Of a stretch of DNA of 29,680 nucleotides, positions 1 through 29,680 are shown in pieces (within the stretch, counting starts at the first letter, position 1; every line of letters begins with the position of its first letter). The stretch comes from a virus. The stretch lies in the IMG/VR virus record IMGVR_UViG_3300021960_000348, positions 1 to 29,680 of that record, one strand, 5' to 3'. Position numbers and translations under genes: made by a program. The notes below the pieces were generated by a model. That model had not been told where the DNA came from and did not search any database. It saw only the letters and a program-made list of their open reading frames with translations.

Positions 1-425
1 AAGGAAGCAGAGCAGAAGGTAAGAAGTTGCGAGAACGCTTTCTTAGTAGTCTCCCAACATACAAGTCTCTTAAGGAACGAGTTGACAGAGCAGCTTCAAA
101 AAATTACCTCAAAGGATTAGATGGTAGAAAGCTATACATAAGAAATAAACATGCTGCACTTAACACCTTGCTTCAAGGAGCTGGTGCAATCTTAATGAAG
201 AAAGCATTAGTAAACTTAGATAGTTTGTTAAGACTTAATACAATTGATTATAGATTTGTTGCTAACATCCATGATGAGTGGCAGATAGAAGTCAAAGAAT
301 CTCAAGCAGATTTTGTTGGAGAGTTAGCAGTAAAAAGTATTATAGAAGCAGGTGAACATTTTAATCTACGCTGTCCAATGGATGGCGAATATAAAGTAGG
401 AGGTAATTGGAGTGACACACACTAA
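1..425 (+). CDS. DNA polymerase I family (family A), C-terminal fragment
   Basis: This is the 3' end of a replicative family-A DNA polymerase of the T7 gp5 type; its 5' part lies outside the window. The reading frame is open from base 3, so the TTG at 27 is not a real start. The visible part is the end of the palm and fingers. It carries a QGAGAILMKKAL helix typical of the region before motif C, then the motif C core IHDEW, whose Asp and Glu bind catalytic metal, then the usual C-terminal segment ending MDGEYKVGGNW. Exonuclease and motif A/B regions are not visible. The stop overlaps the next gene's GTG start by 14 bases, which fits a translationally coupled replication operon. Family assignment is secure; whether the polymerase carries a 3'-5' exonuclease cannot be judged here. 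Confidence 0.95.
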   Translation, partial: GSRAEGKKLRERFLSSLPTYKSLKERVDRAASKNYLKGLDGRKLYIRNKHAALNTLLQGAGAILMKKALVNLDSLLRLNTIDYRFVANIHDEWQIEVKESQADFVGELAVKSIIEAGEHFNLRCPMDGEYKVGGNWSDTH

Positions 426-846
426 ACAACAAGAATTATTTCCAGATCATCACGATGAATTAGTTTTTGAGGATGGTAAAATATGTATTAAATGTGATCA
501 CAAATTACCCCTTACATCTTTTAGTCCTGCTTCGGGTGGAAACTTTTTAAGACCTGAATGCAAGTCTTGTAATAATCATTTAAGTAAAGCAAGAAAATTA
601 TTAAAAGAACAGTATGGTATGCCACAAGACGATAATTATCAGTGTCCTATATGTTTAGGCACAGCAGATAAAGTAAATGGATTAGGCAACAAAAGAAATG
701 GTTCTTGGGTTATAGATCACTGTCACGAAACAGAGTCTTTTCGAGGTTGGTTATGTCATACATGTAATAGATGTCTTGGAGGATTCAAAGACAATATACA
801 AATTTTAGAAAGAGCAATAGGATATTTAAAAAAACATGAAAAATAA
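412..846 (+). CDS. Recombination endonuclease VII (Holliday junction resolvase)
   Basis: This predicted 144-aa nuclease of the T4 endonuclease VII family cleaves branched DNA such as Holliday junctions and replication forks. A first zinc site is suggested by C25/C28 and C50/C53, and a second by C78/C81 and C115/C118. Between the second pair lies the family signature IDHCHET (residues 101-107), with D102 and H103/H105 as the catalytic and metal centre, followed by RGWLCHTCNRCLGGFKDN. Length is close to the T4 enzyme (157 aa). The start is GTG, chosen because a strong AGGAGG ribosome site sits about 8 bases upstream inside the polymerase gene. Its place between polymerase and exonuclease fits debranching of replicating DNA before packaging. 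Confidence 0.93.
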   Translation: MTHTKQQELFPDHHDELVFEDGKICIKCDHKLPLTSFSPASGGNFLRPECKSCNNHLSKARKLLKEQYGMPQDDNYQCPICLGTADKVNGLGNKRNGSWVIDHCHETESFRGWLCHTCNRCLGGFKDNIQILERAIGYLKKHEK

Positions 847-1654
847 AACAAAAACACTTGACACAACAAGCCAAGAAGTATATAATAAATTGTCGGCTAA
901 GAAAAAATCAGCCGAATCAGGTCATTGGTATACTCAAGAAGGTGAACCAATGTACACCGTTATAGGTGCTAACGGTAAAGAACGTAACACTACATTACGT
1001 GATGCCAAGAAAGATAACTTAGTACCATCAGTGACTACTGTATTAAGTATGGTAGCCAAGCCCGGATTAGAAAACTGGAAGATCAACCAAGCATTAAACT
1101 CTGCTCTTACCTTAGAGAAAGAAGAAGATGAATCCCTTGAAGATTTTGCTTACAGATGTAAACAAGATTCTAAAAGGATAGGACAAGAAGCTGCAGAGCA
1201 AGGAACTAAAATACATGCTATGATTGAACGAGGTTTCTTAGGCGAAGAAACAAATCCAACCTATGAAATAATACAGGCTTGGTTAGACGAAAACTTTCCG
1301 GATGAGGAATGGATAGCAGAAGATTCTTTCTGTGCTGACTTAGGCTATGGTGGTAAGATAGACTTATATTCTAAGTCTGGTATCTTTGTAGATTTTAAAA
1401 CCAAAGATAATCTCGAAGGCAAAGACCCTGCTCGTTTAGTTTATGATGAACATGGTATGCAGTTGTCAGCCTATGCTCAAGGCTGTGGCTTTGATGATGT
1501 AGAACGAGTATCTATATTTGTTGATCGTAAAGACAAAGAACTTATCGCTTGTCATATTTGGGATAGAGACTCACAGACTAAACACACAGAAATGTTTAAC
1601 AGCATTTTAAACTATTGGAAATTAGTAAAGAACTATGAATCAAAAAAAATCTAA
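836..1654 (+). CDS. PD-(D/E)XK exonuclease (RecB/Cas4-like)
   Basis: This 272-aa protein looks like a phage exonuclease of the PD-(D/E)XK superfamily, playing the role that gp6 exonuclease plays in T7. Visible motifs in order are VPSVTTVLSM near residue 63, GTKIHAM at 123-129 (a conserved His helix), GGKIDLY at 172-178 giving the catalytic Asp, VDFKTKD at 185-191 giving the (D/E)XK residues, and QLSAYAQG at 209-216 resembling the QxxxY motif of RecB/Cas4 nucleases. No Fe-S cysteine cluster like that of true Cas4 is visible. The ATG lies 11 bases inside the end of the endonuclease VII gene, and the 3' end overlaps the next gene by 20 bases. Likely roles are host DNA degradation, primer removal or recombination. 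The superfamily is well supported; polarity and substrate are inferred. Confidence 0.86.
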   Translation: MKNKTKTLDTTSQEVYNKLSAKKKSAESGHWYTQEGEPMYTVIGANGKERNTTLRDAKKDNLVPSVTTVLSMVAKPGLENWKINQALNSALTLEKEEDESLEDFAYRCKQDSKRIGQEAAEQGTKIHAMIERGFLGEETNPTYEIIQAWLDENFPDEEWIAEDSFCADLGYGGKIDLYSKSGIFVDFKTKDNLEGKDPARLVYDEHGMQLSAYAQGCGFDDVERVSIFVDRKDKELIACHIWDRDSQTKHTEMFNSILNYWKLVKNYESKKI

Positions 1655-1883
1655 ACAGTTAAGACGAAGAGCAGAAGACTTATTAATTGAGTGGTTAAGA
1701 ACAATGGTTCCAGATGGAGAAGATACATCTAAGATTAATAGAAATAATCTTAATGAGTTCTTACCAGAACAAACCCATATCTTTGCTAACAATAAATTTC
1801 TATTAAGTGCATACAGTTTGAGGTGGTTTTATAAACAAGTAAAACGTAATCCCAACATTACTCTTGGAGACTTAAATGCCTAG
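1635..1883 (+). CDS. Hypothetical 82-aa basic protein
   Basis: I do not recognise this small protein. It begins with a basic stretch (KKSKQLRRRAEDLLIEWL) that should form a helix, has no cysteine cluster, signal peptide or membrane segment, and ends in a region rich in aromatic and basic residues (SLRWFYKQVKRNP). The ORF overlaps the exonuclease by 20 bases and the endonuclease I gene by 8 bases, which is strong evidence that it is translated as part of the operon. The Shine-Dalgarno upstream of its ATG is weak, so coupling to the exonuclease is likely. Position between two nucleases suggests a DNA-associated accessory role, but that is inference only. Confidence 0.75.
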   Translation: MNQKKSKQLRRRAEDLLIEWLRTMVPDGEDTSKINRNNLNEFLPEQTHIFANNKFLLSAYSLRWFYKQVKRNPNITLGDLNA

Positions 1884-2322
1884 ACGAGTTCCCAGAAAAC
1901 CTAGACCCAAAAAAACTAACGTACCAAAAGGATATGATAGTGCTTGGGAATATAATATACACCAAACAATTTTACAAGATTGGAAACATCATTGGGATAA
2001 GCTTGACTATGTAGTACAGCATACTTACGAACCAGACTTTGTAAAGACTATTGATGGTAAAATAATATTACTAGAAGCAAAGGGAAGATTCTGGGATTAT
2101 GCTGAATACAGTAAGTATATATGGATACGAGAATCTTTTACAGAAATGGTAGAAGATTACGAGTTAGTATTCTTATTTCAAAAACCATTTGCTCCTATGC
2201 CGGGAGCTAAGATGAGAAAGAACGGAACTAAAAGAACCCATGCTGAATGGGCTGAAACAAATAACTTCAGATGGTACAGTGAAGATACTTTACCTGATGA
2301 TTGGAGAAACGATGAACTATAA
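1876..2322 (+). CDS. Endonuclease I (T7 gp3-type Holliday junction resolvase)
   Basis: This is a 148-aa relative of T7 endonuclease I, which resolves four-way junctions and breaks host DNA. The PD-(D/E)XK active site is readable: E25 in SAWEYNIHQ corresponds to T7 E20, D54 in YEPDF to D55, and E67/K69 in LLEAKGRFWD to E65/K67. The helix after the active site (YIWIRES) and the C-terminal HAEWAETNNFRWY parallel the T7 protein (HLLIREQ and YGEWCEKHGIKF). Length nearly equals T7 gp3 (149 aa). The start is backed by GGAG about 8 bases upstream. The phage therefore encodes two unrelated junction-cleaving enzymes within 2 kb, this and endonuclease VII. Its C-terminus overlaps the next gene's ATG at 2312 by 11 bases. 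Confidence 0.92.
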   Translation: MPRRVPRKPRPKKTNVPKGYDSAWEYNIHQTILQDWKHHWDKLDYVVQHTYEPDFVKTIDGKIILLEAKGRFWDYAEYSKYIWIRESFTEMVEDYELVFLFQKPFAPMPGAKMRKNGTKRTHAEWAETNNFRWYSEDTLPDDWRNDEL

Positions 2323-2578
2323 ATTTAATGAAGGACAATTAATACAAGAACTAAAAGAGTATATTGATGGTACATATGGTGAGCACTATGCTTCTGACAA
2401 GTACCAAGCTACAGATATTATCATTGACTCTGGACATGGAGAAGGGTTTACTCTAGGTAACATTATGAAGTACGCTAAACGTTATGGAAATAAAGAAGGA
2501 AAGAACAGAAAAGACTTGCTAAAAATACTACATTATGGTATAATAATGCTTAACGTACACGACACAGAGAACTCATAA
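2312..2578 (+). CDS. DUF3310-like protein (possible nucleotide-kinase-associated)
   Basis: This 88-aa protein resembles the DUF3310 family found in many phages. The family pattern is the segment YQATDIIID, then GFTLGNIMKYAKRYGNKEG, then KDLLKILHYGIIML, where a conserved G-x-x-x-G-N-x-x-K-Y helix is followed by a second helix. In T7, gp1.7, a nucleotide kinase, is often linked with this family, so a dNTP-related role beside nrdA is plausible but unproven. An in-frame upstream start at 2240 was rejected. The ATG at 2312 has GGAG at 2303-2306 and reduces overlap with endonuclease I to 11 bases. The stop TAA shares its last A with the nrdA ATG, indicating tight coupling. Confidence 0.75.
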   Translation: MNYKFNEGQLIQELKEYIDGTYGEHYASDKYQATDIIIDSGHGEGFTLGNIMKYAKRYGNKEGKNRKDLLKILHYGIIMLNVHDTENS

Positions 2579-4452
2579 TGGTAGATGATAAAGTAGGTAT
2601 CAAGGAATATCTTGGTATAAAAATTAATTACAGTAATGAAAAACTATTAGATAAGTTTAGCCTTGACACACTCAAGGATAGATACTTATGGGAGAATGAA
2701 ACACATGCACAAGAAGCGTTTGCCAGAGCATCAGTCTTCGGAGCAACCTACAAAGGTCACACAGATTTTGAGTTGGCTCAAAGACTTTATCACTACAGTT
2801 CCTCTTGTTGGTTCATGTTTAGCACTCCTATACTTAGTAACGGGGGAACAAGTCGTGGTCTTCCTATTAGCTGTTTCCTCAATTATGTATCTGCTCACTA
2901 TGACGAGAATATTTGGTTGGCAAGTTCGGGTGGAGGTATTGGTGGATTTTGGGGAGATATTAGGAGTAATGGTATTTCTACTACTCACGGTAGTAAGTCT
3001 ACTGGTTCAATCCCTTTCATGCATGTTGTAGATTCTCAGATGTTAGCCTTCAATCAAGGCACAACAAGACGTGGTTCTTATGCTGCTTACATGGACATAT
3101 CTCATCCGGAGATTGAAGAGTTCATTAACATGCGGAAAGAATCTGGTGGTGATATCAACAGGAAGAATCTTAATCTTCATAATGGTATCAACATTACCAA
3201 TGAGTTTCTCAAAGCTGTACAAGAAGATGCAGACTTTAGATTGATTGACCCTAAGACTCACGAACCTACAAAGATTGTAAATGCTAGAGACTTGTGGTGG
3301 CAAATCATTAATGCTAGAGCAGAGACAGGTGAGCCATACATGGTTAATATAGATACATGTAACGAAGCATTACCTAAAGAACAAAAAGATTTAGGATTAG
3401 AAATCAGACAGAGCAATCTATGTTCTGAGATTACTTTACCTACTAACGAAGAACGAACAGCAGTGTGTTGTTTATCTTCTGTAAACTTAGAATACTTTGA
3501 TGAGTGGAGTGAGAACCCTTTGTTCATTGATGATTTAATTACTATGCTTGACAATGTATTACAACATTACATTGATAACGCTGTTGATACAAATAACTTA
3601 GGAGAATACAATGCAAATTTTAAAAGGTTTCAAAAACATATTAAGCCGGGCAAAGAAGGGTTTCTTAAATCTGCCTACTCAGCTTATCGAGAAAGGTCGT
3701 TGGGTTTGGGTGCGATGGGATTCCATTCGTATCTCCAATCACGCAGCATTCCTTTTGAGGGTATCTTCGCTACGGGCTTTAATTACAAAGCATTTAAACA
3801 CATTAAGAGACATTCGCTTAGAGCAACTGAACGACTTGCTGATGAACGTGGTGAGTCACCTGATGTCAGTGGTAGTGGTAGGCGTAATGCTCATCTACTC
3901 GCTGTTGCTCCTAATGCTTCTTCTAGTATCATATGTGGTGGGACATCTCCTTCGATTGAGCCATACAGGGCTAATGTTTATACGCACAAAACTCTCTCAG
4001 GCTCGTTCCAAGTTAAGAACAAATACCTAGAAGAAATTCTAAAGGATAAAGGATTAAAGAAAGATGAGCTTACTGCTTTATGGAAAGACATTGCAGGTAA
4101 CGAGGGTTCAGTACAGCACCTTGATATTCTTACAGATGATGAAAAAGAAATATTCAAGACTGCTAATGAGATAGATCAGATATGGATTATAGAACACGCT
4201 GCTAAACGACAAGAGTTTATTTGTCAAGCACAATCAGTTAATCTTTTCTTTACTATACCTACAGCTACAGAGCCACAGGAAGTACACGATGAGTACATGC
4301 AATACGTCAATGATGTGCACTGGTATGGTATGAACAAACTTAAATCTTTATATTACTTTAGAACTAATGCTGCTCGTAATGCAGAGAACGTAAACACTAA
4401 AGTACAACGTATTAAATTAGACGATGCTGAATGTATCGCATGTGAGGGATAA
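2578..4452 (+). CDS. nrdA: Ribonucleotide reductase class I, alpha (large) subunit
   Basis: The protein reduces ribonucleotides to deoxyribonucleotides with the NrdB radical subunit. Catalytic residues can be placed against E. coli NrdA: C99 in GLPISCFL for C225, N280/C282/E284 in SNLCSEI for N437/C439/E441, C297 in AVCCLS for C462, the radical-transfer pair Y592-Y593 in SLYYFRT for Y730-Y731, and a C-terminal redox pair C619-x-x-C622 at the very tail. At 624 aa it is shorter than E. coli NrdA (761). The catalytic fold begins almost at once, so the N-terminal ATP-cone that lets dATP shut the enzyme off appears to be missing. The start ATG overlaps the preceding stop by one base. Two small ORFs separate it from nrdB. 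Confidence 0.97.
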   Translation: MVDDKVGIKEYLGIKINYSNEKLLDKFSLDTLKDRYLWENETHAQEAFARASVFGATYKGHTDFELAQRLYHYSSSCWFMFSTPILSNGGTSRGLPISCFLNYVSAHYDENIWLASSGGGIGGFWGDIRSNGISTTHGSKSTGSIPFMHVVDSQMLAFNQGTTRRGSYAAYMDISHPEIEEFINMRKESGGDINRKNLNLHNGINITNEFLKAVQEDADFRLIDPKTHEPTKIVNARDLWWQIINARAETGEPYMVNIDTCNEALPKEQKDLGLEIRQSNLCSEITLPTNEERTAVCCLSSVNLEYFDEWSENPLFIDDLITMLDNVLQHYIDNAVDTNNLGEYNANFKRFQKHIKPGKEGFLKSAYSAYRERSLGLGAMGFHSYLQSRSIPFEGIFATGFNYKAFKHIKRHSLRATERLADERGESPDVSGSGRRNAHLLAVAPNASSSIICGGTSPSIEPYRANVYTHKTLSGSFQVKNKYLEEILKDKGLKKDELTALWKDIAGNEGSVQHLDILTDDEKEIFKTANEIDQIWIIEHAAKRQEFICQAQSVNLFFTIPTATEPQEVHDEYMQYVNDVHWYGMNKLKSLYYFRTNAARNAENVNTKVQRIKLDDAECIACEG

Positions 4453-4453
4453 T

Positions 4454-4597
4454 ATGAACTGTTGGCATTGTGGAACAGAATTAATATGGGGTGGAGATCA
4501 CGATATAGAAGATGAGAACGATGAATACATTATGGAAACTAATTTAAGTTGTCCTAAATGTAACTCGGCTGTAATAATTTATTTACCAAAGGATTAA
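4454..4597 (+). CDS. Small zinc-ribbon protein (47 aa)
   Basis: This 47-aa ORF lies between the two reductase subunits. It starts with CWHCG (C3 and C6) and has a second CPKC knuckle at residues 33-36, separated by an acidic stretch (GDHDIEDENDEY). This is the pattern of a four-cysteine zinc ribbon. The start follows the nrdA stop after one base and has a GAGGGA ribosome site overlapping the end of nrdA. The stop is one base before the next ATG. No partner is identifiable. A role in regulating transcription or in redox support of the reductase is speculation. Tight spacing and the paired cysteines argue that it is a real gene. Confidence 0.62.
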   Translation: MNCWHCGTELIWGGDHDIEDENDEYIMETNLSCPKCNSAVIIYLPKD

Positions 4598-4598
4598 T

Positions 4599-4778
4599 AT
4601 GAAACAATCAGAATTTGACAAGGTGTTTAGTCAGAAGTTTTCTGGCTTTACAAGTAGGATGTGGTTAGATTATTGTGATGAAAATAATAATCCATTCGCA
4701 AAAACAAAAGATTACGCAGGATACGTAATTGAAAATTTTAAATATTTAGTTAAAAGATTTAACGAGGAAAACAAATGA
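4599..4778 (+). CDS. Hypothetical 59-aa protein upstream of nrdB
   Basis: This short ORF has no family that I recognise. It encodes a mixed, mildly basic protein with aromatic residues (TSRMWLDYC, DYAGYVIENFKYL) and no repeat, signal or membrane segment. Evidence for translation is positional: an AAAGGA ribosome site lies just upstream, the ATG follows the zinc-ribbon stop by one base, and its TGA overlaps the nrdB ATG in an ATGA arrangement, typical of translational coupling. It fills what would otherwise be a gap between the reductase subunits. Function unknown. Confidence 0.62.
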   Translation: MKQSEFDKVFSQKFSGFTSRMWLDYCDENNNPFAKTKDYAGYVIENFKYLVKRFNEENK

Positions 4779-5758
4779 GCTTATTAGACACCAGAGATTA
4801 TTACAAACCATTCGATAACCCTTGGATGTTTGACTACTATGTCTTACAAAACCAAATGCATTGGATGCCGGAGTCAGTACCCTTACATACTGATGTAAAA
4901 GATTGGCAAGAGTTAAATTCAAAAGAAAAGAATTTACTTACCCAAATTTTTAGATTGTTTACTCAATCGGATGTTGACGTAGGTGCAGGATATGTTGATA
5001 GATACATGCGTATCTTTAGAAAGCCAGAAGCTAGAATGATGATGGGTTCGTTTGCAAACATGGAATCAATACATCAACATGCCTATAGCTTACTGCTTGA
5101 TACAGTTGGTATGCCTGAGATAGAGTACAAAGCTTTTGCCGAGTACGAAGAGATGGCAGATAAACATGAGTATGTCCGTAATCTTAAGACAACTAAGGCT
5201 GATAAAAAAAGCATTGCAAAAACTTTAGCAGTTTACTCAGCCTTTACAGAAGGACTACAGTTGTTCTCTAGCTTTGCAATCTTATTAAACTTCCCACGTT
5301 TTGGTCGTATGAAAGGGATGGGGCAGATAGTCACTTACTCTATACGAGATGAGTCTATGCATGTTGAAGCTATGACTAAATTATTTAGAGAGTTTATTCA
5401 AGAGAACCTAGATATATGGACAGATGATTTTAAAGCAGAACTCTATGATATATGTAGAACAATGGTAGTGCTAGAAGATAAATTCTTAGACCTAGTGTTT
5501 GATATGGGAGACCTTGAAGGTCTTACCAAGAAAGATATGTACGCTTATAATAGATATATAGCTGATAGAAGACTGCTCCAGCTAGGATTAAAAACAAACT
5601 ATGACCAGCGTGAGAATCCTCTTGGGTGGTTGGATGAAGTAATGGGTGTTGAACATCAGAACTTCTTTGAAGGTCGTGCTACTTCTTATATGAAAGCAGG
5701 ACTACGTGGTAGACAGGATAAGATAACCTTTGCAAACTTGGAGAGTGATAATGGTTAA
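4775..5758 (+). CDS. nrdB: Ribonucleotide reductase class I, beta (small, radical) subunit
   Basis: This 327-aa protein holds the dinuclear metal centre and radical that start catalysis in NrdA. Ligands align with E. coli NrdB by spacing: D66 (LFTQSD) for D84, E97 and H100 (ESIHQHAY) for E115 and H118, E159 (FTEG) for E204, and E193 and H196 (RDESMHV) for E238 and H241. Y104 occupies the place of radical Tyr122, so this is a conventional tyrosyl-radical enzyme rather than a Tyr-less variant. GAGGA lies upstream of the ATG, which overlaps the preceding ORF by 4 bases. The C-terminal tail (ITFANLESDNG) is probably the docking peptide for NrdA. Which metals are used cannot be told from sequence. 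Confidence 0.97.
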   Translation: MSLLDTRDYYKPFDNPWMFDYYVLQNQMHWMPESVPLHTDVKDWQELNSKEKNLLTQIFRLFTQSDVDVGAGYVDRYMRIFRKPEARMMMGSFANMESIHQHAYSLLLDTVGMPEIEYKAFAEYEEMADKHEYVRNLKTTKADKKSIAKTLAVYSAFTEGLQLFSSFAILLNFPRFGRMKGMGQIVTYSIRDESMHVEAMTKLFREFIQENLDIWTDDFKAELYDICRTMVVLEDKFLDLVFDMGDLEGLTKKDMYAYNRYIADRRLLQLGLKTNYDQRENPLGWLDEVMGVEHQNFFEGRATSYMKAGLRGRQDKITFANLESDNG

Positions 5759-5969
5759 TAAGAACGAAGCAAACTTAGTAAGTTTTAAAGTGCTTCTTAC
5801 ACGTAACAATGATATAGTTACAGAGTTTAGTATGTTACCGGAGGATATGGTTGATGAGATATTCCCTCTAGATGAGAGAGACGTAATCAAAACAATCCTC
5901 CGTAACGGTAAGTCAAAGATGGGAGACTTACATAATTATTTTCAAAGAGAGTTAAATGTTTTAAAGTAA
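5751..5969 (+). CDS. Hypothetical 72-aa protein at the end of the plus-strand operon
   Basis: This ORF encodes 72 residues with no recognised family: an N-terminal beta-like portion (NLVSFKVLLTRNN) followed by an acidic helix (LPEDMVDEIF) and a basic C-terminus. A longer form starting at TTG 5730 was rejected because GGAGAG sits directly before the ATG at 5751 and this start overlaps the nrdB stop by only 8 bases. It is the last plus-strand gene. Its stop codon ends at 5969 and the stop codon of the opposing gene starts at 5970. Function unknown. Confidence 0.72.
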   Translation: MVNKNEANLVSFKVLLTRNNDIVTEFSMLPEDMVDEIFPLDERDVIKTILRNGKSKMGDLHNYFQRELNVLK

Positions 5970-6326
5970 CTATCCTGCTAAAGGATTCTTATTCTCTTCT
6001 TTAAATATTTTTATATCAGTCTTAACACTTTCGATATCAGCTTTCATGCCTGACATATCAGACCTAATAGACTCGAGGTTATTAATCTTAAGTAAGATAG
6101 TTTCATCAATAGTTTTATTAATATATTCTACTGAAGTTTCTAACGCTTCAATTCTATTGATAACCTCATCCACTCCTTGCTCAGTTTCTTTAGCTTGTTG
6201 AGCTTTTGATTCTAAGTTTTCAATCCTATTTACATAGGTTGCCCCAGTATATCCAAATCCGGCTAGTGTTCCTATAATACCAGCTAGTGCAATAAACTGT
6301 GTTGTTTTATTTTGTAACCAATCCAT
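5970..6326 (-). CDS. Membrane-anchored coiled-coil protein (118 aa)
   Basis: The protein has one N-terminal membrane segment (about residues 10-32, FIALAGIIGTLAGFGYTGATYV). The rest is an amphipathic coiled coil with hydrophobic heptads (VNRIENLESKA, INRIEALETSVEY). The layout suggests a single-pass inner-membrane protein with a long helical domain on one side. It resembles some phage spanin or lysis-accessory proteins in shape, but I see no lipobox or other diagnostic motif. An AGGAGA ribosome site lies before the ATG and overlaps the end of the upstream secreted-protein gene. It is the last gene of the minus-strand arm. A similar layout recurs in the 81-aa protein at 21759-22004. Function unknown; the membrane call is confident. 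Confidence 0.78.
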   Translation of the reverse strand: MDWLQNKTTQFIALAGIIGTLAGFGYTGATYVNRIENLESKAQQAKETEQGVDEVINRIEALETSVEYINKTIDETILLKINNLESIRSDMSGMKADIESVKTDIKIFKEENKNPLAG

Positions 6327-6335
6327 AATGTTCTC

Positions 6336-8300
6336 CTATAATTTTGGTTGTAGTTCTCTCATTTCAATCAGTGTTTCTAAACTCTGACCTGCCATTTGAT
6401 AAAAGCCTTCGATGTTATCTGACAACATATTGTTGGCATAAATATCTGTCGACTCGTACCATGTTTCTTGATCGGGTAATGTCACTAACCTATAGTTATT
6501 AAAGTTAGGAACAAATCCCATGTAAGCTATAATAGTATTCTCTGACCCATACTCACCGGTCTCTTCTTGTTTAGCTTCAACATCATCTTGTGCATCTTGT
6601 AAGTTCTGGGCTATGACATTGGCTACAGTTTGTTCAGCTTCTGTGGCTGATGCATCTGTAGAGACTGACACATCTATTTGACTTTGTAAAGTTTGAGTAG
6701 TTGTTGTATCAACTGCGACACTCGTTGTCTCAACTGTCTCAGCTTCAACACTTGTAGAGCTTGTAACACTAGCACTCATATCTAACACTTGATTGTTTTG
6801 TGCAGTAGAAGATGCAAATTGTTCTGATATACTAGGTGAGTTACTAGTACTTACACCCCCACCAGAATTAGACGATGATACGCTAGAAGCTCCTGTCGTT
6901 CCACCTGTAGCGTGTATAGAGTTTCCTGATGTAGTTCCACTAACACTAGACTTAGCTGTGCTTAGAGTAGAGGAGACAACACGTAACGCTGTTTCTTTAC
7001 TTATTGAACTTTCACTTTCTGAAACTTCAGCAACCAGTTCTTCTTCTATCTCTTCTTCTATAACCTCATCTTCTTCTTCAACCAGCTCCTCAATAAGCTC
7101 TTCTTCCGGCTCTTCTGCATACGCAAGTTCTTCTTCCATTGTTGTCTCTTCCTCAAACCACTCCTCCACTTCTTCAATAAATGTTTCTTGAAATACAAAC
7201 TCCTCAATCATCAACTCTTCAATCGGTATAAAGGCTTCTTCTTCACGCATAAACGGAAGAGGTTCTACAAATTCTTCAAGTGGTTGTAGCTGTTCAAAGA
7301 TTATATCTTCTTCAAATACAAACTCAGGCTCTTCAAAGATGTCATACTCAGGTTCAAAGATGTACTCTTCAAAGATTTCTGGCTCTTCAAAAGTGTCATA
7401 CATGTCATACTCTTCGTAACCATAGTCAAATAGTTCTTCTTCATATCCGTAGTCAAAGTATTCTTCTTCTTGATAGTATCCTATATCTTCTTCTTGTCGA
7501 TAGCCTTGACAAAATGGTCCATACTGTGGGTCTAGGTCACATTGAAAATCATCATAGGCTTCCCAGTACCCTGCACAGCTTACATCATTTAAAGGATTAC
7601 TACAGTCAATGGTCTCGCTTGTACCATACAACGAACCACCAGCTTCTAATAAAGTATTTGATGTAGTGCTGTTCCAGTCCTTACTTACACAAGAGCTAGT
7701 ATTGGTTGTTCCTGTATTACATTCATCGTGAAACAAGTATTGATAGTAAGTATCTGAATCTTTCTGTTGTCCAATAAGAACATCGTGCTGTATAATATTT
7801 AAGTCACCATACCTAAAATCAAAAGTAGAGTTAGTCCAAAGTATTACTTCAAAACTGTTATCAGTATTACTACGATTATACTCACGCATGTCGTACCAAC
7901 CAAAGACTGTCTTATCACTAAAGTTCTTGGCTAACATTTTAGAGTTGTTATCTCTTATCAAGTCAGTCCAGAACGGAAACAGTGTGTAGTTGTATTGTGG
8001 TAGTGGGTCAGGTGTGTAATCACCACAGTAATTATTATAGTTTACATTGCCTGTACCTAACCCAAAGTGAAGACAACCATTCGTAGCCATACGAGCAGAT
8101 GTAAATTGTTTATCGTAAAAAATAAATGTAAAATCTAAATTAAAAGCAGACGAAAGCTGGTCGTCTCCTGAGTTTAGACTGGTTGTATTTGATTCGTTTG
8201 TAAGGTCTACTAAAGACTGATTGCCTTCGTAGATATACTGACTAAAGACATTAAGACTTAAGAGACACGCTACTGCGTAGCATAGAATTCTTTTCTGCAT
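6336..8300 (-). CDS. Secreted NIDO-like protein with acidic low-complexity region
   Basis: This 654-aa protein is of unknown function. It has a signal peptide (KRILCYAVACLLSLNVFS, residues 3-20), rare for a phage product. Residues about 45-190 look like a nidogen/NIDO-type beta domain as seen in adhesins: FNLDFTFIFYDKQF, ATNGCLHFG, LFPFWTDL and FEVILWTN. Cysteine-bearing segments follow (C194, C204, C233, C242, C254, C264). Residues about 269-425 are extremely rich in Glu, Tyr, Phe and Asp with short repeats (DYGYEEE, FEEPE). A Ser/Thr/Val stretch to about 570 and a final globular part (GFVPNFNNYRL...) complete it. The ATG lies 31 bases inside the preceding gene, so the two are coupled. Candidate roles are surface or envelope modification of the infected cell, superinfection exclusion, or a particle-decorating adhesin. 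None is shown. Confidence 0.8.
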   Translation of the reverse strand: MQKRILCYAVACLLSLNVFSQYIYEGNQSLVDLTNESNTTSLNSGDDQLSSAFNLDFTFIFYDKQFTSARMATNGCLHFGLGTGNVNYNNYCGDYTPDPLPQYNYTLFPFWTDLIRDNNSKMLAKNFSDKTVFGWYDMREYNRSNTDNSFEVILWTNSTFDFRYGDLNIIQHDVLIGQQKDSDTYYQYLFHDECNTGTTNTSSCVSKDWNSTTSNTLLEAGGSLYGTSETIDCSNPLNDVSCAGYWEAYDDFQCDLDPQYGPFCQGYRQEEDIGYYQEEEYFDYGYEEELFDYGYEEYDMYDTFEEPEIFEEYIFEPEYDIFEEPEFVFEEDIIFEQLQPLEEFVEPLPFMREEEAFIPIEELMIEEFVFQETFIEEVEEWFEEETTMEEELAYAEEPEEELIEELVEEEDEVIEEEIEEELVAEVSESESSISKETALRVVSSTLSTAKSSVSGTTSGNSIHATGGTTGASSVSSSNSGGGVSTSNSPSISEQFASSTAQNNQVLDMSASVTSSTSVEAETVETTSVAVDTTTTQTLQSQIDVSVSTDASATEAEQTVANVIAQNLQDAQDDVEAKQEETGEYGSENTIIAYMGFVPNFNNYRLVTLPDQETWYESTDIYANNMLSDNIEGFYQMAGQSLETLIEMRELQPKL

Positions 8301-9349
8301 TGCCTTTTTGTTTTAGTTTTAGTTGTATAAATAACTTTGACTGCCCCAACAACATCTTTGTTTATCTTGTCTCTGTTAGGATTTCTGTCGTGTGTGCATT
8401 GCTGTATAAAAAGTTTTTCTTGTTCTTTAGCATCAGGTCTTTTAGATTTGTTTTCTGCCCAAGCTTTAGTTGCTTCTTTACCTATCTGACCTTGATAAGG
8501 GCAAGGAGTACCAGCCATTTCCATAGCCTTAAATACTCTTGGGTCTTGACAAAGTATAGATACTGAAGCCACTTTCATACCGGTATCGTACAGATACTTG
8601 GAAAGTTTTAAGCGTTCACAGTTCTCGTCAGTCACAGTAGCTCCTGTAGAGAACCCAAATACTTGCCCTTGAAAGGCACCAGAACGACCTACAGTACAGA
8701 GGTCTTGAGAGTAAGACATAATACTAGGTGCTATAGCAGAAGCAGGAGGTGCTTTGCTTTTTACGTTCTGATTAATAGTCTGAGTAGAGTTAGACTCGTT
8801 AATATTTCTATTAGTATTATCAGACTTTGTATTGTTATTATTGGTATTAGTATTGTCAGTAGTAACATTAGAATCTGAAGTCGATGTATTAACGTTAGTA
8901 TTGTTATTAGTATTTGTATTATTACTAGTAGAATTACTGTTGTTATTTACGTTCTGATTGACTGTAGAGTTTACAGTAGAGTTAGATGTAGACGTAGAAG
9001 TATTAACGTTGTTGTTATTGTTTGTATTTGTTGAAGTGTTATTTGATGTCGAGGTATTTACGTTAGTATTATTTGAAGTATTAACATTAGTATTATTATT
9101 AGTGTTAGTATTTACATTTGTATTGTTATTAGTATTGGTGTTTGTATTGGTATTACTATTCGTATTATTGTTGGTGTTGGTATTAGTAGTCACTGTAGTA
9201 TTAATGGTAGTTAATCCATTGTCTTCACAATACTGTGTACCCGAAGTACAGTCGCCTGTTTGGTCTGAACTTACAGCAAATGACATTGTTAATAAACCTA
9301 ATATAAATAATGGTCCAAAAAATCCTCTATTTAAATCACCTCTTGACAC
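8270..9349 (-). CDS. Secreted Asn/Thr-repeat protein with Cys-rich C-terminal domain
   Basis: This 359-aa protein is of unknown function. A hydrophobic N-terminal segment (FFGPLFILGLLTMSFAVSS, residues 10-28) looks like a signal peptide or anchor. Residues about 47-196 are almost only Asn, Thr, Ser and Val in alternating N-T pairs, likely a flexible linker or stalk. Residues about 200-359 form a compact domain with six cysteines (C218, C244, C267, C283, C318, C351), consistent with disulfides in the periplasm or outside. It includes the segments FQGQVFGFSTG, YDTGMKVASVS and TPCPYQGQIG. The start is GTG, supported by a TAGGAGATAAA ribosome site just before it that overlaps the upstream gene's stop. 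Its 3' end overlaps the NIDO-like gene by 31 bases, so the pair is probably co-translated. Confidence 0.8.
   Translation of the reverse strand: MSRGDLNRGFFGPLFILGLLTMSFAVSSDQTGDCTSGTQYCEDNGLTTINTTVTTNTNTNNNTNSNTNTNTNTNNNTNVNTNTNNNTNVNTSNNTNVNTSTSNNTSTNTNNNNNVNTSTSTSNSTVNSTVNQNVNNNSNSTSNNTNTNNNTNVNTSTSDSNVTTDNTNTNNNNTKSDNTNRNINESNSTQTINQNVKSKAPPASAIAPSIMSYSQDLCTVGRSGAFQGQVFGFSTGATVTDENCERLKLSKYLYDTGMKVASVSILCQDPRVFKAMEMAGTPCPYQGQIGKEATKAWAENKSKRPDAKEQEKLFIQQCTHDRNPNRDKINKDVVGAVKVIYTTKTKTKRQCRKEFYATQ
8762..9211 (-). repeat. Asn/Thr low-complexity coding repeat
   Basis: About 150 codons inside the secreted protein alternate mostly between Asn (AAT/AAC) and Thr (ACT/ACA/ACC), with interspersed Ser and Val. 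The DNA is a degenerate tandem repeat of about 6 bases read in frame. Such tracts expand and contract by slippage and unequal recombination, so length probably varies between related phages. There is no exact long repeat, and synonymous codons are mixed, which suggests selection on the protein composition rather than very recent expansion. Confidence 0.85.
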
Positions 9350-9357
9350 TTTATCTC

Positions 9358-9723
9358 CTATTTAGTTTTTGATGTTGATGTATATAATCCAAACCATGCA
9401 GCACCTGCTCCGACTACTACTGATATGAACCCTGATTGTTCCATTGTTGGGTCACTAATTTCCATAAACCAAAACGTGGTATAGTATAATAAGAACATAT
9501 ACACACTTAAAAAAGCTCTAGGTATTATTCTCCAACTATCCACAGCTTGTGCTACAAATATTAATTTTTGATAAGGGTTATCGTTCTTGATATCCTCTAA
9601 CTCTCTTATCCTATCTTTAAGTGCTGACTTTTCTTGCAGCAACTCCATAAACTTATTAAGGTCAATCTCTACCTCATTTCTATCCATGTCGCCACTGAAG
9701 CCACCCATATTATTCTGTTGCAT
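9358..9723 (-). CDS. Small membrane protein, holin candidate (121 aa)
   Basis: The protein has a polar N-terminus with a predicted coiled coil (FMELLQEKSALKDRIRELEDI, residues about 25-45). Two hydrophobic segments follow, about residues 68-88 (AFLSVYMFLLYYTTFWFM) and 97-113 (FISVVVGAGAAWFGLY), and a short basic tail (STSKTK). Two to three membrane helices next to a second small membrane protein, downstream of internal virion genes, is where podoviruses often keep holins. The family is not recognised, so the lysis role is inference from shape and position. The ATG has an AGAGGG ribosome site upstream. Confidence 0.75.
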   Translation of the reverse strand: MQQNNMGGFSGDMDRNEVEIDLNKFMELLQEKSALKDRIRELEDIKNDNPYQKLIFVAQAVDSWRIIPRAFLSVYMFLLYYTTFWFMEISDPTMEQSGFISVVVGAGAAWFGLYTSTSKTK

Positions 9724-9732
9724 AATGCCCTC

Positions 9733-10167
9733 TTATTTTTTAACTAGGCTGCCACCAAAGTACATACCTATGATTGCTGATACAAGGTTTGTATCTAATT
9801 GTGTTATTACCAAGCCTTGAAAAGTTATCCATTCAAATACTTCTCTACCATCTGAAAAGAATAAAAAGCCCGGTTGAAATAATGTATATCCTACTGTTAC
9901 ATCTACACTCGGATAATATACTGCTACCAGTTTAGGTAGTATAACAATTGCAAAGATAGATGATAACGCAATGATACGTCTTGTCCATTGGAATCCTTTA
10001 TCTTGTACGTTACGTGCAGACTCTACAGCTTTAAGTTGAAACTCACCTCTTGTAATCAACATCTTTTGCTCATCTTGTTTAGCCTTCATACGTTGAGACC
10101 ACAGACTTAACACACTACTCAATAGAGTAGAACCTAACATAGTTATAATTTCAAATGGGAACATCAT
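9733..10167 (-). CDS. Small membrane protein, holin-like (144 aa)
   Basis: Three hydrophobic stretches are visible: the N-terminus (FEIITMLGSTLLSSVLSLW, residues 5-23), the middle (IIALSSIFAIVILPKLVAVYY, about 65-85) and the C-terminus (NLVSAIIGMYFGGSLVKK). A charged helix (SQRMKAKQDEQKML) lies between the first two. The ending pattern of a glycine-bearing helix plus basic tail resembles three-helix phage holins such as those of gene-transfer-agent type. I cannot confirm homology. AGAGG precedes the start and there are two consecutive ATG codons. The gene overlaps its upstream neighbour by 17 bases. Together with the 121-aa gene it forms a candidate lysis pair. Confidence 0.75.
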   Translation of the reverse strand: MMFPFEIITMLGSTLLSSVLSLWSQRMKAKQDEQKMLITRGEFQLKAVESARNVQDKGFQWTRRIIALSSIFAIVILPKLVAVYYPSVDVTVGYTLFQPGFLFFSDGREVFEWITFQGLVITQLDTNLVSAIIGMYFGGSLVKK

Positions 10168-10300
10168 ACACCTCTTCTAATAGTTCTTCGTAAAGTCTTC
10201 TAAAGTTTTCTAATTCCATAAAGCCTAATCCCTGTCCAATCTGGTGCATTCTATAAATGTTATAGGCTGTGTTTAATTGTTTCTCTGTGTAAAGTAGCAT
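10151..10300 (-). CDS. Hypothetical 49-aa protein
   Basis: This short ORF lies after the giant virion gene. I place the start at the ATG at 10298-10300, one base after the giant gene's TAA, the same junction style as elsewhere in the window. A TTG start at 10339 is possible but has no ribosome site and would overlap the giant gene by 38 bases. The protein looks helical and mildly acidic (FRRLYEELLEEVYDVPI) with no signal or membrane segment. It overlaps the downstream holin-like gene by 17 bases. Function unknown. Confidence 0.6.
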   Translation of the reverse strand: MLLYTEKQLNTAYNIYRMHQIGQGLGFMELENFRRLYEELLEEVYDVPI

Positions 10301-10301
10301 A

Positions 10302-13300
10302 TTATTCAGGGCTGTTCCAAAGTTTATTAGTTCTATCAATTGTTGCTTGATTATATTCAGGAACCTTTGAAGCTAATGTATGATGCTGGTATAAGTATAC
10401 ATTCTTACCAGCTTGTTCATCACCTAAAAAGTAAGGAATCAAATGTTTGTCACTTCCTTTTTTTTCAAATATATCTCCATAAAATAATAACTGTTGAGCT
10501 TCATCATTTAATTTACTTGTATCTTTACTCTCTCGTATACCATCAAATATATTTTTATCTTTAGGGTCGAGTCTTCTCAATGTTCTATTAATTGCTGGTT
10601 CTACACTATCTCTTAAAAATTGATACTTACCTGTAGCAGAACTTCCCAATAAATTAGAACCTAAAGGTGCATTTCTATTATTACTTTCAATCTTTCTTAC
10701 GTTGGCTGCTAATCTTTGTGCAGAGTCTTTAAATTGTTCAAAAGATACATCTGACATTTCAGGATATTGTGTTTTAAATCTATCATAGTGTTTGGCAAGA
10801 AAATTATTTACTCGTTGTGTATCTTCAGGACTAGGTTCTTGCCTTTCTGTTTTTAATTTATCTACAGTATCGGAAGCAACTCTCGATGCTTTTTCAAGAG
10901 TATCTTTTATTGTTCCAAAAATAGTACCTTGGTTTAAACCTAACCTATCCATTTGTTCGTCAGATGAAACATTACCACTTCGAGCTTCATCATCTACTTT
11001 CTTTAGTAGTGCTGCTGCAGCCGGTATAGCGATACCATATTTTTTTGATATCTCAATAATTCGTGCATCAAATATAACATAGTTTTTATTTTTTTTACCT
11101 TTTCTTTTTCTAGTAAAACCATCATTATATTTAATTCCCATAACACCAGATTTTTCTAAAATATCTTCTACATATTTTTTATCTGAAGTATTACCTTTAT
11201 TTAATAGTTTATTAATACTACTAATAAAATCTTCACCAGTTAAATCTCCCATTGTTACCCAAGCATCTGACACTAATTGTTCTCTATCTATGTCAATAGA
11301 ATCTTTAGTCCAGCTAGGGTATCTACTATATAAATCAATAAACTCGGTAAGCTGTCTATTATCTAAACGTTCTACCGCAGTTTCAGCAGCACTAATAACT
11401 CCTCCTGATTGATTACTCATTTTTGCATCCCAATCTAATAGATGTTTGTCTGTTGTTTTTAAATTTACTTTGTAAAGATTTCCAACATTATCTGGCAAAG
11501 GTGTAGTTTTAAATGTTTCTAACTCTTTATCTTTGTCTATAGCTTTTAAAAGGAAGGCTTGTTTTTCTTTATTGTTTCCAGCTTTTTTAGCTTTTTCTGC
11601 TTGATCTAATAAGTCTTGGTATTCTTCATTTAATTTTTTAATACCTTGACTTTTACTAATATTTTTTTTGTATCCTTTTGCAATCTCTTCAGTAGTTGTA
11701 AAGTATAGTCCTTTACCAAATGCCATAGCACCTTCACCAGACATTAAAAATTCTGTAGAAAACTTATCAAAATCACTAGGTGTTCCGTGCATTGCTTCAA
11801 TACCTTTAAAGCTTTCATCTTCTAATATTTTTTTCTGGCTATATGGCAAAGGTAATATGTCAAGTTCTGTCGCTGAATAACGTGGTTTTGGTTTACTAAT
11901 GTTTTCAACAATCTCTTTACCAACAAGTTTACCTAATCCTCCAAATGCAAACTCTTTTCGATACGCTTTATTAAATTTATCTGTTTTCCAACCACCATCA
12001 GCATACGCTTCAGCTTCTTCTTTAGTATCAAAAGCTTTAAAGTTTCCACTCTTCTTCATTAACTTCATTGTTTCTGTATTATTGTCATACTGCACAAGTT
12101 TACCATCTTGCTCTATGATAGTAGGGTATGCTATAAATTGACCTTCAATATCACCCCAAGCCATTCGATGAGTTTGAGGATTACCAGATTCAGGGTCTCT
12201 AATAAACATTTTAGGGTCTGGTCTAGCTATTCGTTTTTCAAATTTAGGAGGTCCTGATGCTTCACCTCCATTATCAAACCCCAACCTATCCATTTGTTCT
12301 TGGTAAGGTTCACCAGTGTATGGATTAATTCTATCTGCTGGGTTTTCTTTTGTGTAAGGTACTTTGTTTTCTCCTTCAACTATACCACCTGTAACATAAT
12401 TACTTCTATAAAAGTCAGTATAGTTACGAGTATATTTTCTATCTTTAGGTCTATCTTTTATACCTAGAGCATAGGCTGCTTCTTTGTCTATTTCTTTTGC
12501 AAATATATTTAAATCATCGTAAGGATTAGCACCAATATATTTATTCATAAGACCTTTAGTTCCTATGAATGGAGTTTTACCTGCTGCTGTTTCAACCAAT
12601 CCTTTTCTTCCTAGAAGTAAACCAAGAGTATCAGTTACTGTTGGTCCTCCTAAACTTAAGACTGAAACTGCAGGATTTTTTGTATATTGAATAGAGTTTT
12701 TAAAACGTAACCCATATTCAAGTGGACCAAACAGTCCAACCCTTTGAAAAGCTTTTATAAAGTCTTCATCTTCAAAACCTTCTTCTACTATTCGATCTCT
12801 GTTATCTTCATTAGACCTCCAGTAGTTTGTTCCTAATGCTAAACTTGTAGCCATTAAAGCAAAAGCTCCTAGCTTTGCCCCATTAACGGTAGGATTATTA
12901 ACTGCTGATCGAATATAATTTTTTAAAACTGTATTACTAAACACGGTTGGGTATCTTAAAAACTGTGTTAAAATATCTACTTTTGGATTTGTCATAAAGA
13001 TAGGTATTCTTGCTCTATCTCTACCTACAGGCATGATAACTTCATTTACAAATCTACCTGCTCCTTGAAGAACTGATTTATAAAAATCATCTTCATATTT
13101 AAGCTGACCTGTTAAAACACCATCTTTTCTTTCGGCTCCAAACCCTGTCTTAGCTCCACTATTTAACCATCTAAGTCCATCGTCTATGTCTATTCCTAGA
13201 TCAAACACTTCACTTTTTAATAGTTGAATATTACGTACTTCTTTTCTACTTAACTCTTTGGTTGCTGTCTCATTAAATATATCAACACCTTCTTTAGAAA

Positions 13301-15473
13301 GCTTATTTAATTTTTCTAAGTTTTCTTTTATTAAGTTTTTTGCAATATTAAACGAAGCTAACTGTACAGATTTTGTCCAAGGAGTAAGTAAGTTAAGTCT
13401 AAAGAATCCTCGTGCTTGTTTTTTTAACCATTCATTTTGTAGTCCTTCACCGGTTAAACGATTGGTAGATTCTGCTAACGATTCATCCATTGCCATAAAT
13501 ACTTGATTCATTTCTTTTTGTATTTGTGAATCTGGCATGTCATATTTTTTTCTTAACAAAATAGGAATATCTTGTACAAAAATTTTATGTCCTTCTTTTA
13601 CTCCACTTAGTGCATCTTGAATTGGTTTAGTAACAGAACCACTAGTTTTTGTTAGTGGAATCATTGCTTCTGTTAATGATGATACTGTAGCTAACGGTAG
13701 ATATGCTAATGAGTTAGCAAGTTTCATTGTATCATATGCACCTTGTATTCTTTGGCTATCAAAATAATTTACTTGTCCAGTTATAGATTCATATAACTTA
13801 GTAATTCTTTTTCTATCTCCTCTAGATAATCCTCTTCCTCCTCTAGCTTCTCTTAACTCTCTATCCATTGGGTCTAGCCATCTAGCAGCAAATTGATTTG
13901 CATTAGATTTTGTGCTAAATCCCGGTAGTAAAAAACTTTTCTTATGCTGTATAGCATTAGCAGCATTCATGTAGTAAGTTACCACAGTGTTTAAATCATT
14001 GGTTAAAAACTTTTCAAAAGCGTTATCGTTTAAATCTTGAAATGCTCTTGACTGTGTTAATAAAATAGAATGTGAAGAAAACAACTCGTTGTTCTTATTA
14101 AGCATATCATTAATAAGATCAGAAGCATCAGCTTTATCTTTAACAACGTTTTCACTAATTAATAAATCTGTAAATGTTTCTCTGTTTTCTTCAATTGCTT
14201 TTCTGTCCCAGCTTCTTGTAAAATAATTTGGAAGTTTTCTTTCTTCTTTTATAAGACCTGCTTCAATAGCATCATCAAATATTTTATTAAAAAACCCTCT
14301 TAAGTCTTTTGCAACTTGTTGAACATCTTCGCTGTAACCTTCAGGTTTATCTCCTCTTAAAATTCTAATAACACCTAATTCGTCTGCTTCTTTAAATGCA
14401 CCAGCTTTACGTAGTGGGGCAGTAGCTTCATCAAATACGCTATGATATTCACCTCTAAGATTTTCTAGTAGTTCACCGTGTCCTAATGCTACACGTTCTC
14501 GGGTTAGTCCACCAAAGCCACGACTAAAATCTTCTCGCATTAAATTACCAAGCTCTCTGGTAATAGGAGAAAATTTTGCTTTTGTATCTAGTATAGACGT
14601 AGCCGAACCAATTGTATTTGCTTTTAAAATGTCCCCAGCTTCTAAAGTTTTTGAAACTTTATCTTGGAAACTTCCCGGCTCAAGTGTTAAATAACCATCT
14701 TCTGAATAAAGTCTATTCATTTTACTATAGAAAAGATTACCTTTTTGTAAAGCTCCACCAAGTAATCCACCTGTTAAAGTTCCTAACGCAGCAGTTCCTG
14801 CTAACTCTGGTGTAGAATATAGTTTTCTTATACCAGTATTTAGTTCAGTTGTTTGTCTAAAGTGATTGTCTAGTCCTGTCCATGCTCCTACTTCTGCACC
14901 TGTGACTAGAGCTGCTTTCTTAACAGCTTCTTTTCCTTCTTTTTTAAGTTGACCTGCTATAATACTTTTAGGAATGGTAGGACCTACAAAGTTTTTAGCT
15001 ACTTGTAACCCTGCTGTTGCAACCCCTTGTCTTGCAGCTAATGATGCTCCACCTGTTACAGGAGTAAGTAATGCTGCTGTTATAGCAGTGGGGTCAGTGG
15101 TAATATCAATAGCTGCATCTTTAACTAACCCAAAGAATTGTTTCATGCTTCCTAAATCAGCATTATCAAATTCTTTTCTTAGATAATTATAATCTTGTTT
15201 TTGTTGATCGGTAAAGTTAGCACTTTGTGCAGCTCGTCTCATACCAGAGTATAGATTAAAATCAGAGTCTCTTAGATATTCAAACACATCATCAGAGTTT
15301 TCGCCCACAGATTGTAAAAACCTTTCAGAGACTTCTAAAAACTGTTCATCTTTTTCTAACTCGTCTAAGGTTTTTTTACGACCAGCATAACTTGAACCGA
15401 TTGTCAAGTTATTTTTAAGAGTGGGAAGACTTCCTTTAAGAATGCCTACACCTGTTAAAGAAGTTAATGCCAT
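10302..15473 (-). CDS. Giant internal virion/ejection protein with ART-like and lytic domains
   Basis: This 1723-aa protein occupies the place of T7 gp16, the largest DNA-ejection protein. The first 1000 or so residues are helical with glycine/alanine-rich hydrophobic stretches (LAGTAALGTLTGGLLGGAL near 227; LGAFALMATSLALG near 875) that could insert in membrane. Residues about 1222-1470 resemble the ADP-ribosyltransferase domain of polyvalent proteins: AMHGTPSDFDKF with H1229, FGKGLYFTT with Y1257, and a terminal KNYVIFDARIIEI. Residues about 1560-1723 look like a peptidoglycan transglycosylase: IESNNRNAP with candidate catalytic E1596, then TGKYQFL. In T7 gp16 the lytic domain is N-terminal; here it is C-terminal. 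AAGGAT precedes the start. Size and order support the ejection role. The ART call is moderately sure, enzyme activity unproven. Confidence 0.88.
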   Translation of the reverse strand: MALTSLTGVGILKGSLPTLKNNLTIGSSYAGRKKTLDELEKDEQFLEVSERFLQSVGENSDDVFEYLRDSDFNLYSGMRRAAQSANFTDQQKQDYNYLRKEFDNADLGSMKQFFGLVKDAAIDITTDPTAITAALLTPVTGGASLAARQGVATAGLQVAKNFVGPTIPKSIIAGQLKKEGKEAVKKAALVTGAEVGAWTGLDNHFRQTTELNTGIRKLYSTPELAGTAALGTLTGGLLGGALQKGNLFYSKMNRLYSEDGYLTLEPGSFQDKVSKTLEAGDILKANTIGSATSILDTKAKFSPITRELGNLMREDFSRGFGGLTRERVALGHGELLENLRGEYHSVFDEATAPLRKAGAFKEADELGVIRILRGDKPEGYSEDVQQVAKDLRGFFNKIFDDAIEAGLIKEERKLPNYFTRSWDRKAIEENRETFTDLLISENVVKDKADASDLINDMLNKNNELFSSHSILLTQSRAFQDLNDNAFEKFLTNDLNTVVTYYMNAANAIQHKKSFLLPGFSTKSNANQFAARWLDPMDRELREARGGRGLSRGDRKRITKLYESITGQVNYFDSQRIQGAYDTMKLANSLAYLPLATVSSLTEAMIPLTKTSGSVTKPIQDALSGVKEGHKIFVQDIPILLRKKYDMPDSQIQKEMNQVFMAMDESLAESTNRLTGEGLQNEWLKKQARGFFRLNLLTPWTKSVQLASFNIAKNLIKENLEKLNKLSKEGVDIFNETATKELSRKEVRNIQLLKSEVFDLGIDIDDGLRWLNSGAKTGFGAERKDGVLTGQLKYEDDFYKSVLQGAGRFVNEVIMPVGRDRARIPIFMTNPKVDILTQFLRYPTVFSNTVLKNYIRSAVNNPTVNGAKLGAFALMATSLALGTNYWRSNEDNRDRIVEEGFEDEDFIKAFQRVGLFGPLEYGLRFKNSIQYTKNPAVSVLSLGGPTVTDTLGLLLGRKGLVETAAGKTPFIGTKGLMNKYIGANPYDDLNIFAKEIDKEAAYALGIKDRPKDRKYTRNYTDFYRSNYVTGGIVEGENKVPYTKENPADRINPYTGEPYQEQMDRLGFDNGGEASGPPKFEKRIARPDPKMFIRDPESGNPQTHRMAWGDIEGQFIAYPTIIEQDGKLVQYDNNTETMKLMKKSGNFKAFDTKEEAEAYADGGWKTDKFNKAYRKEFAFGGLGKLVGKEIVENISKPKPRYSATELDILPLPYSQKKILEDESFKGIEAMHGTPSDFDKFSTEFLMSGEGAMAFGKGLYFTTTEEIAKGYKKNISKSQGIKKLNEEYQDLLDQAEKAKKAGNNKEKQAFLLKAIDKDKELETFKTTPLPDNVGNLYKVNLKTTDKHLLDWDAKMSNQSGGVISAAETAVERLDNRQLTEFIDLYSRYPSWTKDSIDIDREQLVSDAWVTMGDLTGEDFISSINKLLNKGNTSDKKYVEDILEKSGVMGIKYNDGFTRKRKGKKNKNYVIFDARIIEISKKYGIAIPAAAALLKKVDDEARSGNVSSDEQMDRLGLNQGTIFGTIKDTLEKASRVASDTVDKLKTERQEPSPEDTQRVNNFLAKHYDRFKTQYPEMSDVSFEQFKDSAQRLAANVRKIESNNRNAPLGSNLLGSSATGKYQFLRDSVEPAINRTLRRLDPKDKNIFDGIRESKDTSKLNDEAQQLLFYGDIFEKKGSDKHLIPYFLGDEQAGKNVYLYQHHTLASKVPEYNQATIDRTNKLWNSPE
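10942..10958 (-). repeat. 17-nt direct repeat, copy near the end of the ART-like segment
   Basis: The plus-strand sequence AACCTATCCATTTGTTC occurs here and identically at 12283-12299. On the coding strand both encode the peptide EQMDRLG, around residues 1506-1512 here. The copies are 1341 bases (447 codons) apart and in the same frame, so they bracket the ART-like segment of the giant protein. Confidence 0.85.
12283..12299 (-). repeat. 17-nt direct repeat, copy before the ART-like segment
   Basis: This is the upstream partner in coding direction of the identical 17-mer at 10942-10958. It encodes EQMDRLG at about residues 1059-1065, followed by a glycine-rich FDNGGEASGPP linker. Recombination between the two copies would remove 447 codons in frame. 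Confidence 0.85.
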
Positions 15474-15476
15474 TAA

Positions 15477-17702
15477 CTATCCTTGAGTATTATATTTTGA
15501 ACCACGTGTTAATCCTCTGGTGTTTACCACACCTCTTGGATTTTCAATTCTATATCTATCCCACCATGTTTCAGGAATAACTTCAAAGTCTTCTCTTTTT
15601 GCCATTAGAATTGGTCCAGAGTATTGTCTTTTGTTAAGTTCATTTTCAATTCTATTTCTTAATTGTACACGAACTTTAGGTGTTGCAAATATGTCACTTA
15701 TTCCCGGTAAAGGAGTTAAGCCAGATGTTCTTCTAGAATCTAAAGAAATGTCTGATGGTAGTCCTAACTTAAATGGTAATTGACTGTTACGTCCTACATT
15801 TCCCGGCATAGTATTTAATCTTAATGTTAAAAGTTGACCATTAGATAAACTTTCTAAATCCATTTGAGATACAAGTTTGTTGGCATTTTTTAAATAGTAA
15901 CCACCATCTAAAGGCATAGGATTAAAATCTACATCACCAATAGAAGGTTCTAGAGTTGTAAGATTTGCACCACTATAAATAGCACCAGATGTAATATCTT
16001 CTTCATTTAAACTGATGCCAGAGTCTATAAAAATAGAATCAATTTTTGTTTTAAGTTCTTCTCGTTCATCTAAATCTAATTCAAGTTTGTTGCTTGTATC
16101 ATTAACAACATCTATATATCTATTTCTTAAGGTTACAATGTCTTCTTCTCTATTAGCTTTTCTTAATTCATTAATCATTTTTGGAGTATCATCTAATATA
16201 GATTCATCAAAGCTTGTGCTTCTATCTGTTAATCTTAAGTCTATTAAATCTGCTTCTGTCATTCGTGTGGTTGTCATATTATTTTGATCTAAAAATGACA
16301 AGACAGCTATTTGAAATTGAATAGGATCATATTTGTTTTCCCAACCTTTATTATTTTTTGTAAAATAATTTTCTGTCATTGAAGCATATGTACCCATATT
16401 TGCTTGATAATTAACATCTGCTAACGCAGCTTTATTTGCTTTTTTATCTTGAGACAATATTCCACGAAATACTTCAATATAAGTTTGTTTTTGTTGAGAT
16501 GTTCCAGCAAGAGATTTGTTCTCCTCAAAAATATCTTTATATGTTATACCAAGACCTTTTGCTTGATTAGGTTGATTATCATTGTCATAAGCATCTGCAA
16601 CTTTAAATAATCTTGACGGGTCTTCTTCAAAATATTTTCTTTTGTCATCTGAACTTAAATTTTCATATAAAGTAATTAAGTTTCTTCCAGCATTTTCTTT
16701 AAGTTTATCTCGTGTTTGATATTCTTCAGGATTAAATTGACCGTCTACAATCATCATATAAGTTCTATTAAGAGCTTGGTCTGATGTTAGTCCGGGATTT
16801 TCATCAAGAACTATATTTAAAGCTTCGTGATAAAAACCATCTTTTAAACCTCCATACTCTGGAATATTTTTAACAGCATCTCGAAGCAGTGGAGTCCCTT
16901 TAAAGTAAAGACCACTTCTATCAATGTCTTTATTTTTAAATTCTAAAGGAGTATATAAACCTTCAATAACTTGTTGATTTTCAATACTGTCTCTAAAGGT
17001 TGATCGGTTTTCTTTAGCTAGTTTTAAATCATTTTGAAGTTTTAATAAACTTTCATTAGTTGTAACAAGTTCTCCATCCGGAGTTCTTTTAGTTTTAAAG
17101 GCTCTGTTCCAAAGATTTCTTAATAATCCCTTTTTAGTGGGGTCGTCTTTTACAAGGCTTAACGCAGCTTCATATTCAGCTCTTGCTCGTTCATTATATT
17201 TTGGAAAAGTTCGTATAGTTGCTCTAGGGTCTACTGACAAACGTTCCATGTCTCTTTGTATTTTTTCTCTTTCATCATTAAATGCTGCATACATAGAATT
17301 TCTAATTGGCTCTGGCTGCTCGTCTACTTCAGACCAAGTAACTCGTGCTGCTATAGCTTCATCAGTATTATTAATGACTTTTGCAGCTTCTTCATTTAAA
17401 AATGTTTCTGGATTTTCGTTATATCTTTTTAGCCTGTCTCTTTCATTTTCAAAAGATTTATACTCAGCTTCGTTAATTTGAAAAATTTCATTATATTTTT
17501 CTTGCACTTCTGCAGCTCCATCAATAACACTTTGCTTAAGACTAGTACCAGCTCCCTTTAAACCATCTGCAATAACTTGTATTCCTAGTCCTTTGTATAC
17601 ATCTTTTTTATATGAGTCACCGGTACTAGATAGCAAACTTTTGGCTACTTTACTAAAAGTTTCTGACATAGGTTTAAATGGACTTTGTTTAAAATCTGCC
17701 AT
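15477..17702 (-). CDS. Internal virion protein (741 aa)
   Basis: This is a probable core or ejection protein at the position of T7 gp15, just upstream of the giant protein in the transcription order. The sequence is mostly helical and highly charged (FENERDRLKRYNENPE, YNERARAEYEAAL, ELDLDEREELKTKID) with no signal peptide, cysteine cluster or clear membrane helix. A more extended region follows after about residue 590 (GAIYSGANLTTLEP, GLPSDISLDSRRTSG). No enzymatic motif is visible. The start shares bases with the preceding gene's stop, and AAGGAG lies upstream. I do not recognise a specific family. The call rests on size, composition and gene order. Confidence 0.75.
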   Translation of the reverse strand: MADFKQSPFKPMSETFSKVAKSLLSSTGDSYKKDVYKGLGIQVIADGLKGAGTSLKQSVIDGAAEVQEKYNEIFQINEAEYKSFENERDRLKRYNENPETFLNEEAAKVINNTDEAIAARVTWSEVDEQPEPIRNSMYAAFNDEREKIQRDMERLSVDPRATIRTFPKYNERARAEYEAALSLVKDDPTKKGLLRNLWNRAFKTKRTPDGELVTTNESLLKLQNDLKLAKENRSTFRDSIENQQVIEGLYTPLEFKNKDIDRSGLYFKGTPLLRDAVKNIPEYGGLKDGFYHEALNIVLDENPGLTSDQALNRTYMMIVDGQFNPEEYQTRDKLKENAGRNLITLYENLSSDDKRKYFEEDPSRLFKVADAYDNDNQPNQAKGLGITYKDIFEENKSLAGTSQQKQTYIEVFRGILSQDKKANKAALADVNYQANMGTYASMTENYFTKNNKGWENKYDPIQFQIAVLSFLDQNNMTTTRMTEADLIDLRLTDRSTSFDESILDDTPKMINELRKANREEDIVTLRNRYIDVVNDTSNKLELDLDEREELKTKIDSIFIDSGISLNEEDITSGAIYSGANLTTLEPSIGDVDFNPMPLDGGYYLKNANKLVSQMDLESLSNGQLLTLRLNTMPGNVGRNSQLPFKLGLPSDISLDSRRTSGLTPLPGISDIFATPKVRVQLRNRIENELNKRQYSGPILMAKREDFEVIPETWWDRYRIENPRGVVNTRGLTRGSKYNTQG

Positions 17703-18436
17703 TAGCTTTCTCCTTGACTTAATAAACTTCTAATTTCTGGACCTTGTTCTTTAACTTTGTCTAGAATGTTTTGTGGTACAACACCACTTTTAATTTTTTC
17801 AGGTTCTATTTTTTGTTTCATAGTTCCGTTTTTAATATCTTCAAAGACAGTTCTAAATTCATTTACTTGTTGATTAAACTCTTCTTCGTAATCTTCATCA
17901 TCTAGTTCATCTAAATCATTACTATCTTCAATGTTATATTTAATATTAGCTTCTTCACCAATTGCCATAATAATATACATAACAGGTTCGGCTAACAACA
18001 TTAAAACATCAGGGTTAAATTTACCCTCTGTAAATTTTGCATAGAGTGAAACCATTGCGATGTCTGCAACCGGTGCACCGTTAGCTAAAGCCTGTACAAT
18101 ATTTTTCATTGCTTCTGGTTGAAATATTAAACCAACCATGTAATCTAATGCATGTTTAGGATTAGCAAACTCTGCAGGTCTTTCCCAAGGATAAGGTTGT
18201 TCAGGGTCATTGACTAAACTTTGTCCGGGAATTGCACCACCTTGTGAAGATAGATCAACAATTTCATCTAACGCTTCTTGATTAAACCTAGACTCTCCTC
18301 TTATTTTTGGTCCAGTATCTGGAGCCATTTCGTCAATTGTAAATCCAGCATCTAACCCGTCTACAATAATTTGTCCAGCAGCATCACTAATACTGTCTGA
18401 AATAATTGGTCTTGGACCTCTGTTAGGTTTTGCCAT
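17702..18436 (-). CDS. Probable virion-associated protein (244 aa)
   Basis: No named family is recognised. Features seen are a Pro/Gly-bearing N-terminus (KPNRGPRPIISD), a YPWERPAEFANPKHALDYM segment around residue 82, a hydrophobic helix about residues 142-157 (VLMLLAEPVMYIIMAI), and a strongly acidic stretch about 168-190 (NDLDELDDEDYEEEFNQQ). It lies inside the block of internal virion genes with one-base stop/start overlaps on both sides and an AGAGG ribosome site, so it is probably a structural or assembly component. A chaperone or scaffold-like role would fit the acidity but is guesswork. Confidence 0.7.
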   Translation of the reverse strand: MAKPNRGPRPIISDSISDAAGQIIVDGLDAGFTIDEMAPDTGPKIRGESRFNQEALDEIVDLSSQGGAIPGQSLVNDPEQPYPWERPAEFANPKHALDYMVGLIFQPEAMKNIVQALANGAPVADIAMVSLYAKFTEGKFNPDVLMLLAEPVMYIIMAIGEEANIKYNIEDSNDLDELDDEDYEEEFNQQVNEFRTVFEDIKNGTMKQKIEPEKIKSGVVPQNILDKVKEQGPEIRSLLSQGES

Positions 18437-19518
18437 TATGTTACCTCTATAGTTTGTTGTTGAAACAGTGGCATGTTACCTGCTTCTGGAGTGTTACTGA
18501 ATGTAAAATATTTTGAGTAATCATCTGGATTAATATTTAACTCATTACTATATATACTAATAGGGTCTTTTCGTGCTCCACCTTCTTCTCCAATTCCAGC
18601 ACCTCCTCTTCCTGTTGGGTCTCCTGCCATTAATGATTGAGCATAACCATTTAACATTGTGTTAGCAACTGAAGTTCCGGCTGCTGTTACAAACCCTGTA
18701 GTTTTAGGATATTTTTCTGCAAAACTTTGGTTAGCTGCTGCTTCTGGAAACCCTGCACTGACAATATCTGCACTTGGAACACCATAAGCTGTAGCTGTTT
18801 GAGCACTTTGCTGTCTTAAATATGCCATAGTTTCCGGACTAGCTCCTGCACTTTTTGCTGCTGCCATTGCAGCTTGTTCTTGACCTAATAATGTAGTTGG
18901 AGTTGTTGTAATTGATGCTTGTTGTATAATAGCTTCTTTTGTTGTTAAGCCACTATCAATAGCACTTTTTATATCAGCTACACTACCTCCTCCAGCATCA
19001 GAAACTCTTTGAATTGATTGTTCTAAGTTTAAGTTATCTGGGCTTAATTGAACACCTGCTTTAACTTGTGCTTCTGCCATTGCAGTTTGCATTTCTGGAG
19101 TGACTCCCATTCTACCGGCTTCAGTTGTAAGACCTGTAAAGTCTGTAACTGTTGCAGCAGCACTTCCTAATGCTGTACCAACAGCTTTAAAAGGAGTTGC
19201 AATAAATTTAGCTGCTGTTCCTGCTGCTCTAGCTACTGCAGTAGATGTACCAAATAAAGTACCACCTGTAACTGCTTGACTAGCATTCATCATCCATCCA
19301 GCAAATGTGCCACTGGCTGCTGTACCTCCAGTAAAAGCTGCCACAGCAGCACCTCCCGTCACTACGACTGCAGCAGCAATAGCTAATGCTTTAAGTATTT
19401 TACTAGAGCTAATCTTTTTAACTACTTTTTTAACTCCTTTAACAACACCTTTAACTGCTTTTTTAATACCACGTGTTACTTTTTTAAAAGCTTTTTTAAT
19501 TGATTTAAATAATCCCAT
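18436..19518 (-). CDS. Internal virion protein with cationic, membrane-active-looking N-terminus (360 aa)
   Basis: The first 40 residues are dominated by Lys and Val in amphipathic spacing (KKAFKKVTRGIKKAVKGVVK). A long Ala/Gly/Val hydrophobic stretch follows at about 43-70 (ILKALAIAAAVVVTGGAAV). This looks like a membrane-inserting or DNA-binding helix pair. The rest is Ala/Thr/Gly-rich with low complexity and no catalytic motif, ending in a more hydrophilic segment (INPDDYSKYFTFS). By position and composition it may be the counterpart of T7 gp14, the small ejection protein that enters the outer membrane, but I see no clear homology. AGGA precedes the ATG, and the stop overlaps the next gene's start by one base. 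Confidence 0.75.
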   Translation of the reverse strand: MGLFKSIKKAFKKVTRGIKKAVKGVVKGVKKVVKKISSSKILKALAIAAAVVVTGGAAVAAFTGGTAASGTFAGWMMNASQAVTGGTLFGTSTAVARAAGTAAKFIATPFKAVGTALGSAAATVTDFTGLTTEAGRMGVTPEMQTAMAEAQVKAGVQLSPDNLNLEQSIQRVSDAGGGSVADIKSAIDSGLTTKEAIIQQASITTTPTTLLGQEQAAMAAAKSAGASPETMAYLRQQSAQTATAYGVPSADIVSAGFPEAAANQSFAEKYPKTTGFVTAAGTSVANTMLNGYAQSLMAGDPTGRGGAGIGEEGGARKDPISIYSNELNINPDDYSKYFTFSNTPEAGNMPLFQQQTIEVT

Positions 19519-19522
19519 TATA

Positions 19523-21736
19523 CTATCCTATTATATCCTCTGTTATAACACCTATTAAATTTTTTAAGTTTCCTAAACTTGAACTATATTTAGAGGGGTC
19601 TGAAGCTAGTGCAGTATTTACAAGTTGTGCAATTCTGCTTCGTTCATTTTCACCAGCTCTAAAATCAAAATCAGCTTGATCTCTTAGTTCCTGCCATAAA
19701 AAAGATTGTGCAGTTTGTGACATTGAAAAAGCATTCTGTGCGTTCTGCATGTTGACTGCGTTCTGAGCAGCAGTGTTAGCTACGTTTGTTTGTCTTCTCC
19801 ACTGTACGTTAGAAGCTTCAACAGCAGCAACGTTTTGTGCGTTCCATTGATTCCTTGCAAAGTCTTGATTAGCATTAAACTGATCTACTTGTGTTGCTAA
19901 CTGAGCATTAAATTTATTTACATCAGCTTCTCTTTGTGCATCTCTAGCTTCAGCAGCGTTAGCTTGTGTAGCATTAAATTGTGCTGTAGCATTTTGTTGA
20001 CCTGCGTTAAACTGATTAATCTGAGCATTTAAACTAGACATAAACTGATTGGTTTGATTTTCACTTGCAGCATTAAACTGAGCTGCAGCATTTTGAGCAG
20101 ATTGATTACTTAACAAACGTTGTTGAGTTTGTTGAGATTTTAATACGTTAGCTTGTTGCTGATTACTTAGATTAGTTAAATCCATTTGTAAAAAGGCTTG
20201 AGCATTTTGTATCTGGGTACGCTGATTAAAGTCTGCTTCAGCTAAATTAGCTTGAGACATTATTACAGCATCTTGCATAATACCTTGTTGTTCCATACTA
20301 GCATCTGTTAATCCTACAGTTTGTAAAAACTTACTGTTTGCTAATGCTGTTTGTTGGTCAGCACTAAACTGAGCCATGTTAAGCTGGAAGACATTACTTG
20401 CATTTGTTAATGCTGTCTGTTGTCCTCTAGCTGCGTTAGCTTCAGCTTCTTGTGCTTCTATTGTTTTTTGTTGTCCTACACTTTGCTGTATTGCTTGTGC
20501 ATTAGACTGAGCAATAGGCATTGCTGATTGTATAATAGCATTGAGCAAAGCATCTCTTCCGACTGTGGATGCGGACATACCACGTTGAGCTAATACAGAC
20601 TCTACTGCTGCTACAGCAGGTCTAGCCCATGTAGGAATCTCACCTTCTTCAATACCTTTTAATAAGCTATCTATTTGATTAGATACTAAAGCTTCTTCTG
20701 GTAATCCTTCAATAATACCTCTTTCAGCTTCACTAAAGTCTGCTAGTCTAGCTTCTAAAGCTTCTGGGTCGTTACCAAGCTCTATAATATCTGCATCACT
20801 TAGTCCAGCATTTGCTAATTGTTTCTTAGCCCTTGTAACTCTCGCTAAAGAACTACCAACGTTCATTACAGCAGTTGATTGAGCTTCAGGACTTAACGTA
20901 CCTACAACTCTTTCAGTTAAAGCACCTTCTGGTATTTCTACATCTGCAGCTTCAATAGTAGGTACACGTTCAACACCTGCAGCTTGTGCAATAGCATCGT
21001 CTGATACATCTCCTGTTGCAGCTTCTACTTGTGCATCTGTGCCAACTGTAGTTGCTGCCATTTGTGCAGCTTGTATTTGTTCTGGTGTTTGAGCTTGTGC
21101 AGTTTGGTCTACTGTAGTTACTTGTTCTGGTGCAACACCCGGTGCAGGTTGTGCAGTCACTGTAGTAGGTGCTGCCATAGTAGTAACTTTTTGTTCTGGT
21201 AAAGGTTGTCCAGTTACAGGGTCAATTCCTGCTTGAACAGGAGTTCCTATAACTGCAGCTTCTGGAACTTTACCAGCAGCAGCATCGTCAATAGATTGTC
21301 TTAGTGCAAGGTCTTCTGGAGAAGGTGTAGGTGCAGGTGTAGGTGCTGGGGTTGGCTGTGTAGCCGGTTTAGTTTCTATGTCAAGTCCGGGTCCACCAAA
21401 TCCGGGACCTCCGGGAGCATTAGGTACTTTAGTAGGCAGGTCAGGATTATATCCGGGAGTACCGGGAATATTCATATCAAATTTAATATTTCGATTATCC
21501 TCTTCTCTTAAAACTTGTGGACTATTATCTTTACTTGAAAAAGAATCTACAGGATCAGAAGTAATACCTCTGAGTTCTTCTCTAGTTGGTTCATATAACG
21601 TATTTCTTACTCCTTGAGGATTTTTAAATACATCTATTTGACCGGGAGTTCCTTTTGCATAACCAACCCTACCACCTTGAGTATAGTCTTCTCTAGCTAT
21701 TCCACCACTTCTTTTTCTATTTCTTCTTTTTGCCAT
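19523..21736 (-). CDS. Ala/Gln/Asn-rich virion structural protein (737 aa)
   Basis: This is a large structural protein with strong domain-wise composition. A basic N-terminus (MAKRRNRKRSGG) leads to a GGRVGYAKG motif, then a Pro/Thr/Ala-rich linker (residues about 85-250, PTPAPTPAPTPSPE). An acidic helical part follows to about 350. From about 370 there is a long Ala/Gln/Asn-rich coiled coil with repeats of the type QFNAxQxNA (INQFNAGQQNATAQFNATQ). The last 60 residues (FLWQELRDQADFDFRAGENE) look globular and conserved. No enzyme motif is seen. It may be an internal or fibre-like component: long alanine/glutamine coiled coils appear in tail needles and ejection proteins. AGGAT precedes the start. 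Confidence 0.75.
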   Translation of the reverse strand: MAKRRNRKRSGGIAREDYTQGGRVGYAKGTPGQIDVFKNPQGVRNTLYEPTREELRGITSDPVDSFSSKDNSPQVLREEDNRNIKFDMNIPGTPGYNPDLPTKVPNAPGGPGFGGPGLDIETKPATQPTPAPTPAPTPSPEDLALRQSIDDAAAGKVPEAAVIGTPVQAGIDPVTGQPLPEQKVTTMAAPTTVTAQPAPGVAPEQVTTVDQTAQAQTPEQIQAAQMAATTVGTDAQVEAATGDVSDDAIAQAAGVERVPTIEAADVEIPEGALTERVVGTLSPEAQSTAVMNVGSSLARVTRAKKQLANAGLSDADIIELGNDPEALEARLADFSEAERGIIEGLPEEALVSNQIDSLLKGIEEGEIPTWARPAVAAVESVLAQRGMSASTVGRDALLNAIIQSAMPIAQSNAQAIQQSVGQQKTIEAQEAEANAARGQQTALTNASNVFQLNMAQFSADQQTALANSKFLQTVGLTDASMEQQGIMQDAVIMSQANLAEADFNQRTQIQNAQAFLQMDLTNLSNQQQANVLKSQQTQQRLLSNQSAQNAAAQFNAASENQTNQFMSSLNAQINQFNAGQQNATAQFNATQANAAEARDAQREADVNKFNAQLATQVDQFNANQDFARNQWNAQNVAAVEASNVQWRRQTNVANTAAQNAVNMQNAQNAFSMSQTAQSFLWQELRDQADFDFRAGENERSRIAQLVNTALASDPSKYSSSLGNLKNLIGVITEDIIG

Positions 21737-21758
21737 TATTAAATCCTATATACCTATT

Positions 21759-22004
21759 TTACTTAACTTCAAAGAGTTTGTCAACCTTTTCATGTAACTT
21801 TTCCATTCTTTCCATTAAGAGATTAAAATCATCTTTTAGTTCTAGTTTTGTGACATACTCTTTCGCAATCTCTTCACGTGTTTTATTGATGAGTATGTCT
21901 TGTCTTTTAAGCTCTGAAGAGTTTTGTCTAATCTGAAACCAGATTGGAGCAAGTATCAAAGTTATGAGAACATTCCAAACAATGTAAGGTGACACCATTT
22001 CCAT
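21759..22004 (-). CDS. Small N-anchored coiled-coil membrane protein (81 aa)
   Basis: It has one hydrophobic segment near the N-terminus (YIVWNVLITLILAPIWFQI, residues 7-25). Then comes a charged helix with heptad leucines (IAKEYVTKLELKDDFNLLMERMEKLHEKVDKLF quoted here only as helix-forming; the key leucines lie at 54, 56, 62, 63, 70 and 77). The topology is like a one-pass holin, spanin or tail-assembly protein. It sits between the fibre-associated genes and the internal virion genes. The ribosome site is weak. Its layout mirrors the 118-aa protein at 5970-6326, though sequence similarity is not evident. Function unknown. Confidence 0.72.
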   Translation of the reverse strand: MEMVSPYIVWNVLITLILAPIWFQIRQNSSELKRQDILINKTREEIAKEYVTKLELKDDFNLLMERMEKLHEKVDKLFEVK

Positions 22005-22014
22005 GTTATATTAT

Positions 22015-22311
22015 CTATTCAGGAGTCACAGGTACAAAGTTACCTGTAATGGTTAAGCCTTCTTTGTCTGCTGCTAGTTTAATTGCATAGTCACTTAAAC
22101 TTGTGTAAGTGCTATCGTCATAATTTGGACCAGCACCAATACGACCTTCTTTAGCTTCTTCCCAAGTTCCGGGATTTGTGCTTGATTCATTTACAAGTCT
22201 GCCACAAGTATACTTACCTGCCATAGTTCCACCTGCTTCTTCAGACTCTTTAATATAAATCATATTAACGGTTTTACCATTAATTGTTGTTTCTGTTACT
22301 GTCTTTGCCAT
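22015..22311 (-). CDS. Hypothetical 98-aa protein
   Basis: The protein is not recognised. It is small, acidic overall and probably beta-rich (TVTETTINGKTVNMIYI), with a single cysteine (KYTCGRL) and a central WEEAKEG segment. No signal peptide or membrane helix is visible. It follows the three paralogous glycine/aromatic-rich genes with an AGGAG ribosome site 5-6 bases before the ATG. Position next to the fibre cluster suggests a minor virion or fibre-assembly protein, but that is inference. Confidence 0.7.
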   Translation of the reverse strand: MAKTVTETTINGKTVNMIYIKESEEAGGTMAGKYTCGRLVNESSTNPGTWEEAKEGRIGAGPNYDDSTYTSLSDYAIKLAADKEGLTITGNFVPVTPE

Positions 22312-22320
22312 ATTTTTCTC

Positions 22321-22887
22321 CTATTCACTCCATGCTTGAGTTAAATCATAATTATAAGTTGGGTGGTCTGCACCTACTCCTATCATTGGTGTTTCTGCAG
22401 AACCTCCTAAGTAATACATTTCTAGATTGTTACTATTCCAATAGTCTCCACCAATTCTACATCTAATTTGTAAAGTATCTGCATCTTGAACAGTCAGTGT
22501 AGGGTAAGTTCCATCTCCTGAACCACCACCATTAAAACTTGGGTGTCCTCTGTGAATGACTTCTCGTATTTTTGTAGCAGTTGCATGTATCCCACTACTA
22601 GCATTATCGTATCTTCTTTGGATAACCCACTCTTTCCAGTTATTACCCCAATAGTAAGTGCCCCAATTATGAGTAGCTATATAGTGAGTTGTAAATCTAG
22701 TATCAAAATTGCTTCTTACATCTGCTGTGCTACTAGGTACAGTTACCGTATCTTGAACATCTACAGGTAGATAAAAATCAAACTGCATAGCTCCACCATT
22801 AGAACCATCATGTCCACCATTACTAGCATATGTGTTTGTTTGAGCACATGCTATCATTATCCCACCATTTCCACCTATTAAAGCCAT
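22321..22887 (-). CDS. Tandem paralogue 3: probable fibre-associated/adhesin protein (188 aa)
   Basis: This is the third of three neighbouring paralogues. All share an N-terminal glycine patch (here MALIGGNGGIMIACAQTN), a middle motif with Tyr-Tyr/Trp before a basic aromatic strand (GTYYWGNNWKEWVIQRRY), a YPTLTVQDADTLQIR strand pair, and a C-terminal DYWNSNNLEMYYLGG-x-MIG block. The protein is beta-rich with no signal peptide. In this copy the DYWNSN and TYPTLT segments are closest to paralogue 1, while the MALIGG start matches paralogue 2. Position after the tail fibre suggests a receptor-binding tip or decoration protein. I do not know a characterised homologue. Confidence 0.75.
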   Translation of the reverse strand: MALIGGNGGIMIACAQTNTYASNGGHDGSNGGAMQFDFYLPVDVQDTVTVPSSTADVRSNFDTRFTTHYIATHNWGTYYWGNNWKEWVIQRRYDNASSGIHATATKIREVIHRGHPSFNGGGSGDGTYPTLTVQDADTLQIRCRIGGDYWNSNNLEMYYLGGSAETPMIGVGADHPTYNYDLTQAWSE

Positions 22888-22893
22888 ATTAAT

Positions 22894-23475
22894 TTACACC
22901 CAAAAAGTTTGATAATATCTATCGTCATAATCTGCACCTCTACTACCAAGTCCTGAAGGTGCTCCTGAATTTCTACCAACAAAAGTAACATCAGTACCAC
23001 CACCTAAATAATATACTTTAACTTCGTTTGCTGTAAAATAATCTTTGTCTTGTCTGACTCTTAATTTACCTGTTGCATTATCTTGAACTGTTAAAGTAAA
23101 ATCATTTGATGAATCAAAACTACTATAGTTATCTCCAACTTGCTCACTTAACTGCATAATATATCCACTTGAACTAGCATTTGGATTTCTAAAATAAATA
23201 TACTCTCTATATACTTGTCCGTAATAATAAGAACCTACAGCATGTATTCCTAGTTTTATAGCACACCCAGAAGTTGAATTTGGGTGTGTGGCTGCATGTA
23301 AATACACAGGGTCTTGAGTGTAGTTAGTTCCACTTGTAGGTTTGGATGTTTGTAATGAATCAATATTAGTTATTATAGGAACTACAAAGTCCATTTGTTT
23401 TGCAACGTTATCAGTATTTTCTGCTGAACTAAAAGCTGCTATAATTGGTCCTTTAAATCCACCTATTAATGCCAT
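22894..23475 (-). CDS. Tandem paralogue 2: probable fibre-associated/adhesin protein (193 aa)
   Basis: This is the middle copy of the triplet. It begins MALIGGFKGPIIAAFSSAEN and has the same order of landmarks: SYYYGQVYREYIYF, then NDFTLTVQDNATGKLRV, then DYFTANEVKVYYLGG and a final FVG. Sequence identity to its neighbours looks low outside these blocks, so the duplication is old or diverging quickly. Loops between blocks differ in length. AGGAG lies upstream of the ATG. The predicted role, as for the other copies, is host recognition or fibre assembly; that is inference from position and divergence. Confidence 0.75.
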   Translation of the reverse strand: MALIGGFKGPIIAAFSSAENTDNVAKQMDFVVPIITNIDSLQTSKPTSGTNYTQDPVYLHAATHPNSTSGCAIKLGIHAVGSYYYGQVYREYIYFRNPNASSSGYIMQLSEQVGDNYSSFDSSNDFTLTVQDNATGKLRVRQDKDYFTANEVKVYYLGGGTDVTFVGRNSGAPSGLGSRGADYDDRYYQTFWV

Positions 23476-23484
23476 GCTATACTC

Positions 23485-24075
23485 CTATTTCCAATCATCG
23501 TCTTGTCCATATCTAGAATCATAAGTTAAGTTTCCAATGTATGGAACTCCACCACCACCATTAATAATATGCATTTCAAAGTGGTTACTGTTCCAATAAT
23601 CAGGTTCTCCACCACCACCAACATTTAATCTAAATTCTCCTGTTGCAGTATCGGAAGAAGTAATTGCAGGATATGTATCTCCTGTGTTCCAGCCCGAATG
23701 TACTCTTGTATGTACAGACCAGACTGTTGTAATTTTTACTCTATTGGCTGGACTTGCTTCTCCGGTGTAATGACTTTGAATATTAAACAGTCTAGCAGTT
23801 TTACCTTCGTAGTAAGTACCGTACTCAGCAACTAAAATTTGACATGCATTGGCTAAGTTACTTGAATTATAAATAGTATCATCAGCATCTTTACCTGATT
23901 GAGCTGCTGTTAGTGTAGCATTAGGCATTACTGAACTTGCATTAGAAAAACAAGGTATTTTAAAATTTACATAAATTTCTCCAGCACTATTTATAACAGT
24001 AACCTCACTTGCAGTCTGATTGGTTTGACCATAGCCTACCATTTGCCCATTATTACCACCACCGTAAAGCGACAT
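23485..24075 (-). CDS. Tandem paralogue 1: probable fibre-associated/adhesin protein (196 aa)
   Basis: This is the copy directly after the tail fibre in transcription order. It has a glycine-rich start (MSLYGGGNNGQMVGYGQTNQ), then GTYYEGKTARLFNIQSHY, TYPAITSSDTATGEFRL and DYWNSNHFEMHIINGGGG-VPYIG. The glycine patch at the N-terminus and the DYWNSN motif mark it as a paralogue of the next two genes. AGAGGAAG precedes the ATG, and it begins one base after the tail-fibre stop. It may bind the fibre's C-terminus or form a trimeric tip. No experimental family is known to me. Confidence 0.76.
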   Translation of the reverse strand: MSLYGGGNNGQMVGYGQTNQTASEVTVINSAGEIYVNFKIPCFSNASSVMPNATLTAAQSGKDADDTIYNSSNLANACQILVAEYGTYYEGKTARLFNIQSHYTGEASPANRVKITTVWSVHTRVHSGWNTGDTYPAITSSDTATGEFRLNVGGGGEPDYWNSNHFEMHIINGGGGVPYIGNLTYDSRYGQDDDWK

Positions 24076-24076
24076 A

Positions 24077-27000
24077 TTAAACTTCCTCTAATTTAAACTT
24101 GTATTGTTTGCCTGTTTTTCTATTTATAATAAATAAATCTTCAGAACCCTCTTGAATTGTCCAAGAGCCTTTAGTGTTGTCTACTTCGTTAGCATCGCCT
24201 TGTTCATTAGATAACTGTAAGTCATTGGTGTAAATGTTTCTCCAACGAGTTGCTGTAGCTCCTAAGTCATAAGTATTGTTTGCACCCGGAAGTAAGTGTC
24301 CGTTGTTATCCAGAACAAGTCTTTCTGTTCCAGCAGTATCAAATCTAATTTTATCCTCATCACTGCTTTCTTCTACTTGAATTTTTGTATCTCCATCGGC
24401 ATCGGCTGTAGACCCACCTCCAGCATCTTCCCAAGCTACTCCACTTCCTGTTGAAGTAAGTACTTGTCCATCTGAACCTTGAGCACCATTAACTTTAAAG
24501 TTTTCACCGTCTATGGTTGTTGCATCAACTAGCCCTGCTACAGTTACTGTGTTAGCAGTTAAAGTTATTAAGTCTGTATCAGATGTATGACCAATGGTAG
24601 TACCATTAATAATTACATTATCAACTGTAAGAGTTGTAAGTGTACCAAGACTTGTAATGTTTGATTGAGCTGCACCTGTTACTGTTGCTGCAGTTCCTGA
24701 TACATTACCTGTTACATTTGCTATAAGTGTACCGACTGCGTAGCCTGTTGCTCCTGTATTAACTGTAGTACTTGGTGCTGTTTGAGAATCTACAAATAAT
24801 GCAAATGTATTATCAGTAGATGCATCAAAATACAAACCAGCATATTTAGTTGTGCTAGATTCTACATATTTACCATAGAACCCAAAGTCTGTAGAGTTAC
24901 CACTGTTATTTTGTGATAAAGCTTGGAAGTTAGAATTAGATAGTAACGAACCTGTTTGTGTTGTACTACCTGTAACTACTAAGTTTCCACTAACTGTTAA
25001 ATCGTTAGCAATGGTCACATCATTAGATAGTTTATCACCTGTAACTTGGTCGTTTGCAATATGAGCTGTATCAATACTACCGTCTGCTATTTGAGCAGAA
25101 TCAATAGCATCGTCTGCTATCATAGAATTTACAATAACATCACTACCAATTACAAAGTCTAGAGTATTATCACTATCATCATAGGTTACTGATATACCTG
25201 TTTCTGTATTAGAACCAACCATAGCACCAACTGTATCTGAAATAGTTTCAGCTAGAGTTGTACCATTAACTGTTATAGCATCTGCTTCTAACGTACCATC
25301 AATATCAACATCACCTGAAATATCTAAAGTTGCTGCTACTAGTTGACCACCAATAGTTAAATTACCAGAACTAGGATTATAAGTAAATCCTGTATCAGTT
25401 TCTAAACCTTGTGTTCCTGTAGCTCCATCAACAAACACAGGGAATATATTTTCATCTGTACTATTATTAGCTGTTATAGTTGATGCTGTAGCTATTGCTG
25501 CTGTACCTGTAATGTCACTTGAAGTTAATGCAAGTGTACCTGTTGTTGTAGGTAAAGTTACAGTAACATTTCCACTATAAGCTGCGTGAGCTGCTGCTTC
25601 TATTCTAGTATAATGAGCATTAGATGATTCACAATATAAATCAATTCTTGACTTAGAACCACCATTTTTAATTGCTATAGCACCTTGAGATATTGCTACT
25701 CCATTTGTAGAACCACCAGCAATACCTAATGTTCCTGCAACGTCTCCATTACCTGAAATATCTAATGTAGCAGCATCAAGTTCTCCAGAAATTGTAATGT
25801 TTCTACCACCAGTAATATCTTTATTAGAGTCTGTAATAATAGCTTTACTAGCTATAACAGTTCCGTTAGTTATGCCATCTATAAGGTTTATATCTGCTGC
25901 ACTTGCTGTTACACCATCTAATATGTTTAACTCAGCAGCAGTACTTGTAACACCATCAAGGATATTAAGTTCTGCAGCAGTAGATGTTACACCATCTAAA
26001 ATATTTAGTTCTGCTGCAGTTGATGTAACTGCTGTACTGTTAATAGATAAAGCATCTGTTTCTAGTGTTCCGTCTATATCTACATTTCCAGATATATCTA
26101 AACTAGGAGCAACAATTTCATGTGAAAATACAAAGTTATCATTAGAAGCACTCCAAGCTATTGATGCATCGTTTGAAGCATCTACTGCATCTTGTATAGT
26201 AATACCAGCACCATCTGCTGAAGCTGATGTATCTCCTGAACCTTTGTTAAGTGTTATATTTTTGTCTTCAACATCTAACGTTGCTGTAGATAAAGTAGTT
26301 GTACTACCGTTTACTGTTAAGTTTCCTGTAACTGTAACATTACCACCAACTGCTAAATTACTAGCCATGTCAACAGCACCATCAATATCTACAACATCAA
26401 GGTTTGTAGTTCCGTCTACATCAATATCACCACTTACATCTAAAGAACCTGCATCAAGTTCACCTGTAAGTGTAATGTTTCTAAAGCTTCCAATGTCTTT
26501 ATTAGAATCTACTACAACTGCTTTAGAAGCTGCTACAGTTCCTGCAGTAACTCCATCAATTGTTTCTAATTCTGCTTCAGATATATCAGCACTACCAATA
26601 ACAAAGCTTGTACCTGTAATAGCTGTACCTGTAATTGCAGCAGCACTAGAGCCACCAATTATAGCACCATCAACTGTACCACCATTAATGTCTGCAGTAT
26701 CAGCTACAAGACTATCTATGTTAGCAGTACCATCAATATACAAGTTTCTCCATTGTTGTGAAGAACTTCCTAAGTCATAAGTATCATCATCATCAGGTAT
26801 AATATTAGAATCAACATCAGCACCAAAGACTACGTTATCAGTAGCTGCATCACCCATAGTGATTGTACCACCGTTAAAAGTTGTTGTACCTGTAACTGTA
26901 AGATTACCACCTATACCAACATTACCAGTAGTAGTAATAGAATCTATGTATGCATCTTTAAAATATAAAGAACTGGTACCTATATCAATATCACTGTCTG

Positions 27001-27295
27001 TAACAGGTACAATAGCACCATCGGCTATGTATAACTGTTGTACAGGACTACTAGATACTTGTACATAAAACTCAATGTAGTTATTTGTTGTATCAATTAA
27101 TACTTTGTTATTGGGAGCTGTTTCTCCTGCATCTCCAATCAATCCTATAACTGGACCTTCAGCAGTAGTACCGTCATGTTTATGACCACCTGTATTGCTA
27201 AATGCACTTAAAAGTTGATTGTATTCATCATTGAATAGTGCAGCAGTTATCGTGTCTCCATCTACGAATGAACTCTGTCTTATGTAACCTGCCAT
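24077..27295 (-). CDS. Tail fibre protein with repeats (1072 aa)
   Basis: This is a long phage tail fibre. The N-terminal part (YIRQSSFVDGDTITAALFN, then a GGHKHDGTTAEG segment) is the type that attaches to the virion in marine podoviruses. The shaft is a Thr/Ser/Asp/Gly-rich beta repeat region with many VTGTTT-, TLDISG- and DVDIDGT-like strands, and four consecutive 13-residue repeats of the form TSTAAELNILDGV. The YDLGSSSQQWRNLYIDG motif near residue 172 recurs as YDLGATATRWRNIYTND near the C-terminus. The end (LFIINRKTGKQYKFKLEEV) is compact. No chaperone cleavage motif was recognised. GGAGAT precedes the ATG. Function is host receptor contact; the receptor is unknown. Confidence 0.93.
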   Translation of the reverse strand: MAGYIRQSSFVDGDTITAALFNDEYNQLLSAFSNTGGHKHDGTTAEGPVIGLIGDAGETAPNNKVLIDTTNNYIEFYVQVSSSPVQQLYIADGAIVPVTDSDIDIGTSSLYFKDAYIDSITTTGNVGIGGNLTVTGTTTFNGGTITMGDAATDNVVFGADVDSNIIPDDDDTYDLGSSSQQWRNLYIDGTANIDSLVADTADINGGTVDGAIIGGSSAAAITGTAITGTSFVIGSADISEAELETIDGVTAGTVAASKAVVVDSNKDIGSFRNITLTGELDAGSLDVSGDIDVDGTTNLDVVDIDGAVDMASNLAVGGNVTVTGNLTVNGSTTTLSTATLDVEDKNITLNKGSGDTSASADGAGITIQDAVDASNDASIAWSASNDNFVFSHEIVAPSLDISGNVDIDGTLETDALSINSTAVTSTAAELNILDGVTSTAAELNILDGVTSTAAELNILDGVTASAADINLIDGITNGTVIASKAIITDSNKDITGGRNITISGELDAATLDISGNGDVAGTLGIAGGSTNGVAISQGAIAIKNGGSKSRIDLYCESSNAHYTRIEAAAHAAYSGNVTVTLPTTTGTLALTSSDITGTAAIATASTITANNSTDENIFPVFVDGATGTQGLETDTGFTYNPSSGNLTIGGQLVAATLDISGDVDIDGTLEADAITVNGTTLAETISDTVGAMVGSNTETGISVTYDDSDNTLDFVIGSDVIVNSMIADDAIDSAQIADGSIDTAHIANDQVTGDKLSNDVTIANDLTVSGNLVVTGSTTQTGSLLSNSNFQALSQNNSGNSTDFGFYGKYVESSTTKYAGLYFDASTDNTFALFVDSQTAPSTTVNTGATGYAVGTLIANVTGNVSGTAATVTGAAQSNITSLGTLTTLTVDNVIINGTTIGHTSDTDLITLTANTVTVAGLVDATTIDGENFKVNGAQGSDGQVLTSTGSGVAWEDAGGGSTADADGDTKIQVEESSDEDKIRFDTAGTERLVLDNNGHLLPGANNTYDLGATATRWRNIYTNDLQLSNEQGDANEVDNTKGSWTIQEGSEDLFIINRKTGKQYKFKLEEV
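25872..26027 (-). repeat. Four tandem 39-nt repeats in tail fibre
   Basis: Four contiguous units of 39 bases (25872-25910, 25911-25949, 25950-25988, 25989-26027) each encode 13 residues of the pattern TSTAAELNILDGV. The last unit in coding order has drifted to TASAADINLIDGI. Unit length is a multiple of three, so copy number can change without frameshift. This is the usual architecture of beta-helical or triple-beta fibre shafts and not a CRISPR array, since there are no spacers. Confidence 0.92.
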
Positions 27296-27299
27296 TTGT

Positions 27300-28904
27300 T
27301 TATCTCCTACCTGAAGGTATAAAATCTATATATAAACCATTTATTATATACGGTGCTTTTGTATCGTCTGAAATTACTGTAAAGTTATTACTTGTTCCAC
27401 TTCCTTGTAATGGTATTCTTATCATTGGGGCTGCTGTACCTCCGAATACCGTTGCATTAAAAACAGCTTCTGCAAATATTGCAGGTGGATTAACTGTTCC
27501 AAAAGAAAAATCACTTGCTGGTTGTGGAATATCTTGACTATTAAAATCATATTTAACTTGAAGTGCTGGAGTTACAATTCCTTCTGCTCTAACAGATACT
27601 CTAACATAGTGTAAAGTTTTTAAAGTTCCTAAGTCTCCGTAGTCATAGTCTGGTGTGGCATATCTAGCAAGTATGTTAGACCCATTAAAGTTGTTACCTG
27701 AATCGTGTACAAGCACATAGCCATCAGTATCACCGTGAAAATATTTTTCAACACCATTGTTATCAAATCCAGCTCCTATACTGGTTACTTCTATTCCTCT
27801 TGTTTCTGACCACTCAAACCCGTTTGGTCTAAGTGTTCCTATAATTCCTTGTTGTTGTGCGTTAATAACTGTAGTGTCAGTATAAAATAATCTATACTGA
27901 GACTTTTCTCTAATAACGGTACTTGAAATTACATACTTATCAATGTTTTCTGCTAACTGTGTAATAATAGGTTGTATAGCTTTACTAACTGTACCTAACT
28001 CAACGTCTCCAATCCTTGCAGTACCAGCAACCGTTCTTAGTCCATCGGGTGCTAAGAATATAAGGTCACCACCTATTTCTTGAATACTGTAGCCTGATAG
28101 ACAACCAATGTTTTTTGCCACTGGAATTACTACTGGTGTACCGTTTATATCTTGTAGCTTAAATATACTGTTTCTACAAAATATAAAAAGTTCATTACGG
28201 AAACTTTTAATTCCTACTATCTGGTCTGATAAGGTTATAGAACCTGACTTATTACCATCAAAAGTTGTAGGGTCTAATAGTGTGCTATAAAATACTGTAC
28301 TAAGATTATCCTCAACACCTGCTACAACTAAATGTTTATCGTGTATTTCAGAGTGTGTTGCAAACTTTGTACCTGTTACAGTTATCTCACCACTAAAGTA
28401 TGTTCTACTATTAATGTTAGAACCTGTACCTTCCATTCTAAAATAATAAGGCTTGTTAGCTCCATCACAAATAATTAACAGTCCATAATCAAACGTAGCA
28501 CCTTCAAACAATGAAAAGCTAATCTTGCCTTGTCCTGTCCTAGTTAGTGTACTACGACCTGTAAAGGCTGAGTAGTTATCTCCACTAGCATCTACAGAAC
28601 TTCTACTAACATTTAACCAACTTGTACCATCTTGACTAAAAAATATTCCTGTCGATGCACAAGCTATAACACCATCTCCATAAGGTATAACCCCATGAAT
28701 TGTATCTGTGCTTCCACTTACTTGTGCAGCACTACCAGCTCCTAATCTACTAAAACCACTAATACGTCTATAACCACCTTTAATAGAAACTTCAAAGTTT
28801 CTAAGTTCTGTAGCTACACCGGGAGTCTTAAGCAAATCAATTTGGTTAGTTGCTTTGACTAAACCACCGGCACATGCAACTGTATAGGGTTGTGATGTTG
28901 CCAT
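27300..28904 (-). CDS. Tail tubular protein B (T7 gp12-like, tail nozzle)
   Basis: This 534-aa protein probably forms the tail nozzle of a short-tailed phage. The N-terminus (ACAGGLVKATNQIDLLKTPG and ELRNFEVSIKGGYRRISGF) matches the start typical of marine podovirus tail tubular B proteins. The body is repeated beta strands resembling propeller blades (HGVIPYGDGVIACASTGIF, IVGIKSFRNELFIFCRNSIF, GGDLIFLAPDGLRTVAG). No catalytic motif is seen. It lies directly downstream of tail tubular A and upstream of the fibre, the normal order 11-12 in T7. Length is shorter than T7 gp12 (794 aa). The ribosome site is weak. Confidence 0.88.
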   Translation of the reverse strand: MATSQPYTVACAGGLVKATNQIDLLKTPGVATELRNFEVSIKGGYRRISGFSRLGAGSAAQVSGSTDTIHGVIPYGDGVIACASTGIFFSQDGTSWLNVSRSSVDASGDNYSAFTGRSTLTRTGQGKISFSLFEGATFDYGLLIICDGANKPYYFRMEGTGSNINSRTYFSGEITVTGTKFATHSEIHDKHLVVAGVEDNLSTVFYSTLLDPTTFDGNKSGSITLSDQIVGIKSFRNELFIFCRNSIFKLQDINGTPVVIPVAKNIGCLSGYSIQEIGGDLIFLAPDGLRTVAGTARIGDVELGTVSKAIQPIITQLAENIDKYVISSTVIREKSQYRLFYTDTTVINAQQQGIIGTLRPNGFEWSETRGIEVTSIGAGFDNNGVEKYFHGDTDGYVLVHDSGNNFNGSNILARYATPDYDYGDLGTLKTLHYVRVSVRAEGIVTPALQVKYDFNSQDIPQPASDFSFGTVNPPAIFAEAVFNATVFGGTAAPMIRIPLQGSGTSNNFTVISDDTKAPYIINGLYIDFIPSGRR

Positions 28905-28907
28905 AAA

Positions 28908-29675
28908 TTAAAAGTATTTTCTATCGTCTGTCATAGTACGAGGAGTAGGATTAATCAAATTAGATTTCATGCTCCTCAATGCTTTTTTGTAATCGTCCAT
29001 AGCAAACGCTGCTTGTTGTGGAGATTCTTTAAACTGCCATACATAGTATCTGCTTTTAGCAGTTATGACATTCGTGTATTGTTCTGGGAATACAACTGTA
29101 TCTCCATGAGCTGAAAGCTTTGTAGGCTTTTCAAACGCATAGAAGTGCACGTTGTAAACTTTATCAGGGATTGGGCTTAAGCCAAACTTCCTGCCATCTG
29201 GTGATTTAATAACTCTGCAAGGCTCACCATAAGCCTGTGAATCTGCATCGTCTATGTTTTCGTTGTCTCTGTAATATCTTTTCCAATCAGCTAAGTTTAA
29301 AAACTGTAGTCCTCTTGAGACAAAAGGAGCTGATTCACCACTCACGTTAATGGTGGTTAAATAAAAATCATCCCAGTCTATCGAAGCGTAATCGTCTTGA
29401 ACGCTTGAGCTACTAGCTTTTAACTCGTACCATCTAGTACCAGCCACTGTAGCCACTGTCACGTTTCCATAGAATGGGTCAGTTCCACCACTTTCACCTA
29501 CTGCAAAAAATGGTAACTGTGGTTCTTCATTTGCTATATCGAATATAGACTTGTTGATGGCATCCTTAGTAAACTGCTGAAGTCCTACAGCACTTGAAAA
29601 GTTTGCAGACGTAAGAGGTATCTCATTGAGTTCTCTTAGTACTTCGTTAGTTAAATCTAAATATGTTGTTGCCAT
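28908..29675 (-). CDS. Tail tubular protein A (T7 gp11-like, adaptor)
   Basis: This 255-aa protein probably joins the portal to the tail nozzle. The start MATTYLDLTNEVLRELNEIP is characteristic of tail tubular A-type proteins of marine podoviruses, followed by a helix bundle (QFTKDAINKSIFDIANEE) and a beta-rich middle (TVATVAGTRWYELKA, YNVHFYAFEKPTKL). The helical C-terminus includes YVWQFKESPQQAAFAMDDYKKALR. The gene is complete, with its ATG at 29673-29675. Only 5 bases remain upstream, so capsid, portal and terminase genes and the promoter of this arm lie outside the window. Confidence 0.88.
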   Translation of the reverse strand: MATTYLDLTNEVLRELNEIPLTSANFSSAVGLQQFTKDAINKSIFDIANEEPQLPFFAVGESGGTDPFYGNVTVATVAGTRWYELKASSSSVQDDYASIDWDDFYLTTINVSGESAPFVSRGLQFLNLADWKRYYRDNENIDDADSQAYGEPCRVIKSPDGRKFGLSPIPDKVYNVHFYAFEKPTKLSAHGDTVVFPEQYTNVITAKSRYYVWQFKESPQQAAFAMDDYKKALRSMKSNLINPTPRTMTDDRKYF

Positions 29676-29680
29676 TATTT

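What the first reader, a model, noticed from the sequence alone, without database searches (positions are those of the whole stretch)
6336..9349. Pair of secreted low-complexity proteins next to the lysis region
Two adjacent overlapping genes both carry N-terminal export signals and unusual composition: one NIDO-like with a long acidic Glu/Tyr/Phe tract, the other an Asn/Thr alternating repeat with a six-cysteine C-terminal domain. Phages rarely encode exported proteins. A coupled pair suggests one unit, for example cell-surface modification, superinfection exclusion, aggregation of debris, or a late particle-associated layer. No such system is known to me.
Basis: partly seen in the sequence, partly recalled or inferred. 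Interest (0 to 1): 0.75.

Follow-up and report, generated by a model that had tools for sequence, protein, structure and literature searches.

The report
Exported envelope gene module of marine phages
Many unrelated ocean viruses that infect bacteria share a small, undescribed set of genes for proteins that appear to be sent out of the infected cell's cytoplasm into its envelope; it probably alters or breaks that envelope, but its role is untested.

Summary
P0002 ("A", 8270-9349, minus) and P0001 ("B", 6336-8300) overlap by 31 nt. Both start with export-signal-like N-termini, and in fetched relatives A is followed by B in 135 of 135 non-edge cases (98 distinct pairs). Next comes C (5970-6326): membrane helix, coiled coil, tail "NPL". 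A-B-C recurs in very different pelagiphages, a 328-kb virus and roseophages; in roseophages a lipoprotein homologous to A's core overlaps the start of A in 63 of 63 loci tested. A matches only phrog_20531 (unknown function); B and C match no family of known function convincingly.

Best reading: a Sec-exported, trans-envelope complex, probably made late (C in the inner membrane, A and B in the periplasm, a lipoprotein in some phages). It most likely helps to breach the outer membrane, as spanins do. Superinfection exclusion or surface binding is nearly as likely: B's N-terminal domain can be swapped between close relatives, some modules lie far from lysis genes, and an A-like gene lies away from the structural genes in Achromobacter phages. 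Export was judged by a home-made rule; function is untested. The NIDO label is weak.

The parts
8270..9349 (-). Gene A (P0002, 359 aa): signal-peptide-like N-terminus, Asn/Thr tract (aa 48-196), then a domain with six Cys, four of them general (aa ~221-320 confidently modelled; beta hairpin plus helices). GTG start with AGGAG 5 nt upstream.
   Evidence: phrog_20531, E 7.5e-14; AlphaFold2
6336..8300 (-). Gene B (P0001, 654 aa): signal-peptide-like N-terminus, beta-rich domain (aa ~22-273, variable between relatives), low-confidence stretch 274-553 (Glu-rich to about 450, then Ser/Thr-rich), conserved helical C-terminal segment. Overlaps A by 31 nt.
   Evidence: (AlphaFold2)
5970..6326 (-). Gene C (118 aa): N-terminal membrane helix, coiled-coil-like stretch, C-terminal tail NPLAG; starts 9 nt after B, AGGAG upstream.
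9358..9723 (-). Upstream protein with hydrophobic segments (121 aa; phrog_10198, unknown function), next to A in the window clade; part of the neighbourhood, not shown to belong to the module.
9733..10167 (-). Upstream protein (144 aa; phrog_38283, unknown function), holin-like by eye; a protein that resembles it by eye lies directly before A in S28-C10. Not shown to belong to the module.

Best explanation
A, B and C are a phage-made module of the host cell envelope. SHOWN by sequence: A and B carry Sec-type N-terminal signals (by rule) and no later membrane segment; C has an N-terminal membrane helix, a coiled-coil-like stretch of variable length and a strongly conserved NPL tail; the genes travel together; in roseophages a lipoprotein homologous to A's core is added. 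INFERRED: C sits in the inner membrane with its coiled coil in the periplasm; its NPL tail docks onto A and/or B; the long low-complexity stretches of A and B act as flexible tethers; the Cys form disulphides in the periplasm; the complex bridges inner membrane, wall and outer membrane; it is made late. MOST LIKELY ROLE: it helps to breach or loosen the outer membrane so that virions get out, that is, it works like a spanin with different parts. The structural reading (exported trans-envelope module) I hold at about 0.8; the confidence given is for the whole statement, lysis role included.
For: Co-occurrence A-B 135 of 135 non-edge (98 distinct pairs). A short ORF with an NP[LM] tail within 4.5 kb downstream of 107 of 115 distinct A outside the window clade, against 22 of 257 control stretches and 18 of 2,418 background short ORFs. 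141 of 141 distinct C (chosen by the tail) have an N-terminal membrane helix, N flank more positive (+0.59) than C flank (-0.33), which suggests N-in/C-out. Lipoprotein A' overlaps A in 63 of 63 roseophage-type loci tested and is homologous to the SAR11-type A domain (94.7% probability, E 5.6e-8). A lipobox scan found no ORF in the window, HTVC202P or 50 of 53 kb of HTVC033P, two without a Shine-Dalgarno site in S28-C10, and in 50 of 58 kb of CRP-810 one with such a site (this is A') and one without; so no clear separate o-spanin was seen. Endolysin PHROGs occur among genes just downstream of C (phrog_894 in 5 of 73 neighbours from 29 loci, other endolysin families in 1-2 each, overlapping). 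HTVC023P has a peptidase M15 directly after C; HTVC033P a lysozyme and a holin-like (by eye) gene within 1.3 kb before A. In S28-C10 the module sits between tail-fibre and terminase genes, where T7 keeps its lysis genes (T7 order recalled).
Against: Not always beside lysis genes: CRP-810, HTVC202P; in Mosig it lies by primase and reductase genes. Pelagiphages without a detectable A infect the same host strain (HTVC022P and HTVC033P, both on HTCC1062), so it is not needed for lysis in general. The SAR11-type versions scanned lack a clear lipoprotein, so the outer-membrane anchor of a spanin is missing there. B's N-terminal domain can be exchanged between close relatives (L084: A domain 96%, B N-domain 52%, B C-terminal part 98%), odd for a lysis protein. 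In Achromobacter phages an A-like gene lies away from the structural genes. No expression, localisation or virion data. HTVC033P-type B has no significant profile match to the window's B C-terminal part.
Confidence: 0.38

Rival explanations
1. Superinfection exclusion or receptor masking: the infected cell carries A and B in or on its outer membrane, B's swappable lectin-like domain covers the surface sugar or protein that competing phages (or the phage's own progeny) use, and C anchors the complex.
For: B's N-terminal domain tends to be the variable part (72 locus pairs with A domain at least 85% identical to the window: median identity 0.69 for B's N-domain, 0.85 for its C-terminal part; L084 0.96/0.52/0.98 for A domain, N-domain, C-terminal part). 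The module is accessory and occurs in unrelated phages. Achromobacter phages keep an A-like gene outside the structural region. Annotators called two B proteins carbohydrate-binding. A' is a lipoprotein, as are some known exclusion proteins (recalled).
Against: The N-domain is not always the faster part (L044: 0.90 against 0.75 for the C-terminal part; L096: 0.58 and 0.59). In several marine phages the genes are on the strand of the structural genes; exclusion proteins are usually early (recalled). The only outer-membrane exporter looked for, CsgG, was matched in 0 of 14 records, so A and B may stay in the periplasm. No lectin family was confirmed.
Confidence: 0.3
2. Adhesive or debris-binding layer: A and B are released at lysis or reach the surface and aggregate cells, debris or virions, much as curli have been proposed to do in other pelagiphages ('sibling capture').
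For: The Asn/Thr tract is long, patterned and constrained; pelagiphages are already known to carry curli genes, with aggregation proposed (PMC9599517, PMC7029224; passages read).
Against: AlphaFold2 gives the tract no structure (pLDDT under 50), which does not exclude an amyloid; no curlin match in the Pfam scans of A; no CsgG in 14 records; in the isolates printed the tract is short; C with its membrane anchor and tail has no role in this reading.
Confidence: 0.15
3. Virion-associated proteins: A, B and C are parts of the particle (a decoration, an ejection or a tail-associated layer).
For: The genes share the strand of structural genes in HTVC033P and CRP-810; in the window they follow a 1,723-aa gene with endolysin and virion-protein PHROG matches.
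Against: Sec-type signals on A and B, a membrane helix on C and a lipoprotein in roseophages would take them out of the cytoplasm where particles assemble.
Confidence: 0.08

Closest known systems
Two-component spanins (lambda Rz/Rz1; overview PMC6139136, passages and section 15 read)
   Same: One protein with an N-terminal membrane helix and a coiled-coil-like part (C), and in roseophages a lipoprotein (A'); overlapping genes; near lysis genes in some phages.
   Different: Two further large exported proteins (A, B); no clear lipoprotein in the SAR11-phage versions scanned; not always near holin and endolysin; no sequence match beyond coiled-coil noise (C to phrog_739 'Rz-like spanin', E 2e-4).
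Pelagiphage curli / type VIII secretion clusters (PMC9599517, PMC7029224; passages read)
   Same: Multi-gene set for exported proteins carried by SAR11 phages of different families.
   Different: CsgG matched in 0 of 14 records that carry this module; no curlin match found in A.
phrog_20531 (unknown function)
   Same: A matches it (E 7.5e-14), as do A of HTVC033P (1.9e-11), CRP-810 (3.8e-10) and the A-like protein of Achromobacter phage phiAxp-2 (1.4e-5).
   Different: It is a family without function, and covers A only.
Superinfection-exclusion envelope proteins (for example T5 Llp, Cor; recalled)
   Same: Phage proteins exported to the host envelope; small lipoprotein in one version.
   Different: Those are single small proteins (recalled); no direct comparison was made.
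NIDO / nidogen-like domain (PF06119)
   Same: Two collinear partial matches in B's N-terminal domain; beta-rich model.
   Different: Far below the curated cut-off; 2 of 42 relatives match, best E 0.093.

Membership tests
Two-component spanin | i-spanin: N-in type II membrane protein with periplasmic coiled coil | tested here: inconclusive
   C: membrane helix in 141 of 141 distinct C, flank charges +0.59 / -0.33; coiled-coil-like alignments. C were chosen by their tail; topology is only suggested, coils were not scored.
Two-component spanin | o-spanin: outer-membrane lipoprotein, in the window's phage | tested here: not met
   No lipobox ORF in the 29,680-base window. The window is a fragment of the phage genome, so one elsewhere is possible; other SAR11-type genomes: none in HTVC202P and 50 of 53 kb of HTVC033P, two without Shine-Dalgarno in S28-C10.
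Two-component spanin | o-spanin: outer-membrane lipoprotein, in the roseophage version | tested here: met
   Lipobox ORF overlapping gene A in 63 of 63 roseophage-type loci tested (closely related loci, so not independent). Sorting to the outer membrane is inferred.
Two-component spanin | gene linked to holin/endolysin | tested here: inconclusive
   Yes in HTVC033P, HTVC023P; no in CRP-810, HTVC202P.
Two-component spanin | needed for outer-membrane disruption | not testable with these tools
   needs lysis experiments
Curli / type VIII secretion | CsgG outer-membrane channel | tested here: not met
   0 of 14 records with a match at E <= 0.1; control: 4 of 14 known genomes match. Five of the 14 are virus contigs, the window among them, that may be fragments; nine named phage records were searched whole.
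Curli / type VIII secretion | curlin repeats in the exported fibre protein | tested here: inconclusive
   No curlin family among Pfam matches of the window's A (E <= 0.1) or of A from HTVC033P, Mosig, CRP-810 (E <= 1); hmmscan filters can lose weak repeats.
NIDO domain (PF06119) | score over the curated cut-off (25 bits) | tested here: not met
   best 12 bits in the window; 0 of 8 records over the cut-off
phrog_20531 | profile match of A | tested here: met
   E 7.5e-14 (the stretch also covers Asn/Thr residues), 1.9e-11 and 3.8e-10 for A without a long tract
Superinfection-exclusion protein | blocks a second phage at the envelope | not testable with these tools
   needs infection experiments

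The most novel reading that the evidence does not exclude
A new kind of phage-built envelope machine, not a spanin: a flexible, disulphide-bonded protein with an Asn/Thr- or Ser-rich arm (A, or its lipoprotein form A'), a host-matched, swappable sugar-binding protein on a Glu-rich tether (B) and an inner-membrane coiled coil with an NPL docking tail (C), apparently handed between unrelated phages of SAR11, roseobacters and perhaps other hosts to control the surface of the infected cell.
Probability: 0.33. Interest if true: 0.85.

Novelty: new variant of a known kind. Interest (0 to 1): 0.68.

Why it matters
SAR11 and roseobacters are among the commonest bacteria of the sea. How their phages get through the outer membrane, or guard an infected cell, is largely unknown to me; in one survey about 13% of the phages analysed had no recognisable spanin, marine cyanophages among them (PMC6139136, section 15).

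Tried and rejected
Curli: rejected (no CsgG match in 14 records; no curlin match).

Anti-phage defence genes: PADLOC hits of C look like coiled-coil noise (best E 7e-5); none for A or B.

Pfam labels for B: NIDO, 'Rv2525c glycoside hydrolase' (11 of 42 relatives, best E 0.0017) and CPW_WPC (20 of 42, best E 0.0082) are weak; the window's own matches are below the cut-offs.

Known folds: Foldseek and VIA-align gave no convincing PDB match for A or B; much of both models is low-confidence, so this shows little. In BFVD, A met viral proteins without a function (9 at E <= 0.001), with phiAxp-2 next at 6.8e-3; B was not searched in BFVD. PDB sequence search with profiles: none for A, one chance match (E 0.055) for B.

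Essentiality from a sample chosen without A (read): 3 of 10 loci carry A; of the 7 without, only 3 (L362, L365, L366) have 2 kb or more beyond the match, and the query gene is itself mosaic. Inconclusive.

Timing: the transcriptome paper PMC12753301 (abstract and section 12 read) covers HTVC022P and HTVC027P; neither appeared in my A searches, so it gives no timing for this module.

Homology of HTVC033P-type B to the window's B C-terminal part: not supported (1.5% probability); HTVC115P/L181/L175/L174-type is (95.3%, E 2.3e-8).

PMC5037462 (phiAxp-2): one query failed for too many terms and was not repeated; I saw only its search listing with the start of the abstract.
Full report
WHAT IS THERE. 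The window is a 29,680-base virus record. On the minus strand two genes overlap by 31 nt: A (8270-9349, 359 aa, GTG start with AGGAG just upstream) and B (6336-8300, 654 aa). Nine bases after B comes C (5970-6326, 118 aa). Two small proteins precede A (9358-9723 and 9733-10167; phrog_10198 and phrog_38283, both unknown function), and before these lies a 1,723-aa gene matching 'endolysin' and 'virion structural protein' PHROGs. A ribonucleotide reductase beta gene lies beyond C on the other strand.

IS IT MORE THAN CHANCE. A: residues 48-196 are 65 Asn and 42 Thr of 149; Asn-x-Asn spacing exceeds all 2,000 shuffles (41 against 27.7 +/- 3.0, maximum 37), while the plain Asn/non-Asn alternation count (90) stays within the shuffles' maximum (93). 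The tract is under strong protein-level constraint: pooled dN/dS about 0.055, against 0.107 in the Cys domain, from the window's A compared with same-length A proteins (12 distinct; only those 80-99.5% identical in DNA entered the pool). B: residues 268-450 hold 65 Glu of 183; for B too few same-length relatives were left (one) to judge constraint. Signals: a home-made rule (positive n-region, 10-residue hydrophobic core, small-x-small site, no later membrane segment) is met by 79 of 87 representative A and 38 of 41 representative B, against 13 of 406 and 19 of 339 background ORFs. A looser rule was unspecific (85 of 87 and 40 of 41, but 256 of 600 background ORFs), and a rule that also required a Shine-Dalgarno site was met by only 49 of 87 and 7 of 41. 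In other clades 69 of 94 distinct genes in the B position meet the rule, and 8 loci have no ORF of 150 aa there; of the 8 misses printed, 6 look like signals without a positive n-region and one is probably a spurious ORF.

THE UNIT IS A-B-C. In the loci fetched by A or B from viral contigs (L001-L152; some contigs were fetched twice), A is followed by B in 135 of 135 non-edge cases (7 edges), that is 98 distinct A/B pairs with 83 distinct A. From B's side 135 of 150 B entries have A upstream, 10 are at edges and 5 are pieces of broken B frames in three loci. C follows B directly in 101 of 125 non-edge entries (once on the other strand, L049); of the 24 others I inspected 10: 7 have one or two inserted genes and then C, one has a cut C right after a broken B, and two contigs end within the insert. 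Outside the window clade, C-like ORFs with an N-P-[LM] tail lie within 4.5 kb downstream of 107 of 115 distinct A with 3 kb of room (annotated phages 10 of 11; genome collection 8 of 12; SAR11-type 41 of 41; roseophage-type 48 of 51), against 22 of 257 control stretches; among background short ORFs the tail occurs in 18 of 2,418. Loci without C: L154, L165, L169, L170, L175, L333-L336. The three C groups aligned differ widely in sequence and length, yet all end in NPL or NPM. All 141 distinct C, chosen by that tail, have an N-terminal membrane helix.

WHERE IT OCCURS. tblastn with A finds 11 of 50,697 phage records: six Pelagibacter phages (HTVC115P, HTVC202P, HTVC033P, HTVC023P, Baldr and Mosig), two Roseobacter phages, an uncultured Votkovvirus (S28-C10) and two Manatee Spring phages. 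These are very different phages: S28-C10 is an autographivirus, Mosig a 141-kb member of Kyanoviridae, HTVC202P has a tape measure gene. B finds none, I think because it diverges faster. Twenty-one loci come from genome bins of assorted organisms; I take them for phage contigs, untested. Gene order A - B - C holds in HTVC202P, HTVC033P, Mosig, S28-C10 and, with a different B, CRP-207 and CRP-810; Baldr has a small gene between A and B, HTVC023P one between B and C, and HTVC115P has after B a coiled-coil protein without the tail. No trees were built, so transfer between phages is inferred from this spread.

A HIDDEN FOURTH GENE IN ROSEOPHAGES. A lipobox scan of the window, of HTVC202P and S28-C10 whole and of 50 kb each of HTVC033P and CRP-810 found one Shine-Dalgarno-preceded lipoprotein ORF, in CRP-810, overlapping the start of A; three hits lacked such a site (two in S28-C10, one in CRP-810). 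With a somewhat laxer rule the same arrangement is present in 63 of 63 roseophage-type A loci tested (related loci, 72-99% identical to the query); counts in other groups were 2 of 117 (window clade), 9 of 64 (SAR11-type), 1 of 15 (genome bins) and 3 of 11 (annotated phages); of those printed, some are unrelated proteins and one (L235) is A itself with a lipobox. This lipoprotein (A') is homologous to the core of A: 9 of 10 match an A profile that includes roseophage A at 17.7-31.0 bits, and profile-profile comparison with SAR11-type A alone gives 94.7% probability, E 5.6e-8. So the A fold exists both as a soluble exported protein and as a lipoprotein, which points to the outer membrane or its inner face.

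DOMAINS. A: AlphaFold2 (80 sequences) leaves the tract unstructured and models residues ~221-320 with confidence, a beta hairpin and helices. B (42 sequences): residues 22-273 form a beta-rich domain, 274-553 are low confidence, then helices, mostly of low confidence. PDB searches were empty or weak for both. B's C-terminal segment is homologous between the window type and the HTVC115P/L181/L175/L174 type (95.3%, E 2.3e-8), but not demonstrably to the HTVC033P type (1.5%), so 'B' is partly a position, not one family. B's N-terminal domain tends to be the labile part: in 72 pairs with A domain at least 85% identical to the window's, median identity is 0.69 for B's N-domain and 0.85 for its C-terminal part; in L084 the three values are 0.96, 0.52 and 0.98, which looks like a domain swap, but in L044 the N-domain (0.90) is closer than the C-terminal part (0.75) and in L096 they are equal (0.58, 0.59).

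RESULTS AGAINST A PURE LYSIS ROLE. The holin and GH108 genes of CRP-810 lie about 23 kb from the module and the peptidase M15 of HTVC202P about 19 kb (about 10 kb on a circular map); Mosig's module is by primase and reductase genes. Pelagiphages HTVC200P, HTVC022P and Bylgja gave no A in my tblastn searches and carry other small genes at that place. In Achromobacter phages (5 records, 4 phages) an A-like protein (phrog_20531 E 1.4e-5) stands, in phiAxp-2, beside another exported-looking, Gly/Ser-rich protein, away from the structural genes and on the other strand. In vB_Ade_ART two adjacent genes are annotated as similar to two consecutively numbered proteins, which I take for that pair (unchecked), one gene before DNA polymerase genes; AXY1 has a gene of similar size before its A-like gene, not compared; phage 2-1 was not looked at. 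Among 74 of the upstream neighbours the commonest PHROGs include virion proteins, 'ferredoxin' and DNA polymerase; among 73 downstream neighbours, endolysins and terminases; each list shows only the first 25 families.

HOW IT MOST LIKELY WORKS. Shown: export-type signals (by rule), membrane helix and NPL tail on C, strict co-occurrence, homologous lipoprotein in one lineage. Inferred: C in the inner membrane, A and B (and A') in the periplasm, NPL tail as docking peptide, low-complexity stretches as tethers, late synthesis (from gene position only). The role I think most likely is help in opening the outer membrane (0.38 for the whole statement); superinfection exclusion or receptor masking is close behind (0.3).

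COMPARISON WITH WHAT IS KNOWN. It works like a two-component spanin in topology, most clearly in roseophages, but no lipoprotein was found in the window, so it is not filed as a spanin. It is not the curli system described in pelagiphages (CsgG in 0 of 14 records). I found no description of this module in eight searches of the open-access library; subscription papers and supplements were not searched. Papers: passages of PMC6811365, PMC9599517, PMC9038755, PMC6139136 (plus its section 15), PMC7029224, PMC11288001; abstract and section 12 of PMC12753301; PMC5037462 only in a search listing.

CAVEATS. Loci were found through A or B and are the best 80 of each scan; ORFs were called mechanically; start codons, and so signals, are uncertain for some; loci overlap between scans. 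Names such as holin-like for 9733-10167 are by eye.

Noticed in passing
L006, L014, L031, L044, L065, L105, L118, between B and C: In part of the window clade a ~137-aa protein that looks like an IscU/NifU iron-sulphur scaffold (recognised by eye, not tested), mostly with a ~66-aa membrane protein before it, is inserted between B and C.
   Followed up: partly
L049:10145-10510: C lies on the opposite strand, convergent with B, so C need not be co-transcribed with A and B.
   Followed up: partly
window:10302-15473 (minus): A 1,723-aa gene matches endolysin and virion-structural PHROGs and seems mosaic: of 10 relatives found with its C-terminal part, 5 match only the first 305 residues of the query, and none of those 5 showed A.
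   Followed up: partly
CRP-810 gp51 and gp53 (L156:9162-9584, 7776-8531); Manatee Spring podophage L160:8239-9345; S28-C10 L163:9698-9922: Members of the module are annotated as 'lysozyme', 'OmpA family protein', 'transport protein tonB' and 'DUF2730'; these names look wrong or uninformative.
   Followed up: partly
L351:3217-3711 and 2599-3156 (Achromobacter phage phiAxp-2): An A-like exported protein stands beside an exported-looking Gly/Ser/Asn-rich protein; the A-like gene recurs in Achromobacter phages of about 62 to 95 kb.
   Followed up: partly
L158:10367-11020 and other neighbours: Several neighbours of the module match phrog_3704 'ferredoxin' (5 of 74 upstream, 2 of 73 downstream); its link to the module is unexplained.
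   Followed up: no
L346:6212-6571, L347:6013-6372, L154:10917-11279: A second kind of membrane-helix plus coiled-coil protein without the NPL tail (phrog_20984, unknown function, for L346; the others by eye) stands near TerL in pelagiphages lacking A, and a similar protein follows B in HTVC115P.
   Followed up: partly
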